DNA from: Streptomyces sp. SID13031
GTDB lineage: Bacteria > Actinomycetota > Actinomycetes > Propionibacteriales > Kribbellaceae
Assembly: GCF_010548305.1 (NCBI RefSeq)
Contig: NZ_JAAGLV010000006.1
Location: forward strand, 186,001 to 250,000
Direction of reading: 5' to 3'
Length of the DNA stretch: 64,000 nucleotides
Below are positions 1 to 64,000 of the stretch, one piece after another; position 1 is the first letter of the stretch, and each line of letters begins with the position of its first letter. The notes under the pieces are model-generated. The model worked only from the letters and a program-made list of their open reading frames with translations. It was not told where the DNA came from and did not search any database. The position numbers were made by a program, and so were the translations under genes.

Positions 1-1678
1 CCTCGCCATCCTCGGCACCGGCCTGCTCACCGTCGACCTGTACGGCGCCCGCGCGCTCGGCCTGATCTCCCCCGAGACCGTCGACGGCCTCACCTACTTC
101 GGCCTGGCCGCAGCATTGGTTGCCGCGATCAACCTCTTGATGTCCCGCATCGCGCCCACCGTGGTCACGTACGGTGTCGCCGCCGTCATCATCGGCCAGT
201 TCCCGCTGCCCTTCCTCCTGGCCGACCACCTCGACCTGGCACCCTTCCTGCTCAGCCTGCTCGCCCAGGTCGCGATCACCCTGTACTGGTCGGCGCTGGG
301 CACCAAGATCGTCCGCGTCACCGGCGCCATCTGCTCCGCCGTCGTCTTCTGGGCCCTGATGATCACCGGCTGCGTTCGCGTCTGCCTGAGCCTGGTCGCA
401 CACCACTCGCCTGGCATCCGCCCAGATCTCCAAGACCTCTTCGACGGCTCCGCGACAGCGCTCTCTCCCGTCCTCGCCACCACCGGCGCCACCTGCTTCG
501 CCGCACTCGTCGGCGTCTTCCTCCTCCGCAAGATCGCGCTCCCCCGAGCTCTCCCGCCCGCCCTCGGCGAATCCGCCTGTACGGCGGCTGCCGCGCTCGC
601 GCTGGCGCTGTGTCTCCCGCAAATCCCCACCGCCGGCCGGTGGCTGGACACCGGCCTCGCCACCGCTCTCGCGTTGACGGTTCTCCTGGTGGCCAAGCGG
701 ACCGGCGTACCGGCTGCTGTGTTGTCGACCGCGACCGCAGTTGTTGCCTCAGTCAACCTTTTGCTCTACTTCAGCCTCACCGACCTCGTGCAGCTCGGCC
801 TGATGTCCGCGATCGTGGCGGCGCTGGCGCTCGTCGCCGTCTGGCGCAAGCGGCTGCGGCCGCCGGCCGCCGCGATCACCGCAAGCTTCGCGGCCCAACT
901 CGCGATCGTGCTGGTCACCTATGACGGGCTCTTCGACCTGTGGACCGGCGCGATCACGCTAGCCGTGACCGGTGCCCTTTCGATCGCCGCTGCCTGCCTG
1001 GTCACCGAGCTGCCCAGCGACGGGCCGCTGGGCAGCTCGCCACTCGAACGCGCTCTCTTGTGGCCCGCGCTCAGCGCGATCACCATCGCCGAGCTGATTG
1101 CCATCCTCGACTCCAGCGCGACGCTCACCGGCATCGTGCTCACCGTCGCCGCGGCCCCCTTGGTTGCCTACGGCATGCGACCCGCGCGCCGCCAAGCGCT
1201 GCTGCTGGCCGGCCTCCTGCTCATCTTCGCCAACACCGCCTTCGTCCTCGGCGCGGGCGCCACCACCGTCGAGTGGTTCACGGTGCCACCCGCCGTCGTA
1301 ATGCTCGCCATCGGCCTCTACGGCTGGCGCAACCAGCCCAGCTGGACCTACCTCGGCCCCGGCCTGCTCCTCGGCCTGGTCCCCTCAGCACTAATTGCCA
1401 ACAGCAACTACGACTACCTCCGCACCACCTTCGTAGTGGCCGCCGCCCTGGCGATCATCCTGATCGGCACCCGCCAGTCCCTCCAGGCGCCCTTCGTCAT
1501 CGGCGCCACCGTCCTCCTCAAGATCGCCCTCTGGCAATTCCTGGAGGTAGCCCCGCTGATCCCTCGCTGGATCACCCTCGCCACCGCAGGCCTGGTCCTC
1601 CTCACCGTCGGCGCCACCTACGAACGCCGCCTGCAAAACGCCAAACAAGCCGCCCGCTGGCTGACCGCCCTGCGCTGA
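1..1678 (+). CDS. Polytopic membrane protein, 5' end outside window
   Basis: The reading frame is open from base 2 to the stop at 1676-1678, so the gene starts left of the window and only its C-terminal part (about 558 residues) is seen. It is almost entirely hydrophobic, with well over ten probable membrane helices separated by short charged loops, and ends in a short basic tail (YERRLQNAKQAARWLTAL). It resembles the large actinobacterial membrane proteins annotated as SCO7613 C-terminal domain proteins. That assignment is from general appearance only. No enzymatic motif is visible. The gene is followed by an 89-bp gap and a same-strand gene. Confidence 0.75.
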   Translation, partial: LAILGTGLLTVDLYGARALGLISPETVDGLTYFGLAAALVAAINLLMSRIAPTVVTYGVAAVIIGQFPLPFLLADHLDLAPFLLSLLAQVAITLYWSALGTKIVRVTGAICSAVVFWALMITGCVRVCLSLVAHHSPGIRPDLQDLFDGSATALSPVLATTGATCFAALVGVFLLRKIALPRALPPALGESACTAAAALALALCLPQIPTAGRWLDTGLATALALTVLLVAKRTGVPAAVLSTATAVVASVNLLLYFSLTDLVQLGLMSAIVAALALVAVWRKRLRPPAAAITASFAAQLAIVLVTYDGLFDLWTGAITLAVTGALSIAAACLVTELPSDGPLGSSPLERALLWPALSAITIAELIAILDSSATLTGIVLTVAAAPLVAYGMRPARRQALLLAGLLLIFANTAFVLGAGATTVEWFTVPPAVVMLAIGLYGWRNQPSWTYLGPGLLLGLVPSALIANSNYDYLRTTFVVAAALAIILIGTRQSLQAPFVIGATVLLKIALWQFLEVAPLIPRWITLATAGLVLLTVGATYERRLQNAKQAARWLTALR

Positions 1679-1704
1679 ACCATTGCTGCGACCGACGGTC
1701 GCCC

Positions 1705-1733
1705 TTCCGCCGTGCGATGAGCGTCCGCATAAT
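1705..1733 (+). promoter_or_regulatory. Possible promoter for the PfkB-like gene
   Basis: CATAAT at 1728-1733 is a good -10 match, 17 bp downstream of a poor -35 (TTCCGC). A start of transcription near 1740 would leave a short leader before the ATG at 1768 and would exclude the upstream in-frame ATGs at 1717 and 1732. Weak evidence. Confidence 0.3.
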
Positions 1734-1767
1734 GACCAATGCGACGACATGCCGACCCGGGGGCCGA

Positions 1768-3297
1768 ATGACGAATCTCAGTGCCAAGGAGCGAGCTGAC
1801 GCGCTCCTGCTGGCCAATCTGCTCGAGAAGCTGCGGACCCACGACGGTCTGACCGTCGACCGCTTGAACGCAGGCCGGAAGACCCACGCGGCCCCTCTTC
1901 TCGGACTGGCCGCCACCCGGCGATTCGCGATCGTCCACGAGATGGAGCCGCCCGCGGCCGCACTCGAGCTCATCATCCACTGCGTCCGCGACGACATGTC
2001 CGGCCGCCAGCAGATCGTCGCGGACGCCACCCTCGCACTGGGATTGCACACCGAGGCCTATGCACGCGCCGGGGTGGACGACCGGATCGTCCGCTCGCTC
2101 TATCACGGTTCCCTGGGTACGCGTCGCGAGATGCTGCTCAAGTACTGGGCTCAGCTCCATCAGGCGCTCGGCGTGCCGCACGACGATCCGCCGAGTGACC
2201 GCGCCTTGCGTGGCACCACAGAGCCCGCCGTACTACGTGAGCTGGCCAACCAACTGATCCGGCGCAACGTCTACTCGGCCGGATCCAAGGCCGTGCTGCC
2301 GGCCGCCGATGGCGCCACTCCGGACACTCAACGACCGCAAGGCCGGGTGGTCGTCGTCGGCGGCGCGGTGATGGACGCCACCTTCCGGACCAAGACGCTG
2401 CCCGTGCCGGAGACCTCGAGCGAAGCGTATGGATTCGATCTCTCACCCGGCGGCAAAGGCCTCAGCCAGGCCGTCGCCGCGGCCCGGCTGGGGCTTCAGG
2501 TATCCCTCGTCGCAGCGATCGCCGACGATCACTTCGGCGACGAGATCGTCGAGTACCTGGAGGACGAGGGCGTCGACACGGGGCTGATCAAGCGCGTGAC
2601 CGGGAAGAAGACGCCCTTCACCGGCATCTTCGAGATGGAGCTGGGCGACAGCATCGCGGTCAACTGGCGAAACCAGGCGGCAGTCCAGATCACCGAGGAG
2701 GACGTCGAGGACCGGCAGCGCGAACTGGCGGCCTGCGATGTCTTGCTGGTCACCTTCGAGGTACCGCGGGAAACGATGCAGCGCACGCTCGCCCTGGTCC
2801 ATCAGGACCCGGCCAACCGGCCGCTCGTGATGGTCACCCCGGGCCAGCCGTACGTCGACGAACGCATCTCCCGCGACACCTTCTCGCGGATCGACTATCT
2901 GGTCGCGCATCCCTGGGAGCTCGGCCACTTCACCTCGCAGGGCCGCGGGCCGTTCGATCCCGACCCGGTCGCCAGGAACCTGCTCGCCATCGGCGTCGAG
3001 ACGCTCTGCATGCTCGTCAACGGTGGCTGCACGGTGTACTCCGGCACGGCGCACGACGTTCTCAGCGTGCCGACGATCCCCTCGATCTACAAGGAGTCCT
3101 CGGCTGCCCGAGATGCCTTCTGCGCCGCCCTCGCCGCAAAACTGATCGACAACGAGCGGGTGTTCTCCGCCGACGTCGCCCTGTGGGCCGCCGCGGCAAT
3201 GACCTGCGCGACGGCCGACTTCCCCCTGACGAACTCGATGCCCGACCGCGCCCGCGTCGACGCCCTGCTCAGCCGCTCCCTGTTCGGCAGGGGGTAG
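1768..3297 (+). CDS. PfkB-like carbohydrate kinase with extra N-terminal helical domain
   Basis: This 509-residue protein has two parts. Residues 1 to about 190 form a helical domain I do not recognise. Residues from about 195 to the end are a PfkB/ribokinase fold with the N-terminal GG box (RVVVVGGAVMD) and the substrate motif GGKGLSQAVAAARLG near residue 228. The PfkB signature near the C-terminus, normally D-T-x-G-A-G-D, reads ESSAARDAF. The catalytic Asp is kept (about residue 449), but the glycines that form the anion hole are replaced. A kinase activity is therefore doubtful, and a nucleotide or sugar sensor is equally possible. In-frame ATGs at 1717 and 1732 are alternative starts. The gene meets the next one tail to tail with 13 bp between. 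Confidence 0.8.
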   Translation: MTNLSAKERADALLLANLLEKLRTHDGLTVDRLNAGRKTHAAPLLGLAATRRFAIVHEMEPPAAALELIIHCVRDDMSGRQQIVADATLALGLHTEAYARAGVDDRIVRSLYHGSLGTRREMLLKYWAQLHQALGVPHDDPPSDRALRGTTEPAVLRELANQLIRRNVYSAGSKAVLPAADGATPDTQRPQGRVVVVGGAVMDATFRTKTLPVPETSSEAYGFDLSPGGKGLSQAVAAARLGLQVSLVAAIADDHFGDEIVEYLEDEGVDTGLIKRVTGKKTPFTGIFEMELGDSIAVNWRNQAAVQITEEDVEDRQRELAACDVLLVTFEVPRETMQRTLALVHQDPANRPLVMVTPGQPYVDERISRDTFSRIDYLVAHPWELGHFTSQGRGPFDPDPVARNLLAIGVETLCMLVNGGCTVYSGTAHDVLSVPTIPSIYKESSAARDAFCAALAAKLIDNERVFSADVALWAAAAMTCATADFPLTNSMPDRARVDALLSRSLFGRG

Positions 3298-3310
3298 CAG
3301 CGCGCTCAGC

Positions 3311-4252
3311 TCAGCGGCGGAGTCTGCGGCGCAGCTCGTCCGCGACGGGCTCGGTCTCACGGCGCACCCGGCAGCAGTAGATCACCGAGTCCAGCAGCTT
3401 CGCCCGGCTCTGCTCGAAGGTGCCCGGAAACTTCGCCCGCAATTCGTTCAGATTCGCCCCGCCGAACTGGGTCCGGAGCTGACGTGGGCTGGCGTAGATA
3501 CCGTCGACATAAAGGTAGGGACGCGGCTCGATGGACATCCAGGGATGCCAGTTGGCGGCCCGGTAACTGGCCCCGACGAAACCCAGGTTGGGATCGACGG
3601 CCGTGGTCAGCAATTCGACCGCAGGATACTCCCGGCGGATCACCTGCCGGACCTTGCCGAGTAGGTAGGAAATCGCATTCACCGGCGCTACGTTGAACGA
3701 GTAGACGCGGGAGACGTCCCAGACCGCCGACCGCGGTAGGTCGAATTGGGTGTGGATCTGCCGGCCGACCCGGAGCCACTCCAGCGGCGAGACACTGCAC
3801 AGCGTCACCGGCCGCCGGGTCACCGGATCGATCAGCGCGAAGTTGATCGATCCCGCCCGGGCGCTGCGCAGATAGTGCAGGTTGCTGAAGATCGCGTTCG
3901 CCTGGAGGCTGCCCAGCTGGACGAAACGCAGATCCGGCAACGGGTACTGGTTGGTCGGGATCAGGTCGCGGATCCGCTCGTGGTCGGACACCAGCCGGGC
4001 GGCGTTCCGCTCCATCTCCGCACGGATCTGGCCTCTTGTCACGGTCCCGCTATGCAGGGCCACCCGGGGCAGATGCAACAAGGTCCGGACCGTCAGCGCG
4101 CGCGACTCCACGGCGAAGCGGTACAGGGTCTGCCGGCGCAGCTCGGTGAAAGCAGAGTCATCCTGACGGCAATCGGCCAGCGAGAACCGAGCCGGGTGGT
4201 GGGGGGTCGGGACTCGTGCGGAAACCGCCTTGCCGGCGGCGCTCGTTACCAC
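3311..4252 (-). CDS. GNAT-like protein resembling DruA (DUF4338) / Mom
   Basis: This 313-residue protein begins at GTG 4252 without a clear ribosome site. Its middle (roughly residues 120-265) contains HYLRSARAGSINFALID, then W-x-VSRVYSF, a P-x-N-x-x-SYLLGKV segment, YPAVELLTTAVDPNLGF and the block VGASYRAANWHPW. This order of motifs (an SR-x-x strand, a helix, an LL-T-x-VD strand, then G-x-SY-x-AANW) recalls DUF4338/DruA of the Druantia defence system and the phage Mom-type acetyltransferases, both GNAT-related. The similarity is remote and judged by eye. No defence helicase or transposase lies beside it. Its divergent region carries a tandem palindrome. A stand-alone accessory GNAT is the cautious reading. 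Confidence 0.6.
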   Translation of the reverse strand: MVTSAAGKAVSARVPTPHHPARFSLADCRQDDSAFTELRRQTLYRFAVESRALTVRTLLHLPRVALHSGTVTRGQIRAEMERNAARLVSDHERIRDLIPTNQYPLPDLRFVQLGSLQANAIFSNLHYLRSARAGSINFALIDPVTRRPVTLCSVSPLEWLRVGRQIHTQFDLPRSAVWDVSRVYSFNVAPVNAISYLLGKVRQVIRREYPAVELLTTAVDPNLGFVGASYRAANWHPWMSIEPRPYLYVDGIYASPRQLRTQFGGANLNELRAKFPGTFEQSRAKLLDSVIYCCRVRRETEPVADELRRRLRR

Positions 4253-4344
4253 TCGAGAATGCTAGCGGAAAGTTGCCTCGACACCGCAAATTCGGCCCGC
4301 GCCGCAACGAGTTCGCCGCTGGAAGGCGTTCTGGTGACAGTTTC

Positions 4345-4377
4345 TGCCAATTGGCAGGAACTGCCTGCCAACTGGCG
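4345..4377. promoter_or_regulatory. Tandem palindromic operator-like sites
   Basis: TGCCAATTGGCA at 4345-4356 is a perfect 12-bp palindrome. TGCCAACTGGCG at 4366-4377 repeats it with two changes. The centres are 21 bp apart, two turns of the helix, as expected for cooperative binding on one face. It lies in the 341-bp gap between the leftward DruA-like gene and the rightward small membrane gene and could control either. The cognate regulator is unknown. Confidence 0.45.
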
Positions 4378-4467
4378 GGGCGGCAGCAGGCCGGGAGCCG
4401 CCAAAAGCCGCCGCACGATCACCAAGTCGGCGTCATCCACGCATTTGTCATGACCAACACTGCCGGA

Positions 4468-4498
4468 TTGACAACCTTTTGTCGTGGCCTTCACTAAT
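4468..4498 (+). promoter_or_regulatory. Possible promoter for the small membrane protein
   Basis: TTGACA at 4468-4473 is a consensus -35. The best -10-like hexamer is ACTAAT at 4493-4498, with a long 19-bp spacer. The surrounding stretch is unusually AT-rich for this window. The leader to the ATG at 4594 would be about 90 bases. Confidence 0.25.
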
Positions 4499-4593
4499 AG
4501 TGAGGGAACAGCACCACGGATCGCCCCAATCTAACCCACTGAGGGCGAAAATCAACCGCTCGACAGGAAGTGAAACAAGAGAAGAGGAATGCC

Positions 4594-4749
4594 ATGCCTC
4601 ACAACGAGTTCATCGTATCCGTCGTCGTCCTGGCCTCCGCGGTACTCCTGATCTCCTTCTGGAAGCAGATTCTCTTCATTCTCCTCTTCGGGGTAATCAT
4701 GGTGTTCTGCTTCGGTGTCTACAACGTCGCATCGGCGGTCCACGGCTGA
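4594..4749 (+). CDS. Small two-helix membrane protein, 51 residues
   Basis: ATG at 4594 follows a strong ribosome site (GAAGAGGA, 4 bases upstream) and the frame ends at TGA 4747-4749. The product starts MPHNEFIVSVVVLASAVLLI and has two hydrophobic segments, about residues 6-21 and 25-47, with a Lys-Gln turn between them (SFWKQIL) and a short polar tail. It is bracketed by a promoter-like region upstream and a clear terminator downstream, so it looks like a single-gene transcript. Function unknown. A membrane-anchored regulator, a stress peptide or a type I toxin-like peptide are all possible. The alternative ATG at 4589 is in another frame and gives a Ser-rich, non-membrane product. Confidence 0.65.
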   Translation: MPHNEFIVSVVVLASAVLLISFWKQILFILLFGVIMVFCFGVYNVASAVHG

Positions 4750-4775
4750 CCCGGCCCCCGACCGCACCGCCCACG

Positions 4776-4808
4776 ACCCGCCCGGACCATCACCGGGCGG
4801 GTTCTTTT
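4776..4808 (+). terminator. Intrinsic terminator after the small membrane protein
   Basis: A perfect 10-bp stem, ACCCGCCCGG (4776-4785) with CCGGGCGGGT (4793-4802) and a 7-base loop, is followed by TTCTTTT. It stops only 16 bp before the amidase start, so the amidase must be transcribed by read-through or from a promoter overlapping the hairpin. Confidence 0.8.
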
Positions 4809-4823
4809 CGTAGGCTCGACAGG

Positions 4824-6218
4824 ATGAGTGACGATGCCGCCGATCTCAGCCTGGTCGAGGTGCTCCAGCTACTGGAGCGCCGCAAGCTGTCCGCGCGCGA
4901 ACTCGTCCTGGACTGTCTGCACCGGATCGAGCTGACCGAGCCGACGCTGCGGGCCTTCGTCACCCTGACCCAAGACCTCGCCCTGGACGCGGCGGTGCGG
5001 GCGGACGAGGCGCGGGCAGCCGGTGCCGAGGTCGGCCCGCTCGCCGGCGTACCGGTCGTCATGAAGGACGTCTTCCTGACGCGAGGCGTGCTGACCACCG
5101 CCGGCAGCCGGATTCTGGCGAAGTACATCCCGACCGAGGACGCCGCCGTCTGGGAGCGGCTCGCCGGCGCGGGCGCGGGGCTGCTGGGCAAGTCGACCAC
5201 TCACGAGTTCGCCTACGGGACCGCGTCTCCGCCGACTGCCAACCCTTGGGACATCACCCGGACTCCCGGCGGTTCGTCGGGCGGCTCGGCGGCTGCCCTC
5301 GCGGGCCGGATGGCACCGATCGCGACGGGCACCGACACCGGTGGATCGCTGCGGATCCCGGCCTCCGCTTGTGGCGTGTGCACCTTGCGCAGCGCCCGCG
5401 GCCGGATCTCGCGCTACGGCGCCATCCCGCTCAGCCCGTCGTTCGATGTCGCGGGTCCGATGGCCCGCAGGATGCGCGACCTCACGGTGCTGCTGCGCGT
5501 TCTGGCCGGCTACGATCCGCGCGACCCTGGCAGTCGCGACGAGCCCGTACCGCGGTACCCGGACAAGGCACCGAGAGACATCCGTGGGATCCGGATCGGA
5601 CTTCCGCTGGAGATGTCCTGGCGGAAGGTCGACGACCGGATCGCGAAGGTCTGCCAGCAGGCGCTCGGCATCCTGGTCGATCGCGGCGCCGAGCTCGTGG
5701 AGATCGCGGCACCGGCGAACGCGGCCGTAGTACTGGCGAAGAACCTCGGTGTCTTCGACACGATCAACGAGACCGAGGCGCACCAGATCCACGATCTGCT
5801 CGTGCCACACAGCCACCTCTACACCCCACAGGTGCGCGAGCGGGTCCGGAAGGGCGAAGCCATCAGCCGCGAACGCTACGAAGAGGCGCTGCTGCTCCGC
5901 GACGACTGGTCGCGGCGCTGGCGACGACTGATGGTCAAGCACCGGCTGGACGCGATCGCGCACCCGACGATCGACGCGCCGCCGCCGCTGATCGATCCGA
6001 GCCTTCCGCCCAAGGGGCCACGGATCCGCCTGTCGGTGCCCTGGTCCATCGCGGACTTCCCGGCACTGAGCGTGCCGGCCGGCTTCGACGACCGCGGCCT
6101 CCCCGTCGGGCTGTCGCTGGCAGGCCTCCCCGAACGCGAGGCGGAGCTGCTGGGCCTTGGGATTCTGATCGACGAGGAGCTGCAATTGTGGCGCCATGGG
6201 CCGCCCACCGGGCCCTAG
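4824..6218 (+). CDS. Amidase signature family amidohydrolase
   Basis: This 464-residue protein is a full-length amidase-signature enzyme. The Ser-cisSer-Lys triad is visible: Lys81 in PVVMKDVF, Ser151 in the TPGGSSGGS glycine-serine loop and Ser175 in GTDTGGSLR, with the usual 24-residue spacing between the two serines. Such enzymes hydrolyse carboxamides to acid and ammonia in the cytosol. No GatB or GatC partner is nearby, so this is probably a catabolic amidase and not tRNA amidotransferase subunit A; the natural substrate cannot be read from the sequence. ATG 4824 follows CAGG and lies just after the terminator hairpin. Its stop is 1 bp from the stop of the convergent siderophore synthetase gene. 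Confidence 0.88.
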   Translation: MSDDAADLSLVEVLQLLERRKLSARELVLDCLHRIELTEPTLRAFVTLTQDLALDAAVRADEARAAGAEVGPLAGVPVVMKDVFLTRGVLTTAGSRILAKYIPTEDAAVWERLAGAGAGLLGKSTTHEFAYGTASPPTANPWDITRTPGGSSGGSAAALAGRMAPIATGTDTGGSLRIPASACGVCTLRSARGRISRYGAIPLSPSFDVAGPMARRMRDLTVLLRVLAGYDPRDPGSRDEPVPRYPDKAPRDIRGIRIGLPLEMSWRKVDDRIAKVCQQALGILVDRGAELVEIAAPANAAVVLAKNLGVFDTINETEAHQIHDLLVPHSHLYTPQVRERVRKGEAISRERYEEALLLRDDWSRRWRRLMVKHRLDAIAHPTIDAPPPLIDPSLPPKGPRIRLSVPWSIADFPALSVPAGFDDRGLPVGLSLAGLPEREAELLGLGILIDEELQLWRHGPPTGP

Positions 6219-6219
6219 T

Positions 6220-7962
6220 TCACCACTTCCTGGTGGGCGGGATGGACCGGACTGTGTATAGGGGATTCGGCATCCGGCCGGTGACGGGGATGGGCGGACG
6301 GGTGTCGAGGTCGGCGTAGCCGAGGGTCAAGCGGTAGCCGTTCAAGGGATAGCGGGCGAAGGTCTCGCCCAGCAGGTCGGTGGCGGCGAGTCGGTCCGCG
6401 TGTTCGGGGTACTCGTCCGCGTACGCCTCGAGTTCGCCACGAAGGGTGCCCCAGAAGATGTCCGGCGACAGGAGTTCCGCGGCCGCGAGGACGTCTGCCA
6501 AGGGGTTGAGGACGCCGAGGAAGAGGGCGTCTACGAGGTATTGGCGGAGGATGTGCCAGGGCTTGCGTGGGAGGACTCGGGCGTGGGAGTCGGGTTCTGG
6601 GCCGCGGGCCGGGATGGGGGTGGTGGAGATGTTGACGTCGTCGATCAGGTCTTTGATGACCAGGCGGGACGGTCGGCCTTCGGGGGTGCAGATGATGGAG
6701 AGGTTTTCGCCGTGCGGGTTCACGGTGATGCCGTAGTGGTGCATCAGGTGGAGAAGGGGGCGGATGAGGGTGGAGATCAGGTCGGCTAGCCAGGTGGTGG
6801 CGTCTGTGTTGGAGGCGGCGATCAGGGCTGCCACCAAAGGGGCGCCAGAGGTGTCTCTATGCAGTATGGCGGCCAGTGGCCATGCCGTCTCGGCTGGCTG
6901 CAGGCGTGGGGTCAGCGGGTCTCGCCAGATGCAGCCGAGAGTCTCCGTCCACTGGTACGGGACTCCGTCGGACAGCTGTGGATGGCGGACGGTCACCGAC
7001 GCGACCTCGCCGAGCAGCTCGGTCCCCAGCCGGTTGAAGAGCTCGTCGCGGTACCAGATGCCGCGCAGCCATTGGGTGACCATCGGTGCCGCCAGCGAGC
7101 AGTGCGGCGGGATGCCCCGGTAGACAGAGGTGTTCAGGATCTTCAGCGGCAGCTTCACCTGATATCGCTGCGACTGGGACACGTTCACCATCGTGCGGAT
7201 CGACTGGGTCGGCCGGTAGTCGTCAGGCCCCTCCCCCAGCTCCACGATCTCGCCAGTGGCCAGCTCACGGGCCCACTGCGTCCGTACTACGTGGTCGAGC
7301 TGCCACGGATGACAAGGGAGCCACACGTACGAGTCCGGGTCGACCAGCTTGGCGCGGAAGGCGTCCAGAGCGGCCGGGTCCAACTCCTGGCCGACCACGG
7401 CATGCTCGGACAGCTCCGGGGTTCCGCGGAACTCGGCGAGCCCGCGTCGTACGGCGAGCCAGACCAGGCGGACCGGAGTACGGGCTTCTGGGGTGTAGCG
7501 GAGGCTGTCGGCGGCGGAGAAGCCGAGGCGTCCCTTGTTAGCCACTAGGAGAGGGTGGCCGGTGAGGTGGCCTTCCAAGCCTGTGTGGTCCAGGCCGATC
7601 AGCTCTGCGTTGGGGACAGCGGTAGAGGCGAGACGTACGTCGGCAGCGAGTGTGCTCGAGAGCTCTGCCACGTAGCCGGCCACTGTGGATCCGGAGATCC
7701 CTAGCGCTTCAGCAGCGTCCACCAGGAACTGCACAGGGTCGGTGGCCTCCTCGCTCTCGTCGTTGCCGAGGATGCCGGCCGCAGTACGGCGTACGGAGCC
7801 GGGGACCACTCGATAGCTACCGAAGCCGCCGCGGGTCGAGGAGAAGGTGTAGGTCGCTGTGCCGAACGACAGGCGATCGCCATCGGGCTGCAGGAGGTCT
7901 TCGGTGCAGAGCTGCGAGATCAGTTTGGCCAGTAGCTCCGAGGAGCTCTCGGTCCAGCTCAT
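6220..7962 (-). CDS. IucA/IucC family NRPS-independent siderophore synthetase (second of two)
   Basis: This 580-residue protein ligates a carboxylic acid to an amine or hydroxylamine through an acyl-adenylate. Landmarks are the nucleotide-binding LPCHPWQ, the block KILNTSVYRGIPP, and the active-site segment NPHGENLSI followed by VIKDLIDDVNIS. The C-terminal part carries the FhuF-like region usual in the family. It is the last gene of the operon; its ATG overlaps the hydroxylase stop by 4 bp (ATGA). Its HGEN/KDL signature differs from the HQQN/RDN signature of the other synthetase in the operon, so the two probably perform different condensations, as IucA and IucC do in aerobactin synthesis. 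Confidence 0.9.
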   Translation of the reverse strand: MSWTESSSELLAKLISQLCTEDLLQPDGDRLSFGTATYTFSSTRGGFGSYRVVPGSVRRTAAGILGNDESEEATDPVQFLVDAAEALGISGSTVAGYVAELSSTLAADVRLASTAVPNAELIGLDHTGLEGHLTGHPLLVANKGRLGFSAADSLRYTPEARTPVRLVWLAVRRGLAEFRGTPELSEHAVVGQELDPAALDAFRAKLVDPDSYVWLPCHPWQLDHVVRTQWARELATGEIVELGEGPDDYRPTQSIRTMVNVSQSQRYQVKLPLKILNTSVYRGIPPHCSLAAPMVTQWLRGIWYRDELFNRLGTELLGEVASVTVRHPQLSDGVPYQWTETLGCIWRDPLTPRLQPAETAWPLAAILHRDTSGAPLVAALIAASNTDATTWLADLISTLIRPLLHLMHHYGITVNPHGENLSIICTPEGRPSRLVIKDLIDDVNISTTPIPARGPEPDSHARVLPRKPWHILRQYLVDALFLGVLNPLADVLAAAELLSPDIFWGTLRGELEAYADEYPEHADRLAATDLLGETFARYPLNGYRLTLGYADLDTRPPIPVTGRMPNPLYTVRSIPPTRKW

Positions 7963-9251
7963 CCCGGGACGGAGAAGCTCGTGAAGGCAGTGGACTTGGG
8001 CAGCCGGAAGACCTCGCGACCTGCGACGCTGTTGAGGATTGTGGCGTTGCGGATCGCCCCGATGCCCAGGTCGGGCGCTGCCACGCCGTGAGTGTGTAGG
8101 TCTGCGTTGGCGACGAACAGCCTGCCGGTCAGTGGGTCGTCGGTGCTGATGCTGTGGTCGCGGTTCACCACCCAGCGCCCGGCAGCGTCTCTGTGCACCA
8201 GCGGGTCCAGGGCAGCGAAGAACGGCAGCGGGCGGTTGCGGTAGCCAGTGGCTGCCACTACTGCGTCTGTCAGGTGCTGGAAGGTCCGCCCGCTGTCGGT
8301 GTGCCGCATGGTCAGCTCGATGCCGTCAGCACGCGCTACTGCGGACTCCACGGCCACACCGACCTGCAACTCGACCGGCGCCACAGCCGAAGTACCGAGG
8401 TCTCGCTGGTAGAGCACGTCGTGGATCTCCTCCAAGGTGTCCGAGGAGATGCCCTTGTAGTGCCGCCACTGATCCTTGACGAGGCGATCGCGGGTCGACT
8501 CCCCCAACGCGTGGAAGTAGTCGATGTACGACGGCGTCGTCATCTCCAGCACCAGCTTGGAGTAGTCCAGAGGGGTGTAGGCCGCAGTACGCGTCAGCCA
8601 GCTCACGCCAGGCCCACCAGCCGCATTGGCCCGCAGTAGGTCCAGTGCGCACTCGGCGCCGGACTGGCCCGATCCGACCACTGTCACCCGCCCGGCCCGC
8701 AGTAGGTCGTCCCGGCGATACAGGTAGTCGGCGGAGTGCAGGAACCGCTCCTCCGGCAAGTCGGCAAGGGCAGCTGGCACGGCAGGCTCAGTACCGACGC
8801 CTAGTACCAGGTGTCGGGCCCTGAAGACCTCCACCGATCCGGCACGCTCCACTGTCAGCGTGAACGCGTCGTCGTCGAACACCACCTCGACCACGTTGTG
8901 CCCGAAGTGCAGCGAGTCAAGCTGCGCCGCACACCAGCGCAGATAGGCCTCGTACTCCTGCCGCGTCGGGTGGAACTTCTCCCGCACGTAGAACTGGTAC
9001 AGCCGGTCGTTGTCGCGCAGGTACGACAGGAACGACAGCGGGTGCGCAGGCTCCACCAGACTGACCAGGTCGGCCAGGAAGGACACCTGCAGCATCGCGT
9101 CCCCGAACATCAGGCCCCGATGCCAGGTGAACTCGGGCCGGCTGTCCAGCACCGCCAGCTTCACCTCGTCCACGCCACTGGCCAGCGCGGCCAGGCCCAG
9201 GTTGAAGGGGCCACACCCGATCGCGATCACGTCGTACGGCTCGGTACTCAT
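7959..9251 (-). CDS. L-lysine N6-hydroxylase-type flavin monooxygenase
   Basis: This 430-residue enzyme of the lysine/ornithine N-monooxygenase family adds oxygen to the terminal amine of the siderophore diamine, using FAD and NADPH. The FAD fingerprint GCGPFNLGLA is at residues 12-21, an NADPH motif VVGSGQSGAE lies near residue 190, and the ATGYRNRP element closes the fold. In siderophore pathways of this layout the substrate is cadaverine or lysine (DesB, IucD). The adjoining decarboxylase argues for the free diamine. Starts at ATG 9251, one base after the acyltransferase stop, and overlaps the next gene by 4 bp. Confidence 0.92.
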   Translation of the reverse strand: MSTEPYDVIAIGCGPFNLGLAALASGVDEVKLAVLDSRPEFTWHRGLMFGDAMLQVSFLADLVSLVEPAHPLSFLSYLRDNDRLYQFYVREKFHPTRQEYEAYLRWCAAQLDSLHFGHNVVEVVFDDDAFTLTVERAGSVEVFRARHLVLGVGTEPAVPAALADLPEERFLHSADYLYRRDDLLRAGRVTVVGSGQSGAECALDLLRANAAGGPGVSWLTRTAAYTPLDYSKLVLEMTTPSYIDYFHALGESTRDRLVKDQWRHYKGISSDTLEEIHDVLYQRDLGTSAVAPVELQVGVAVESAVARADGIELTMRHTDSGRTFQHLTDAVVAATGYRNRPLPFFAALDPLVHRDAAGRWVVNRDHSISTDDPLTGRLFVANADLHTHGVAAPDLGIGAIRNATILNSVAGREVFRLPKSTAFTSFSVPG

Positions 9252-9252
9252 C

Positions 9253-9798
9253 TCAGGCCTCCACTGTCCGGGTGCGGACCATCAGTAGTGCTCTCTTCTC
9301 GGGCAGCTCGAGCTCCCCTTGGGTGACGAAGCCGGCCGCCTCGAACGCGCGAACCGACGGAAGATTGGTGATATCGGGCTCGGCGACCACTCGCTCGCTG
9401 AGCGGATCGGCGCGGAGCAAGGCGTCGGCCAGCGCGCGAAGCAGCCGACGGCCGAGCCCCCGGCCGAGCAGGTTGGTGTCGCCGATCGCCACGTGGACGC
9501 CCCAGTCGTGCTCATGCCAGGCGTAGTACTCCGCCAGCCGGTCGTGGCGGACCCGGTAGAGCTCCGCGTAGCCGATGGACTCGCCATGCATCGAGATCAG
9601 GCAAGGGATCGAGTGCACCCCCGCTAGCTGCTCCTCGATCGCCTGCGCCCACCGCTCGACCGACCAGTCCTGCTCCCACCACTTCAGGATGTGCGGCTGG
9701 ACCATCCACCAAGCAATGGTCGAGGCATCGGCCGTCGTGGCAGGGCGCAGGTCGAAGCCGCTGTCCAGATGCAGCAGCGGTGCGACGTCACACCTCAC
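9253..9798 (-). CDS. Siderophore-type GNAT acyltransferase (IucB/DesC-like)
   Basis: This 181-residue protein acylates the hydroxylamine made by the hydroxylase to give the iron-binding hydroxamate. It has the AlcB/IucB-type features: a WWMVQPHILKWWEQ helix, an EYYAWHEHDWGVH core and a LGRGLGRRLLRAL acetyl-CoA loop. GTG 9798 is chosen because it overlaps the upstream synthetase stop in GTGA, the pattern seen elsewhere in this operon. Longer in-frame extensions run inside the upstream gene and look non-coding. Acetyl-CoA is the likely donor if the product is arthrobactin-like; succinyl-CoA would instead indicate a desferrioxamine-like product. Confidence 0.88.
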   Translation of the reverse strand: MRCDVAPLLHLDSGFDLRPATTADASTIAWWMVQPHILKWWEQDWSVERWAQAIEEQLAGVHSIPCLISMHGESIGYAELYRVRHDRLAEYYAWHEHDWGVHVAIGDTNLLGRGLGRRLLRALADALLRADPLSERVVAEPDITNLPSVRAFEAAGFVTQGELELPEKRALLMVRTRTVEA

Positions 9799-11513
9799 AG
9801 CGCGCCCAGCCGGAGGGGGTTGGGAACCTCCAGATAGACCGACTGCGCGTCCAGCGGAGCCACTACCTCGTCGATGCCGCGCAGGCGAGTCATCATGTTC
9901 GCCTTGCAGGGCAGCTGATCGGCAGACAGCCAACGCTGCGCCAGGCGGTCGCCGTCAGGGCCAGCGGCCTTCAGCGATGCCAGAGCCTCCGACAGCCGGT
10001 CGCGGACGACGCCAAGCAGCGCGTCCTCAGCAGCCAGCCCATCCACCGCCAGGGTGCCGACCACGGCCAGCGCCTGGTTGTGCAGCAGGTAGTAGGTCAG
10101 CCGGTCGTCGACGATCGCGTCGTCCACCACAGCCAGTGTCGAGTCGCTCAGCCCAGTGACGTCCAGCAGGCCACGCAGGTACGACGAGGCGAGGTAATAG
10201 CCCTGGTTGTCCCGGTAGGCCCCACCCGCGACCCGTCCTGCGTCGTCCAGGCGAACCAGCGTGTTCTGCTGATGCGCCTCCAGCCCGATCCCCGTCTCGG
10301 CGTACAGGTGGAGCATCGGGACGAGCACCTCGTCCACGTACGACGCCACCCACGCCTCTGCACCGCCATCGCCATGACCAGCCACCGCAGCACCCAGCCG
10401 ACTGAGCTCCCCCGGCCGCGGCGCGACCAGACCGGCCAGGCACGCGTAGCTGTCGACACCAGCCGGTACTTCGCGCACGGCGACGTCCAACCCGGTCAGC
10501 AACGGGCCGCCCTCGTCGAGTGCCACCCAGGCCGGGTCGCGCACGATGGAGAAGCGCGGGTACGCGGTCGCAGTACCGGCGTTGTAGGCGGAGTCCAGGA
10601 GGCGGTTGATCTCCAGGCCACGGCGCAGCTCTGTCGGCGTCGACTCGCGCTTGGAGTTCGTGATGCGCAGTCCGAGTGACAGCTTCAGCATCACCGGGAG
10701 GTCCGGGTGGTAGACCGTGCGCAGGCTCGACGTCGGGTACCACTTCGCGCCCAGCGGTCCCAGCGGCTCCATCCGGCCGTCGGCGATCAGTGCGGCGACC
10801 CGTGGGCGCTTCAGCACGTCATTGGCCTGCCACGGATGCGCCGGCACGAGCACGCGGCCAGAAGGAGGAGTGATGCCGGCCAGCGCGGCCATCAGCTGCA
10901 AGGCGTCCAGTCCCTGCAGTGATGGCGCGCCGACCACCTGGTCCGAGGACACCAGCTCGGCGTCGACAGCGAACCAGTGCACCGCGAAGCGGCCACCGAG
11001 CTCCGGCGAGTACGCCGTCAGCTCGGCACCGCTCAACCCGTCTCGGCTCTTCGGAGCCGGGTGGTTCAGATGGCCGAACAGCAACGCCTGCTCGGCCTCG
11101 AGAAAACGACCAGCCTGGAAGCGCCTCAGACCACCCTGGCCCGCGTCCTTGCCGGCTTGCCGGCCGTCTTCCTGGCCGTCTTCCTGGTCAGCCTGCCGGC
11201 CGGATACGAAGACGGTCACGTTGCGGACCGACTCCGCCGTACGCGCTGCGAGGTCGTCGATCTCGGCCGGGTCGGCGCCGACGGACAGCAACCGGACGAG
11301 CTGCTCAGGACTCACCGAGGCACCGTCGACGCGGACCTCGGCGAACTGGTGCAGCCCGGTCTTCGACGCGTGCCGCACCGTCGCCGTCAAGGCCGAGGAG
11401 CCGACCTCCAGCGTCAGCGGACCGGCCGAGACCGGGACCGACGCCTCCCGCGTGTAGCACCGCAGAATCGCATTGAGATGGGCTTCGACGGCCAGTGAGG
11501 TCGGTGAGATCAC
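9795..11513 (-). CDS. IucA/IucC family NRPS-independent siderophore synthetase (first of two)
   Basis: This 572-residue synthetase carries VPAHPWQANDVL, the phosphate-binding KLSLGLRITNSKRESTP segment and the catalytic region LEAHQQNTLV followed by YRDNQGYYLA. Residues 140-170 include a charged, low-complexity insert (RQADQEDGQEDGRQAGKDAG). The start is GTG 11513, which overlaps the decarboxylase stop in GTGA; upstream in-frame codons read through the decarboxylase gene and are not protein-like. Having two distinct synthetases in one operon is what separates this cluster from the single-synthetase desferrioxamine (desABCD) type. Confidence 0.9.
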   Translation of the reverse strand: MISPTSLAVEAHLNAILRCYTREASVPVSAGPLTLEVGSSALTATVRHASKTGLHQFAEVRVDGASVSPEQLVRLLSVGADPAEIDDLAARTAESVRNVTVFVSGRQADQEDGQEDGRQAGKDAGQGGLRRFQAGRFLEAEQALLFGHLNHPAPKSRDGLSGAELTAYSPELGGRFAVHWFAVDAELVSSDQVVGAPSLQGLDALQLMAALAGITPPSGRVLVPAHPWQANDVLKRPRVAALIADGRMEPLGPLGAKWYPTSSLRTVYHPDLPVMLKLSLGLRITNSKRESTPTELRRGLEINRLLDSAYNAGTATAYPRFSIVRDPAWVALDEGGPLLTGLDVAVREVPAGVDSYACLAGLVAPRPGELSRLGAAVAGHGDGGAEAWVASYVDEVLVPMLHLYAETGIGLEAHQQNTLVRLDDAGRVAGGAYRDNQGYYLASSYLRGLLDVTGLSDSTLAVVDDAIVDDRLTYYLLHNQALAVVGTLAVDGLAAEDALLGVVRDRLSEALASLKAAGPDGDRLAQRWLSADQLPCKANMMTRLRGIDEVVAPLDAQSVYLEVPNPLRLGAL

Positions 11514-13000
11514 GCTGCTCCCTCGCGAGACAAGACGTCGTGACCGGTGGCCACGACCTGGTCGAGCAGGTCCTCGATATCCGTCACGGTCGCGTTCGGG
11601 TTCAGCAACGTCAGCTTCAACGCGACCGCCGCCGGACGGCCGCCCCGGGCCGGGATCCTGGTCCGGCCGATCAGCACCCGCCCCGACGTCAGCAACCGGC
11701 GCCGGACCTCGCCCTGGACGGCGTCCAGCTCGGCCGCCGCCAGGCCCCGTCCCGCGACCCGGAACAACACCGTGGTCAAGGTCACCGGCGCCAGCAACTC
11801 GAGCTGGCTGTCGGCAACGACCCGGGCCGCGGCGGCGTGCGCGAGCTCGTGACAGGTGTCGAGCATCTTGCCCAGTCCGGCCCGGCCGTATGCCGTCAGC
11901 GTGGTGGCGACTTTCACCGCGTCCGGCCGGCGGGTGGTCTGCAGGCTGCGGCCGAGCAACCCGTCCAGCCCGGAATCGATGTCGTCGGCCGGGTTCAGAT
12001 AGTCCACCGAGCGCCCGAGAGCGGCGAACCGGTCCCGGTCCGCGACGAGCAGCATGCTGGTGGCGGCGGGCTGCCAGCCGATCTTGTGCAGGTCCAGCGT
12101 CACCGAATCGGCGAACGGCAGCTCGGCGAGCAGCGGCGCGAGCCGGTCCGAGAACAACGCGCCGAACCCGTACGCCGCGTCCACGTGCACCCAGGCGCCA
12201 TGCTGTCGCGCCAGCCCGGCGATCTCCGCGATCGGGTCGATCGAGCCGTAGTCGGTTGTACCGGCGGTCGCGACCACGGCGATCGGCGTCCGGCCGGGCT
12301 TGCCCAGCTCGTCGGACAGGATGTCCGGGCGCAGCCGGAAGTCGCCGTCGGCCTGGATCGTGATGGCCGCATCCTCGCCGAGCCCGAGCGCTGCACACGC
12401 CCGCTGGACGGAGAAGTGGGCGAGCTCGGAGCAGAACACGACCGGCTTCTCCAAGCCGGCCAGGCCGTTCCGCCGGACGTCGATGCCGAGCGCGGCGGCC
12501 GCGCTGTCGCGGGCGATCAGTACGGCGAGCAGGTTGGAGATCGACCCGCCAGGGGTGAGCACGCCATCGGCGGCCGGGCCGAAACCGGCCATCGTCGCGA
12601 GCGCCCGGACCACCCACTGCTCGATCGCCAGCGTCGCCGGGCCCGAGTCGTAGGTGTCCATCGAGGCGTTGCTCGCGGACGCCAGCGCGTCGGCGTCCAC
12701 GGCGACCTGGAGCACCGGCGGCTGCAGATGAGCCGCCGCGTGAGGGTGACTGAGATCGATCCCATCCCGATCGAGCAGACCAGCGATCAGGTCCAGCGCG
12801 GCCGACTCCCCGACGCCGGTCGACGGCACCAGCGGCGCACCGAGCAGCTCGGCTGCCCGCTGCTGCACAGCAGCCGGCGTACCGGCCGGAAGCGGGCCCC
12901 GTTTACTGTCCCGCACGGCCGATGCCAGCGGCCAGCGGCGGCGGTCCGCCACGCGCTGATCGCGATCGAAAGGACTGTGCGGTGCGTCGAGGGACGACAT
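11510..13000 (-). CDS. PLP-dependent group II decarboxylase (lysine or diaminobutyrate), DesA-like
   Basis: This 496-residue aspartate-aminotransferase-fold decarboxylase is the first gene of the siderophore operon. The PLP lysine is about residue 306 in LDLHKIGWQPAATS, preceded by the cofactor-binding HVDAAYGFGALF and by VVATAGTTDYGSIDP. In siderophore clusters this family makes cadaverine from lysine or 1,3-diaminopropane from diaminobutyrate. No diaminobutyrate aminotransferase is present here, which favours lysine. Transcription is probably iron-repressed through the box 42 bp upstream. Confidence 0.9.
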   Translation of the reverse strand: MSSLDAPHSPFDRDQRVADRRRWPLASAVRDSKRGPLPAGTPAAVQQRAAELLGAPLVPSTGVGESAALDLIAGLLDRDGIDLSHPHAAAHLQPPVLQVAVDADALASASNASMDTYDSGPATLAIEQWVVRALATMAGFGPAADGVLTPGGSISNLLAVLIARDSAAAALGIDVRRNGLAGLEKPVVFCSELAHFSVQRACAALGLGEDAAITIQADGDFRLRPDILSDELGKPGRTPIAVVATAGTTDYGSIDPIAEIAGLARQHGAWVHVDAAYGFGALFSDRLAPLLAELPFADSVTLDLHKIGWQPAATSMLLVADRDRFAALGRSVDYLNPADDIDSGLDGLLGRSLQTTRRPDAVKVATTLTAYGRAGLGKMLDTCHELAHAAAARVVADSQLELLAPVTLTTVLFRVAGRGLAAAELDAVQGEVRRRLLTSGRVLIGRTRIPARGGRPAAVALKLTLLNPNATVTDIEDLLDQVVATGHDVLSREGAA

Positions 13001-13042
13001 CCAGCTTCTCCTGGGGAAGTTGTCGAGTAAGGCAACCCTTAC

Positions 13043-13061
13043 TTAGGTAGACCTAACCTAC
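13043..13061 (-). promoter_or_regulatory. DtxR/IdeR-type iron box of the siderophore operon
   Basis: TTAGGTAGACCTAACCTAC matches the actinobacterial iron-box consensus (TTAGGTTAGGCTAACCTAA) at 14 of 19 positions, including both outer half-sites except the last base. It lies 42 bp before the decarboxylase start, where an Fe(II)-loaded DmdR/IdeR repressor would block the promoter. Confidence 0.85.
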
Positions 13062-13113
13062 TAACGCCGGGGCTGTGAGTGTCAACCGGGGTTCCCTGCG
13101 TGATGCACCACAG

Positions 13114-13144
13114 CAACCGCCTCGTCTGGTAGACGAGGCGGTTG
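13114..13144 (-). terminator. Strong hairpin after the serine hydrolase gene
   Basis: CAACCGCCTCGTCT (13114-13127) pairs perfectly with AGACGAGGCGGTTG (13131-13144) around a 3-base loop, a 14-bp stem with no T-tract. It is 12 bp downstream of the serine hydrolase stop and separates that gene from the iron-regulated promoter. Confidence 0.75.
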
Positions 13145-13156
13145 TCTGTGAACGAC

Positions 13157-14458
13157 TCAACGGTCGTACGGGGTACGGGTCAAGGCGAAAGTGGCGAGAT
13201 TCAGCTGCGTTATAGCGTCACCGTCACGGATGACGCGGAGCCGCTCGCCGGCGAAGTACCCGTCGCGGCCTTGGTAGAGGTCGGGACCGAGTGGTGAGAA
13301 ACGACACGTGATCCCACCCGACAATTGCAGGATTCCGCCGGCGACCGAGATCGTCAGCGGGGTGTTGCCCCAGTACCAGTGCCCCAGCAGCTCCTCACCC
13401 TGGGCGAGCTCCGGCTCCGGCACCCACTCCACCGGCAGCGGCGGCTCGTACGACGCCAGCGTGCGCATCAGGTCGAGCGGCACGGTCGCACTCTTCCCGT
13501 ACGTCGCGTTGGCCAGCGTCACGCCACCGATCCGCCGGGCCCGGTCGACGAACAACCCCGCCACGAACCCAGGCATCGAACCGGTGTGCCCGACGAACAG
13601 GTGCGGGTCGTCGGCGTGCATCCGCAGACCGAGCCCGTACGACGCGGCCAGCGACTCGCGGGGATCAGCGGCGGCCGGAGCGGCCATCTCGTCGACCGTG
13701 TCCCGGTTGAGCACGTCGTAGCCGGGGTCGATCCAGAACGCGGCGTACTTGGCGAGGTCCTCGACAGTGCTCCACAGCTGCCCGGCCGGCGCCATCGCAC
13801 CGGCATCGTATGCGGGCTCCAGCTCGAGCCGCCCGCTGAACGGATGCACCGAGTACCCCTGGGCCGCGGGCGTCACCGGGAAGTACGATGTCCGGCGCAT
13901 CTCCAGCGGATCGAGGATCCTCGACGCCACCAGCTCCATCCACGGAGCACCGCGCAACTGCGCGACGATCTCGCCGAGCAACGCGTAGCCGAGGTTGGAG
14001 TAGTGGTGCCGGCGGTCGGGTTTGCCGGCCGCCTGCGACTCATCCATCGCGGCCGTCAGCGTCTCGAAGGAGACGCCCGGGTTGCGCTCCCACCAAGGCC
14101 CTTCGGGCTCGGCGTTCATCCCACCCGAGTGCGCCAGCAGGTGCCGGATCGTCAGCTCGCCGAACGCCACCCCGGGCAGATGCTTGCCCACCGCATCGGT
14201 CAGCGCGAGCAACCCGTCGTCGCGGCACTGCAGCACCAGCACCGCGGTCATCGTCTTGGTGATCGACCCGATCCGGTACTGCACGTCCGGACCGGGTGCC
14301 AGCCCCCGCCCATCCACGATCTGTCCGCGCGACGCGGTCCACACCAGCGCGCCGTCCTTCAGCACGCCGGCGTTGATCGACGGCAACTTCCACTCACTCT
14401 GGGCTGCCGCGACTTCGGCGTACAGGGCGGCAGCGGTATCAGGACGGACGTCAGTCAC
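13157..14458 (-). CDS. Class C beta-lactamase-fold serine hydrolase
   Basis: This 433-residue protein belongs to the penicillin-binding-protein/beta-lactamase (class C) esterase family. The nucleophile motif SITK is at residues 65-68, the second motif is YSN in RHHYSNLGYALLG, and the third reads HTG (FVGHTGSMPGF) in place of KTG, as common in esterases and D-aminopeptidases. About 90 C-terminal residues form a small beta-rich domain like those following the hydrolase domain in related proteins. There is no signal peptide, so it is probably cytosolic. It is more likely an esterase or peptidase than a resistance enzyme. It is transcribed towards the siderophore operon but insulated by a hairpin. 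Confidence 0.88.
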   Translation of the reverse strand: MTDVRPDTAAALYAEVAAAQSEWKLPSINAGVLKDGALVWTASRGQIVDGRGLAPGPDVQYRIGSITKTMTAVLVLQCRDDGLLALTDAVGKHLPGVAFGELTIRHLLAHSGGMNAEPEGPWWERNPGVSFETLTAAMDESQAAGKPDRRHHYSNLGYALLGEIVAQLRGAPWMELVASRILDPLEMRRTSYFPVTPAAQGYSVHPFSGRLELEPAYDAGAMAPAGQLWSTVEDLAKYAAFWIDPGYDVLNRDTVDEMAAPAAADPRESLAASYGLGLRMHADDPHLFVGHTGSMPGFVAGLFVDRARRIGGVTLANATYGKSATVPLDLMRTLASYEPPLPVEWVPEPELAQGEELLGHWYWGNTPLTISVAGGILQLSGGITCRFSPLGPDLYQGRDGYFAGERLRVIRDGDAITQLNLATFALTRTPYDR

Positions 14459-14525
14459 TCGAACGCTCCAGTGCAGGTCGTCGGCAGACCATTATGCGAC
14501 GCACCGGCCCCCGTCGCGAGTCCCG

Positions 14526-17375
14526 TTACTCGAAGGACTCCGGCGGAGGGCAGGAGCAGATCAGGTTGCGGTCGCCGTAGGCGCCGTCGATGCGACGGAC
14601 CGGCGGCCAGTACTTCGTGGTCCGGTCGACCGACTGCGGGAACGCGGCCTCCTCGCGGGTGTAGGCGTGCTCCCACTTGTCGTTGATCACCGACGACGCG
14701 GTGTGCGGCGCGTTGACCAGCGGGTTGTCACCGGCCGGCCACTCCCCCGCCGCGACCCGGTCGATCTCGTGCTTGATCGCGATCATCGCGTCGCAGAAGC
14801 GGTCGAGTTCCCCCAGGTCTTCAGACTCGGTCGGCTCGACCATCAGCGTGCCCGCCACCGGGAACGACATCGTCGGCGCGTGGAAGCCGTAGTCGACCAG
14901 CCGCTTCGCGACGTCGTCGACGGTGATACCGGTCTCCTTCGTCATCGGCCGCAGATCCAGGATGCACTCGTGCGCGACCAGCCCGTTCTCGCCCGTGTAG
15001 AGCACCGGGAACGCGTTCTCGAGCCGCTTGGCCACGTAGTTGGCCGTCAGCACCGCGGCCTTCGTCGCCGAGGTCAGCCCCTCGGCGCCCATCATCCGGA
15101 TGTAGGCCCAGGAGATCGCGAGTACGCCGGCCGAACCGAACGGCGCCGCGCTGATCGGGCCGACGCCCGACTCGGGGCCGGCCTGGTCGAGCAACGGGTG
15201 GTTCGGCAGGTACGGCGCCAGGTGCTCGGCGACCGCGACCGGGCCGACACCCGGGCCACCGCCGCCGTGCGGGATGCAGAACGTCTTGTGCAGGTTCAGG
15301 TGGCTCACGTCGCCACCGAACTCACCGGGCTTGGCCAGCCCGAGCAGCGCGTTCAGGTTCGCGCCGTCGACGTACACCTGGCCGCCGTGGTCGTGGACGA
15401 TCTGGCAGACATCGGTGACGCTCTCCTCGTACACGCCGTGCGTGGACGGGTAGGTGATCATGATCGCCGCGAGCTTGTCGGCGTGCTCGTCGGCCTTGGC
15501 GCGCAGGTCGGCCAGGTCGATCGTGCCGTCATCGTTGCCCTTGACAACAACAACCTTCATCCCGGCCATCACCGCGGAGGCGGCGTTGGTGCCGTGCGCG
15601 CTGGCCGGGATCAGGCAGACGTTGCGATCCTCGTTGCCCTGGGCCCGGTGGTAACCGCGGATCGCGAGCAGCCCGGCGAGCTCACCCTGCGAGCCCGCGT
15701 TCGGCTGGATGGAGACCTTCGCGTAGCCGGTCACCTCGGCCAGCCAGCGCTCCAGCTGACCGATCAGCTTCACGTAGCCGGCAGCGTCCTCGATCGGCGC
15801 CAGCGGGTGCATGTCGGCGAACTCGGGCCAGGTGACGGCTTCCATCTCGGTGGTCGCGTTCAGCTTCATCGTGCAGGAGCCGAGCGGGATCATGCCGCGG
15901 TCGAGCGCGTAGTCGTAGTCCGACAGCTTGCGCAGGTAGCGCAGCATCGCCGTCTCCGACCGGTGCGTGTTGAAGACCGGGTGAGTCAGGTACTCCGAGT
16001 TCCGGGTGACCGTCCCGGCGAGGTCGATCCCGCCGAGGGTCGCGTCGTAGGTGACGCCGAAGGAACGGCAGACCCCGCCGAGCGCGGTCGCGTCGGTCTT
16101 CTCGTCGCAGGAGATGCCGACGTGGTCCGCGTCGACCTGACGCAGCCAGATACCGTTCTGGCGCGCGTTGTCGACGACGTCGGCCGCGCGGCCCGGCACT
16201 CTGGCGAGCACGGTGTCGAAGAACTGGTCGTGCACAACCTCGACGCCACCCGCCTTCAGCGAAGCGGCGAGGCTGTCCGCGTTGCGGTGCACCCGGTCGG
16301 CGATCGCCTTCAGACCGTCAGGACCGTGGTAGACGGCGTACATCGACGCGACAACGGCGAGCAGCACCTGCGCGGTACAGATGTTGGAGGTCGCCTTCTC
16401 GCGGCGGATGTGCTGCTCACGCGTCTGAAGCGCCAGCCGGTACGCCGGCGCGCCGTCCGCGTCGACCGAGACGCCGACGAGGCGGCCCGGGAGCGAGCGC
16501 TCGAGGCCTGCGCGCACGGAAATGAAGCCGGCGTGCGGGCCGCCGTAGAACAGCGGGACGCCGAAGCGCTGGGAGGACCCGATGACGATGTCGGCCCCGG
16601 CCTCACCTGGCGCCTCGAGCAGCGTCAGGGCGAGTAGGTCGGAGGCGACCGCGACGAGCGTCTCGCGCTCGTGTGCCGCGGCGATCAGCGGCTTCAGGTC
16701 GCGGACGACGCCGCCGGAACCGGGGTACTGGACCAGGAAGCCGAAGAAGTCGCCCTCGGGCAGACCGTCCGTGGTGTCGGCGACGACGACCTCGATGTCG
16801 AGTGCCTCGGCGCGGGTCTGGACGACGGCGATCGTCTGCGCGAAGGTGTCGGCATCGACCAGGAAGCGGTTGCTCTTGCTCTTGCGGTTCGAGCGGTGCG
16901 CGAGCGTCATCGCCTCGGCGGCGGCGGTGCCCTCGTCGAGCAGCGACGCGTTCGCGGTCGGCAGGCCGGTCAGGTCGGACACGACGGTCTGGAAGTTCAG
17001 CAGCGCCTCGAGCCGGCCCTGGGAGATCTCCGGCTGGTACGGCGTATACGCGGTGTACCAGGCCGGGTTCTCGACCAAGCGGCGGACGATCACCGACGGG
17101 GTGAAGGTGCCGTAGTACCCCTGGCCGATCATCGAGGTGGCGACGTTGTTGCGCGCGGCGAGCTGACGCAGCTCGGTCAGCGCGTCGACCTCGGAGGCCG
17201 GCTCGGGCAGCCGGAGCGGCTCGGTCGACCGGATCGAGGCCGGCACGGCGGCATCCACCAGCGCGTCGACATCGGCGTACCCGAGGGTCTGCACCATCCG
17301 GGCGATCTCGTCCTGGCGCGGACCGATGTGGCGGTCGGCGAAAACGGCCGACACCTGGGGAGTGGTTTCAGTCAT
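14526..17375 (-). CDS. gcvP: Glycine dehydrogenase (decarboxylating), P protein
   Basis: This 949-residue single-chain P protein decarboxylates glycine and passes the aminomethyl group to lipoyl-GcvH. The cofactor lysine is about residue 697 in [18 protein letters not shown], and the N-terminal half carries the family blocks FADRHIGPR and [11 protein letters not shown]. Length is typical. Translation starts at ATG 17375. A GGAGCCTCC stretch overlaps the ribosome site and can pair with an upstream GGAGGC (see the riboswitch). The gene is preceded by a glycine riboswitch and lies downstream of gcvH in the conserved block; gcvT is not in the window. Confidence 0.98.
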
Positions 17376-17451
17376 TGAGGAGGCTCCGTTGCTGACAATT
17401 GCCGGTGGCCTCCCCCTCTGTCACGCGGCACGCGCTTCAGAGTCGCCTAAG

Positions 17452-17538
17452 ACACTCGGTCCATGGGCCTGAGAGGTTCCGGGGAGGAATTGCCCCTTCG
17501 GCGCCCAGCTGTCCAGCTTGCTGAGACTCTCCCGAGTG
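17452..17538 (-). promoter_or_regulatory. Glycine riboswitch, single aptamer, upstream of gcvP
   Basis: Read on the minus strand, this stretch has the glycine aptamer landmarks in order: CGGGAGAG, GCGCCGAAGGGGCAA, CCTCTCAGGC and GGACCGAG. The closing helix P1 is perfect (CACTCGG at 17453-17459 with CCGAGTG at 17531-17537). Only one complete aptamer is present. The following bases (GGCGACTCTGAAGC...GACAGAGGGGG) look like the stem remnant of a second, ghost aptamer. Downstream, GGAGGC and GCCTCC (17408-17413 and 17379-17384) can pair just before the gcvP start and may act as the translational switch. Glycine would be expected to turn gcvP on. Confidence 0.9.
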
Positions 17539-17565
17539 TTGTGTACGGCTGAGAAAGAGAATACC

Positions 17566-18180
17566 TCAGCCGGTCATCCGGGCCCGGCGGCGGGCAGCCA
17601 GCTCGTCGTTGGCGTGGTCGTCGGTCTCGCCGTGCGCGTCGAGACGCTCGGTCGGCAGCTCGGACAGCGAGCCCTCGACCTCGCGCCAGACACCGCCGAG
17701 GGCGATCCCGAACACTCCCTGGCCGCCGGCCAGCAGATCGATGACCTCGTCGGGCGAGGTGCACATGTAGACGGACGCGCCGTCGCTCATCAGCGTGATC
17801 TGGGTCAGGTCATCGATTCCACGCTTGCTCAGGTGGGCGATGGCGCTGCGGATCTGCTGCAGCGAGATACCCGCGTCGAGCAGCCGCTTGATCACTTTGA
17901 GCAACAAGACGTCGCGGAAGCCGTAGAGCCGCTGGGTGCCGGAGCCGGTGGCCGGGCGCACGGACGGTGATACCAGTCCGGTGCGGGCCCAGTAATCCAG
18001 CTGACGGTAGGTGATACCGGCCGCGGCGCACGCCGTCGGTCCGCGGAAACCGACGTCATCGGGCATCGGCGACAGATCGTCATCGAAGAGCAGACCCTGA
18101 ACGCCGGCGCTGGCGGCCGCCTCGGCGTGTGCTTCGGACGTCGACTGCGCCGTCAGATCAGTGTCGCCGGTGCGTGTCAC
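17566..18180 (-). CDS. MerR-family regulator, Rv1830-type
   Basis: This 204-residue protein has a MerR winged helix-turn-helix at about residues 45-115 (GITYRQLDYWARTGLV, then RLYGFRDVLLLKVIKRLLDAG) and a C-terminal region DEVIDLLAGGQGVFGIALGGVWREVEG that marks the Rv1830 group of actinobacteria. It sits, as in Mycobacterium, between the DUF151 nuclease gene and gcvP. Rv1830-type proteins are reported as growth or cell-division related regulators; their ligand is unclear. The N-terminal 40 residues are acidic and probably disordered. Confidence 0.9.
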   Translation of the reverse strand: MTRTGDTDLTAQSTSEAHAEAAASAGVQGLLFDDDLSPMPDDVGFRGPTACAAAGITYRQLDYWARTGLVSPSVRPATGSGTQRLYGFRDVLLLKVIKRLLDAGISLQQIRSAIAHLSKRGIDDLTQITLMSDGASVYMCTSPDEVIDLLAGGQGVFGIALGGVWREVEGSLSELPTERLDAHGETDDHANDELAARRRARMTG

Positions 18181-18417
18181 GCCTGAGCCTCCCTGGGTAC
18201 CGACTGGAACGGATCACATCCGTGGAGTTACAAGGCCCCACGACTCCTTCAAGGTAAGCCGCCGCTCAGGCCGGGTCAACGACAACCGCACGTAGCCGGA
18301 GGCGTGTCGCGGTTCCGATACGAATCGTTACCTATCCGGCCTTGTACCAGCCAACCCCAAACCCGCCTGTACTGCGCCCCGCATCGCACCCTCCGCCGTC
18401 ACCACCACCGCCCCAAA

Positions 18418-18506
18418 CGTTTGAGGGGTTAACCCCTCAGATGGCGGGTTGCCTAGCGGGAGTCTGAGGAGGCAACCCACCGTTTGAGGGGTTAACCCCT
18501 CAAACG
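18418..18506. repeat. Paired long palindromes with nested inverted repeat
   Basis: A perfect 26-bp palindrome at 18481-18506, centred on GGGGTTAACCCC, is matched by a 22-bp copy of its left part at 18418-18439, which is itself palindromic over its core. Between them GGGTTGCCT and AGGCAACCC form a further 9-bp inverted repeat. The whole folds as a compact hairpin on either strand. It lies in the 395-bp gap between the DUF151 gene and the MerR gene, about 70 bp after the former ends, so it may be its terminator or a small REP/MITE-type element. The rest of the gap (18181-18417) shows nothing I can name. Confidence 0.8.
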
Positions 18507-18575
18507 CCGGTCCGGAGCCGGACTTGGGGTGGGTGGGGCGAGCGGGCGACGCAGGAGCCGCGACGCGGGGGGACT

Positions 18576-19067
18576 TCAGCTTTTGTCGAAGTCTTCTGGG
18601 GTTACGTGGTCGAGGAACTCGCGGAAGCGTTCGACTTCTTCTTCCTCGACGACCTCGTCGTCCTCGTTCTCGCTGTCCGGGACCGGGATACCGGCCTCGG
18701 CCAGGATCTCCTCGGTGCAGAAGACAGGCGTACCGGTGCGCAGGGCGAGCGCGATCGAGTCCGACGGGCGGGCCGAGATCTCGGTCTTGTCGTCGAAGAC
18801 CAGGATCGCCTCGAAGACGCCGTCGGTCAGGTTCACGATCCGGACCTGGCTCAGGGTGTGCCCGAGGACCCGGATCGTCTCCGCGAACAGGTCGTGCGTC
18901 AGCGGCCGGGGTGGTTCCATCCCCTGCTGGGCGAAAGCGATCGCGCTCGCTTCGGCCGCACCGATCCAGATCGGCAGGTACCGCTCACCGCCGACCTCCC
19001 GGAGCAGCACGATCGGCTGACTCGAAGGCATCTCAACCCGGACTCCGACCACGTCGACTTCGCGCAC
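18576..19067 (-). CDS. Bifunctional nuclease family protein (DUF151)
   Basis: This 163-residue protein begins MREVDVVGVRVEMPSSQPIV and contains the DUF151 core LPIWIGAAEASAIAFAQQG and RPSDSIALALRTGTP. It ends in a very acidic tail (DSENEDDEVVEEEEVERF). In plants a homologue has DNase and RNase activity; the bacterial role is not established. It corresponds to Rv1829 by position, between the two MerR genes. It ends before a palindromic element that may terminate transcription. Confidence 0.93.
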   Translation of the reverse strand: MREVDVVGVRVEMPSSQPIVLLREVGGERYLPIWIGAAEASAIAFAQQGMEPPRPLTHDLFAETIRVLGHTLSQVRIVNLTDGVFEAILVFDDKTEISARPSDSIALALRTGTPVFCTEEILAEAGIPVPDSENEDDEVVEEEEVERFREFLDHVTPEDFDKS

Positions 19068-19145
19068 TCCTTCAGCCTACTCTGCGGGCCGGGCCGGGGC
19101 TGCCCCGACGGGTCGGCCCCGGCCCGTCGGCAGCCGTAGTACAGG

Positions 19146-19832
19146 TCAGCGGGTGAGACGGGAGCGGACCAGTGCCGCGTGCAACCGAACCGCGAGCGCG
19201 GCCAGCTCGAGCGTCTTGTCGTCCCGCCGCGGTTGCACCACCTGCTCGATCAGCCCCACCTCGCGGTCAGCGGCAGCCCGGAACGGCCGCAGGTGCCGCG
19301 GCTCGATCCCGTACTGCGCGAACTCGGCGGCCGCCTTGGCGATCAGGATCGCGTCGCCGTCGTAGTGGTTGCCGCGAGCCACGACGAGGTTGTGGCTCTC
19401 CAACTGCTCCAGCAACTCAGCGGTGATCCCGGCCGCCACCCGCAACTCGTCGCGGGTCAGCTTGAGCTCGGTCCCGTATGTCGAAAAGTCCACCGCATCG
19501 GGCAGACCGGCGGGCTGAGGCAACTCCTCCGGCGCCGCAGGCCGGCCACCCGGCGCGGGCGGCCGCAGACCGCGGTCCATCGCGCCGAGGTGGTCCTTGA
19601 TCACCTTCAACGGCAGGTACTGGTCGCGCTGGGCGGTCAGCACATAGCGCAGCCGCTCGATGTCCGCGGCGCTGAACTTGCGGTAGCCCGACGCCGTCCG
19701 GGCCGGCGTCACCAGCCCCTCCGCCTCGAGGAAGCGGATCTTGGAGATGGTGACGTCGGCGAACTCGGTCTGCAGGAGCTGCAGCACCTCGCCGATGCTG
19801 CTGCCCCCTGAAGAAGAGTCAGCTGCGTTCAT
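19146..19832 (-). CDS. ftsR: MerR-family cell-division regulator FtsR (Rv1828-type)
   Basis: This 228-residue protein has a MerR helix-turn-helix near the N-terminus (SIGEVLQLLQTEFADVTISK, FLEAEGLVTPAR, SGYRKFSAADIERLRYVL) and the C-terminal helical domain of the FtsR group (YGIEPRHLRPFRAAADREVGL). FtsR activates ftsZ in Corynebacterium. The position directly after the FHA gene matches garA-Rv1828 in Mycobacterium. The central Pro-rich linker (residues about 88-110) is longer than in mycobacteria. Confidence 0.92.
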   Translation of the reverse strand: MNAADSSSGGSSIGEVLQLLQTEFADVTISKIRFLEAEGLVTPARTASGYRKFSAADIERLRYVLTAQRDQYLPLKVIKDHLGAMDRGLRPPAPGGRPAAPEELPQPAGLPDAVDFSTYGTELKLTRDELRVAAGITAELLEQLESHNLVVARGNHYDGDAILIAKAAAEFAQYGIEPRHLRPFRAAADREVGLIEQVVQPRRDDKTLELAALAVRLHAALVRSRLTR

Positions 19833-19870
19833 TCGAGGCCCACCCCACCGCCCCGGTCAGGCCTGCCGGA

Positions 19871-20392
19871 TCAGGCCTGACCACTGGCGTAGTAGACCAG
19901 GCGGTACTTACCGATCTGCACCTCGTCGCCGTTCGACAGTTGCAGCTCGTCGATCCGGTCACGGTTGACGTACGTGCCGTTCAGGCTGCCGACGTCGCGG
20001 ACCTTCACGCCCTGCGGGTCGCGACGGAACTCCGCGTGCCGGCGCGACACGGTCACGTCGTCCAGGAAGATGTCGCTGTCGGGGTGCCGGCCCGCGGTGA
20101 CGACGTCGACGTCGAGCAGGAACCGGCTGCCTGCGTTCGGGCCGCGCTGGACGATGAGCAGCGCCGACCCCGTCGGCAGCGCGCCGACGGCGGCCTCGTC
20201 CTCGGCGGACAGCTGCTCACCGACCTCGAAGCGCTCGGTCTCGGGCTCGATGCTGATCGGTGCGAGCATCGCGGTGTCGGTCACGCCAGGGGCGGTCACC
20301 GGACGGTCCGCGCCAGGGAGCATCGTTCCGCACTGCGAGCAGAACTTGCTGCCCTCGGAGTTCTCGTGCCCGCACTGGTTGCAGAACGGCAT
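19871..20392 (-). CDS. garA: FHA-domain regulator, GarA/OdhI-type, with N-terminal zinc ribbon
   Basis: This 173-residue protein begins with a zinc ribbon (CNQCGHENSEGSKFCSQCG) and ends with an FHA domain from about residue 80 (AGRHPDSDIFLDDVTVSRRH, GSLNGTYVNRDRID). In the GarA/OdhI family the unphosphorylated protein inhibits 2-oxoglutarate dehydrogenase and glutamate dehydrogenase, and Ser/Thr kinases relieve this. The classical ETTS phospho-motif of mycobacterial GarA is not visible; the DTAML and PETERF stretches before the FHA domain hold the only candidate threonines in that part. Ribosome site GGGAGGA precedes ATG 20392. Confidence 0.9.
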   Translation of the reverse strand: MPFCNQCGHENSEGSKFCSQCGTMLPGADRPVTAPGVTDTAMLAPISIEPETERFEVGEQLSAEDEAAVGALPTGSALLIVQRGPNAGSRFLLDVDVVTAGRHPDSDIFLDDVTVSRRHAEFRRDPQGVKVRDVGSLNGTYVNRDRIDELQLSNGDEVQIGKYRLVYYASGQA

Positions 20393-20512
20393 GCTGTGAT
20401 CCTCCCGATCGCCGGCGGTCCGGCGACGTTCTCAGTTGACCCCGTGATGACAAGTGTGGCCTGCGACCCCAACCCTCGACTGGCGGTTGAGGTCCGACAG
20501 AACCTACCAGTT

Positions 20513-20677
20513 AGTGCCCTGCGTCCGAAGTTCTCTGAGTGATTGCGGCGCCCAGGTGCGTGCATCGCGGTGCTTGAGGAGCGTCCTCGATGCGGAGCAT
20601 CGTGGATGCTCGTCAAGTGCCGCGAGGTGCGTGCCTGGGCGCCGCAATCACTCAGAGAACTTCGGACGCAGGGCACT
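20513..20677. repeat. 165-bp near-perfect palindrome between gcvH and the FHA gene
   Basis: The outer 44 bp are a perfect inverted repeat (20513-20556 with 20634-20677). The inner arms continue to the centre with scattered mismatches, mainly transitions, so the whole element folds into one hairpin of about 80 bp. The ninemer AGTGCCCTG that opens the element recurs just outside its right end (20679-20687). It lies downstream of gcvH and upstream of the FHA gene and would be transcribed from the gcvH side. Structure and size suggest a non-autonomous mobile element or REP-like palindrome; nothing in it is coding. Confidence 0.9.
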
Positions 20678-20687
20678 CAGTGCCCTG

Positions 20688-21068
20688 TCAGCTCTGGTCG
20701 AGTTGGCCCTTGTAGGTCTCGGCGTCCATCAGGCCGTCGACCTCCTCGTCGTCGTCCACCTCGATGTCGAGCAGCCAGCCCTCGCCGTACGGGTCGGTGT
20801 TGACCAGGTCAGGCTGGTCGGCCAGTGCCTCGTTGACGGCGCGCACGGTGCCGTTGAGGGGCGCGAACAGGTCGCTGACGCTCTTGGTCGACTCCAGCTC
20901 ACCACAGGAGTCGCCGGCCCGGACAGCGGTACCGACCTCCGGCAGCTGCACGTACACGATGTCGCCGAGCGCGTCCTGCGCGAAGTCGGTGATACCGACC
21001 CGCACCGGGCCCTCGCCGGCCTTCACCCACTCGTGCTCGGCCGTGTACTTCAGGTCTTCGGGGTACAC
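20688..21068 (-). CDS. gcvH: Glycine cleavage system H protein
   Basis: This 126-residue lipoyl carrier has its lipoylated lysine at residue 62 (ESTKSVSD) and the family blocks YTAEHEWV and GITDFAQDALGDIVYVQLP. It shuttles the aminomethyl group between P and T proteins. Starts with GTG 21068 after AAAGAGGA. The acidic C-terminus (DDDEEVDGLM) is normal. The gene ends 10 bp from the large palindrome. Confidence 0.97.
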   Translation of the reverse strand: MYPEDLKYTAEHEWVKAGEGPVRVGITDFAQDALGDIVYVQLPEVGTAVRAGDSCGELESTKSVSDLFAPLNGTVRAVNEALADQPDLVNTDPYGEGWLLDIEVDDDEEVDGLMDAETYKGQLDQS

Positions 21069-21118
21069 CTCGGTCCTCTTTCTTTAAGGGGAACTGCCAG
21101 TCAAAGGAAACTGCAGGG

Positions 21119-21937
21119 TTACTTCGTCGGGCTTGGCGCCGGGCGAGCGTAACGATGCTCGTCCGGGACGTGCAAGGCGGTGATCCCCAGCTGGGCGACC
21201 TCGGTCACCTCGGCCGTACCACCGATCTGCGGCCCGGTCACCTCACTCACCAGGCCACCGGGGAAGTTGGCCGCCTCGGCCAGGTTGTGCGACTCCCCGA
21301 TCGCCTCGATCACGTACGGCGACTGCACCTTCTCGCCGTCGATCTTGACGCCGGGCGCATCGTCGACCAGGTCTGTACTGGCGACCACCCGGACCTGGCC
21401 GTTGATCTGGATCGCCTCGGCACCCGCGTCGCGGAGCTCCTCGATCGCGTCCAGCAGGTTGCTGGACTGCATCTTGGCGTCCGGGTCGTTCAGCGTGATC
21501 CGGACGCCGGGACCCACGGCGGGCAGCGTGCCTGCCAGGATGCCGAGCACGCGCACCTGCTGCTCGGCCTGCTCGCGGGCGGTCTGCGCCTTGTCCGCGC
21601 TGGAGATCAGCGTGTTCTTGCGCGCCTCCAGCTCGGTGATCTCGGTCTCCAGCCGGCGGGTGTTCTGGCCGAGGCCGTCGAGGATCGCGATCAGGTCCTC
21701 GCGCCGGGCGTTCTGGTAGCCGTCGTCGGCCCGGTTCACCCGTACCTGGACGACGGCCATACAGGCGACGAGCGCGAGTACGACGGCCACGATCGCCTGG
21801 CCGCGAGACGGCTTGAACCCGGATCGCAGCCGCCGCAGCGCCAGGTTCGGCGTCTTCGGCTTGGGCATCGGCGTCGGCTCGGCCGGGTGCGCCTGCTCCG
21901 GTTGCTCCGGCGGCGGGGCCGGGTCGTCGGTACTCAT
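21119..21937 (-). CDS. DUF881 family membrane-anchored coiled-coil protein
   Basis: This 272-residue protein has a Pro-rich cytoplasmic N-terminus, one membrane helix (about residues 48-66, QAIVAVVLALVACMAVVQV), a coiled-coil stretch (residues 75-125, ETEITELEARKNTLISSADK) and a C-terminal DUF881 domain with GPGVRITLNDPD and AEAIQINGQ. It corresponds to Rv1825. Function unknown; it is genetically tied to the division-linked sbp block. The same family recurs two genes upstream. Starts 1 base after the sbp stop. Confidence 0.92.
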   Translation of the reverse strand: MSTDDPAPPPEQPEQAHPAEPTPMPKPKTPNLALRRLRSGFKPSRGQAIVAVVLALVACMAVVQVRVNRADDGYQNARREDLIAILDGLGQNTRRLETEITELEARKNTLISSADKAQTAREQAEQQVRVLGILAGTLPAVGPGVRITLNDPDAKMQSSNLLDAIEELRDAGAEAIQINGQVRVVASTDLVDDAPGVKIDGEKVQSPYVIEAIGESHNLAEAANFPGGLVSEVTGPQIGGTAEVTEVAQLGITALHVPDEHRYARPAPSPTK

Positions 21938-21938
21938 G

Positions 21939-22271
21939 TCAGGCCCGGAAGACGTGGCGCCGGATCGCGGCCATGTTGGTGAAGATGCGGATGCCGAGTA
22001 CGACCACCACGCCGGTGGACAGCTGGGAGCCGACGCCGAGCTGGTCGCCGAGGTAGACGATCAGCGCCGCGATCAGCACGTTCGAGACGAACGACACGAC
22101 GAACACCTTGTCGTCGAAGATGCCGTCCAGGAAAGCGCGCAGAGCGCCGAAGACCGCGTCGAGCGCGGCGACGACGGCGATCGGCAGGTAAGGCTGGGCC
22201 CACTCCGGTACGTCGGGCGCGACCAGCAGACCGACGACGACGCCGATCACCAGGCCGAGGACGGCGATCAT
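21939..22271 (-). CDS. sbp: Small basic protein family (Sbp, DUF1290)
   Basis: This 110-residue membrane protein has three or four helices and the family blocks MIAVLGLVIGVVVGLL, PYLPIAVVAALDAVFGALRA and DDKVFVVSFVSNVLIAALIV. It overlaps the upstream DUF881 gene by 4 bp (ATGA). In mycobacteria and Bacillus the gene lies beside division genes; its biochemical role is unknown. Confidence 0.95.
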   Translation of the reverse strand: MIAVLGLVIGVVVGLLVAPDVPEWAQPYLPIAVVAALDAVFGALRAFLDGIFDDKVFVVSFVSNVLIAALIVYLGDQLGVGSQLSTGVVVVLGIRIFTNMAAIRRHVFRA

Positions 22272-23146
22272 TTCTTGCCCACCTTCGCGTACCGCAGCGC
22301 GATGGTGGCATCGGCTGGCACCAGCAAGGAATCCTCCGTCGTGATCGTCATCCGGATATGAAAGTTACTGACCAGGTACTGCACCCACTGGCCACCGGAG
22401 CTCTGGGCGAACCGGGCCGGCATGGTCGCTGTCTCCCCGATCGCCAGCACCGTGTACGGCGGGGTCAGGGAACTGTAGTCGACCGTGATCGCACTACCGG
22501 CGCCACGGATGGCCGTCAGCGAGGTGAGCCGGTGACCGTTCACGGAGATCGCTTCGGCGCCCGCCGTCCACAGCCCGTTGACCAGCTGTTGCAGATCGAC
22601 GTCGAGCAACCGGCCCTGCTTGTCGTCGGAGTCCTTGGCGTCGTCGACGACCGCCTTCAGCCCCTGACCGGTCACCGCGACGGCACCGACCTGCAACTCG
22701 AGGTCGTTCAGCTTCTGCTGTAGCGCAGCGCCCTCGCTGGTGTTGCTCAGACCGCCGGCCTGGAGGCCGCGGACCTCGTCGGCGAGCTTGATCTGGTCGC
22801 TGCGCAGGTCGTTCAGCCGGCCGTCGGCCTGGTTGATCCGGGTGATCAGCTCTTTGCGCTGCTTCTCCGCCTCGGGCGCGCTGCGGTAGTTCTGCGACGC
22901 GGCCACGGCGAGCAGGAAACCCAGGACGAGCAGCGCGATCACCAGGATGATCCTGTGCCGCGACTTGTTGGGCTTGTCACCTTGGGCAGGCCGGGACCTG
23001 GCCGCGACGGCGTAGCCCTCGTCCAGGGGGTGGGCCATCAGGTTCGTCAGCAGCGACATGGACGCGTCGACGCGCCGCTGCCCGGGCGGAGATTGGCCAG
23101 CTGGAGCCTGGCCGGGAGGAGGTTGGCCCGTTGGAGACTGGGTCAC
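22268..23146 (-). CDS. DUF881 family membrane-anchored protein, first copy
   Basis: This 292-residue protein resembles the other DUF881 protein in this operon: cytoplasmic N-terminus, one membrane helix (about residues 65-82, IILVIALLVLGFLLAVAA), coiled coil with RINQADGRLNDLRSDQIKLA, and DUF881 with TGQGLKAVVDDAKDSDD and AGAEAISVNGHRL. The first 30 residues are a degenerate Gln-Pro-Gly repeat (GQPPPGQAPAGQSPPGQ), probably disordered. It corresponds to Rv1823. It begins 3 bp after the phosphatidyltransferase stop. Confidence 0.92.
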   Translation of the reverse strand: MTQSPTGQPPPGQAPAGQSPPGQRRVDASMSLLTNLMAHPLDEGYAVAARSRPAQGDKPNKSRHRIILVIALLVLGFLLAVAASQNYRSAPEAEKQRKELITRINQADGRLNDLRSDQIKLADEVRGLQAGGLSNTSEGAALQQKLNDLELQVGAVAVTGQGLKAVVDDAKDSDDKQGRLLDVDLQQLVNGLWTAGAEAISVNGHRLTSLTAIRGAGSAITVDYSSLTPPYTVLAIGETATMPARFAQSSGGQWVQYLVSNFHIRMTITTEDSLLVPADATIALRYAKVGKK

Positions 23147-23149
23147 GAG

Positions 23150-23746
23150 TTAGCCCGCCGGTTTGCTGATCGGCTTGACGGTCTGGATCAGGTGGCGCAG
23201 TTGGACGAAGTACAGGGCGCCGGCCCAGTAGTACAGAGCGGTGCCCCAGATCGCGAAGGCCCAGCCGAAGACGCGGGCCAGCACGTTCAGGGTGCTGTCG
23301 CCGTCGCCGAGAAGGAGCAACGGGAAGGCGTACAGCAGGCAGAAGGTCGCGGACTTGCCGAGGAAGTGCACCGGCAGCGCGTTGAAGCCGCGGCGGTGCA
23401 GGGGCGGCAGGGTGAAGGTGAGCAGCAGGTCGCGTAACGGCAGCGCGATCGCGAGCCACCACGGGATGATGTCGCGCAGCGCGAGGCCGAGCACGGTGGC
23501 GAAGATGTAGAGCCGGTCGGCGACCGGGTCGAGCATCTGGCCGAGCCGCGTCGTCTGGTTCATCCGGCGCGCGATCTGGCCGTCGGCCCAGTCGGTGAAT
23601 CCCGAGATCGCCAGCACCAGCAGGGCCCAGCCGTCTTCCTGCGGGCCGAGAATCAGCCAGAGGAAGAGCGGTACGCCGAGCAGCCGGATGAAGCTGAGTG
23701 CGTTCGGGATCGTCAGCACCCGGTCGGATACTTCCAGCTCCGGCAC
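23150..23746 (-). CDS. CDP-alcohol phosphatidyltransferase (PgsA-like)
   Basis: This 198-residue membrane enzyme carries the full CDP-alcohol motif D-x2-DG-x2-AR-x8-G-x3-D-x3-D (DWADGQIARR then GQMLDPVAD) and several hydrophobic helices. It transfers a phosphatidyl group from CDP-diacylglycerol to an alcohol, probably glycerol 3-phosphate or a related polyol (Rv1822 PgsA2 position). GTG 23746 is preferred because it follows GGGGGAGGA at the right distance; the in-frame codon at 23845 would add 33 residues of low-complexity sequence. This is the first gene of the conserved block. The 289-bp gap on its right (23747-24035) shows no gene. Confidence 0.9.
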   Translation of the reverse strand: MPELEVSDRVLTIPNALSFIRLLGVPLFLWLILGPQEDGWALLVLAISGFTDWADGQIARRMNQTTRLGQMLDPVADRLYIFATVLGLALRDIIPWWLAIALPLRDLLLTFTLPPLHRRGFNALPVHFLGKSATFCLLYAFPLLLLGDGDSTLNVLARVFGWAFAIWGTALYYWAGALYFVQLRHLIQTVKPISKPAG

Positions 23747-24035
23747 GCGATCCTCCCCCTGCTCCCGAATCGGGCGACCGCGAGCGGCACCCCTGTCCCG
23801 GTCGTTACTGTACTTGGGCCCGGTACCGGGTCCTGCCCCGGCCACACCCGGGAAGCCCCGGACTTCCCTGACTAGGTGAACGCATTCACAACGACTGGGC
23901 TACGCCCCTCGCAAACCAGTGACCCTACGGTGACCCGATCGAGATCTCCCCGTAGCAGGAGTCCCGGCTAAAGCTGCCTTCCGACGAAGCAGAGAACCTC
24001 CGGTGGCCCGCACGGTGGCGAGCACCCTGCGCTGC

Positions 24036-24248
24036 TCATTGATGACATGGGCAACGACTCTCCATCGCGTAGCGGTGGCCGACCTCGAGCCGGAAGTCGC
24101 CGGGCATCAGCCATTGCGCGATCAGCTCGGGCTCGGTGAGCGCTCGCCAGACCTTGGCCGGCGGATGGGGATAGAAGGCCGTGATTACTTTTCTGATCAC
24201 GCACCCGGTGTGATCAGAAAAGTAATCACGCAGCTTCTGTGCATCCAC
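24036..24248 (-). pseudogene. Truncated START/AHSA1-type (SRPBCC) gene
   Basis: The 70-residue frame begins MDAQKLRDYFSDHTG and contains an AHSA1-like N-terminal segment (HPPAKVWRALTEPELIAQWL, MPGDFRLEVGHRY). A complete SRPBCC protein has about 150 residues. Here the similarity stops after GHRYAME and the frame closes nine residues later. No continuation was found downstream in any frame. A perfect inverted repeat sits inside its 5' part. It may be a decayed gene, or a chimera in which the hairpin element supplies the N-terminus. Confidence 0.6.
24180..24230. repeat. Perfect 21-bp inverted repeat with 9-base loop
   Basis: GTGATTACTTTTCTGATCAC (24181-24200) is mirrored exactly at 24210-24229, and the flanking C/G pair extends it to 21 bp. 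It is far more AT-rich than its surroundings. It lies inside the truncated AHSA1-like frame, where it encodes RDYFSDH on one arm and VIRKVIT on the other. Confidence 0.9.
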
Positions 24249-24544
24249 CGAATCCGGACCGGAGCTGGTCGTTCATGGGGACTTTCACGGTAACTCGCGC
24301 GCTGACAATCCTCACGACGGCCGACCCCGGCAAGGGCCTTCACCGAACTCTGGACGTCTTCGCCGAGGCGGCCGAGCTCGATCGCGAGCGGGTTGGCCGT
24401 TGGGCTCAGCTTCACGCCGTTCAAACCGCCTTCTGGGGGCGTCGTCAAGGTTTCCGTCGAGGGCGTGCGGGAGCGGAGTTGAGCCAGCTCCTCAACCTGG
24501 TCGACGAGTTGGTGGATCTCCTCACGCGGTCGCCACGGGTGTAA
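24239..24544 (+). pseudogene. Possible C-terminal remnant of an APH(6)-type phosphotransferase
   Basis: From about 24300 the frame reads ADPGKGLHRTLDVFAEAAEL then DRERVGRWAQLHAVQTAFW, which recalls the end of streptomycin 6-phosphotransferase family proteins (a DP-x-G segment, then a helix with LDRERV-x-x-W-x-x-x-AV). The kinase core, including the Brenner motif, is absent, so it would be a remnant. The similarity is short and could be accidental. Confidence 0.35.
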
Positions 24545-24604
24545 CGCCGGCGGGTGGCGCAGCGTCTATAGAGCTGTAGGCCACCTGACCTGGAGGAATG
24601 ACTC

Positions 24605-25720
24605 GTGTTGCAGCAAGACTCAAGACACCGCGCCAGAGCGGCGGCGCTTCTCGGTATCGTCGCGCTGACCATCGGTACCGGATCAACCGTCGCGCAGGCG
24701 CGTCCGGCCGAGGCTCCGCTCGACTGGACGCGGACACCGGTCAAACGGCAGCCCGCGATGCTCAACGACATCGACGCCCACCCGGGCGCGACCTGGGCGG
24801 TCGGATCCGATCAGCTCGGCGCCGACGAGCACCGTCCGCTCGCCATGCGCTGGAAGAACGGCCGCTGGACCGCCACCCCACAGCCGGTACGCACGAGCGC
24901 GACCCTGGAGAGCGTCGCGGTCGCCGGCGTCAACAATGTCTGGGCAGTCGGAGAGGATCGCGCCGATCCGATCAAGACGAAACCACTCGTCATGCACTGG
25001 AACGGATCCGCGTGGCGCGTAGTACCGGGTCCGGCGGTGCCGACCGGTTCGTTCGGCGAGGTCGAGATCGCGCCCGACGGAACGCCCTGGATGGCCGGCT
25101 GGGCCGATCTCGGTGGCTCCGAGCATGCCGTCGTGTACCGGTACGCCGGGGGCAAGTGGCAACCGCTGGCCGCCGGGTTGGAGCAGTCCATCAACGCCAA
25201 CGCACTGGCCGTCATCTCCGCCACCGATGTCTGGCTCGGCCTGAACGCGGGCTTGGCGCACTTCGACGGTAAGAGCTGGAAGCTGGTGGACGACCTGCCG
25301 ACCGACGGCTCCCAGATCCCCACCGCGCTGACGGCCGCCGGACCGAAGAACATCTGGCTGGTGGGTGTGCAGCACACCGGCGGTCCGGAGGGCGAACGCC
25401 CGCTGGCCATGCACTACGACGGGCGCTCCTGGAAGCAGGTCACGGTACCGGCCGGCTCCGCCCAGCTGTACGACGTTGCCCTGCGCAACGGCCGCCCGGT
25501 CGCCGTCGGCGAACGCTTCGAGATCGACGAGAACCAGTTCACGACGTACCCGCTGGTCCTCGAACTGCGCGGCCAGGAGTTCGTCACCGCGCCCGCGCCT
25601 GCCATTGATGCGACGACCTTGACCGGCATCGACATCGCCCAGGGGCGCCTGTGGACGTCCGGGATCACGCTCGACCTGAAGGCGAGCGAGTTCGCCGGCT
25701 TCGCCGCTTTCAGCAAGTAG
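24605..25720 (+). CDS. Secreted beta-propeller-like protein
   Basis: This 371-residue protein starts at GTG 24605, eight bases after GGAGG. Residues 1-32 form a signal peptide (RARAAALLGIVALTIGTGST ending in AQA). The mature part is built of repeated units with the pattern D/N-V/I-W-A/L-V-G ... W-x-G/R-x-x-W (for example NNVWAVGEDRAD, TDVWLGLNAG, KNIWLVGVQHT), indicating a propeller of about six blades. Its role outside the cell is unknown. There is no lipobox or cell-wall anchor. Standing alone behind two gene remnants, it has no operon partners. Confidence 0.8.
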   Translation: MLQQDSRHRARAAALLGIVALTIGTGSTVAQARPAEAPLDWTRTPVKRQPAMLNDIDAHPGATWAVGSDQLGADEHRPLAMRWKNGRWTATPQPVRTSATLESVAVAGVNNVWAVGEDRADPIKTKPLVMHWNGSAWRVVPGPAVPTGSFGEVEIAPDGTPWMAGWADLGGSEHAVVYRYAGGKWQPLAAGLEQSINANALAVISATDVWLGLNAGLAHFDGKSWKLVDDLPTDGSQIPTALTAAGPKNIWLVGVQHTGGPEGERPLAMHYDGRSWKQVTVPAGSAQLYDVALRNGRPVAVGERFEIDENQFTTYPLVLELRGQEFVTAPAPAIDATTLTGIDIAQGRLWTSGITLDLKASEFAGFAAFSK

Positions 25721-25743
25721 CCCTGACGCACCTCGGCCCACTG

Positions 25744-26610
25744 CTAAGGGTGGCGGGTCGGGGCGCCGGTGGAGTTCCAGGACGCGAGGATCTGCAGTCC
25801 GTCGTACGCCGGTGTGCCGGGCTCCGCGGTCAGGATGAGGATGCGCTGGTCGGGGTCCTCGGGGCTGACCCAGGTGTCGCAGTCCAGGACCAGGTCGCCG
25901 ACCAGCGCGTGCCGGTAGTGCTTGGTGCCGTTGCCCGTGCTCGTCACCTGATGCGCCGCCCACCACGTGCGGAAGTCGGCGTCCCGGACGGACAGCTCAC
26001 CGACGAGTGTGGCGAGCTGCGGATCTTCGGGGTAGCGGGCAGCCTCCATCCGCAGCGAGGCGACCGCAGTACGGGCCGCGTTCTCCCAGTCGGCATGCAG
26101 GGCCCGCACCACCGGGTCGGTGAACAGGAGCCTGACGTAGTTGCGGTCCGACTCCGCGAACTGGGCGAAGTCGGTGTAGAGCGCGGCGGCTCCAGCGTTC
26201 CACGCCAGGATGTCCATCCGCCGGCCGAGCACCATGGCCGGTGCTCCGCTGAGCTGATCGAGCAGCCGTCGCATCGAAGGCGTGACCCGTTGCGCGCGCC
26301 GCCGGCGCGGCTTCGCAGGAGTCTTCCCGGCCAGCCGATACATGTACGCCTGCTGGTCCTCGTCCAGCCGGAGCGCGCGGGCCAGGACAGCGAGGATGGA
26401 GGCTGACGCCTGCAGCCGCCCCTGCTCCAGCCGCGTGTAGTAGTCCACGCTCATCACGGCGAGCTGAGCGACCTCTTCCCTCCGCAACCCCGGCACCCGT
26501 CGCGGCGAACCGGTCTCGGGCAGCCCGACGGCAGCCGGGCTCAGCTCAGCCCGCCTCGCCTTCAGGAACTCGCCCAGCTCGGCTGCCGAAGTACCGTGCT
26601 CGCTGCTCAT
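25744..26610 (-). CDS. XRE-family regulator with MmyB-like ligand domain
   Basis: This 288-residue protein has a helix-turn-helix at residues about 10-85 (PGLRREEVAQLAVMSVDYYT, RLEQGR) and a C-terminal MmyB-type PAS-like domain (PAMVLGRRMDILAWNAGAAAL, then NYVRLLFTDP and RMEAARYPEDP). Proteins of this type often repress a neighbouring oxidoreductase or hydrolase gene and bind fatty-acid-like ligands. It is divergent from the alpha/beta-hydrolase gene, with 121 bp between the starts. ATG 26610 is used; ATG 26619 would add three residues. Confidence 0.9.
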   Translation of the reverse strand: MSSEHGTSAAELGEFLKARRAELSPAAVGLPETGSPRRVPGLRREEVAQLAVMSVDYYTRLEQGRLQASASILAVLARALRLDEDQQAYMYRLAGKTPAKPRRRRAQRVTPSMRRLLDQLSGAPAMVLGRRMDILAWNAGAAALYTDFAQFAESDRNYVRLLFTDPVVRALHADWENAARTAVASLRMEAARYPEDPQLATLVGELSVRDADFRTWWAAHQVTSTGNGTKHYRHALVGDLVLDCDTWVSPEDPDQRILILTAEPGTPAYDGLQILASWNSTGAPTRHP

Positions 26611-26731
26611 GGCAACCATTGTCCCGCGGCGGGGCTGGTTTGTGGGGAGGCAGATTTCTTCCCAGGCAGCGCACCTCCCCGGATGAAACCCGTCTCTACT
26701 CCCTGGGCTGCGCCCGCCGCACGGTGGATCC

Positions 26732-27658
26732 ATGAGAACAGACATCACCTTCGACAGCGCCGGCCTAAAGCTCGCTGGCCACCTCTACCTCCCAGCCGGC
26801 GAGGCGACCGGTCCCCGCCCCGCGATCGTCGTCGGCCATCCGGCGAGCGGAGTGAAAGAACAAGCCGCCGGCCTGTACGCCGAACGGCTCGCCCGCGCCG
26901 GTTTCGTCGCCCTCGCCTTCGACGCCGCCTACCAAGGCGAGAGCGAAGGACTCCCCCGTGGACTCGAGGATCCCGCCCACCGAGTAGAGGACCTCAAGGC
27001 CGCCGTGTCATTCCTCAGCGCCCGCGACGAGGTCGATCCCGACCGGATCGGCGCCCTGGGCATCTGCGCCTCAGGCGGCTACGTGATCCCCGCCGCTGCC
27101 ACCGACCACCGCATCAAGGTCGTCGCGACGGTCAGCGCGGTCGACATCGGCCGCCAGTTCCGCGAAGGCGCCGACGGTCACCAGGACCCCGCAGTCATCC
27201 AAGGCATGCTCGACGCTGCAGCCGCAGCCCGTACTGCGGAAGCGCGCGGCTCCGGCGTTGGCGTGTTCCCGCTGTTCCCGGCCACGGAGGAAGAGGCTCG
27301 CGCGGGCGGTCAGCACGCCTACGAGGGCTGGCAGTACTACTGCACCGATCGCGCCCAGCACCCCCGCTCAGCCAAATCCTTCACGTGGACCAGCGTCGAT
27401 CACATCGCTCAATTCGACGCCTTCCGCTTCATCGACCTGATCGCTCCACGTCCACTACTGATGATCCTCGGGCGGGAGGCGATCACCTCGTGGATGGCAA
27501 CGGAGGCCTTCGCTCAGGCTTCCGACCCGAAGCAACTGTTCTGGATCGACGGCGCCAGCCACGTCGCCCTCTACGACGAAGACAAGTACGTATCCCCCGC
27601 CATCACCAAGCTGACCGAATTCTTCCACCAGCACCTCACCGCCGACGGCATCAGCTGA
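26732..27658 (+). CDS. Alpha/beta hydrolase, dienelactone-hydrolase-like
   Basis: This 308-residue protein has an alpha/beta-hydrolase fold. The nucleophile elbow is GICASGGYV, with Cys in the position of the usual Ser, as in dienelactone hydrolase relatives. The acid is probably in MILGREAITSW and the histidine in IDGASHVALYDED. An upstream YQGESEG element is typical of the family. It shares a divergent promoter region with the XRE regulator gene, which is its likely controller. Substrate unknown. Confidence 0.87.
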   Translation: MRTDITFDSAGLKLAGHLYLPAGEATGPRPAIVVGHPASGVKEQAAGLYAERLARAGFVALAFDAAYQGESEGLPRGLEDPAHRVEDLKAAVSFLSARDEVDPDRIGALGICASGGYVIPAAATDHRIKVVATVSAVDIGRQFREGADGHQDPAVIQGMLDAAAAARTAEARGSGVGVFPLFPATEEEARAGGQHAYEGWQYYCTDRAQHPRSAKSFTWTSVDHIAQFDAFRFIDLIAPRPLLMILGREAITSWMATEAFAQASDPKQLFWIDGASHVALYDEDKYVSPAITKLTEFFHQHLTADGIS

Positions 27659-27719
27659 CGTCAGCTACATGTGGCGATCGGCTGGGGCTTCGAGGGTCAG
27701 CCGTTGGTTGGTTCGGAGG

Positions 27720-28328
27720 TCAGCTGTCGGTTGCTTCGGCGGTGGCGTAGGTGATGGTGCGCAGTACTTTTGCCGGGGCGCCTGCTGCGATCGAGAAGGC
27801 GGGGATGTCGTGGGTGACGACGCTGTTGGCGCCGATGACGCAGCGCTCGCCGATCGTCACGCCGCTCGTGACGACGACGTTCGCGCCGAGCCAGACGTTG
27901 TCGCCGATCCGGGTCGGTCCCTTGGAGTCGAAGCCCTGCCACGGGACCGGGCGGTCGGGGTCGTCGAAGCGGTGGTTGGCGTCCGTCACGAAACAGCCGT
28001 TGGCGAGCATGCAGTGCGAGCCGATCTCGACGAGTTCGTGGGCCGCGACCATGACCGCGATATTCAGGAACGTCCCCTCACCGATCCGCACCCGCCCCTG
28101 ATCGCCGATCGTGATCCACACGTTCGGCTCGAACATCGTGTGGGCGCCGACCTCGAGCCGCCCGTCCTCGAACGCCTCGAGCACATTGCCGTGCAACGGC
28201 CAGCGCGCGAACGCCCCACGACGCATCAGCTGCCAGTGAATCCGCGCGCGATTCCAGGGCAGCTCGTTGCGCTGGTACCAACGCCACTTCTGCAGCCACA
28301 ACTTCGTCTGCCCAGCAAGATCCTCCAC
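27720..28328 (-). CDS. Left-handed beta-helix acyltransferase (maltose/galactoside O-acetyltransferase type)
   Basis: This 202-residue protein shows hexapeptide repeats through residues 55-185 (VGAHTMFEPNVWITIGDQGR, IGDNVWLGANVVVTSGVTIG, ERCVIGANSVVTHDIPAFS) and the catalytic-type histidine region TDANHRFDDP. It would transfer an acyl group from a CoA donor to a sugar or related hydroxyl. The N-terminal 50 residues (Trp- and Arg-rich helices) are unusual for the simple acetyltransferases. Acceptor not evident. Confidence 0.88.
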   Translation of the reverse strand: MEDLAGQTKLWLQKWRWYQRNELPWNRARIHWQLMRRGAFARWPLHGNVLEAFEDGRLEVGAHTMFEPNVWITIGDQGRVRIGEGTFLNIAVMVAAHELVEIGSHCMLANGCFVTDANHRFDDPDRPVPWQGFDSKGPTRIGDNVWLGANVVVTSGVTIGERCVIGANSVVTHDIPAFSIAAGAPAKVLRTITYATAEATDS

Positions 28329-28494
28329 GGGCCTCAGGCTACGTGCCGCACCCGGTCCGGCTCAGCTGTGTCAAGCCGTGCCCTGAAACCGTTGCGGGCA
28401 CACCAAACCGCCCGCTACCAGATCTATGACTGGGTCACCGGACAGCTCGGACATCAAGGGCTGCCGAGGATGCCACCGGAGCTATCGTCTGAGG

Positions 28495-29391
28495 GTGCTC
28501 GCTCTCACCAAGACAGACCCGTCCGTCAGCCTGACCACTGTCGATGAACCGGTACCTCTTCCTGATCACGCGGTGGTTCGGGTCCGGGCGTTCTCGTTGA
28601 ACCAGGGCGAGGTGCTCGATCTCGCGAAGCTGCCGGTCGGATCGCTCACCGGGTGGGACGTAGCGGGCGTCGTCGCGAAGGCTGCGGCTGACGGGAGCGG
28701 TCCGGCGGTCGGGACTCGGGTCGTGGGGCTGGTACGGCGGCGGGGTGCCTGGGCGGAATTGGCTGCGATTTCGACGAAGTGGATGGCGGTGATACCGGAC
28801 GGCGTGTCCGACGTACAAGCTGCGACGTTGCCCACGGCCGCGCTGACGGCGTTGCGGTCGCTCGAGATCGGCGGGCTCCTGCTGGCCAAGCGGGTGTTGG
28901 TCACGGGTGCGACGGGTGGCGTCGGGCGGTTCGCAGTACAGCTTGCGCAGTTGGCCGGTGCCCACGTCACAGCTCTTGTACGCCGTACCCCGGTGACCGG
29001 GTTGCTCGGCGCCGATGTGGTCACTGAGCGGATCGAGGGTGACTTCGACCTGATCGTGGAAGCCGTCGGAGGTACGGTCTTCGGCCAGTCCATCGAGCAC
29101 CTGGCACCGCATGGCGTGGTGGTCAGTCTCGCTACCCAGGATCCGGACGAGCCGGTCAGCTTCCGGGCCGGGTGGTATTCCCGCTCGCCAGGAGCGCGGA
29201 TCTACACCCTCAACAACTTCGACGAACCGGGGAGCGTCGCCACCGATCTGGCCCGGTTGTGCGCCCTGGTCGCCACCGGTCGCCTAGACGGTCAGGTCGA
29301 ACTGGAATCCTCCTGGCGGCAGACCCCGACCGCAATCGAGGCCTTACTGAACCGCCGGATCACCGGCAAGGCGGTCCTGCACGTCGACTGA
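28495..29391 (+). CDS. Zinc-free alcohol dehydrogenase / quinone oxidoreductase family (MDR)
   Basis: This 298-residue protein is a short MDR enzyme without the catalytic zinc ligands. The N-terminal GroES-like domain ([20 protein letters not shown]) is followed by a Rossmann domain with [22 protein letters not shown] 28495 is chosen as the first residue that aligns with the family; the frame is open further upstream but reads Cys- and Arg-rich sequence. One leucine codon is TTA (29344-29346), rare in this GC-rich DNA, so expression could depend on a bldA-like tRNA. The gene stands alone. Confidence 0.87.
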
Positions 29392-29536
29392 GCCGGCATG
29401 AACGACGACATGCGGATTCAGGACCACGACCCCGGCGAACGCAGGCAGCACACCGGCGGTGTCCATCGCGGCGGTACCACGTTCGGGATGCACCAGGATC
29501 AGCGAGTACCTGCCGGTCGAGGCCGAGTGGACCCTA

Positions 29537-29610
29537 CTGACTGTCGCCGCCTGCCTAAACGCCAATCCGTCGGCGTCAGCTGCTGGTCTGCGGAAGTCGC
29601 GGGAGGTGGT
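29537..29610. repeat. Direct repeat copy A: degenerate duplicate of the dnaE2 3' end
   Basis: These 74 bp match 30944-31017 at 65 positions in the same orientation. Both ends are identical for about 20 bp (CTGACTGTCGCCGCCTGCCT and the last 21 bp). Copy B includes the last codons and stop of dnaE2 plus 50 bp beyond it; copy A encodes TTSRDFR but the stop is changed to an Arg codon. The 248-bp gap 29392-29639 containing copy A holds no other gene I can support. Confidence 0.85.
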
Positions 29611-29639
29611 GGACTTCTTCGCGTGCCCGCTCAGATCGG

Positions 29640-30221
29640 TCAACGGCGCACCCGATAGCGCAGGTGAAGCACCCGGTTGCCCTGAATCACCACGTCAGGA
29701 TCCTCCAACAGGTGCTGCGCGTGGACCGACCCGAAGTAGCGCTTGCCGGACCCGAACACGACGGGTACGACGTCCATGCGCACCTCGTCGACCAGGCCCG
29801 CGGCAAGCACCTGGCCACCGACGTCGCCGGCGGCGACCTCGACCATACGGTCACCCGCAAGCTCCTGCGCCTTGGCCACGGCCGCCTCGACGCCGTTGAC
29901 GAAGTGAAACGGCGCCTCGGGGTCCCAGCCCTCGGGCTCCGGCCGGTGCGTCACGACGACCACGTGGTCGATCCCGCCCGGAGGCTTCCCGTCCCAGCCG
30001 TCCGTCATGTCGAAGACGTGGCGGCCGACGAGTGTCACCCCGATCTGGTCCCAGTACGGCCGGGTGTAGTCGTAGGACACCTGCGACACCTTCAGCTGGC
30101 CGCTCTCGTCCAACGGGACGTCACCGCTGGACAACCAGTCGAACAGCGGTCCGGGCTGGTCATTCTCGTCCGCGACGAAGCCGTCCACCGACACCGAGCT
30201 GTACATGACCACCTTGCCCAC
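29640..30221 (-). CDS. RibD C-terminal / dihydrofolate-reductase-like protein
   Basis: This 193-residue protein has the DHFR-like fold of the RibD C-terminal family: MGKVVMYSSVSVDGFVADEN at the start, VTLVGRHVFDMTDGWDGKPP for cofactor binding, and VEVAAGDVGGQVLAAGLVDE near the end. Members reduce pyrimidine or pterin-like substrates with NADPH, but stand-alone copies are mostly uncharacterised. It lies inside the segment bounded by the 74-bp direct repeat, ending next to copy A. Confidence 0.88.
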   Translation of the reverse strand: MGKVVMYSSVSVDGFVADENDQPGPLFDWLSSGDVPLDESGQLKVSQVSYDYTRPYWDQIGVTLVGRHVFDMTDGWDGKPPGGIDHVVVVTHRPEPEGWDPEAPFHFVNGVEAAVAKAQELAGDRMVEVAAGDVGGQVLAAGLVDEVRMDVVPVVFGSGKRYFGSVHAQHLLEDPDVVIQGNRVLHLRYRVRR

Positions 30222-30250
30222 GGGGCTCCTTTGCTTTGGGTGCCCCCAAA

Positions 30251-30469
30251 TTAGCGTGTCGTGAGCGCCTCAGTCAGCGAAACCCAAACGCTGTGAGCAA
30301 CTCCGTGTCTCTCTTCCACCGCTGAACGACACTCAGCTAGGTGGGCCGAGAGCTCCTCCCGATATTGCGACGGAACCCGATCGGGGAGCGACACAAGCCG
30401 TTCCAACTTGCCAACTACCGACGTTCCGCTCTCCCTTCCCCACTTGATCAACGCGCGGCGATAGGCCAT
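30251..30469 (-). CDS. Small protein with HEPN-like RxxxxH motif
   Basis: This 72-residue frame starts MAYRRALIKWGRESGT and ends SVWVSLTEALTTR. It looks helical, and its C-terminal helix contains ERHGVAHSVW, which fits the R-x4-H catalytic pattern of HEPN ribonucleases. A full HEPN domain has 100 or more residues, so this is either a remnant or a minimal form. ATG 30469 has an AGGA about 8 bases upstream. Base composition is clearly lower in GC than the surroundings. Weakly supported. Confidence 0.4.
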   Translation of the reverse strand: MAYRRALIKWGRESGTSVVGKLERLVSLPDRVPSQYREELSAHLAECRSAVEERHGVAHSVWVSLTEALTTR

Positions 30470-30591
30470 GACGGCGTCCTGCTCTCGATCGGCACATCGG
30501 CGTCTCGCTGCGTAAACTGCTGGCTCGTGTTCCTGTCCGTGACGTCAACGCGCGCACTGACGGTTACCCGTTCGATCCGAAGGACTGAGCT

Positions 30592-30915
30592 GTGCCTGAC
30601 CGACCTGAGATTGTGTGCATCTGCGGCTCTACCCGGTTCGTGGACGAGATGCGCGCGGCGAACCGCGACTTGACCTTTGCAGGCGTCATCGTCGTCGCGC
30701 CAGGCGTCTTCCTGCGCGCCGAGGATCACGAAGCAAACGAGTTCATCACCAACGAGCAGCAGACCGCGTTGGGTGCCCTCCACCTGCGCAAGATCGATCT
30801 GGCTGACCGCGTTCTAGTCGTCAACCCCGGCGGGTATATCGGCGAGTCCACGAGCAGCGAGATCGCCTACGCCCGCGCCACCGGCAAGCCGATCTCGTTC
30901 ACCGATCCAGTCTGA
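30592..30915 (+). CDS. Nucleoside 2-deoxyribosyltransferase-like (DUF4406-type) protein
   Basis: This 107-residue protein, from GTG 30592 with AAGGA upstream, opens VCICGSTRFVDEMRAANRDL and continues with LTFAGVIVVAPGVF and ADRVLVVNPGGYIGESTSSE, then an IAYARATGKPI helix. This is the flavodoxin-like layout of nucleoside 2-deoxyribosyltransferases, with the acidic STSSEIAYA loop where the catalytic Glu sits. It might salvage or hydrolyse nucleotides, or sense them. It lies inside the low-GC cassette bounded by the direct repeat and ends 29 bp before copy B. Confidence 0.75.
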   Translation: MPDRPEIVCICGSTRFVDEMRAANRDLTFAGVIVVAPGVFLRAEDHEANEFITNEQQTALGALHLRKIDLADRVLVVNPGGYIGESTSSEIAYARATGKPISFTDPV

Positions 30916-30943
30916 CCAGTCGACGCTTCGTGGTGCGCCCCTG

Positions 30944-31017
30944 CTGACTGTCGCCGCCTGCCTTGACGGCCATCCCCCGGCGGCAGCCGCTGGTCAGCGG
31001 AAGTCGCGGGAGGTGGT
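30944..31017. repeat. Direct repeat copy B: dnaE2 3' end and flank
   Basis: This is the intact partner of the 74-bp repeat at 29537-29610. It spans the dnaE2 stop (30994-30996), the last codons (TTSRDFR) and 50 bp of downstream sequence. Integrative elements often target gene 3' ends and leave such duplications. Confidence 0.85.
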
Positions 31018-34000
31018 TTTGGCGGCCAGGGGGAGGCGTTCGAGTTTGTCGGCTACCAGATTGGTGACGCCCTGGGAGCGTTCCAGGCGGCCGCGGATGA
31101 TCATCGCGCTGGATTCGCGGGCGATGCGGCGGTAGCGGTTCCAGACGCCGTTCGAGCAGATGACGTTGATCATGCCGGTTTCGTCCTCCAGGTTGAGGAA
31201 GGTGACGCCGGCCGCGGTGGCGGGGCGCTGGCGGTGGGTCACCACGCCGCCGACGTGGACGCGGCTGCCGTTCTCGGCGGTGGAGAGCTGGTTCGCGCGG
31301 AGGATGCCGCGCTCGTCGAGAGCCGCGCGGATGTGCCGGATCGGGTGGTCGTCGGGTGAGATGCCGGTGGCCCACAGGTCGGCCATCGTCGTCTCCATCC
31401 CGGTCATCCCGGGCAGCATCGGCGGCGGGCCGGAGCTGCTCACCCCGGACAGATGCCCCGGACGTTCTTCGGCCGCACGTCCCGCGTTCCACAACGCCTG
31501 TCGCCGCGACAGCCCGAACGAGTCGAACGCCCCAGCCGTCGCCAGCGCCTCCACCTGTACTGCGGTCAGCCCGGTCCGGCGCACCAGGTCCGACATGTCG
31601 GCGTACGGTCCGTTCTTCTCGCGTTCCTCGACGATCGCGGTCGCGGCCGGCACCCCGACCGACTTCACCCCGGCCAACCCCAGACGCACCACCAGCCGCC
31701 CGTCCCGCCGATGCAGATCCGAGTCGAACGGCACCTCGGGATCGAACTCCCCAACCTCCGGCTGATCCCTCGCCAGACAAGAGTTGTTGCCTGTAGCAAC
31801 CGTCTGTCTTTCGGCGGACGGATTGCCACCAGCAGCCCCTCCGGCTCCACCGGAAGAGAAGGCAGCGGCTCCCCCATCCGCAAACTGACCACGCAGCGCA
31901 CCAGCCCCCAGGAAAGCGGGCGTAGCAGAGGCCGCAGCAGCCAACGCGGAGACCGCAAGGATGGGCACGGATGCGGGGGCGGGCGCGGGAGCCGGCGTGG
32001 GCTCGGAGGCCTGTGTCGGTGTGGAAGCGGAAGCCGGCCCGGGGGCGGAGGTGGTGGGTAGGGGTTCGAGGGTGGCGTGGATGTTGGAGGTTTGGAGGTC
32101 GGGGCGGAGGACTTCTACGCCGTGGCGGCGGGCGTCGGCTACCAGGGATTGGGGGGAGTAGAAGCCCATGGGCTGGGCTCGGAGGAGGGCGGCGAGGAAG
32201 GCTGCTGGGTAGTGCAGGCGGAGCCAGGTGCTGGCGTAGACGAGGAGGGCGAAGCTGATCGAGTGGGACTCGGCGAAGCCGAAGTTGGCGAAGGCTTCGA
32301 TTTTTTCGTAGATCTGGTCGGCGGTGTCGCCGGTGATGCCGTTCGCCGCCATTCCTTCGTAGAGCTTGGTCTTCAGGGACGAGATCTTCTCGACGCCGCG
32401 CTTGGAGCCCATCGCGCGGCGGAGCAGGTCGGCGTCCTCGCCGGTGCAGCCGCCGACCTTCATCGCGATCTGCATCAACTGCTCCTGGAACAGCGGGACG
32501 CCCAGGGTGCGCTCCAGCACCGGCTCGAGCGCCGGATGCAGGTAGGTGACCGGCTCCTCCCCCAGCTTGCGGCGGATGAACGGATGCACCGCGCCGCCCT
32601 GGATCGGGCCGGGCCGGATCAGCGCCACCTCGATCGCCAGGTCGTAGAAGCTGCGCGGCCGCAATCGCGGGAGCGTACTCATCTGGGCCCGGCTCTCCAC
32701 TTGGAACACCCCGATCGAGTCCGCCTTGCAGAGCTGGTCGTAGACGCCGCGCTCCTCCTTCGGGATCGTGTCCAGGTTCCAGTCCTCGCCGAGGTGTTCG
32801 CGGACCAGGTCCATCGCATACTGCAGGGCCGCCAGCATGCCGAGCCCGAGCAGGTCGAACTTCACCAGCCCCATCCAGGCGCAGTCGTCCTTGTCCCACT
32901 GCAGCACGGTCCGGTTCTCCATCCGGGCGTGCTCGACCGGCACCACGTGCCCGACCGGGATGTCGGTCAGCACCATGCCACCGGAGTGGATGCCGAGGTG
33001 CCGCGGGAACTTCAGCAGGTCCTCGGCCAGCGCCACCACCGGTGGCGGGATGTCGTGATCGACACTGCTCCGCACCGCGCCCCAAGCGTCCACCTGCTTG
33101 GACCACGCGTCCTGCTGCCCGGTGCTGAACCCGAGCGCCTTGGCCATGTCCCGCACCGCGAGCTTCGGGCGATAGGTGATCACGTTCGCCACTTGGGCCG
33201 CGTTGCGCCGGCCGTACTTGCGGTAGACGTACTGGATCACCTCTTCGCGCCGGTCCGAATCGAAGTCGACGTCGATATCGGGCTCCTCGTCACGAGCCGC
33301 GGACAAGAACCGCTCGAACGGCAGGTTGTAGAAGACCGGGTCGATCGCGGTGATCTCCAGCGCATAACAGACGACGGAGTTCGCCGCCGAGCCACGGCCC
33401 TGGTACAGGATCCCCTGACGCTTCGCGAACATGACGATGTCGCGCACGATCAGGAAGTACCCCGGGAACTTGAGCGACTCGATCACCGCCAGTTCGCGCT
33501 CGACCCGGGCGGTCGCCTCCTCCCGCAGCCCGGGTTTGTCCGCGTAGCGCTTCTTCACCCCATCCCGGCAGAGCTTCTTCAGCCACTTCATCTCGTCGTG
33601 CCCCGGTGGCACCTCCTGGCGCGGCAGGCTCGGCTTGGCCGCGCGCAAGCTGAACTCCAGCTGGTTGGCCAGCTCCACGGTGCGCGCGACAGCCCCGTCG
33701 TACCGGTGGAATCTGGCGAGCATCTCCTCCCCCGATCGCAGGTGGGCCGTGCCGGCGGGTGGCAGCCAGCCGTCCATCGCGTCGAGGCTGCGACGAGCCC
33801 GTACTGCGGCGATCGCGGCGGCGAGCTTGTGACGTCGGGGGTGGGCGTAGTGCACGTTGTTGGTGGCGATCACCGGGAGACCCGCGTCGGCCGCGAGCCG
33901 GGCCAGCACCGCGTTGCGCGTACTGTCCGTCGGCAACTGGTGGTCGATCAGCTCGACCACCACCCGGTCCTGGCCGAACAGCGCGGTCAGCCGGTCGAGC

Positions 34001-34674
34001 TCGCGCGCCGCGGCGGCCGGCCCGTCCGCTTGACCACCCAACTCGAGGGCACGGCGCACCAGGCCCTTGCGGCAACCGGTGAGGATCAGCCAGTTGTCCT
34101 CACCGATCGCCGCAAGCTCCTCCAGGTCGTAGACGGGACGACCCTTCTCCTGGCCGCGCAACTGCGCCTCGGTGATCGCGCCGGCCAGCCGGTGATACCC
34201 CTCTTGCCGCTCGGCCAGCACCAGCAGGTGACTGCCCTCGGGATCGGCCATCCCGTTCTGTGGTTTGGTCAGCTCCAGCGACAGCTCGGCGCCGAACACG
34301 GTCTGCAGATCGGCGTACTCCTCTGCTGCCTCGGCCATCCGGACCACGCCGTAGAACCCGTCGTGGTCGGTCAGGGCGAGCGCGTTCAGCCCGAGCCGGA
34401 TCGACTCCTCCACCAGGTGTTCCGGTGAGGATGCACCGTCGAGAAAGCTGTAGTACGAGTGGCAGTGCAGCTCGGCATACGGCACCACCGGCCCCTCCGG
34501 GCGGCGCGGTTTGTCGGCCGGATCCGGATCGTACGGCGGCCGGTGGCGCGACCAGGCCGGTCCGTCTCCCCCGTCGGCATCCAGCAGCTCGTCCGCGGGC
34601 GCGGGCGGCCGCGAGCGGCCCGACAACTTCCGCTCCAATTCCGACCACGGAATCGGCGGGTTGTCCCACCCCAT
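30994..34674 (-). CDS. dnaE2: Error-prone DNA polymerase DnaE2 (ImuC)
   Basis: This 1226-residue C-family polymerase performs translesion synthesis with ImuA' and ImuB. It has the DnaE2 N-terminal tag (GWDNPPIPWSELERKLSG), a PHP domain from about residue 65 (AELHCHSYYSFLDGAS), the catalytic aspartates in EPDIDVDFDSDRREEV, helix-hairpin-helix and OB regions, and the C-terminal SRDFR of the family. It exceeds the usual length (about 1080-1130) because residues about 868-976 are an Ala/Pro/Ser/Gly-rich insertion (TPAPAPAPASVP, GGAGGAAGG). A perfect SOS box lies 37 bp upstream of the ATG. Confidence 0.96.
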   Translation of the reverse strand: MGWDNPPIPWSELERKLSGRSRPPAPADELLDADGGDGPAWSRHRPPYDPDPADKPRRPEGPVVPYAELHCHSYYSFLDGASSPEHLVEESIRLGLNALALTDHDGFYGVVRMAEAAEEYADLQTVFGAELSLELTKPQNGMADPEGSHLLVLAERQEGYHRLAGAITEAQLRGQEKGRPVYDLEELAAIGEDNWLILTGCRKGLVRRALELGGQADGPAAAARELDRLTALFGQDRVVVELIDHQLPTDSTRNAVLARLAADAGLPVIATNNVHYAHPRRHKLAAAIAAVRARRSLDAMDGWLPPAGTAHLRSGEEMLARFHRYDGAVARTVELANQLEFSLRAAKPSLPRQEVPPGHDEMKWLKKLCRDGVKKRYADKPGLREEATARVERELAVIESLKFPGYFLIVRDIVMFAKRQGILYQGRGSAANSVVCYALEITAIDPVFYNLPFERFLSAARDEEPDIDVDFDSDRREEVIQYVYRKYGRRNAAQVANVITYRPKLAVRDMAKALGFSTGQQDAWSKQVDAWGAVRSSVDHDIPPPVVALAEDLLKFPRHLGIHSGGMVLTDIPVGHVVPVEHARMENRTVLQWDKDDCAWMGLVKFDLLGLGMLAALQYAMDLVREHLGEDWNLDTIPKEERGVYDQLCKADSIGVFQVESRAQMSTLPRLRPRSFYDLAIEVALIRPGPIQGGAVHPFIRRKLGEEPVTYLHPALEPVLERTLGVPLFQEQLMQIAMKVGGCTGEDADLLRRAMGSKRGVEKISSLKTKLYEGMAANGITGDTADQIYEKIEAFANFGFAESHSISFALLVYASTWLRLHYPAAFLAALLRAQPMGFYSPQSLVADARRHGVEVLRPDLQTSNIHATLEPLPTTSAPGPASASTPTQASEPTPAPAPAPASVPILAVSALAAAASATPAFLGAGALRGQFADGGAAAFSSGGAGGAAGGNPSAERQTVATGNNSCLARDQPEVGEFDPEVPFDSDLHRRDGRLVVRLGLAGVKSVGVPAATAIVEEREKNGPYADMSDLVRRTGLTAVQVEALATAGAFDSFGLSRRQALWNAGRAAEERPGHLSGVSSSGPPPMLPGMTGMETTMADLWATGISPDDHPIRHIRAALDERGILRANQLSTAENGSRVHVGGVVTHRQRPATAAGVTFLNLEDETGMINVICSNGVWNRYRRIARESSAMIIRGRLERSQGVTNLVADKLERLPLAAKTTSRDFR

Positions 34675-34710
34675 CAGAGAACTCCGGCGCCCGACGTCAT
34701 GTATCGATGT

Positions 34711-34726
34711 TCGAACATCTGTTCGA
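34711..34726 (-). promoter_or_regulatory. LexA SOS box of dnaE2
   Basis: TCGAACATCTGTTCGA fits the actinobacterial consensus TCGAAC-N4-GTTCGA exactly. On the minus strand it follows a TTGACT -35-like hexamer and overlaps the expected -10, so LexA would block the polymerase. Confidence 0.92.
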
Positions 34727-34761
34727 ACAAGTCAAATCCGTCGAACCCTACGACACGGGGC

Positions 34762-35631
34762 CTACACCGACGTGCTGATCAGTTCGTCGGCGACCCATTG
34801 GGCGACGCCGACGGGATAGGGCGCCGGCAGGCCGAGGATGACATGCCGGAAGCCGGCGCCGGTCGCTTTGGCGATCGCATCGCGAGTGATCGCAGGGTCT
34901 TCGTACGAGACCGGCAGGTGGATCGACCGGGTGATCGAGGCGGGATCCCGGCCGATCTCACCGCAGTACCGGTCCAGCAGCGCGCTGCCGCTGACGGCAT
35001 CATCCAGATCCTCGCCCGGGTGGTTCCAGAGGTCGGCATGCTCGGCGACCACTCGCAGCGTGGAAGTCGCACGTCCACCGATCAGGATCGGGAGCCGCGA
35101 CCCCTGCACGGGCTTCGGATTGCAGAACGCCCCCACGAGGTCGACGTGGGCGCCATGGAAATCGAACGGCTCGGCCTCGGTCCACAGGCGCCGAATGACC
35201 GTGCACGCTTCACCCAGGCTCTCGACCGCCTGGGTCGCGTCGAGGTACGGCAGACCGTGCGCGTCGTACTCACCCCGGGCCATCGGAACGCTGGGCCGGG
35301 AGCCGGCGCCGATCCCGAAGTCGAGCCGTCCACCGGAGACGATGTCGACGGTCGCGGCGATCTTGGCCAGCATCGCCGGCGGCCGGAAGCGGTTGCTCGT
35401 CACGAGCAGACCGAGGCGGAGCCGCCGGGTCTGCGCGGCGAGTGCCGAGAGCAGCGTCCAGCCCTCGAAGATCGGCCCGTCCGGAGCACCGCCGATCGGC
35501 ATCAGGTGATCGAACAGCCACGCATGCTCGATCTCGGGGATCTCGTCGGCTTCGCGCCAGACCCGCAGTACGTCGCCGTACTCCACTTGTTGTGGCGCGG
35601 TCATGATTCCGAAACTGGTTGATTGCGACAT
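34762..35631 (-). CDS. LLM-class (F420-dependent type) oxidoreductase
   Basis: This 289-residue TIM-barrel protein belongs to the luciferase-like monooxygenase family. Landmarks are AWLFDHLMPIGG, RLRLGLLVTSNRFRPPAMLA and TVDIVSGGRLDFGIGAGSRP. In actinobacteria this subgroup usually uses F420. It starts 9 bp after the aldo/keto reductase stop and is probably its operon partner, under the TetR operators upstream. Substrate unknown. Confidence 0.9.
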   Translation of the reverse strand: MSQSTSFGIMTAPQQVEYGDVLRVWREADEIPEIEHAWLFDHLMPIGGAPDGPIFEGWTLLSALAAQTRRLRLGLLVTSNRFRPPAMLAKIAATVDIVSGGRLDFGIGAGSRPSVPMARGEYDAHGLPYLDATQAVESLGEACTVIRRLWTEAEPFDFHGAHVDLVGAFCNPKPVQGSRLPILIGGRATSTLRVVAEHADLWNHPGEDLDDAVSGSALLDRYCGEIGRDPASITRSIHLPVSYEDPAITRDAIAKATGAGFRHVILGLPAPYPVGVAQWVADELISTSV

Positions 35632-35640
35632 AACGTCCTT

Positions 35641-36660
35641 TCAGCGCCGGCGCAGGGCCGGGTCGAGCAGCGAGGGCGGAGCGTCGAACTTCTCCTGCGG
35701 CGCAAGATCAGTGCCGGGGGCAACGATCTCGTCGATCGCGTCGAGCAGGTCGGCGGAGAGCACGGTGTCGGCGGCGGCGAGCTGTGAGTGCAGGTGCTCC
35801 AGCGTGCGCGGGCCGATGATCGCGCTGGTCATGGCGGGATGAGCGGTCACGAACCCGAGCGCGAGCTGGATCAGCGTCAGGCCGGCCTCGTCGGCGACCT
35901 TCGCCAACCGCTCCACCGCGTCGAGCCGGGCGCGATTGGACGGGATAGTGAGATCGAAGCGTTCAGGTACGACCACCGAACGGCTGGTGGTGATCTCACG
36001 GCCCTCGCGGACCGCACCCGACAGCCACCCCGAGGCCAGCGGACTCCACGCCAGTACGCCGAGCCCGTACTGCTCGGTCACGGGCAGAACATGCGTCTCG
36101 ATCCCCCGCTGCAGGATCGAGTAGCTGGGCTGCTCGGTCACGTAGCGGCTCAAGCGGTTCTCCCGGGCAGCCCACTCGGCCTGCACGATCCGGTACGCCG
36201 GGAACGTCGAGCTGCCGAAGTACCGGATCTTCCCCGCGCGTTGCAGGTCCGTGAGCGCCGACAGAGTCTCCTCGTCGCTGGTCGTCGGGTCCCAGCGGTG
36301 AATCTGGTAGAGATCGACGTGGTCGACGCCGAGCCGACGCAGACTGTTGTCGAGCTCGGTGACCAGCCAGCGGCGCGAGCTGCCGCGATGGTTGCGTTCT
36401 TCACCCATCGGCATGGTCGCCTTCGTGGCCAGTACGAGGTCGTCGCGGCGGCCGGCGATGGCCTTGCCGACCATCTCCTCGGACTCGCCCTGGCCGTACA
36501 TGTCGGCCGTGTCGATCAGGTTGATCCCGGCATCGAGGGCGGCGTCGACGATGGCCGTGGCCTCGTCCTGAGTGGTGCGGCCGATCTGGCCGAAGTTCAT
36601 CGCGCCGAGCGCGAGGGTGCTGACCTGTACGCCGGTACGGCCCAAAGTGCGGTACTGCAT
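35641..36660 (-). CDS. Aldo/keto reductase
   Basis: This 339-residue enzyme is a NADPH-dependent aldo/keto reductase. The tetrad is visible: Asp and Tyr in DTADMYGQGESE, Lys in LATKATMPMG, and His in LYQIHRWDP. It is the first gene of a two-gene unit with the LLM enzyme, transcribed away from the TetR gene. The 137-bp intergenic region carries two operator palindromes, so the reductase is probably repressed by that TetR protein. Confidence 0.93.
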   Translation of the reverse strand: MQYRTLGRTGVQVSTLALGAMNFGQIGRTTQDEATAIVDAALDAGINLIDTADMYGQGESEEMVGKAIAGRRDDLVLATKATMPMGEERNHRGSSRRWLVTELDNSLRRLGVDHVDLYQIHRWDPTTSDEETLSALTDLQRAGKIRYFGSSTFPAYRIVQAEWAARENRLSRYVTEQPSYSILQRGIETHVLPVTEQYGLGVLAWSPLASGWLSGAVREGREITTSRSVVVPERFDLTIPSNRARLDAVERLAKVADEAGLTLIQLALGFVTAHPAMTSAIIGPRTLEHLHSQLAAADTVLSADLLDAIDEIVAPGTDLAPQEKFDAPPSLLDPALRRR

Positions 36661-36722
36661 GACTATTCCTCCTGGAGTGGTGGCTGGTTCTGGCTCGTCC
36701 GGTCTGGCATCATCTACAGAAG

Positions 36723-36765
36723 CGGAACGAGGTTCCGATAACCAACATACGGAACGTTGTTCCGT
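36723..36765. promoter_or_regulatory. Two TetR-type operators, CGGAAC-N3-GTTCCG
   Basis: CGGAACGAGGTTCCG (36723-36737) and ACGGAACGTTGTTCCGT (36749-36765) are perfect palindromes with the same half-site, centres 27 bp apart. They lie between the divergent aldo/keto reductase and TetR genes, the usual place for an autoregulated TetR repressor. Confidence 0.8.
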
Positions 36766-36797
36766 TTGCCAAGCCCGATGACGGAGGTAGTTGCGCG

Positions 36798-37391
36798 GTG
36801 GCGGACATCGAGAGCGGATCAGGGGCGCCGACCGCTCTGCGGAAACGGGCTGACGCGCGGCGCAACGAGAAGTCGTTGCTCGACGCGGCGGCCGCGGCTT
36901 TCGTCACCTCCGGCGTCGAGGTGCCGGTGCGCGACATCGCCGCCAAGGCCGGGGTCGGCGTCGGCACGATCTATCGTCACTTCCCGACCCGGGCCGATCT
37001 GATCGTCGCCGTCTACCAGCACCAGGTCGAGGCGTGCGCGGAGGCGGGGCCGGAGTTGCTGGCCGGCTCCAGTACTCCGCACGCGGCACTAGCGAGCTGG
37101 ATCGACCTCTTCGTCGACTTCCTGGTCACCAAGCACGGCCTCGCGAAGGCGATGCAGTCCGACGATCCGGCCTACCAGTCGCTGCACGGCAGCTTCCTCG
37201 ATCGGCTCCTCCCGGTCTGCGCCCAACTGCTGGACGCGGCCGCGGCGGCCGGCGAGATCCGCTCCGGCCAGGATGCCTTCGAACTGATGTTTGCCGTCGG
37301 CAACCTCTGCAGCGGCGCCGACTACGGCGACTCCCGTTACGACGCCCGCCGCATGGTCGCACTCCTCATCGCAGGCTTGGGCATCCACTAG
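36798..37391 (+). CDS. TetR-family regulator
   Basis: This 197-residue protein has the TetR helix-turn-helix at residues about 20-65 (VPVRDIAAKAGVGVGTIYRH, FPTRADLIVAVY). The C-terminal ligand domain is of the type that follows in SdpR/YcdC-like regulators of oxidoreductases. It is divergent from the aldo/keto reductase/LLM unit and very probably controls it and itself through the two palindromes upstream. GTG 36798 is the start. Confidence 0.92.
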   Translation: MADIESGSGAPTALRKRADARRNEKSLLDAAAAAFVTSGVEVPVRDIAAKAGVGVGTIYRHFPTRADLIVAVYQHQVEACAEAGPELLAGSSTPHAALASWIDLFVDFLVTKHGLAKAMQSDDPAYQSLHGSFLDRLLPVCAQLLDAAAAAGEIRSGQDAFELMFAVGNLCSGADYGDSRYDARRMVALLIAGLGIH

Positions 37392-37463
37392 CCAGATCCC
37401 CAAGCCGCCCAGCGGGGTCAGCCTCCGGGGTGGCTCGCTGGATCACCGGCGAACCTGCGGGGG

Positions 37464-38318
37464 TCAGCCTGTGAGCCATTGGAGCATGGTTCGGAAGGCT
37501 GGTGGCGGTGGGATGTGGCCTCCGTCGTACGGGGTCAGCTCGGCATGTGGGAGGTCGGCGGCGAGCAGTTCGGCGCACTTACGGGCGCGGACGTCGGCGG
37601 AGCCGAAGCGGATGCTGGTAGGGACCCGGACGTCGGCCAGGTCGAAGCCCCAGTCGGCGGCGATGGCGACCAGGTCGTCGGCCCAGCCGTCGTGGCTGGT
37701 GACGAAGGTCGCGGTGAGGCGAGCCATCGCGTCCGGATCGTCTCGGGCGGGTGGCGCCGGCGGGCCAGAACTGTGCGGGTCCGGCGGAAGCTCGGGGGCG
37801 CCCGCTTCGATCCCCGCCATGATGCTCCGGGCAGTCTCCTCGAGGGACGGCCGGATGCGCTCCTCACCGCGGGCGGCCAGCCAGGACGTGCGATCGCGCC
37901 GTGGATCCGCTTCGTCGTCGCTCGGCTCGGGGCCGTCGACCAACGGAGGTGCGGTGCTTCCGATGAGTGCACAGCGGGTGACGCGGGATGGCATGAGCGC
38001 CGCGCAAGCTAGCGCGTGCGGGCCTCCGCCTGATCCACCGCCGACCGCGAATTGATCCCAGCCGAGTACGTCCGCCAGCGCGGTCATGTCTTCCACCACG
38101 TCCGCCACGGTCCGGCCCGGCTGACGAGTGGATCCGCCGTACCCCGGCCGACTGGACACGACCATCCGTACGCCGGACTCCTCGACGGCCCGGAGCGCGC
38201 CGGGCCGCTGCCATCGGGTGCTCGGCGTTCCGACGTGATAGATCACCGGCGGCCCAGCCGGGTCGCCGTACACGCTGTACTCGAGCACCCGTCCGGCGAC
38301 CGTCAATCGTTGGTCCAC
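37464..38318 (-). CDS. Alpha/beta hydrolase
   Basis: This 284-residue protein is an alpha/beta hydrolase. The Ser elbow reads GGGSGGGPHALACA, the oxyanion region is YHVGTPSTRWQRPG, and the catalytic His is in YDGGHIPPPPAF. GTG 38318 is chosen because family similarity (VDQRLTVAGRVLEYSVYG) begins there; the frame stays open for 136 further codons upstream, but these are low-complexity Pro/Ala/Arg sequence from a repetitive non-coding stretch. Substrate unknown. No obvious operon partner. Confidence 0.85.
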   Translation of the reverse strand: MDQRLTVAGRVLEYSVYGDPAGPPVIYHVGTPSTRWQRPGALRAVEESGVRMVVSSRPGYGGSTRQPGRTVADVVEDMTALADVLGWDQFAVGGGSGGGPHALACAALMPSRVTRCALIGSTAPPLVDGPEPSDDEADPRRDRTSWLAARGEERIRPSLEETARSIMAGIEAGAPELPPDPHSSGPPAPPARDDPDAMARLTATFVTSHDGWADDLVAIAADWGFDLADVRVPTSIRFGSADVRARKCAELLAADLPHAELTPYDGGHIPPPPAFRTMLQWLTG

Positions 38319-38798
38319 GATGCGCAGATTAGCCGGGTTCAGGGGGCATGATGGCGGTCCGGGCGGGCTCACGTCAGCCTGCTGGGAACGGGTCGGCGAG
38401 AGACAGATCGCCGTACTGCGGTGTCGTGGCTCGGCAGCAGGTAGCAGGCGGCCAGGAGGTGGCGTCTGGCGCACAACAGGTGGCGTTGCGCCGGCAGGTG
38501 ATGGCGCTGACGGTGGGCGGCGAGGAGATGTCGCCGGGCGCACGACAAGTGGCGCTGGGTTGGGAGCCGGCGCCGATGACGGGCGGTGCGTAGACGATGC
38601 CTGGCACACGACAGTTGCTCCTCGCTGAAAGCCCGGCAGCACCGGCAGTACCGGGCACGCATCAGACGCCGCTGGGTGAAGTACCGGCAGTGCCGGGCTC
38701 GCGTTGGACGCCGGCCGGCGTAGCACCCGTCGTGCCGGGCGTAGGAGAGGTGCCGTGCGGCTGAGAGCCTGCAGTGCCAGGCAGGCGGGAGGGTTTGG
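38319..38798. repeat. Non-coding gap with degenerate tandem repeat
   Basis: No gene is supported in these 480 bp. Two units of about 69 bp start at 38455 and 38524 (both GGAG[GA]TG[GT]CG[TC]C[TG]GGCGCAC...GTGGCG). Shorter related fragments (CGGCAGTACCGG, CGGCAGTGCCGG) continue to about 38780. On the minus strand the array would encode a His/Arg/Cys-rich repeat (QRHLSCARRHLLAA, QRHLLCARRHLLAA), which I consider a by-product of the DNA repeat. Confidence 0.6.
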
Positions 38799-40541
38799 TC
38801 AGTCATAGCTTGCTTCTGTCCACCATTGGTTGTTGCGTACTGCGAAGAGCCAGGCGCGGCCGTCGGCGCCTACCAACTGGAAGCGGGCCAGGCGGTTCTC
38901 GCTGTCGGCGTCCCACCAGCGTTCGTCCACCGGCCAGGGGCCGGCCCAGGCGGTGACCGGATGGAGTTTGTTGCTGTCAGCAACTTGTGTGGATGGTTCG
39001 AAGCGGAAGGCGGCCGGGGCGCCGGACAGCACGCCGCGGGCGCTCACCGAGACTTGCCGGCCGTCTGCTGAGAGCACCTGCGCCGGCTTTGGCGTCGGGT
39101 AGATGGAGCTGGGCGCCGGTGTCGGCCAGCGGCTTCCCGTCCCGGCGATTGCACCTGGCCAGGGAACGTCCGGTGGGTTGGCGGGCACCGGACGATCGCC
39201 CCACGGGACCAGGGTCTGCCGCTCCAGGAAACCCCGGCCGCCACCGACCACCACCGAGACGACCCCGCCGTGGCCAAGCATGCTCTGCACCCGGGACAGT
39301 GCTCGGTGGATCCGCTCGTCGGGGCCGCCTCCCCAGAGGCCGTCGACGTGGGCACCGACCGGATCGACCTGCTCGGGGATCAGCCGGATCCGCACCACGG
39401 GTGACGTCAGCTCGCTGGTCGCCGTACCGCTGCCCTGTAGTTGCCAGCGGACCCGGTCGACGAGGTCGGCGGGGCTGAACCAGCGGGGATGCAACCACTC
39501 CCGCTCGTGCACCCGGCCGGACTCGGTACCGACCTCGACTCGCAGGGTGGTGCAGACCAGGCCGAGCTTGGTCAGCTTCTCGATGAGCTCGTCGGCGACG
39601 GCCCGTACTGCGAACGCCACCTGGTCCACGCGATCCACCGGGGGCTCGAACTCGAGCTTGCGGGCCAGCTCGAGTGGGACCTTCCGGGCAACCACCGGCC
39701 GCTCGTCGTCACCACGGGCCAGCCGGTGCGCGAACGCGCCGTCCGGGCCGAACCTGGTCAGCACCTCGGTCGCCGGCAACTGCGCGAAGGCGCCGAGCGA
39801 ACGGAGCCCGAGCCGCCGGAGCAGGTCGGTGAGGGTGGGTCGCTCGAGTGTGTCGACCGTGAGCGGCGCGAGGAACTCTGCCGACCCGCCACTCGGGATC
39901 ACCAGCACGCGCGTCCGCGCCGAACTCGCCCGCGCCGCCTGCTCCGCGGCGAACGGTCCGTCGGCGATCCCGACCCGCCCGCCCGGTACGTCGAACGTCT
40001 CGAGCCGGTCGAGCAGCTTCTCCGCGGCGGCGGACTCGCTCCCGTAGAACCGGCTCGGGCCACGGGCCTTCAGCGCGCACATCCCCGGGCGGATCACCTG
40101 GATGCCGGGGGTGAGCGCCTCCAGACAGCTGATCACCGGATCGAAGGCGCGGGCGTCGATCACCGGGTCGTACTTCAGCACCACCAGCTCCGGGCATCGC
40201 GACTGCGCATCCCGCGCACGCAACCCACGCCGCACCCCCTCGGCCCGGGCAGCCGCCGAACTGGCCAGCACCCGCCCCTTCGCCAGCACCGCGACCGGCG
40301 CCTCCGGCGAACACCCAGCAGCACCAGCAGCCGCCGTCACCGGCCAATCCGGAACCCACACCACCATCACCCGACTCGCCATCCCCCGACCGCCACCAGC
40401 CTTCCCCCGAGCCGGCGCAAGCACCCCAGGACGAGGCGAGGCAAAGGGCTCAGGGAGAGCCGAAGCGGGCTCTGTGTGGGGTGTCGTGGGCTGCTCTGGG
40501 TGGAGTGGGGTGATTGATGCTGGGGTGCGGAGAGTGCTCAT
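38799..40541 (-). CDS. imuB: ImuB, catalytically inactive Y-family polymerase of the mutasome
   Basis: This 580-residue protein is the hub that joins DnaE2, ImuA' and the beta clamp. It keeps the Y-family fold (MASRVMVVWVPDWPV at the palm start, FYGSESAAAEKLLDRLE, LPATEVLTRFG) but lacks the catalytic acidic residues, as VPDWPV and MCALKARG replace the active-site motifs. The C-terminal 60 residues (WWDADSENRLARFQL, FAVRNNQWWTEASYD) match the DUF6504 region that ends actinobacterial ImuB. ATG 40541 is chosen for its GAGGAG site and TGATG coupling to the small upstream gene; the core could also start at ATG 40382, which would drop 53 low-complexity residues. Confidence 0.93.
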   Translation of the reverse strand: MSTLRTPASITPLHPEQPTTPHTEPASALPEPFASPRPGVLAPARGKAGGGRGMASRVMVVWVPDWPVTAAAGAAGCSPEAPVAVLAKGRVLASSAAARAEGVRRGLRARDAQSRCPELVVLKYDPVIDARAFDPVISCLEALTPGIQVIRPGMCALKARGPSRFYGSESAAAEKLLDRLETFDVPGGRVGIADGPFAAEQAARASSARTRVLVIPSGGSAEFLAPLTVDTLERPTLTDLLRRLGLRSLGAFAQLPATEVLTRFGPDGAFAHRLARGDDERPVVARKVPLELARKLEFEPPVDRVDQVAFAVRAVADELIEKLTKLGLVCTTLRVEVGTESGRVHEREWLHPRWFSPADLVDRVRWQLQGSGTATSELTSPVVRIRLIPEQVDPVGAHVDGLWGGGPDERIHRALSRVQSMLGHGGVVSVVVGGGRGFLERQTLVPWGDRPVPANPPDVPWPGAIAGTGSRWPTPAPSSIYPTPKPAQVLSADGRQVSVSARGVLSGAPAAFRFEPSTQVADSNKLHPVTAWAGPWPVDERWWDADSENRLARFQLVGADGRAWLFAVRNNQWWTEASYD

Positions 40542-40759
40542 CAGCCGATGACTCCTCGGTGCGCGACGTCTTCGAGTAAGCGCACCAGCTCGGCCGAGCA
40601 GCTTCCCGCAGTTGGGGCGAGCAGTTCGGGGGTAGACAAAGCGAGCTCTACACGAGGCATTGCGAGTGGTGCTGGGTGGGATGGAGGCGGCTCCGGGTGG
40701 GGTGAGGCTGGCTTCGGGTGGGGTGACGGGGTTTGGTGGGGGGAGGTTGGGGTGGGCAT
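40541..40759 (-). CDS. 72-residue protein coupled between imuA' and imuB
   Basis: The ATG at 40759 overlaps the imuA' stop in TGATG, and the stop at 40543-40541 overlaps the imuB ATG, again in TGATG. Both junctions are the standard signature of translational coupling, so the frame is almost certainly translated. The first half is a Pro/His/Ser-rich repeat (TPSPHPKPASPHPEPPPSHP). The second half looks folded and ends MPRVELALSTPELLAP...SAELVRLLEDVAHRGVIG. I recognise no family. An SOS-induced partner of the mutasome, or merely a translation bridge that keeps imuB expression tied to imuA', are the two readings. Confidence 0.7.
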   Translation of the reverse strand: MPTPTSPHQTPSPHPKPASPHPEPPPSHPAPLAMPRVELALSTPELLAPTAGSCSAELVRLLEDVAHRGVIG

Positions 40760-41577
40760 CAGCCGGTTGCTTCCCAGTGGGTGAGGGAGGGGGCGGTGGG
40801 GTGGGCTGGGCGGATGGTGCCGTCGGGGGCTGGGAGCCAGAGGTGGTGTTGTTGGGGGCGGACGGCGGCGCCTCGGCCGGTGACGGCGACGGTTGCCTGG
40901 CGGGTGGTCAGGAGGCCTTCGCCTGCGCCGAGGCCGGTCCAGGTGCTGGATTGCACCTCCAGGCGGGCTTCGCTGCCTGGCCAGGAGCCGACTGCGATCA
41001 GCATCGCGCCGCGGGTGCGCAGGCGGGCCGACAGGCGGGAGGCCTCCCCCGGCGTCACCTCTCCCGGTGGCCGGACCACCACGACCGTCAGGGCGTCGAC
41101 GAGTGCTGCGACGACGCTCAGCCAGTCGCGCTCCGGGTCGGGCACCAGCACCAGCCGGTCGAGGTCGACGCCGAGACTGCGCGCCGCCTCCGCCCCGAAC
41201 GACGGCATCCCGACCACTCCGCACCAGGCACCCTCGGCGGACGGTCCGGCCATCATCGCCATCACCAGTGACGTCGACCCGCGCACCGAGTACACCGAGC
41301 CACCTCGCAGTACGGCTCCGGACAGAAGGCCGGAGATGGCCGGCAGAGTGGGCAGCTCCCGGTCGACGGTGGCCGTGTCCAGCGCTTGCTGGACCCGCGT
41401 CTCGGTCGTCCGCGGCGCCAGCACGGTCGGCATCACCGTCTCGTCCGTCGCCTGCCGGAGCCGGGCGGCCTTCTGCTCCTGGGCGCGGGCTAGTAGCGTT
41501 CGCGCCTGATCGAGCGCGGTCACCCGGCTCCGCTCAGCCGGACGCGCAGGCAGCTCAGTCGCAGAAGTCCCCGTCAC
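40759..41577 (-). CDS. imuA': ImuA' (RecA-like mutasome accessory protein)
   Basis: The product is about 272 residues long. It is a RecA/SulA-like protein with SGLLSGAVLRGGSVYSVRGS in place of a Walker A region and LVLVPDPERDWLSVVAALVD downstream, matching the ImuA' (Rv3395c) type. Together with ImuB and DnaE2 it allows damage-induced mutagenesis. The frame is open to 41622 but the SOS box (41588-41603) lies inside that extension, so the true start is GTG 41577, possibly on a leaderless transcript, or GTG 41523, which has GGAG 6 bases upstream. Its stop overlaps the next start. Confidence 0.88.
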   Translation of the reverse strand: MTGTSATELPARPAERSRVTALDQARTLLARAQEQKAARLRQATDETVMPTVLAPRTTETRVQQALDTATVDRELPTLPAISGLLSGAVLRGGSVYSVRGSTSLVMAMMAGPSAEGAWCGVVGMPSFGAEAARSLGVDLDRLVLVPDPERDWLSVVAALVDALTVVVVRPPGEVTPGEASRLSARLRTRGAMLIAVGSWPGSEARLEVQSSTWTGLGAGEGLLTTRQATVAVTGRGAAVRPQQHHLWLPAPDGTIRPAHPTAPSLTHWEATG

Positions 41578-41587
41578 CCCTCCATGT

Positions 41588-41603
41588 TCGAACACCTGTT
41601 CGA
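41588..41603 (-). promoter_or_regulatory. LexA SOS box of the imuA'-imuB operon
   Basis: TCGAACACCTGTTCGA matches TCGAAC-N4-GTTCGA perfectly. On the minus strand a consensus TTGACA lies just before it, with the SOS box filling the spacer and -10 region. Confidence 0.92.
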
Positions 41604-41720
41604 CTTCTGTCAATCGACCCACCGCGAGCTGTGGACAACCCGTCCGGAACCCGGGCTCCTCCCTGGACTCAGGACCTGCGCGCTGATCACGGTGGCGGAT
41701 CTCCAGTGAAAGGACCGGGT

Positions 41721-42119
41721 GTGGAGGATCTTCTGGCCGAGGTCGAGCAGCATCATCAGGACTTCGCCCGCTGGCTGGGCAGCGCGGCCGAGCCAGGTTT
41801 GCTCGACACGCTCCGGCACGCCCATCGACCCGAGTTCACCCTGGTCGCGATCGACGGCAGCAAGCTCGCGCTGCCGGCCTTGATGGAGGCGCTGGCCGGC
41901 TCGCGGAACGCAGTACCGGGCCTGAAGATCGGGATCGAGGATTTCGAGCTGCTGATCCGGACCGCCGAGGTCACCGTCTGCCGCTTCCTCGAGGTGCACT
42001 CGATCGGCTCGAGCCGGCGCACCACCGCAGTACTGGTCGCCGACCCGTCAGCCCGGCACGGCGCCCGCTGGCTCAGCGTCCAGGAAACAGCGGTGCTCCA
42101 GGAAACAGCCGTGCTCTGA
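41721..42119 (+). CDS. Small hypothetical protein with C-terminal duplication
   Basis: This 132-residue protein starts at GTG 41721, eight bases after AAAGGA. It reads VEDLLAEVEQHHQDFARWLG, then FTLVAIDGSKLALPALMEAL, IEDFELLIRTAEVTVCRFLE and TAVLVADPSARHGARWLSVQ: an alpha/beta protein of the general size of SnoaL/DUF4440 proteins, though no family is certain. The last twelve residues are a tandem duplication (QETAVLQETAVL, an 18-bp repeat differing at one base), probably recent slippage. Confidence 0.7.
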   Translation: MEDLLAEVEQHHQDFARWLGSAAEPGLLDTLRHAHRPEFTLVAIDGSKLALPALMEALAGSRNAVPGLKIGIEDFELLIRTAEVTVCRFLEVHSIGSSRRTTAVLVADPSARHGARWLSVQETAVLQETAVL

Positions 42120-42157
42120 GGCCTCGCCATGTCGGTGGGATCTGAGAAGGTAGAGGC

Positions 42158-42619
42158 ATGCCGAGATCGATTGCCACCAATACCCAGGTCGACACCGACG
42201 CGCTGCTCGAGTTCGTCCGCCCGCGCCATCACATGCTCCTGCTCACCCGCCGCACGGACGGTTCGCCGCAGGCTTCGCCGGTGTCCGGTGGCGTCGACGG
42301 CGAGGGCCGGATCGTCATCTCGTCGTACCCGGAACGGGCCAAGAGCAACAACGTCAAGCGGGACGCGCAGACCAGCGTGCTGGTGCTGTCCGACGACTGG
42401 AACGGCCCGTGGGTGCAGATCGACGGCACCGGCGAGGTGATCGACCTGCCGGACGCGGTGGAGCCTCTGGTCGACTACTACCGCGCGATCTCCGGCGAGC
42501 ATCCCGACTGGGACGAGTACCGCGAGGCGATGCGCAAGCAGGGCAAGTGCCTGATCCGGATCACCCCCGAGCGCTGGGGCCCGGTCGCCACCGGCGGCTT
42601 CCCAGCGCACCTCGCCTGA
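42158..42619 (+). CDS. PPOX-class F420-dependent oxidoreductase
   Basis: This 153-residue protein has a split-barrel flavin/F420-binding fold: FVRPRHHMLLLTRRTDGSPQ, ASPVSGGVDGEGRIVISSYP, then YRAISGEHPDWDEYREAMRK and IRITPERWGPVATGGFP. Members reduce or oxidise unsaturated compounds with F420. ATG 42158 lies downstream of a GAGAAGGTAGAGG site. The reading frame continues beyond its TGA for 17 codons into a Lys/Ala tail (next entry). Confidence 0.9.
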   Translation: MPRSIATNTQVDTDALLEFVRPRHHMLLLTRRTDGSPQASPVSGGVDGEGRIVISSYPERAKSNNVKRDAQTSVLVLSDDWNGPWVQIDGTGEVIDLPDAVEPLVDYYRAISGEHPDWDEYREAMRKQGKCLIRITPERWGPVATGGFPAHLA

Positions 42620-42673
42620 ACCAAGACCAAAGAACCCAAGGCCAAGGCCAAGGCCAAAGCCAAAGCCAGCTAA
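42617..42673 (+). other. In-frame Lys/Ala-rich extension after the stop codon
   Basis: After the TGA at 42617-42619 the same frame reads TKTKEPKAKAKAKAKAS and stops at TAA 42671-42673. It is built on a hexanucleotide repeat (GCCAAG/GCCAAA). Such basic tails are known on HU-like and ribosome-associated proteins, not on this enzyme family. The sequence is compatible with TGA read-through, a nonsense mutation that removed a tail, or chance. It runs to the very end of the convergent GntR gene. Confidence 0.6.
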
Positions 42674-43362
42674 TCCTTGCTGTACCGGCGGGCCATCGTC
42701 TCCGTGATGCGCTGCATGGCGCCTTCCAGATGCTGCCGCAGAGCCGCCTCGGCACCGGGCTCGTCATGAGCCAAGCAGGCGTCCAGGATCGCCTGGTGCT
42801 CGCGCCGCGTCTGCTCGATCCGAGCCTTCGTCTGCCGCGAGCCGAACCGGTACCGCTCGCTGTTCTGCCACACCGGCTCGATCGCCCGCGGCAGCCACCG
42901 GGACCCGCCGGCGCGATAGATCGCGAAATGAAACTCCGTATGGGCCTGCCGCGAAGCGATGATGTCGCCCGCCTTCGACAGCCGCACGTGCTCGGCCAGC
43001 GCCGCCCGGGCCAGCGCCGCGTCGGTATCGCTGAAGCGCGTCGCCGCGGCCCGGACCGCGAGGGTCTCCAGCGAGATCCGCGTCTCGTGGGTGTCGCGCA
43101 GGTCCTCCATCGACAGCTCGCGGACCCAGGCACCCTTGTGCGGCACGATCTCGACCAGCCCGAGCGCCTGCATCCGGCGCAACCCCTCGCGGATCGGCAT
43201 CTGGCTCATGTCGAGTCGCTTGGCCAGCTCCTCCAGCCGCAACGCCGTACCGCTCGGGAGCTCACCGGACAAGATGAGCTCGTGCAACTCGGCGGCGGCT
43301 TCCTCCGCGAGTGTGCGCCGGCCGCTCGGTCCCCCGGGCGTGAGCTCGAGTCGTCGGGTCAT
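42670..43362 (-). CDS. GntR-family regulator, FCD type (paralogue 1)
   Basis: This 230-residue protein has a winged helix (residues about 15-80, LHELILSGELPSGTALRLEE, RLDMSQMPIREGLRRMQALG) and an FCD ligand domain with metal-binding-type residues (DTHETRISLE, HTEFHFAIYRAGG, REHQAILDACL). By eye it is about 70 percent identical to the GntR protein encoded at 48144-48854, across both domains. It follows the MDR gene with a 106-bp gap. It probably binds a small carboxylic acid related to the pathway next door. ATG 43362 begins where the paralogues align. Confidence 0.92.
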   Translation of the reverse strand: MTRRLELTPGGPSGRRTLAEEAAAELHELILSGELPSGTALRLEELAKRLDMSQMPIREGLRRMQALGLVEIVPHKGAWVRELSMEDLRDTHETRISLETLAVRAAATRFSDTDAALARAALAEHVRLSKAGDIIASRQAHTEFHFAIYRAGGSRWLPRAIEPVWQNSERYRFGSRQTKARIEQTRREHQAILDACLAHDEPGAEAALRQHLEGAMQRITETMARRYSKD

Positions 43363-43468
43363 GGGGTGTGGGCTGCCTCTCTCCATCACTGCACGCGCAT
43401 CTGGGAGGTAACCGTAGCTGGCCGTCGGCGATCTGCGGCACATCTTGCGCGGATTGCCCCTGGCCACT

Positions 43469-44434
43469 TCACAAGAACATCCCCAGGTCGAGCAGCACCC
43501 GTCGGTCGGCCGGTCCACTGGCCAGCAGATCCAGGGCGTCCTCCACCAGCGGCGCCGCGACGATCTCGAGCTCAGGCCATACCTTCGACGGCGCGATGTC
43601 GGTCAGCACCTGGGTGACGGTCCCGGGCTCGATCGTCGTCCGCTGCATGTTCACCGGCAGCACCCGCAGGTCCCGGCCGATCAGCTGATGCAGGTCGAGC
43701 GTGGCGAACTCGCCGGCCGTGTACCCGAGCGCCACGAGCCGTCCGCCCGGGGTGATGTGGCTCATCACCCCACTGGTGACCGGCCCGCCGACGGTGTCGA
43801 TCGCCGCGTTGCACCAGGGCAGCTCGCGGCCGACCTGCCCCAGCTCATCGACGCGCACGATCTGGTCCACCAGCCCGGCCAGCCGCTCGACCGACTCATC
43901 GTTGCGAGCCAGCCCGATCACCTTCATCGCCCCGGCAGCCCGTGCGACGGCGGCGCACAGCCGGCCGACCAACCCGGTCGCTCCCGTGACGACGACAGTC
44001 TCGTTCTCCATGATCTGGCCGACCCGCCGTACTGCGGTGTGCGCGGTCAGCGCAGGAGCCAGCATCGCCACAGCAGCAGCCGGGTCCAGCCCAGCAGGCA
44101 ACAGGTGCACCGACGCATTCGGCACTACGGCCAGCTGGCCCCAGGTGCCCGGCCGGGAGACCCCGACTCCTCCACCACGGATCACCACCGGAGTACCGGC
44201 CTGGTAGAGGTCGGAGCTGACAACCACCCCAGCGCCTTCACACCCCGGTACGTACGGCGGCTCCTGTTGCTGGGCCAGCTTGCCGGCGAGCACTGTCCGG
44301 TCGAGCTGCGTGACAGAGGCGTACTGCATCTCCACCAGCGTCTCGCCCTCCCCGGCGACCAGCTCCACCTCCTCGACCTTCAGCTGCTGGCCGGGTCCGT
44401 AGCTGCGCAGCACGAAAGCTTTTCGCGCACTCAT
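43469..44434 (-). CDS. Quinone oxidoreductase-like MDR protein
   Basis: This 321-residue zinc-independent MDR enzyme has VEEVELVAGEGETLVEMQYA, VPGCEGAGVVV, and the Rossmann motif VVVTGATGLVGRLCAAVARA. It would oxidise or reduce a substrate with NADPH. It lies between the amidohydrolase gene (79-bp gap) and GntR paralogue 1. The region upstream contains ATTTGATATCTGATCA (44471-44486), which shares the ATTTGAT half-site found before the binding-protein gene, so both may answer to the same regulator. Confidence 0.87.
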   Translation of the reverse strand: MSARKAFVLRSYGPGQQLKVEEVELVAGEGETLVEMQYASVTQLDRTVLAGKLAQQQEPPYVPGCEGAGVVVSSDLYQAGTPVVIRGGGVGVSRPGTWGQLAVVPNASVHLLPAGLDPAAAVAMLAPALTAHTAVRRVGQIMENETVVVTGATGLVGRLCAAVARAAGAMKVIGLARNDESVERLAGLVDQIVRVDELGQVGRELPWCNAAIDTVGGPVTSGVMSHITPGGRLVALGYTAGEFATLDLHQLIGRDLRVLPVNMQRTTIEPGTVTQVLTDIAPSKVWPELEIVAAPLVEDALDLLASGPADRRVLLDLGMFL

Positions 44435-44513
44435 CCGGCCACCCCCCTCGTCCGCATATCCGCCCCTTGGATTTGATATCTGATCACAGCTAGGTCCTGA
44501 CGAAAAGGCCTTC

Positions 44514-45422
44514 TCACGCTGAAACGGCCCCCTTCTTCAACGGCCGGGTGAGCTGTTCGCACACCGTTGATCGAGCTGCTGCCCGGCCTCGGTCCACCTG
44601 ATCGCCCATCGGGAAAGGCCAGTCACTGCCGGCCAGCACCCGATCGGCCCCGAAGGTCGCCCCCAGCAACACCCGTACCGCGTCGTCGTGCACCAGGTCG
44701 TCCACATAGAACCGCTGCAGGGCCTCGGCCACCGACAGCGAGAGTGGTTCGATTCCTGGCCGTGCCGTGTCGATCCCGCGCTGCCAACGGCCGGCCAGAG
44801 CCGCCGTGACACCGCCGCCGTGGCACAGGCAGAACCTGATACCAGGGAATCGGCCGACAACATCCCCGAACACCAGCTCGGCCACGGCGAGCCCTGTTTC
44901 ATAAGGGTTCCCCAGCAGGTTCGACAGGTAGTACCTGCCGAGCCGCTCGTCGTGGCTGTGGCTCGGGTGAATCAAGGTGAAGGCCTCCAGCGAGTGGAGC
45001 ACCTCCCAGACATCGTCCAGCCCGGCATAGCCCGCAGTACCGAGAGCGAAGCCGCTGAAGACGCCCTCAGCCGCCAGCGCGGAAGCAACCGAAGCGGCTG
45101 AAGGATCCCCCAAGGGCAACTGCCCCAGCACGCGCAGCTGCGGCGTCGCCAGCTCACGGAGCCCCTGGTTGACCAGTGCTGCCCACTCGGCGCCCTGGTC
45201 GTAGCGGAACAGCGCAGGCGGTACGGAGACCACAGCACCGTCCAGCTCCTGCTCGTCGATCCACCTCAGCAGTGCTGCCGGGTCTGCAAGGCGCTTCAGC
45301 GGTAGCCGCTCGCCGTCGACCAGCAGGAAGCCGTCTTCAACCGCCAGCCCAAAGGCACGCCGAGAAGCCGCCGTGAGCACAGTCGGCGGTATCAGATGAG
45401 TGTGGACGTCCCAGCCGGCCAT
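44514..45422 (-). CDS. Amidohydrolase / ACMSD-type TIM-barrel hydrolase or decarboxylase
   Basis: This 302-residue metal-dependent TIM-barrel protein begins with the HxH motif (WDVHTHLIPP), has HPSHSHDERLG and LCHGGGVTAALAGRW for further metal ligands and ends with VLAGSDWPFPMGD, where the Asp completes the site. It belongs to the amidohydrolase_2 group with aminocarboxymuconate-semialdehyde decarboxylase and related ring-acid decarboxylases. It is the last gene of the overlapping catabolic run, sharing 1 base with the cupin gene. Confidence 0.88.
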   Translation of the reverse strand: MAGWDVHTHLIPPTVLTAASRRAFGLAVEDGFLLVDGERLPLKRLADPAALLRWIDEQELDGAVVSVPPALFRYDQGAEWAALVNQGLRELATPQLRVLGQLPLGDPSAASVASALAAEGVFSGFALGTAGYAGLDDVWEVLHSLEAFTLIHPSHSHDERLGRYYLSNLLGNPYETGLAVAELVFGDVVGRFPGIRFCLCHGGGVTAALAGRWQRGIDTARPGIEPLSLSVAEALQRFYVDDLVHDDAVRVLLGATFGADRVLAGSDWPFPMGDQVDRGRAAARSTVCEQLTRPLKKGAVSA

Positions 45423-45814
45423 CAGCGAGCGTCCTCGTCGTTGTCGTAGAAGGACGGCCGCACCGGATAGTGCGGACCGTCGTACACCTCGAGGAGGACA
45501 GAGGTCTCCTCTGCCATCGTCGGGCCGTGTGAGACGCCCTTGGGGTTCCAGTAGAAGCTGCCCTTGGTCAGCGTCGTCCCGGTCGGCAGGTACACGTACC
45601 GGCCGGACAGGCAGAACATGAACTGGTTCGACGCGTGCTGATGCGGCTCGGGGATCCCGGAGCCCTGCTCGAAGCGAACCAGCGCGATGGAGGCTTCAGA
45701 GACCTCATCCCGCCAGAGCATCTTGTGCGACAGCCCGGCCAGCGACTTCTCGACCCACTCCAGGTCATCCGTCTGCAGCAGCACCTCACTCAACTGCTCG
45801 TCGAAGGAACTCAT
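45422..45814 (-). CDS. Cupin-domain protein
   Basis: This 130-residue single cupin has both motifs. Motif 1 is IPEPHQHASNQFMFCLSGRY, with two His ligands, and motif 2 is KGSFYWNPKGVSHGPTMAEE, with the third His. It could be a small metal-dependent isomerase, lyase or dioxygenase acting on the product of the FAD monooxygenase, whose stop overlaps its start by one base. Too small for a known ring-cleavage dioxygenase of the 3-hydroxyanthranilate type. Confidence 0.87.
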   Translation of the reverse strand: MSSFDEQLSEVLLQTDDLEWVEKSLAGLSHKMLWRDEVSEASIALVRFEQGSGIPEPHQHASNQFMFCLSGRYVYLPTGTTLTKGSFYWNPKGVSHGPTMAEETSVLLEVYDGPHYPVRPSFYDNDEDAR

Positions 45815-47412
45815 CAGAGACCCTCCCGCGGCACAGGCCGGCCGGTGATCCCGGTGTAGAGCTCCTCGGCCACACCATCCGCCATCGGAGCCACTGCAGC
45901 GATATGCCCATCAGGACGAACCAGTACGACCGTCTCAGCCGGTACGCCGTACCGGTTGGTCGCGATGCTGCCCGGATCGAACAGCGAGCGGTCCCGCAGC
46001 CCAGAGTCCAGCGGCGCATCCCACCGGGACACCGCGTAGTGCTTCAACGCAGGCGAGTCGTTCAAAGGCACAGAAGGCCGACGCCGTACGTCGGTGAAGT
46101 ACAGCGCGACGAACGACTCCCGGCACAACCCGTGGATCGTCTCCCGACCGCGTGGACCCTGCAGCGCAAGGTCAGGAGCCCTGTCACCGGCCCGGACGGC
46201 AGGCGGCTCAGCACTGGTCATCACCATCGACCAGTCGCCTTCACCATCAACATCGAGCCGTACTCCGAGCAGTGTGCGCGTGTACGCCGTCGCCCAGTCG
46301 CTCCCGGCGGCGGTGACAGCCCCACGCTGGTGGGACATGTACTTGCGAGCCGCCTCGGCCATCTCACCCGAGCCGTTGATCGCAACGGGCCGCTGCTCCT
46401 GCTCGTACCCGTCCAGGAGCGACGGTTCGGCCCAGCCGCGTAGTACCCAGGCAAGTCGCCAGGGCAGGTTCGATGCGTCCAGGGCACCCGTGTTGAGGCC
46501 CAGTGCCCACATCGGCGTGATCAGGTGCGCCGCGTCGCCCATCAGGAACACCTTGCGCTCCGCGGACCAGTGGTCGGCGACCCGGTGGTGCACGTTGTAG
46601 ACGACCGAGCCGAGCAGCTCGATCCGGTCCACCTCGCCGATGAACTGCTTGACCTTCACCAGCATGTCTTCCTCGCCGGGCTGGTCCGCACCCTCGGCCA
46701 GCGGGAAGAGGAAGCGCCAGCAGTTGGGCTGACGGATCAGCACCATCCACTCGGACCGGTCCGAGAAGTAGGCGAGGTACGGGTAGTCGCGGGCGTTCGA
46801 GACGTCCAGGTCGACCACCACGTCGATCAGCATGTAGCGCTCGGGCAGGGTCTCCCCCGACACCGTGGCACCCAGCGCGTCCCGCACCTTGCTCCGGCCG
46901 CCGTCGCAGGCGAGCAGGTGCGACGCCTCGATCCGCTGCACGCCGTCCGGGGTGTCGACCGTGAGTACCACCCGGTCGTCGAGCATCTCGAAGGACTCCA
47001 ACCGGTGCTGGGTCAGCACCGACCCGCCCGCACGCTCCAAAGCCTTGGCGAGGATCGGCTCCATCGTCTGCTGCGGCAGGTTGATCACGAACGGGAACTG
47101 GGTGTCGTTGACCAGCTCGGCCAGCTGCACCGAGGCGCGCGGCGTGTTGGTGGCCCGGTCGATGTCGCCGATCTCGTCGATCCGCAATGCGGCGCCCAGG
47201 ATGGGCTCGACGGCGCCGTACCGGTCCCAGATCTCCAGCGTCCGGGTCAGCGTCGTACCGGCCTTGGTGTCCGAGGAGAGCACCGCGTCCTCCTCGAGCA
47301 GCACGAACGGCACGCCGTAGTGCGCCAGGCCGAGGGCCGTCGTCAGGCCGATCGGCCCGGCGCCGACGACGGCCACGGGCAACTGTTGGTCAGCGGACCA
47401 CTCTGGGGACAC
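45814..47412 (-). CDS. FAD-dependent aromatic hydroxylase (MhpA/PheA type)
   Basis: This 532-residue class A flavoprotein monooxygenase has the GxGxxG FAD motif (VAVVGAGPIGLTTALGLAHY), the DG motif (LLACDGGRSKVRDALGA), the GD motif (VFLMGDAAHLITPMWALGLN) and a C-terminal thioredoxin-like domain from about residue 400 (RAGDRAPDLALQGPRG). It would hydroxylate an aromatic or heteroaromatic ring with NAD(P)H and oxygen. It starts with GTG directly after the SDR stop (TGAGTG). Confidence 0.93.
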   Translation of the reverse strand: MSPEWSADQQLPVAVVGAGPIGLTTALGLAHYGVPFVLLEEDAVLSSDTKAGTTLTRTLEIWDRYGAVEPILGAALRIDEIGDIDRATNTPRASVQLAELVNDTQFPFVINLPQQTMEPILAKALERAGGSVLTQHRLESFEMLDDRVVLTVDTPDGVQRIEASHLLACDGGRSKVRDALGATVSGETLPERYMLIDVVVDLDVSNARDYPYLAYFSDRSEWMVLIRQPNCWRFLFPLAEGADQPGEEDMLVKVKQFIGEVDRIELLGSVVYNVHHRVADHWSAERKVFLMGDAAHLITPMWALGLNTGALDASNLPWRLAWVLRGWAEPSLLDGYEQEQRPVAINGSGEMAEAARKYMSHQRGAVTAAGSDWATAYTRTLLGVRLDVDGEGDWSMVMTSAEPPAVRAGDRAPDLALQGPRGRETIHGLCRESFVALYFTDVRRRPSVPLNDSPALKHYAVSRWDAPLDSGLRDRSLFDPGSIATNRYGVPAETVVLVRPDGHIAAVAPMADGVAEELYTGITGRPVPREGL

Positions 47413-48147
47413 TCAGGACTCCTTGAAGGTGTCGAGCCGGGCGAAGGCGCGCTCGCGGGTCAGCTGCGAGCCGGTCATCGCGGCCGCGTCGGACAACAGG
47501 AAGAGCAACGGGCCGACCACATCCTCGGCATCGCCGATCCCAGTCGTGTCACGCCAGTGCTCCAGATCCGCACCGATGTTCGCAGAGCGGAACTGCTCGG
47601 TGTCGATCACCCCCGGCGCGACCACGTTCACCCGGACCCTGTACTCGGCGACCTCAGCGGCCAGCGTCCGGGCGAAGGCACCCAGCGCCGCTTTGCTCGA
47701 CGCGTACGCCGCCGCGCCCGCGAACCCCGTCGACGCCATCCCCGAGGTGAAGACGATGACCGACCCGGTACGCCGCTCGACCATGTGCGGGACGACCGCC
47801 TGGCAGACCCAGACGACGCCGTCCAGATTGACCTGGAGCGTCCGGGTCCACTGCTCTGGCTCCGTGTCCAGTACAACAGCGCGCGGCTGTACTGCGGCGC
47901 CGGCGACCAGCCCGTCGATCCGGCCGTGCCGCTCGAGCACTCCATCCACTGCCTTCACCACTGCTGACCGGTCCGACACGTCCACCTCGACGTACTCGAT
48001 CCCAGCCACGCTCAGGCCTGGCGATACGTCGAAGACGACCGCAGTACCGCCGCAGCCGGCCACTGCCGCCGCCAGTGCCGCGCCGATGCCGTGCGCACCA
48101 CCTGTGATGACGACGACCTCGCCGGTCGCGTCGAAGCTCACCTTCAT
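47413..48147 (-). CDS. Short-chain dehydrogenase/reductase
   Basis: This 244-residue classical SDR has the cofactor motif TGGAHGIGAAL, the NNAG-equivalent GLVAGAAVQPR, catalytic Ser in FTSGMAS and YASSK. It probably uses NAD, with VFDVSP at the end of the second strand. It overlaps the GntR gene by 4 bp and precedes the monooxygenase with no gap. In the pathway it could dehydrogenate a ring-derived cis-diol or alcohol. Confidence 0.93.
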   Translation of the reverse strand: MKVSFDATGEVVVITGGAHGIGAALAAAVAGCGGTAVVFDVSPGLSVAGIEYVEVDVSDRSAVVKAVDGVLERHGRIDGLVAGAAVQPRAVVLDTEPEQWTRTLQVNLDGVVWVCQAVVPHMVERRTGSVIVFTSGMASTGFAGAAAYASSKAALGAFARTLAAEVAEYRVRVNVVAPGVIDTEQFRSANIGADLEHWRDTTGIGDAEDVVGPLLFLLSDAAAMTGSQLTRERAFARLDTFKES

Positions 48148-48854
48148 GACGTCACCTCGCGCTGGGGGTTCTGCTTCGAGGTCATCGTCTCGGTGATCCG
48201 CTGTACTGCGCCAGCCAGGTGGTTGCGCAGAGCCTGCTCGGCAGCGTCGGCGTCACGGGCGACACACGCGTCCAGGATCGCCTGGTGCTCCTGCCGGTTC
48301 TGCTCGATCTGGAACGCCGTCTGCCGGCTACCGAACCGGTAGCGCTCACTGTTCTGCCACACCGGCTCGATAGCCCGTGCGAGCCACTGCGACCCGCCCG
48401 CCCGGTACAGCGCGAAGTGGAAGTCAGCATGCGCCTGGCGGGCTCCAATGGAGTCCTCGGACCGAGACAGCTGCAGTAGCTCGGCCAACGCGATACGAGC
48501 CTTCTCTGCGTCCTCTTCGCCGAAGTGCTCAGCAGCAGCCCGTACTGCGAGGCTCTCCAGCGCTAGCCGGGTCTCGTGGGTGTCATGCAGATCCTCCAGC
48601 GACAACTCCCGGACCCAGGCGCCCTTGTGCGGGATGATGTCGACCAGTCCGAGCGCCTCCAACCGACGCAGGCCCTCGCGGACAGGCATCTGGCTCATGT
48701 CCAGACGGTTGGCCAGCTCGACCAACCGGAGCGGAGTACCGCTGGGAAGCTCGCCGGACAGGATGAGCTGGTGCAACTCAGCCGCGGCCGTCTCGGCCAG
48801 CGTGCGGCGACCACCACGGCCGCCACCGGGCAACAACTCCAGCCGGCTGCTCAT
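48144..48854 (-). CDS. GntR-family regulator, FCD type (paralogue 2, inside the catabolic operon)
   Basis: This 236-residue protein is nearly superimposable on the GntR protein encoded at 42670-43362: LHQLILSGELPSGTPLRLVE, RLDMSQMPVREGLRRLEALG, DTHETRLALESLAVRAAA and WQNSERYRFGSRQT. It overlaps both neighbours by 4 bp, so the regulator is made with the enzymes and permits feedback by a pathway intermediate. The likely operator is the palindrome before the binding-protein gene. Residues beyond about 222 (NPQREVTS) differ from its paralogue. Confidence 0.92.
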   Translation of the reverse strand: MSSRLELLPGGGRGGRRTLAETAAAELHQLILSGELPSGTPLRLVELANRLDMSQMPVREGLRRLEALGLVDIIPHKGAWVRELSLEDLHDTHETRLALESLAVRAAAEHFGEEDAEKARIALAELLQLSRSEDSIGARQAHADFHFALYRAGGSQWLARAIEPVWQNSERYRFGSRQTAFQIEQNRQEHQAILDACVARDADAAEQALRNHLAGAVQRITETMTSKQNPQREVTS

Positions 48855-49723
48855 GCGAGGTCCCGGTAGACCAGCGTGTTGCGGAGCTCACCGATCTTGT
48901 CCGAACGGGTCACCACTACATCGCCCTCGGCCAGGAACACCTGCGGCTCCCGCGCGTTGCCGATCCCAGCGGGCGTCCCGGTCAGCAGCAGGTCGCCAGG
49001 GCGCAACGTCATTCCGAACGACAGCTCGCTGACCAGCGTCGCCACGTCGTACGCCATCTGCTTGGTCGAGGCGTCCTGCATCACTTCACCGTTCAGCAGG
49101 CACTGCAGGTGTACGTCCTGCGGGTCGCCGAACTCGTCGGCCGTCACGATCCACGGACCGAGCGGCATGGTCTGGTCGATGCTCTTGCCCTTGAGCCACT
49201 GACCGCCATGCCGGCGCTGCAGGTCGCGCTGCGAGACGTCGTTGGCCAGCGTGTAGCCCCAGACGTGGTCGAGTGCCTCGGCGACCGGGATGCTGCGCCC
49301 GGTCCTGCCGATCACAAGCGCGAGCTCCGCCTCGTAGTCCCACTTGGCCGAGATCGCCGGGTCGTACGCGATCTCGTCGTACGGGCCGATCACGACATCG
49401 GGACCCTTGGTGAAGAAGGTCGGGTGCTCGGGCCGGTCGATGTCCTGCCCCTCGCGCTTGCCCCTGCTCTCCTCGAAGTGGTCCCAGTAGTTCCAGCCGG
49501 TGCAAAGCACGTCGCGACGGAACCGCCGCAACGGCGCGCGCAACGTCACCGATGCCAGGGGCAACCTTTCGCCCGTGGCCAGCTCGTTGCGCGCGGCAAC
49601 CAATGCGTCCGGACCCGCCTCGATCACCGAGACCAGGTCGGCCGCCTTCAACAGGACGACTTCCTCGCCGTCCAGTAGGCCGGGCCACTCACGCCCGGCA
49701 TGTTCGATCGTCACGAACCGCAT
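48851..49723 (-). CDS. Fumarylacetoacetate-hydrolase family protein
   Basis: This 290-residue protein has the FAH fold with metal-binding residues in KWDYEAELALVIG (Glu pair) and GYTLANDVSQRDLQ (Asp), and the substrate loop TFFTKGPDVVIGPY. Such enzymes hydrolyse or hydrate the acyl-pyruvates and 2-oxo-dienoates formed by ring cleavage. ATG 49723 is preferred over an upstream TTG at 49738. The N-terminal domain (residues 1-65) precedes the catalytic part, as in bacterial acylpyruvases. Confidence 0.9.
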   Translation of the reverse strand: MRFVTIEHAGREWPGLLDGEEVVLLKAADLVSVIEAGPDALVAARNELATGERLPLASVTLRAPLRRFRRDVLCTGWNYWDHFEESRGKREGQDIDRPEHPTFFTKGPDVVIGPYDEIAYDPAISAKWDYEAELALVIGRTGRSIPVAEALDHVWGYTLANDVSQRDLQRRHGGQWLKGKSIDQTMPLGPWIVTADEFGDPQDVHLQCLLNGEVMQDASTKQMAYDVATLVSELSFGMTLRPGDLLLTGTPAGIGNAREPQVFLAEGDVVVTRSDKIGELRNTLVYRDLA

Positions 49724-49780
49724 CTCAGGTCCACTCAACGCCGCGCATTTGAATCACCCCTCCCTGGCTGCGTGTGCCAC

Positions 49781-50176
49781 TCACGGGATCACCGCGATCG
49801 CGCTGATCTCGATCAGGTAGTCAGGGTGGGCCAGCTTGCTGACCTCGACCATCGTCGAGGCGGGCAGCGGCTCGTGGAAGTACTGCGCGCGGATCTCGTG
49901 GATCTTGCCGAAGTCCTCCATGTTGCGGACATAGACATCCACCCGGCAGACGTCGGCCAGCGTGCCGCCGGCCTCGACGACCGCGGCCTGGACGTTCTCG
50001 CAGACCTGCCGGGTCTGCTCCCGCACATCGCCGACGCCGACGATGGTGCCGTCCGGCGTCCGCGCGGTCATCCCGGACACGAACACCAGCCGTCCGGTCG
50101 CTTCGATCGTGGTCGCCTGCGAGAACACCCCGTTCGGGCTCCGCAGTGCCGCGCTGGTCAGTTGCGTCTTCGCCAT
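49781..50176 (-). CDS. RidA/YjgF family enamine-imine deaminase
   Basis: This 131-residue protein has VFSQATTIEATGRLVFVSGM, ENVQAAVVEAGGTLADVCRV and ASTMVEVSKLAHPDYLIEIS. The arginine in DVYVRNMEDF aligns with the catalytic Arg of RidA. Members hydrolyse enamines or, in aminoaromatic pathways, deaminate 2-aminomuconate. Its presence hints that the substrate of this operon contains nitrogen. Its ATG shares one base with the dehydrogenase stop. Confidence 0.9.
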   Translation of the reverse strand: MAKTQLTSAALRSPNGVFSQATTIEATGRLVFVSGMTARTPDGTIVGVGDVREQTRQVCENVQAAVVEAGGTLADVCRVDVYVRNMEDFGKIHEIRAQYFHEPLPASTMVEVSKLAHPDYLIEISAIAVIP

Positions 50177-51264
50177 CAGCTCAGCACCCCTCCCGTCGGG
50201 ACGACGGCGCCGACCGCTCGCGCGGCCTCCAGCAGCCCGTCAAGACCCGACCTCTCGATCAGTACGCCGCTCCGCCGCTGCTGCGCGGCGCGTTCGGCCT
50301 CGATCTCGCCCGGCAGATAGAGCCGGTCCACCCCGGGTGCCGTCGCACTGTCGCGCACCCGCGAGGCCAGCGCGGACGACCGTGCACGGAACCCGTCGAC
50401 GCCACCGAGCAGCTCCGGGTCGATCGCGATGAACAGGTGCGCACAGTCGTTCGGCCGATCCGGCTCGCGGTACAGCGGCCGCACCTGGTCACCCCAACCA
50501 CCACCACTCAGTACTCCGGTCAGCACGTCGATCATCAACGCCAGCCCGAACCCCTTGTGCCCGGCAGCAGGCAGCAACATTCCTAGTACCGCAGCCTCAG
50601 GATCCGTCGTCGGTACGCCGGACTGGTCCGTGGCCCAACTGTCGGGGATCGGCCGGCCTGCCGAAGCAGCCAGTCGAATCTTGCCCAGGGCAACGGCCGA
50701 CAACGCCATGTCCAGCACGATCCCCGGGCCGGCCCCGGTCGGTACCGCGATCGCCAGCGGGTTGTTGCCGACGAGCCGCTCGGCCCCACCGGGAGCCGGC
50801 ATCAGCGGTGTCGTGTTCGACATCGCGATGCCCACGCAACCGGCCTGCGCCGCCTGCATCGCCCAGCGGCTGGCAGCACCGAAGTGGTGCGCGTTGCGGA
50901 CCGAGACCAGGCCGATCCCGTACCGGCCGGCGCGCTCGATCGCGTGCCCCATCGCCTGCGGGCTGGACAGCTGCCCCATCCCACCGCGCGCGTCGACGAC
51001 GAGCGCCGCGCCGGCGTCGTGCAGGACGTCGAGCTCGCGTTCCCGGGTGACACCGCCGGCGTTCAGGCGTTCGACGTACATCGGGACGAGCATCACGCCG
51101 TGCGAGCTGACTCCGCGCAGGTCGGCCTCGACCAGTGCGGTCGCGATCCGGGTCGCGTCAGTCGGCTCGAAACCGAGGGCGCTGAAGACGGCGGAGACGG
51201 TCGCTTCCAGCCAGGCGGGCCGGACGAGCACGCGGCGATCGGCGTCGGAGGCCTGGGTGGTCAC
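50176..51264 (-). CDS. Malate/L-lactate dehydrogenase (Ldh2) family oxidoreductase
   Basis: This 362-residue NAD(P)-dependent dehydrogenase of the Ldh2/ureidoglycolate/sulfolactate group has SSHGVMLVPMYVERLNAGGV, RNAHHFGAASRWAMQAAQAG and GHKGFGLALMIDVLTGVLSG. It would oxidise a 2-hydroxy acid or reduce a 2-keto acid or cyclic imine. Located between the transporter genes and RidA; translation starts 7 bp after the permease stop. Confidence 0.92.
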   Translation of the reverse strand: MTTQASDADRRVLVRPAWLEATVSAVFSALGFEPTDATRIATALVEADLRGVSSHGVMLVPMYVERLNAGGVTRERELDVLHDAGAALVVDARGGMGQLSSPQAMGHAIERAGRYGIGLVSVRNAHHFGAASRWAMQAAQAGCVGIAMSNTTPLMPAPGGAERLVGNNPLAIAVPTGAGPGIVLDMALSAVALGKIRLAASAGRPIPDSWATDQSGVPTTDPEAAVLGMLLPAAGHKGFGLALMIDVLTGVLSGGGWGDQVRPLYREPDRPNDCAHLFIAIDPELLGGVDGFRARSSALASRVRDSATAPGVDRLYLPGEIEAERAAQQRRSGVLIERSGLDGLLEAARAVGAVVPTGGVLS

Positions 51265-51271
51265 TGGGCGC

Positions 51272-52051
51272 TCACCGGGTCTCCCGGGCCCACGGCAACA
51301 ACAGGTGCTCCAGCGCCACGAGCACGTAGAACAAGACGATGGCGACGATGCTGAGCAGCGTCATCGCGGCGAAGGCGAGCGCGGTGTCGGCATTGGCGCC
51401 CGAGCTGGTGATCACATACCCCAGACCGGAGGTGGCGCCGACGAACTCGGCGATCACCGAGCCGATCACGGCCAGCGAGATCGCCACCTTCAGCCCGGTG
51501 AAGATCTGTGGCATCGCGTAGCGCAGCCGCAGCTTGAAGAACTCCTGCGTCTTGCTCGCGTTCAGCGACCGGAGCAGCTCGACGAACTCGGCCGGCGTGG
51601 ACTTCATCCCGGTGGCGGTCGAGATCACCACCGGGAAGAAGCAGACCAGGACCACCATCATCACCTTCGGCCCCTGACCGAACCCGAACCAGACCACCAG
51701 CAGCGGCGCGATGGCGATCTTCGGGATCGCGTTCACGGCCAGCAGCAACGGGTAGAGCAGCCGCTCGACGATCACCGACCGGACGATCAGCAGCGCGACC
51801 GGAACGCCGATGACGATCGACAGCAGGAAGCCCTCGACGGTCTCCACCAGCGAGATCCAGGTGTGCTCCAGCAGGTAGCCGGGCTGGTCGAGGAACGAGG
51901 CGATCACGTCACCCGGGTCCGGCAGCAGGTACGACTGGACGTCGAAGACGATGGTCGCCAGCCACCACAGCGCCAGCGCCAGGATCAGCCCGACGAGCGG
52001 CAGGAGCACTGCCGCAGTACGGGATTGCGTCAGCCAGGAGCGTTTCGTCAT
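51272..52051 (-). CDS. ABC importer permease (SsuC/TauC type)
   Basis: This 259-residue inner-membrane protein has about six helices and the EAA-type loop (LRSLNASKTQEFFKLRLRYA, MPQIFTGLKVAISLAVIGSV). The start ATG 52051 overlaps the ATPase stop by 4 bp; longer in-frame sequence is an unrelated reading of the ATPase gene. With the adjoining ATPase and binding protein it forms a complete taurine/nitrate/aromatic-acid-type importer. Confidence 0.92.
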   Translation of the reverse strand: MTKRSWLTQSRTAAVLLPLVGLILALALWWLATIVFDVQSYLLPDPGDVIASFLDQPGYLLEHTWISLVETVEGFLLSIVIGVPVALLIVRSVIVERLLYPLLLAVNAIPKIAIAPLLVVWFGFGQGPKVMMVVLVCFFPVVISTATGMKSTPAEFVELLRSLNASKTQEFFKLRLRYAMPQIFTGLKVAISLAVIGSVIAEFVGATSGLGYVITSSGANADTALAFAAMTLLSIVAIVLFYVLVALEHLLLPWARETR

Positions 52052-52845
52052 CGCCTGGCCTCGGGCAGGTCGACGGGTCGCTCCTGCTCGGACAGCAGGC
52101 TGTGCAGGTGCGCGCTGATCTCGGCCACCTCGGTCAGGTGGGCGTTCTGGCCCAGACTGCGGGGCCGCGGGATCTCGATCTCGACGATCTCGCGCAGCCG
52201 TCCGGGCCGGGGGGTCAGCACGACCACCCGGTCGGCCAGCACCACGGCCTCCTCGATCGAGTGGGTGACGAAGACGATCGTGGTCGCCAGGTCCATCTGG
52301 ATCCGCTGCAGCTCTGCCGACAGCTCGGTCCGGGTGAGCGCGTCGAGCGCCGAGAACGGCTCGTCCATCAGCATCACCTTGGGGCTGCGGATCAGCGACC
52401 GGCACAGCGACACGCGCTGCTGCATCCCGCCGGACAGCTCGTGCGGGAGCCGGCTCTCGAACCCCTTGAGCCCGACCAGCTCCAGCAACTCGTGCGCACG
52501 ATCGCGGTACTGCGCCTTGCCCCGCTCGGCATCGCCGCCGGAGATCTCCACCGGCAGCATCACGTTCGAGACGACCGACCGCCACGGCAGCAGGGCTGGT
52601 CGCTGGAACATGAAGGAGACGTCGCGGCGTGGCCCGGTGACGGCCTCACCGGCCACCTGGACCCCACCGGACGTCGGCGGCAAGAGTCCCGCGATCAGCC
52701 GGAGCAGCGTGGACTTGCCACAACCGGACCGGCCGATCAACGTGACGAACTCGTTCTCCTGGACGTGCAGGTCGATCTCCTCGAGCGCCCGGACCTCTCC
52801 CCCGCGGCCTTCGAAAACCTGCCCAACACCGTCCAGCCGGATCAT
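52048..52845 (-). CDS. ABC importer ATPase (SsuB/TauB type)
   Basis: This 265-residue ATPase has Walker A (GRSGCGKST), Q-loop (FMFQRPALLPWRSV), signature (LSGGMQQRVSLCR), Walker B (VMLMDEPFSALDA) and the His switch (VTHSIEEAV). The SsuB/TauB/NrtD subgroup is indicated by the LLPWRSVVSNVMLP segment. It begins one base after the binding-protein stop. Confidence 0.95.
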   Translation of the reverse strand: MIRLDGVGQVFEGRGGEVRALEEIDLHVQENEFVTLIGRSGCGKSTLLRLIAGLLPPTSGGVQVAGEAVTGPRRDVSFMFQRPALLPWRSVVSNVMLPVEISGGDAERGKAQYRDRAHELLELVGLKGFESRLPHELSGGMQQRVSLCRSLIRSPKVMLMDEPFSALDALTRTELSAELQRIQMDLATTIVFVTHSIEEAVVLADRVVVLTPRPGRLREIVEIEIPRPRSLGQNAHLTEVAEISAHLHSLLSEQERPVDLPEARR

Positions 52846-52846
52846 G

Positions 52847-53896
52847 TCAGCCCTTGGGAGCCAGGTCGGTGTTGACCACGTCTGCCGGCGTGATCGACCC
52901 CTTCGGGATCACCTTGTACTTGACCAGATCGGTGATGATGCGGTTGACCCGATCGGTCTCGACCCCACCGGGCATCCCGGCATAGCCGTCCGGCTTCACG
53001 TAGGGCTTCATCAGTTCCAGTTCCTTCGTCGCCACCTCGACGTTGGTGTCCGGAACGTACTTCTTCAGGATCTGGGCTGCCGCCGCCGGGTCGGCCAGCG
53101 CGTCGTCCATGCCCTTGAGCAGCGCCGTGGTGAACTTCTGCACCTGGGCGGAGTGGTCCTTGACCAGATCGTCGCGAGCGATGATCGCGTTCCCGTAGAG
53201 GTCCTGCACCTTCTCGCCGTACGGCAGGACGACGGCCTTGCGCTTCTTCTCCTTGTCGGCCGCCTCGACCAGCGGTACGCCGACCACGAACTGGCCGATC
53301 CCATCGACCTTGTCGGCGGCGAGCAGCTTCGGCAGGCCCGGCGGCGGCGAGGGAACGAACTCGACGGACTTCGGGTCGATACCGACCTGCTGGGCGTACA
53401 GCGGGAAGGTCACCCAGTTGGTCGAACCGGGCTGGTCGCCGATCCGGGTCTTCTCGCCGTTGGCCTTGACCAGCGACTTCGGATCGCCGTTCTTGATCTG
53501 GCCGCCGTCGAGCGCGACGATCGCCGCCATCGAACGCTGCTGGATCATCCCGACCGTGGTGACCGGCAGCTTCTGGTTGGCCAGCGTGATCATCAGCGCG
53601 GTGAAGTCGCCGATGCCGTAGTCGGCCTGACCACCGGCGACGATCTTCATCACGTCGACGGTGCCCTTGCCCGGCGTGATCTTCACGTCCAGACCGGCGT
53701 CCTTGAAGTAGCCCTTCTCCAGGGCGACATAGGCATAGGCCTCGCGGCCGAAGGTGCCGAAAGAGGTCAGATAGCTGACCTTCTCCAGTTTCACGTCCCC
53801 GTTCGTGCCGGTCTTGCTGTCGTCGTTGCACGCGCTCATCCCGGTGGTCAGTGCGAGCACTGCGACCAGGGCGACGGCCGGACGTCTGAACCTCAT
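52847..53896 (-). CDS. ABC importer substrate-binding lipoprotein (NMT1/THI5-like)
   Basis: This 349-residue protein has a lipoprotein signal peptide with Cys23 (LALTTGMSAC). The mature NMT1/SsuA-like fold follows (VSYLTSFGTFGREAYAYVAL, EKGYFKDAGLDVKI, GGQADYGIGDFTALMI). Related proteins bind sulfonates, thiamine precursors or aromatic acids; the ligand cannot be read here. It is the first gene of the catabolic operon, with GGAGAGGAG before ATG 53896 and an operator-like palindrome 19 bp upstream. Confidence 0.93.
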   Translation of the reverse strand: MRFRRPAVALVAVLALTTGMSACNDDSKTGTNGDVKLEKVSYLTSFGTFGREAYAYVALEKGYFKDAGLDVKITPGKGTVDVMKIVAGGQADYGIGDFTALMITLANQKLPVTTVGMIQQRSMAAIVALDGGQIKNGDPKSLVKANGEKTRIGDQPGSTNWVTFPLYAQQVGIDPKSVEFVPSPPPGLPKLLAADKVDGIGQFVVGVPLVEAADKEKKRKAVVLPYGEKVQDLYGNAIIARDDLVKDHSAQVQKFTTALLKGMDDALADPAAAAQILKKYVPDTNVEVATKELELMKPYVKPDGYAGMPGGVETDRVNRIITDLVKYKVIPKGSITPADVVNTDLAPKG

Positions 53897-53915
53897 GCTG
53901 GACTTCTCCTCTCCG

Positions 53916-53938
53916 ATATTTGATCAAACATCAAATAT
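53916..53938 (-). promoter_or_regulatory. Operator-like palindrome before the catabolic operon
   Basis: ATATTTGAT (53916-53924) and ATCAAATAT (53930-53938) form a perfect 9-bp inverted repeat around five bases. It is strikingly AT-rich. FCD-type GntR repressors bind sites of this size, and two such regulators lie downstream. The rest of the 382-bp divergent gap to 54320 shows only an ACAAATTTGT palindrome at 54155-54164. Confidence 0.7.
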
Positions 53939-54320
53939 GGAAGGGTGGTCAATCGGCCCTCGGGGACTTCACAGTGTCTTTACGTGCTCTGACCAACACT
54001 GTCCGGATCCCCTCAGAACCCGACTGCCGCCCGTCCAGGAGCCGATTCCCCATGCCGCTCCGTCACCGGACCAGCACCCCGCCCCGACCACAGACCGTAC
54101 CTGTCCGGACAGCAGATCGCGACGTCCGTCCGGTCCCAACCTGCCCACTCCAGAACAAATTTGTGTAAACCCGGCCGGACTGTGATCTCCATCATGCAAG
54201 CGCTCTCTCAGGGCGGGAACCGAGTCCGGTCCGTGAACGTATCGCCCGTCGTTCCAGGGAGGGACGGCCATCACCCGGTAGAGGGAGCCGCCCGGCTTGG
54301 CCGCCTGCGAGGATGAGTGG

Positions 54321-55577
54321 GTGGCGAACGTCCTGGTCCGCGGGTCGACCTATCTGCGCTGGGTCTACCTGTTGCTCGGCGCTGCCCTGGTGCTCGCCTT
54401 CATCCTGGTCGACAGCGGTCTCGCCTCGCTGCTCGACGGCCTGCACTTGCCGAAGGTGCTGTACGCCGTCCTCGTCATCCTGATCGGGGTCGTCCCGCCA
54501 CTCGTGCTGGGCACGCTGCCCGCCGTTCGCGAGGTGGAGGGCATCGCGGCCGAGTCGCTGCTCGGGGTCCGCTTCGAGGAACGGCCGCTCGGCCCGTCCC
54601 GCACCTGGCCACAACGCCGCCGGACGACCATCTGGTTTTGCCTGCACCTGGCTGCCGGTGGGTTCGTCGGTGTGCTGTCCACGATCGTCTTCGGCCTCGG
54701 CGCCGTGCTGATCGCGGCCCCGTTCCGCTCCCCCGGCTCGCACCAGCTCATTCCCGGCGTGACATACCGGATCACCGGCCGGTGGACCGACTTCTGGATG
54801 CCGTTGGCAACCATCGCGGCGATCGTCGCGCTGATCCTGCTGTCCGCGGGGATCGGGGCACTGCTCGCGTACGCCGCCCCGCGGCTGCTCGGGCCGACGC
54901 CGGCCGAGCGGATCGAGCTGCTCGAACGCCGGACTGCGACCCTTGCCGAGCGCAACAGATTGGCCCGCGAACTGCACGACAGCGTCGGCCACACGCTCAG
55001 CCTGGTCACCATCCAGGCCGCCGCCGCCCGCCGGGTGCTCGCCACCGATCCCGCCTTCGCCGAGAAGGCGCTGGCCGCGATGGAGACCTCGGCCCGGGCG
55101 GCCCTCGCGGATCTCGACCACGTTCTCGGTCTGCTCCGCGATGATCGGCGGACCGGCTCGCAGACCGCTCCGCAGGCGACCCTCGGCAACCTCACCCGGC
55201 TCGTCGAGGCAACCAGGGCCGGCGGCATCACGGTCGGCGTACGGCGTACCGGAGATCTCGAGCAGTTGCCCGCGGCGGTCTCGCGGGAGGCGTACCGGAT
55301 CGTCCAGGAAGGCCTCACGAACGCGATCCGGCACGCGGGCCGCCCGGCCGGCGAGCTCAGCGTCGATCTGCTGATCAGCCTCGACAAGTCCGGTCTGCTG
55401 CTGGAGCTGACCAACCCGGTCAGTGCGGGCGCGGCCGACCACTCGGGCGGCGGCCGGGGGCTGGCCGGTATCCGTGAAAGGGTCGCCGTACTGCGCGGCA
55501 CTGTCGAGGCCGGCCTGGTCGCGGATCGCTGGCGACTCGCGGTGAGGCTGCCGGTGGCCGTCACAACGAAGGCCTGA
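54321..55577 (+). CDS. NarL-type sensor histidine kinase
   Basis: This 418-residue membrane kinase has four predicted helices in residues 1-190, then a dimerisation helix with the phospho-acceptor His (LARELHDSVGHTLSLVTIQA) and a HATPase_c domain with IVQEGLTNAIRHAG and GGGRGLAGIRERV. GTG 54321 is the first codon after a GAGGATG stretch. It pairs with the response regulator encoded immediately downstream. The signal is unknown; there is no extracellular sensing domain of any size, so membrane or intramembrane sensing is likely. Confidence 0.92.
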   Translation: MANVLVRGSTYLRWVYLLLGAALVLAFILVDSGLASLLDGLHLPKVLYAVLVILIGVVPPLVLGTLPAVREVEGIAAESLLGVRFEERPLGPSRTWPQRRRTTIWFCLHLAAGGFVGVLSTIVFGLGAVLIAAPFRSPGSHQLIPGVTYRITGRWTDFWMPLATIAAIVALILLSAGIGALLAYAAPRLLGPTPAERIELLERRTATLAERNRLARELHDSVGHTLSLVTIQAAAARRVLATDPAFAEKALAAMETSARAALADLDHVLGLLRDDRRTGSQTAPQATLGNLTRLVEATRAGGITVGVRRTGDLEQLPAAVSREAYRIVQEGLTNAIRHAGRPAGELSVDLLISLDKSGLLLELTNPVSAGAADHSGGGRGLAGIRERVAVLRGTVEAGLVADRWRLAVRLPVAVTTKA

Positions 55578-55612
55578 CCGGGCGGCGGGTGGCGCAGAGA
55601 TGGAGGATGACA

Positions 55613-56266
55613 GTGGAGATTTCGGTAGTGGTGGTGGACGACGAGCCGCTGATCCGGAGCGGACTGCGCGCGATCATCAACGCGGAGCCCGACCTGACCG
55701 TCGTAGGCGAGGCCGGTGACGGCGCCGAGGTGCTCGGGGTGGTCCGCCGGACGCGGCCCGACGTCGTCCTGATGGACGTCCGGATGCCCGCTGTCGACGG
55801 CATCCAGGCGACCCGCCTACTGCTCGACGGCCTCGACCCCGCACCACGGGTGCTGGTCGTGACGACCTTCGAGAACGACGACTACGTGTACGACGCGCTG
55901 CGCGCCGGGGCATCCGGTTTCCTGCTGAAGCGCACTCCCCCGGACGACATCATCGCGGCGATCCGGACGGTCGCCGGGAGCGAGTCGCTGCTGTTCCCGG
56001 AGGCGATCCGGGCGCTGGCGCTCGCTCATGTCGCCGACCAGGATCAGCCGACCGGGCTGCACGAGTTCCAGCTGACCGACCGCGAGCAGGAGGTACTGCG
56101 GCTGATGGCGCGCGGCCTGTCGAACGCTGAGATCGCCACCGAGCTCATCCTCGGCGTGCAGACGATCAAGACGCACGTCGCGAACCTGCTGGCCAAGCTG
56201 GGCGCCCGGGACCGGACCCAAGCCGTGATCCAGGCGTACGAGTCGGGATTCGTCCCGCTTCGCTGA
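55613..56266 (+). CDS. NarL/FixJ-type response regulator
   Basis: This 217-residue regulator has a receiver domain with the acidic pair (VVVVDDEPLIRSGLRA), the phospho-Asp in VVLMDVRMPAVDG and Lys in GFLLKRTPPDD. A LuxR helix-turn-helix follows at the C-terminus (LTDREQEVLRLMARGLSNAE, QTIKTHVANLLAKLGARDR). GTG 55613 is preferred because GGAGG lies 6 bases upstream; the in-frame ATG 55607 abuts that site. It starts 35 bp after the kinase stop. Confidence 0.94.
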   Translation: MEISVVVVDDEPLIRSGLRAIINAEPDLTVVGEAGDGAEVLGVVRRTRPDVVLMDVRMPAVDGIQATRLLLDGLDPAPRVLVVTTFENDDYVYDALRAGASGFLLKRTPPDDIIAAIRTVAGSESLLFPEAIRALALAHVADQDQPTGLHEFQLTDREQEVLRLMARGLSNAEIATELILGVQTIKTHVANLLAKLGARDRTQAVIQAYESGFVPLR

Positions 56267-56270
56267 GTGC

Positions 56271-56807
56271 TTACGTGTCGGCGGGGTCGACGTTCTCGTC
56301 GGCGAGCACGCAGGCATTGTGCAGTGGGTCGATCTGGTCGGCCTGGACCGCGATCCGCTGGAGCAGCATCCGGAAGATCATCCGCTCGCCGTCGTCCAGG
56401 CTGCCCATCACGCTGTCCTCACGCTCGGCCAGCCGGCGCTCCAGGTCGCAGAGCGTCTTCTTGCCCAGGTCGGTCGGGACGATCAGCCGGGCCCGCCGGT
56501 CGGTCGGATCGGCCTGGCGCTGCACCAGACCGGTCTTCTCCAGGTCGTCCAGCAGGTAGGTCATCACCGTCCGGTCGACACCCAGCTGGGCCGCCAGGTC
56601 GAGCTGGCGCTTCGGGCCCTCGCTGACCGTGGTGGCGAGCACCTGGTAACCCCGCGGGCCGCCCGGGACGTCATTCAGCGCATCGGCGGCCGCCTTCGCG
56701 TACCGCCGGAACACGACGCCCAGAGCCCAGCCGAGGTCTGCCTCGACCGAGGTCCCGCGGGCTACCCGGGCATTCACCTCGGGCGACGAACTGGTCATGA
56801 AAGCCAT
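56271..56807 (-). CDS. MarR-family regulator
   Basis: This 178-residue winged-helix protein has the MarR core (QLDLAAQLGVDRTVMTYLLD, DLEKTGLVQRQADPTDRRAR). It is divergent from the azoreductase gene with 114 bp between the starts, and MarR-type repressors commonly control such quinone or azo reductases. ATG 56807 (or 56798) is the start. It converges on the response regulator gene with 4 bp between the stops. Confidence 0.92.
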   Translation of the reverse strand: MAFMTSSSPEVNARVARGTSVEADLGWALGVVFRRYAKAAADALNDVPGGPRGYQVLATTVSEGPKRQLDLAAQLGVDRTVMTYLLDDLEKTGLVQRQADPTDRRARLIVPTDLGKKTLCDLERRLAEREDSVMGSLDDGERMIFRMLLQRIAVQADQIDPLHNACVLADENVDPADT

Positions 56808-56921
56808 CGTACGTGGTCTGCGCCACTCAGAATACGATCTGACTTGAATATGTTCTGCTTGGAAGACTATCTTGGGAGCAGCTCAGATTGAGCGCCCCAC
56901 CAGTTTTTCGAGAGGAACGAC

Positions 56922-57593
56922 ATGACCACCCTCCTTCGCGTCGATGCCAGCATCCGGGTCGACGGATCTGTCAGCCGTGCGCTCGCCGACAGCGCCGAGG
57001 CGGCCTGGCAGGCGGAGCACCCGGACGGCGTCGTGGTCCGGCGCGACCTCGGTCGGCACCCGATCCCGTCGAACGTCTGGCCGGCCGTGATCAGCGCCAA
57101 GATGGGTTTGGACAGCCCCTCCGATGCAGACCGCGCCGACACCGCGGACGCGCTCGCGCTGGCCGCCGACGTCGTGGCCGAGCTGAAGAACGCCGACGCG
57201 GTGCTGCTCGCGGTACCGCTCTACAACTTCGGGATCTCCCAGCACGTGAAGACCTGGATCGACCTGCTGCTCTCCGAGCGCGACCTGGCAACCGGACCGG
57301 GTCCGGTCCAGGGCCGGCCGATCATCTTCACCCTGGCCCGCGGCGGCGGCTACGGCGCCGGCGCTCCGCGCGAGGGCTGGGACCACGCCACGCCGTACCT
57401 GGAGCGCATCTTCGGCGACGTCTTCGGCATGAACATCCGCAAGGCCGTCGCGGAACTCACCCTGGCATCGGTCACTCCGGCGATGGCCGAGCTGATCCCC
57501 GCTGCCAAGGTCTCCGAGGAAGAGGCCCATGTGAGCGCCAAGGAGCACGGCGTCACCGTCGCCAAGGAGCTCTTGGGCGCCGCTGCTGCCTGA
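56922..57593 (+). CDS. azoR: FMN-dependent NADH-azoreductase / quinone reductase
   Basis: This 223-residue flavodoxin-fold protein has LLRVDASIRVDGSVSRALAD for the FMN phosphate, VPLYNFGISQHVKTWIDLLL and ARGGGYGAGAPREG, the standard AzoR blocks. It reduces quinones and azo compounds by two electrons and protects against thiol-reactive quinones. Probably repressed by the adjacent MarR protein. A GAGAGGAACGAC ribosome site precedes ATG 56922. Confidence 0.93.
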   Translation: MTTLLRVDASIRVDGSVSRALADSAEAAWQAEHPDGVVVRRDLGRHPIPSNVWPAVISAKMGLDSPSDADRADTADALALAADVVAELKNADAVLLAVPLYNFGISQHVKTWIDLLLSERDLATGPGPVQGRPIIFTLARGGGYGAGAPREGWDHATPYLERIFGDVFGMNIRKAVAELTLASVTPAMAELIPAAKVSEEEAHVSAKEHGVTVAKELLGAAAA

Positions 57594-57618
57594 GCTCTCG
57601 GCACTAGGGCGTGTCTCT

Positions 57619-58560
57619 CTAGTCGCTGTCTTCTGCAGGTGCCGTGCTCGAGCCGGCGCTCTGCCAGACAGACAGAGTCACTGAAAGCGTCACCGGTGTG
57701 GGGTCGGCCAGTACTGCGATCCGCTCCGCCAGCTCAACCTTGTCCGTATGCCGCGCGCTCGGCGTCATCGCCACCAGCAGCTCGACCGCCGGGTGATCGA
57801 GCCGCATCGCGACCTCGACGACTTCGCTGCCGAGCTTCTCGAACGAACCACCGAGCGACTCGCTCAGCCGCCGCTCCTTCTCCTCATCCACCCGAACAAG
57901 GCCCAGTACGCCGACCAGCTCGGCCAAGTGCGCCTGGTTGGGGGTCACCACGAGCAGTGATCCGCCGGGGGCAAGGATCCGGGCCATCTCGGTGGCATTG
58001 CGCGGCGCGAACACATTGAGCACCAGGTGCGCGGCCTGATCCCGCACCGGCAACTCCTGCCACGCATCGCAGACCACTGCGCCGATCCGCTCCGGATCCA
58101 CCTTGGCTGCCCGGCGGGCGGCGTACCGAGAGACGTCCAGTGCCAGCCCGCGCCGCCCGGCCTGCGCCTCAACCACACCGGCCAGGTAGTACCCGGTACC
58201 TGCCCCGACCTCGACCACGAGCTTCCCGTCGGCCGCTGCGCCTCTGGCGCGCCCTTCGACCGCTGCGCCCGTGGCCGCCGTACTGGTCCGCGCGCCACTG
58301 GGCTCCAGCTCCGCGGCGGCGGCAATCAGCGCTTGGCGGACCGGCGCGTAGAAGGTTCCGGCAAGGAACTGGTCGCGGGCGTCGACCATCTCCGCGGAAT
58401 CGCCTTCGATACCGGTCGAGGCCGAGGGCAACAAGTTGAGGTAGCCCTGTTTGGCGAGGTCGAAGGCGTGCCGTTGCGGGCAGTACGCAGTACGGCCGGT
58501 CAGGGTCAGCGCGTCGCCGCAGACCGGGCAGCGCAGTACGGAGACCAGGTCGGGATGCAC
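57619..58560 (-). CDS. rRNA (guanine-N1)-methyltransferase family, RlmA/TlrB-like
   Basis: This 313-residue protein starts with the four-ligand zinc site of RlmA/TlrB enzymes (LRCPVCGDALTLTGRTAYCP, QRHAFDLAKQGYLNLLPS) and continues with a SAM domain (VVEVGAGTGYYLAGVV, then VLNVFAPRNATEMARIL). Family members methylate G745 or G748 of 23S rRNA; the G748 type gives tylosin resistance. Residues 90-115 are an Ala/Gly-rich insert (AATGAAVEGRARGAAADGK). Whether this is a housekeeping or a resistance enzyme cannot be decided here. Confidence 0.88.
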   Translation of the reverse strand: MHPDLVSVLRCPVCGDALTLTGRTAYCPQRHAFDLAKQGYLNLLPSASTGIEGDSAEMVDARDQFLAGTFYAPVRQALIAAAAELEPSGARTSTAATGAAVEGRARGAAADGKLVVEVGAGTGYYLAGVVEAQAGRRGLALDVSRYAARRAAKVDPERIGAVVCDAWQELPVRDQAAHLVLNVFAPRNATEMARILAPGGSLLVVTPNQAHLAELVGVLGLVRVDEEKERRLSESLGGSFEKLGSEVVEVAMRLDHPAVELLVAMTPSARHTDKVELAERIAVLADPTPVTLSVTLSVWQSAGSSTAPAEDSD

Positions 58561-58632
58561 ACCCGGGAGACTAGGCCATGACCTGCAGCTGACTCTTAGG
58601 CCGAGGCGGCCGACCAGCCCAGTACGGGGGTG

Positions 58633-59517
58633 CTAGCCGTTGATGTCGCGGCTGGTGAAGCGGGCCCAGGCGGCTGCGTAGAAGACGCCCAGGTAGGCGG
58701 CTTGCAGCAGGAGGTTGCGGATGATCGCGTCCCAGTACGGTGGATCCCGGAGCAGGTCGGCGAACGAGGGCCAGCCGTACATCAGCAGCCACGGGTGGAT
58801 CTCGTCGATCTGCGGGATCGCGCCGAGGATGCCGAACACGATGAACGCGCCGAACGTCGCCGCCATCGCGGCGAGCGGGGTCGAGGTCAGCGACGACACG
58901 AACAGTCCGACCCCGGCGAGCCCGAGCAGCGACAACGCGACCAGGATCGCAATCCCGAACGCCCGCAACAGCCCGTCGGCCAGCGACACCGTCGTCCCCG
59001 ACAGCAGAACGACATCGCCGACCGGGAACAGCACCACGCCGGCGATCAGCCCGGCCAGCCAGATCGTCATCGTCGCGGTCAGGCAGAACACCACCAGCGC
59101 GACCATCTTCGCCGCGAGCAGCCGCGATCGCCCGGCCGGCGCCGTCAGCATGTTGCGCAGGGTGCCGAGACTCGCCTCGCCCGCGAGCGACTCTCCTGCC
59201 ACGACCGTCACAGCGGTAGGCAGGAAGAACGGCAGCGACAATCCGAGACTCGCGACCACCAGGAAGAACCCGTTGCCGGCGATCTGACCGATGAACCCCT
59301 CGCCGCCCTCGGTCCCGGACAGCTTGATCGCGACCCCCACCAGCACCGGTACGCCGGCCAGCACGGCAAGCGTCACCCACGTGCGCGCGCGCCCGAAGAC
59401 CAAGTGCAACTCGGAGGCGAACAGCGCAATCGTGTGCCGCCCGGCGGTCGGTCGCCGGGCGTTCTGGTTGTTCACCTTGGCCAGGTCGCGGCGGTCCGCG
59501 GTTTCACTCAGCGACAT
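58633..59517 (-). CDS. ABC-2 type transporter permease
   Basis: This 294-residue membrane protein has six probable helices and begins with a cytoplasmic segment FASELHLVFGRARTWVTLAV. The region FFLPTAVTVVAGESLAGEAS, LGTLRNMLTAPAGRSRLLAA is characteristic of ABC-2 permeases. It overlaps the ATPase gene by 14 bp and together they form an exporter. Substrate unknown. Confidence 0.9.
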   Translation of the reverse strand: MSLSETADRRDLAKVNNQNARRPTAGRHTIALFASELHLVFGRARTWVTLAVLAGVPVLVGVAIKLSGTEGGEGFIGQIAGNGFFLVVASLGLSLPFFLPTAVTVVAGESLAGEASLGTLRNMLTAPAGRSRLLAAKMVALVVFCLTATMTIWLAGLIAGVVLFPVGDVVLLSGTTVSLADGLLRAFGIAILVALSLLGLAGVGLFVSSLTSTPLAAMAATFGAFIVFGILGAIPQIDEIHPWLLMYGWPSFADLLRDPPYWDAIIRNLLLQAAYLGVFYAAAWARFTSRDING

Positions 59518-60625
59518 CGAATCCCTCCCCGGTCAACGCGACGAAGGCATCCTCGAGGCTGGGGTGCTCGAGTCCGAATCCATGGATCCGGACGTCCGCG
59601 GCAACCAGCGCAGCGGCGAGCTTGTCGATCGGCAGCTCCCCCGGATCGCCATCGACGGTCACATCCAGCCGCCGTACGTCGGTGAGCCCGAGGCCGGTCA
59701 ACGTCGTCGCGGCTTGCTCGAGGTCCGGCGTACGGACGACCAACCGCGGTCGAAGCTCGGAACGCAGCTCGGCCATCGTCGACTGGCGCACGATCCGGCC
59801 CCGGCTCATCACCGCGGCGTGCGTGCACACCTGCTCGACCTCGGCGAGCAGGTGGGTGGAGGTGAAGATCGTCGTACCGTCGTCAGCCAGCTCGCGGATC
59901 AGCGAACGCACCTCGCGGGTGCCCTGCGGATCGAGCCCGTTGGTCGGCTCGTCGAGCACCAGGAGATCGCGGCGTTGCATGAGTGCGACGGCGATCGCCA
60001 GGCGCTGGCGCATCCCGAGCGAGTACGCGCGGACCTTCTTGCCTGCGGCGTTCGACAGCCCGACCCGCTCGAGCGCCTGCCCGGCGCGCAGCTTGCGCGT
60101 CCGCGGGTCGGCGGTGCGGTCGGCGGCGTCGAAGCGGAGGAGATTCGCCAGCCCGGTCCAGAACGGGTAGAAGGCCGGCCCTTCGACCAGCGCACCCACC
60201 CGGGGCAACACGGAGAGCTGAGCCTTGGGCATCGGCTCCCCCAACAACTCCACCGACCCAGAAGTCGGCGCGATCAGCCCCAGCAGCATCCGGATGGTCG
60301 TCGTCTTGCCCGACCCGTTCGGCCCGAGAAACCCGAAGACGCTCCCCGCCGGCACCACCAGATCAATCGCATCCACCGCCACCTGCCCACCCCGGAACCG
60401 CTTGGTGAGCCCCTGCGTGACAATCGGCGCCCCAGCCAACCGTCCATCAGCCACGGCCGACGAGCTCACCTGCCCAGCCCCCGCCGCCGCCGACTGAGGC
60501 GTTGGTGAGGACGGTGCAGTGGTCGCCGGTTTGGCAGCTGCTGCAGGTGCGGCTGACTCGCCGGTGGGGTGGGGAGCAGCCTCGGGGGGTGAGGTCTGCT
60601 CCCCGGAGGGTGGCGTCGGGGTCAT
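59504..60625 (-). CDS. ABC exporter ATPase with Pro/Ala-rich N-terminal tail
   Basis: This 373-residue protein has Walker A (GPNGSGKTTT), Q-loop region (VGALVEGPAFYP), signature (YSLGMRQRLAIAVALM, with YSLGM replacing LSGG), Walker B (LLVLDEPTNGLDP) and His switch (TSTHLLAEV). It is CcmA/DrrA-like with a C-terminal regulatory domain. The first 65 residues are Pro/Ala/Ser-rich and precede the domain start (IVTQGLTKRFRGG). ATG 60625 has no convincing ribosome site, and a later start cannot be excluded. It begins 20 bp after the stop of the secreted-protein gene. Confidence 0.9.
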   Translation of the reverse strand: MTPTPPSGEQTSPPEAAPHPTGESAAPAAAAKPATTAPSSPTPQSAAAGAGQVSSSAVADGRLAGAPIVTQGLTKRFRGGQVAVDAIDLVVPAGSVFGFLGPNGSGKTTTIRMLLGLIAPTSGSVELLGEPMPKAQLSVLPRVGALVEGPAFYPFWTGLANLLRFDAADRTADPRTRKLRAGQALERVGLSNAAGKKVRAYSLGMRQRLAIAVALMQRRDLLVLDEPTNGLDPQGTREVRSLIRELADDGTTIFTSTHLLAEVEQVCTHAAVMSRGRIVRQSTMAELRSELRPRLVVRTPDLEQAATTLTGLGLTDVRRLDVTVDGDPGELPIDKLAAALVAADVRIHGFGLEHPSLEDAFVALTGEGFDVAE

Positions 60626-60645
60626 CGGGGTGGCGGCGGCGTGGG

Positions 60646-61755
60646 TCAGCGGGGAGCCTTGGCGGCGGCTGCTTGGAGGGCGTCTGGGGTTACCAGACCG
60701 GCGAAGATCCGGCCGTCGGTGGTGATCAGGGCGTTGACCATCTTGGTGGACAGGATCTTGCCGCTGCCCCACGTGCCCTGGACGGTCGGCGCCTTGGCCA
60801 ACAGCTGGTCGAGAGTGGCGTTGCCCGTCTGCGCCTTGCCGCGCACCATGACGACGCTGTTCCAACCCTCACCGATGACGGTCGGCTGGTCCCCGGACGG
60901 TTGCGACGGCTTGGTCGGCGTCCCCGGCTTCGGCGTGATCGGCGGGGTCTTCTTGCCGGGTGCCTTCGACGGGAGCTTCTCCTCCGTCACCTTCACACCC
61001 TTCGGCGGTGTGAACGCGAACGTGCTCGCCGACGGTACGTCGAACGACACTGCCGAGAAGCCGAGCTGCACCGCCGGGTCCTTGCCGGTGCGCGGCATCA
61101 CCGTCACCTGCAGCGGCACCCAGGTCTTCGAGTCGACCGCCAGCGTCACCGAGCCGACCGTGGTCTGGTCTGCCTTCGGCACCAACCGCAGCTTGTACGT
61201 ATCGCGGCCGGCCACCTTCTCCGTACCGCTGACCTCGACCTTGGTCGACGGGTCGATCGCGGCGAGGAACTTCTTCGCGGCGGCCTGCGGATCGTACGCC
61301 TGCTTCTCCGGCGCGACCTGCGGCTTGCCCGATTGCGCCGGCAGCGCCAGCTTGGTCGCCTCGCGCTTGGCCGAGTCGTAGGCCCACGCGGTCTTGCCGT
61401 CCGTGGTCAGCACCCGCTCGGCCATGTCGTCGAGCACCGAGACGCGCGCCTTGTCAGGCCCGGCGAAGGCGACCCGCGCGGTGTGGTCACCGGTCAGCAG
61501 GTCGAGGAACTGAGTGGCCTTCTCGCCGCCCATCCCGGGCAGCGACGGCAGACCGAGGTCGGTGGACGACGTGACCGTGCCCGACAGCCCGTCGACCTTG
61601 GCGGTCTGAACGCGGGCGAGTAGCTCCTGCGCGGTGATCGTCGGCAGGTCCGGAGACGCGTCCGCGACCATCGGCCCGAACGCCCCCACACCTGCGACCA
61701 CTGCGACTGCCGTGACCGGCACCAACCACCGTCGACTGCGCTTCGCTGCACCCAT
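60646..61755 (-). CDS. Secreted LolA/DUF2092-like protein
   Basis: This 369-residue protein begins MGAAKRSRRWLVPVTAVAVV, a signal peptide ending in VADA near residue 33. The mature part resembles outer-membrane lipoprotein-sorting (LolA-fold) proteins of actinobacteria: LPTITAQELLARVQTAKVDG, LTTDGKTAWAYDSAKREATK, FLAAIDPSTKVEVSGTEKVA and VPLQVTVMPRTGKDPAVQLG. A Pro/Lys-rich linker (residues about 265-300) joins a small C-terminal module. It lies in one unit with an ABC-2 exporter, suggesting a lipid- or signal-linked export function. ATG 61755 is the signal-peptide start. Confidence 0.88.
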   Translation of the reverse strand: MGAAKRSRRWLVPVTAVAVVAGVGAFGPMVADASPDLPTITAQELLARVQTAKVDGLSGTVTSSTDLGLPSLPGMGGEKATQFLDLLTGDHTARVAFAGPDKARVSVLDDMAERVLTTDGKTAWAYDSAKREATKLALPAQSGKPQVAPEKQAYDPQAAAKKFLAAIDPSTKVEVSGTEKVAGRDTYKLRLVPKADQTTVGSVTLAVDSKTWVPLQVTVMPRTGKDPAVQLGFSAVSFDVPSASTFAFTPPKGVKVTEEKLPSKAPGKKTPPITPKPGTPTKPSQPSGDQPTVIGEGWNSVVMVRGKAQTGNATLDQLLAKAPTVQGTWGSGKILSTKMVNALITTDGRIFAGLVTPDALQAAAAKAPR

Positions 61756-61837
61756 GTCTACAAGACTCGCACCGCGCACCCGTCGAACCAAGTGCCTCAG
61801 GGTCCGTTCACCCAAAAGAGTGAGCGCCACGCACCTC

Positions 61838-61873
61838 GCCCGCAGTACGCCCACTCAGGGACGTACTGCGGGC
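61838..61873 (-). terminator. Hairpin after the LURP-one gene
   Basis: GCCCGCAGTACG (61838-61849) pairs with CGTACTGCGGGC (61862-61873), a perfect 12-bp stem with a 12-base loop whose ends (CCC/GGG) extend it. No T-tract. It follows the LURP-one stop by 18 bp. Both arms consist of the GCAGTAC motif that is over-represented in this window. Confidence 0.65.
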
Positions 61874-61891
61874 GCAGGAGACTACAGACCG

Positions 61892-62506
61892 TCAGCGGCT
61901 CTGCAACGCGTCCAGGGCGACCGTCATCGCGGCGGCCACCCGGAAGTCGAGCCGGGAGTCCTGCACGCTCACCCGGTACCGGTCGCGCACGGAGACCTTG
62001 CGCTCCACCGACAGCACCGGCTGACCAGACGCCCGGTCCTTGAAGTCGAAGTGGAAGATGAACGGCAGCGGGATTTCGCCGACGACCGGGATGAACTGCC
62101 AGATCCGCCGGACGATCGCGACGGTCTGGTTCCGCTCGCTCCCGTCCGTCTCCAGCCCGGGGGCGGTCAGCTGCCAGCTCGACCGCAGCAGGCTCTTGCC
62201 GAACTCCTTCTTGAACCAGCCGATCGACTGGCCGTTCGCGTCGAAAACGTCGTACCCCGAGCCGAGGTCGAGCCGCTTGCGGGCCTTGAAGGAGAAGACC
62301 GCCTGGGCCTTCGACTCGTCGGCGTAGAAAGTGACCTCTTCCTTGAAGGCCATCCGCTTCTGCTGCGCGAACGCGAGCAGCGGCCCGTCGGTGCCATCCG
62401 GGTTGGTGGTGAGCAGTTCGTACCTGTTCACCATCAGGGTGATCCGCTGCTTCATCGAGAAGGCGGGAACGTACATAGGCGCAGGGCCTTGAGATGGGAC
62501 CGTCAT
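61892..62506 (-). CDS. LURP-one-related (tubby-like) protein
   Basis: This 204-residue protein has the beta-barrel-plus-helix pattern of the LURP-one/scramblase-like family: YVPAFSMKQRITLMVNRYEL, FKARKRLDLGSGYDVFDANG and QSIGWFKKEFGKSLLRSSWQ, with a late hydrophobic helix (DFRVAAAMTVALDALQS). In bacteria the function is unknown; a membrane-lipid association is inferred from tubby homologues. Its ATG overlaps the stop of the cobalamin fusion gene by 4 bp, so the two are co-translated. Confidence 0.88.
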   Translation of the reverse strand: MTVPSQGPAPMYVPAFSMKQRITLMVNRYELLTTNPDGTDGPLLAFAQQKRMAFKEEVTFYADESKAQAVFSFKARKRLDLGSGYDVFDANGQSIGWFKKEFGKSLLRSSWQLTAPGLETDGSERNQTVAIVRRIWQFIPVVGEIPLPFIFHFDFKDRASGQPVLSVERKVSVRDRYRVSVQDSRLDFRVAAAMTVALDALQSR

Positions 62507-63987
62507 GCGGAGGAGTGTGTCACCTCGGCAGGCTCATCCGGCGCCCTGTCACGCCACAGTGACGCCACAGTGACCGCCACTCCACAAGCCAGCGCCCCCA
62601 ACCGCACACCGCGCGCCATCCCGGCCGCCTCTGCCGAGTCCGACGCCAGCTCGAGCTGGATCGTCCCGACTCCCTGCAGTACGAGGTCCCGCGCTACTTC
62701 CACGCCATGCTCGACAGCCTCGTCCACTGTCCGCGCAGGACGCCACAGCACTCCATAGTCGGCCTCAGGCCTCTCAGCACCCACCTGTACTACGAGCGCC
62801 TCAGCCTGCTCAAGCTGCGCCGCAGCCGCGACCTCGGCCACGATCAGCCGGACCGTCTGGGCCCCACCAGCCTGTACTTCCCCCGTGGCCGCGGTTGCAT
62901 CGCCACTGATGACCGCGCCCGGCTCTACTCCCGGCAACCCCCGCTGCCCCCACGCCTCTTGGTGCACAGCCCATGACAGCGGCCGCCGGGCAGCCCAGCC
63001 GCTCCTGACCAGCTCCGGCGCTGCAGCGAACTGCTCCACATGGCCCACGCACAGGTAGCCCACCAGCTCCACGTGCGCGGGAAGATCTAGTACCCCCGCC
63101 ACTTCGCCGGGCTCGAAGAAGGACACCCAGCCGACGCCGAGCCCCTCGGCGCGCGCCGCCAGCCACAGGTTCTGGACAGCGATCGCTGCTGAGAACCAGG
63201 TGGTCCGGGGATCCGCATGCCGGCCCAGCACGTGCCGTCCGCCCCGCCCTGGGTCACAGGTGACTGCGATGTTCAGCGGCGTCTCCAGGATGGCCTCGAT
63301 CTTCAGGCCGTCGAAGGCACTGCGCCGATCAGCGGGCAGTGAAGCCGCGAAGGCATCCCGCTGCGCAGTGGCGAGGTCGTGGATCTTGCGGCGAGTGGCG
63401 ACATCCCTGATCAGCACGAAGTCCCACGGCTGGCTCAGGCCCACGCTGGGCGCCCGATGCGCCGACTCCAGCACCCTGGTCAGTACGTCGTCGGCAATGG
63501 GTCGGTCAAGGAACCCCCGTCGCACATCACGCCGCTCGGCCAACACTCGGTGTACTACGTCCCGCTCCCCCACCGGATACCCCGGAGCAGCCGTCGCCTC
63601 GTTTACGGGGGACTCCGCTGCCGCGTCTTCCGGTAGCCGTCCTATGGCCACAGTCGCTCGCGCTGATGCCTGCTTCAGTACAAGGAGCTCGGCGCCGGTG
63701 AGGACCACAGCTGCCTCAGCGACACTCGCAGTACCGGCTAGGCGGTCGACCTGGGCGCTCGGGGTCGGTACTGGTTGCTGGGAGAGCTCCAGCTTGGTTG
63801 CAGTGAACAGTGGGGCTCCCAGGGAGGCCGCTAGCCGCTGCAAGCCGGGTTCTGTCTCTTTGCCATCGACAGTGACGATCAAGGTAACGCCCGCTGGCTC
63901 TAGACCTGCCAGGGCCGAGTCGACCAGATCCCGCAGCTCCCGGTACGACGTACCGGAGCGCAGGCCGATGCCCAGGACGAGGCTCAC
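62503..63987 (-). CDS. Cobalamin biosynthesis fusion: CbiG C-terminal domain, BluB, and a third domain
   Basis: This 494-residue protein has three parts. Residues 1-120 match the CbiG_C/CobE domain (MSLVLGIGLRSGTSYRELRD, ASVAEAAVVLTGAELLVLKQ). Residues about 140-345 are BluB, the flavin-destroying enzyme that makes 5,6-dimethylbenzimidazole (VVHRVLAERRDVRRGFLDRP, ESAHRAPSVGLSQPWDFVLI, GVGWVSFFEPGEVAGVLDLP). Residues about 375-475 (ADYGVLWRPARTVDEAVEHG, VARDLVLQGVGTIQLELASD) faintly resemble part of CobT but lack its catalytic region. Starts at GTG 63987 after GGAGAA, at the window edge; upstream cobalamin genes are likely just outside. Confidence 0.85.
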   Translation of the reverse strand: MSLVLGIGLRSGTSYRELRDLVDSALAGLEPAGVTLIVTVDGKETEPGLQRLAASLGAPLFTATKLELSQQPVPTPSAQVDRLAGTASVAEAAVVLTGAELLVLKQASARATVAIGRLPEDAAAESPVNEATAAPGYPVGERDVVHRVLAERRDVRRGFLDRPIADDVLTRVLESAHRAPSVGLSQPWDFVLIRDVATRRKIHDLATAQRDAFAASLPADRRSAFDGLKIEAILETPLNIAVTCDPGRGGRHVLGRHADPRTTWFSAAIAVQNLWLAARAEGLGVGWVSFFEPGEVAGVLDLPAHVELVGYLCVGHVEQFAAAPELVRSGWAARRPLSWAVHQEAWGQRGLPGVEPGAVISGDATAATGEVQAGGAQTVRLIVAEVAAAAQLEQAEALVVQVGAERPEADYGVLWRPARTVDEAVEHGVEVARDLVLQGVGTIQLELASDSAEAAGMARGVRLGALACGVAVTVASLWRDRAPDEPAEVTHSSA

Positions 63988-64000
63988 TTCTCCAACCCCG

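Follow-up and report, generated by a model that had tools for sequence, protein, structure and literature searches.

The imuA' and imuB genes of the window, by which we mean the whole 64,000-nucleotide stretch of DNA that was analysed, are separated by a 72-codon frame, here called the bridge ORF, which opens in the stop codon of imuA' and closes in the start codon of imuB, with TGATG at both ends (40759..40541, minus strand), as had been described from the sequence alone. We consider it likely, with a probability of roughly 0.6, that this ORF arose as a by-product when an unstable gene junction stranded a copy of the head of ImuB, and that it probably serves as a ribosome relay coupling imuB to imuA'. 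The bridge peptide itself is probably dispensable.

The locus and its SOS setting

The features on which the analysis rests are the following, with positions counted in the window.

41588..41603, minus strand: SOS (LexA) box TCGAACACCTGTTCGA upstream of imuA', a perfect TCGAAC-N4-GTTCGA
40759..41622, minus strand: open frame of imuA', with 287 codons when read from its first GTG, and stop at 40761-40759
40757..40761, minus strand: first TGATG, the stop-start overlap by which imuA' and imuB are usually joined in Kribbella
40541..40759, minus strand: bridge ORF (ORF72, P0001), 72 codons plus stop
40604..40759, minus strand: codons 1-52 of the bridge ORF, read as a diverged copy of the ImuB N-terminal leader
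40541..40603, minus strand: codons 53-72 with the stop codon, which may be a diverged imuA' tail
40539..40543, minus strand: second TGATG, containing the imuB ATG at 40541-40539
40383..40541, minus strand: Pro-rich leader of ImuB, 53 codons, missing from the sister genome G024
38799..40382, minus strand: ImuB core (MASRVMVVWVPDW...), Pfam IMS at E 1.2e-11
34711-34726: SOS box of the polymerase gene taken as dnaE2, a perfect TCGAAC-N4-GTTCGA
30994..34674, minus strand: gene for DNA polymerase III alpha (PF07733 match), taken as dnaE2

The pattern TCGAAC-N4-GTTCGA, which we take to be the consensus of the SOS (LexA) box, has four perfect matches in the 8.5-Mb genome besides the two of the window (C41:223769, C47:359009, C52:84347 and C55:43733), and the reversed control pattern has none. 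Since the box upstream of imuA' sits within the first codons of the open frame, the true start of the gene is probably further down. An orthologue of imuA' is present in 54 of the 58 genomes searched, its own included, and the Pfam matches of the frame are all below the cut-off (RecA, E 0.21; DUF4350, E 0.022). The polymerase gene is taken as dnaE2 on the basis of its SOS box and its context rather than of a DnaE2 model. Together, the imuA'-imuB pair and the separate polymerase gene, each with an SOS box, are a split mutagenesis cassette of the mycobacterial type; the gene calls of the original prediction hold, and so does the SOS context that it proposed, with perfect boxes at 41588-41603 and 34711-34726.

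In the part of the source cited here, mycobacterial imuA-imuB is described as a two-gene operon (PMC10421592). The mycobacterial imuA'-imuB/dnaE2 cassette (PMC10421592, PMC11791113) resembles the present locus in that the pair has an SOS box and the polymerase gene lies apart with a box of its own; unlike the window, it is presented, in the passages concerned, with no mention of an ORF between imuA' and imuB. Titles and abstract openings in the literature yielded no report of an ORF in this position. We take Rv3395A to be a small ORF near the mycobacterial imuA'-imuB operon. In four genomes of the same taxonomic order (L041:1400-2120, L039, L042 and L043, one of which is taken as Actinopolymorpha rutila), imuA' and imuB lie ~600 nt apart and the gap holds a conserved frame of ~100 aa that begins MTTYAIANL... 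or MPTYAIANL... and by eye resembles DUF1330. Between this ~100-aa gene and imuB, L041 has a perfect SOS box (TCGAACACATGTTCGA).

Coupling of imuA' and imuB in relatives

The comparison within Kribbella covers 36 junctions, that of the window and those of 35 of 37 congeners, the junctions of G015 and G022 being cut by contig ends. An ATG overlaps the imuA' stop codon at the same place in 33 of the 36 (32 as TGATG, one as TAATG), and imuB is coupled directly to imuA' in 28 (26 by TGATG, one by TAATG and one by ATGA). Because an ATG stands there in nearly all of these junctions, the first TGATG of the window is no independent coincidence; it is the ordinary coupling signal, inherited. Outside Kribbella, the best 80 of 567 matches gave 62 loci and 61 junctions with both genes, and an imuB start falls at -8..+3 of the imuA' stop in 49 of these and at -8..+8 in 56; none of the 61, the five uncoupled at -8..+8 included, has a bridge ORF by the latter rule.

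On the ImuB tree the sister of the window is G024 (support 97/74, short of the star threshold that the tree uses), and the two ImuB cores are 97.0% identical over 367 aa. There imuA' is joined to imuB by TGATG with neither a bridge ORF nor an ImuB leader, and the ImuB core begins 17 nt past the first nucleotide of the imuA' stop codon, as against 397 nt in the window.

Given the first TGATG, a closing TGATG in the imuB frame arose in 49 of 5000 dinucleotide shuffles of the window junction, and any 1- or 4-nt coupling on ATG or GTG in 431 of 5000. With starts up to 8 nt from the stop, and counting only those shuffles that kept an imuB start and were not directly coupled, closure was obtained in 327 of 2333 on ATG or GTG and in 147 of 2345 on ATG. 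The second TGATG is unusual for this one junction, yet not extreme. The original prediction had argued that two precise couplings are unlikely by chance; one of the two is the inherited first TGATG. Elsewhere in the window, a 130-aa gene (45422..45814, cupin-like by eye) shares one base with each of its neighbours as TGATG.

TGATG overlaps are frequent among prokaryotes (PMC6728339), and in E. coli and Haloferax a spacing of ~20 nt nearly abolishes termination-reinitiation (PMC10666635), as stated in the portions of these papers drawn on here, so that imuB would lose its coupling with 218 nt inserted, were there no frame to bridge the gap. The window shares with the stop-start coupled pairs of those portions the co-directed genes with an overlap of -1 or -4 nt, in this case a 1-nt TGATG overlap at both ends of the bridge ORF, and an SD-like motif before the second start. 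It differs from them in having a lineage-specific ORF in the middle, one that was probably stranded there as a copy of the beginning of the downstream gene, and in that the coupling is predicted.

Properties of the bridge ORF

Both junctions of the bridge ORF read CGGCTGATG. Within the end of the ORF, 10 nt ahead of the imuB ATG, there is an SD-like GAGGAG, the spacing of which equals that of GGGAGG or AGGAGG in several congeners. The codon adaptation of the bridge ORF is 0.42, the same as that of the ImuB leader (0.42) and as the wrong-frame median (0.42, 100 windows), and none of 138 real-gene windows, from 11 genes of the window, is as low (minimum 0.49). At third codon positions the GC of the ORF is 0.67, again lower than in all 138 (minimum 0.68), and an alternative frame of the same DNA has a codon adaptation of 0.49, above the ORF's own. 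A single-sequence AlphaFold2 model has a mean pLDDT of 65.8, a pTM of 0.24 and a single helix at 56-68; the first half of the peptide is Pro/His-rich, as had been noted, and the model speaks only weakly for the folded C-terminal half proposed along with it.

No Pfam match to the bridge ORF appears at E up to 1. Among the matches listed in a protein search (E to ~0.8), none lies at a congener junction, and the best outside the ORF's own locus is at another place in G013 (E 0.0018, 22 bits, 36% identity, with two internal stops); no orthologue was found in the genomes compared, one per species. The original prediction had put forward a fourth small component of the mutasome, to be checked by looking for a conserved frame in relatives. 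None of the 35 readable congener junctions has the bridge ORF protein, an outcome said in advance to speak against a gene, and there is no coding signal in the codon usage; the fourth component is not borne out.

Two other accounts of this DNA were considered and rejected. RNA structure in place of coding finds no footing, as the 521-nt junction folds no better than its shuffles (z -0.68, 23/100). A repeat brought in from elsewhere in the genome is likewise discarded, the best other DNA match in the same genome having E 0.01 over 35 nt; the best matches elsewhere within the genus, in G026 (E 1.7e-6, 73% over 93 nt) and G028 (E 1.2e-4), are at other places, and the two elsewhere-in-genus matches that were read (L160 and L161) are Pro-rich low-complexity stretches. 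As to base composition, there is a sharp local asymmetry between the strands at positions 40350-40950, the GC skew of the coding strand dropping to -0.63 over the imuA' tail and the bridge ORF and climbing to +0.49 at the start of the ImuB core, and similar junctions, C-rich and then G-rich, are seen by eye in L036 and L002.

Origin of the bridge ORF

The bridge ORF aligns with the leader of its own ImuB from Met to Met with a BLOSUM62 local score of 77, which is reached by none of 1000 shuffles (mean 39.7, sd 6.5) and by none of 37 Pro-rich control windows (best 57), the similarity being one that low-complexity sequence inflates. The other eight frame pairings of the two stretches score 22-48. 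In DNA, the local score was matched by 6 of 1000 dinucleotide shuffles (9 of 1000 under looser scoring). A tandem duplication of the junction requires the head of the ORF to resemble the head of ImuB, and the resemblance is there and is frame-specific. The two leader copies are identical at 60% of codon-aligned bases (58, 73 and 49% by codon position); since this falls short of the ~74% identity at fourfold sites between the window and the sister genome, the copies would have diverged faster than the sister genome or arisen by slippage.

The start of the bridge ORF also matches the junction DNA of G032 (91% over 31 nt including TGATG, E 9.2e-4), where the matching stretch is the direct start of ImuB (MTTPTSTSP...); compared as protein the match is weak, its score being reached by 14 of 300 shuffles. 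Against the ImuB leader of K. catacumbae (L002) the bridge ORF scores 62, which is not significant (91 of 1000 shuffles). That leader contains in-frame repeats of the HPATSPIAELA type, and small in-frame NGL repeats occur at the imuB starts of L018, L022 and L026; the N-terminus of ImuB seems to tolerate repeat growth. A multiple DNA alignment of eight junctions was set aside, their lengths being too different.

For codons 53-72 the comparisons disagree. A repeat of the window's own imuA' tail is not significant in the insert (59 of 500 shuffles), the local tail alignment was equalled by 504 of 1000 shuffles, and the score of the ORF tail against the best of all 36 imuA' tails was reached by 24 of 60; only the tests that anchor the ORF and its own imuA' tail at the stop give a suggestive result (19 of 2000; 0 of 60), and the five comparisons do not agree overall. 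An origin from the imuA' tail is possible for these last ~20 codons, and we do not claim it.

Disturbed junctions in other species

Direct coupling is missing from eight of the 36 Kribbella junctions (the window, G001, G003, G011, G019, G021, G031 and G058), and six of the eight, the window included, have a bridge ORF, defined as one whose start lies no more than 8 nt from the imuA' stop and whose end overlaps the imuB ATG by 1 or 4 nt. These bridges measure 72 aa in the window, 36 in G011, 25 in G021, 20 in G031, 17 in G003 and 10 in G001, and those of the other species differ from that of the window in length and, by eye, in sequence. The bridge of G031 leads from a GTGA overlap to an ATGA overlap, that of G003 is Pro/His-rich and starts 1 nt past the imuA' stop, and that of G001 starts with a GTG 3 nt past it. 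The ORFs of G019 (20 aa) and G058 (23 aa) continue past the imuB ATG, for 19 and 8 nt respectively, and are not counted as bridges.

Shuffled junctions lead one to expect 1.44 bridges where six of eight are found (P 1.2e-4), or 0.71 if closure is limited to ATG (P 1e-6), and without the window 1.30 where five of seven are found (P 8.2e-4), all three values being post hoc. The relay test is exploratory, the start rule having been widened after the junctions had been seen by eye; with starts restricted to -4..+2 there are bridges at four of eight junctions (P 0.024), and at three of seven (P 0.10) without the window. For the full set of eight, P varies with the start rule from 0.024 to 1.3e-4. 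If the window, G011 and G021 are all removed, three of five remain by the first rule (P 0.0085) and one of five by the strictest (P 0.56). On the ImuB tree, the window, G001, G011, G021 and G003 occupy separate places, and G019, G031 and G058 all belong to a single unresolved group of ten, which makes their independence less sure. The translation bridge that the original prediction had offered as its other possibility gains comparative support from this distribution; relay translation as such is something that we infer.

The duplication itself can be seen outside the window. In G011, taken as K. jiaozuonensis, the 36-aa ORF has an ImuB-like head and an ImuA'-like end, with TGATG as its closing overlap; it agrees with the genome's own imuA' tail at 47 of 54 nt, which none of 500 shuffles equalled, and to judge by the sequence it is plainly a tandem duplication of the junction of imuA' tail, TGATG and imuB head. 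The ORF of G021 also closes on TGATG, and in the test for a repeat of the imuA' tail it is reached by 7 of 500 shuffles; G019 is marginal in that test (22 of 500), and G058 (396 of 500) and G001 (131 of 500) are not significant. The unit lengths, 218 nt in the window, 110 in G011 and 77 in G021, are all 2 modulo 3, a regularity that is weak on its own because it follows from the second TGATG closing the frame. The K. jiaozuonensis junction (G011, L030 and L093) is thus like that of the window in having an ORF opened and closed by TGATG and a unit length of 2 modulo 3, and unlike it in its 36 aa, its clear head-tail duplication, its other sequence and its distant place on the ImuB tree.

Alternative explanations

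A genuine fourth subunit or regulator of the mutasome is, in our estimate, highly improbable. The two stop-start overlaps do put the bridge ORF in an SOS operon, and a short helix is predicted at 56-68, but the frame is absent from the 35 readable congener junctions, the bridges of other species differ in length and, by eye, in sequence, no bridge ORF occurs at the 61 non-Kribbella junctions (from the best 80 of 567), there is no Pfam match at E up to 1, and the codon usage is like that of a wrong frame, with codons 1-52 explained as a copy of the ImuB leader. The reverse view, quite unlikely in our judgement, takes the stretch for a pure chance linker that is not translated, with 40382, an internal ATG (MASRVMVVWVPDW), as the start of ImuB and no meaning in the second TGATG. 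The wrong-frame-like codon adaptation of both the bridge ORF and the ImuB leader (0.42, with 0.49 for the other frame of the same DNA) and the start of the sister ImuB near the core would fit such a linker; the similarity of ORF and leader in the matching frame, the SD-like GAGGAG at the 10-nt spacing known from several congeners, and the surplus of bridge ORFs at disturbed junctions would not.

It could also be that a long original leader of ImuB was cut by a frameshift, real or due to sequencing, and that imuB restarts at the second TGATG, be it there by chance or by selection, with no duplication having occurred. We hold this to be unlikely, albeit deserving of serious attention: in K. catacumbae the same first start leads into a long Pro/Ala/His leader in frame with ImuB, the shorter leader of G032 matches the start of the bridge ORF, no stop interrupts the imuB frame between a point ahead of the imuA' stop and the core, and the region is C-rich (GC skew -0.63) in an assembly that is a draft of 134 contigs. 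Two observations speak against it. The bridge ORF is closer to its own leader (77, 0 of 1000) than to the leader of K. catacumbae (62, 91 of 1000), and a better match to the ImuB leader located downstream in the same genome calls for two copies; furthermore, the closing TGATG arose in just 49 of 5000 shuffles.

Proposed mechanism and implications

According to the reading that we prefer, that of a stranded ImuB-head copy at an unstable junction, the starting state would have been that usual in Kribbella, with imuA' and imuB joined by TGATG. In the lineage of the window, the start of ImuB would have gained a Pro/His/Ala-rich leader, and the junction stretch would have been duplicated in tandem or expanded by repeat slippage, such that one leader copy would now fill the 218 nt between the old TGATG and a second one and be left stranded there as an ORF of 72 codons. 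If a clean tandem unit measures 2 modulo 3, the frame closes on the stop of the second copy, as is visible in G011 (110 nt). Ribosomes would then terminate and reinitiate stepwise, passing from imuA' to the bridge ORF and from there to imuB. The contact between ImuA' and ImuB maps to the C-terminal region of ImuB, according to the passage cited (PMC11791113), and a changed N-terminus of ImuB need therefore not disturb the complex.

More broadly, and tentatively enough that we would stop short of even odds, bacteria may mend broken translational coupling by way of relay ORFs that are selected for continuity of translation, the peptides being irrelevant; the imuA'-imuB junction of Kribbella would have been disrupted several times and mostly spanned again, by differing ORFs. 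A tandem duplication across a stop-start overlap would be a ready route to this end, as each unit of 2 modulo 3 yields a frame both opened and closed by a coupling signal. The analysis thus removes a candidate subunit of the mutasome and puts in its place the testable idea that coupling is rebuilt by small relay ORFs indifferent to sequence, which would pass for small genes in annotation and in screens for small proteins. If relay translation is real, it would show that selection favours making ImuA' and ImuB together once DNA is damaged, and measurable differences in the ratio of ImuA' to ImuB would be predicted among related Kribbella species.
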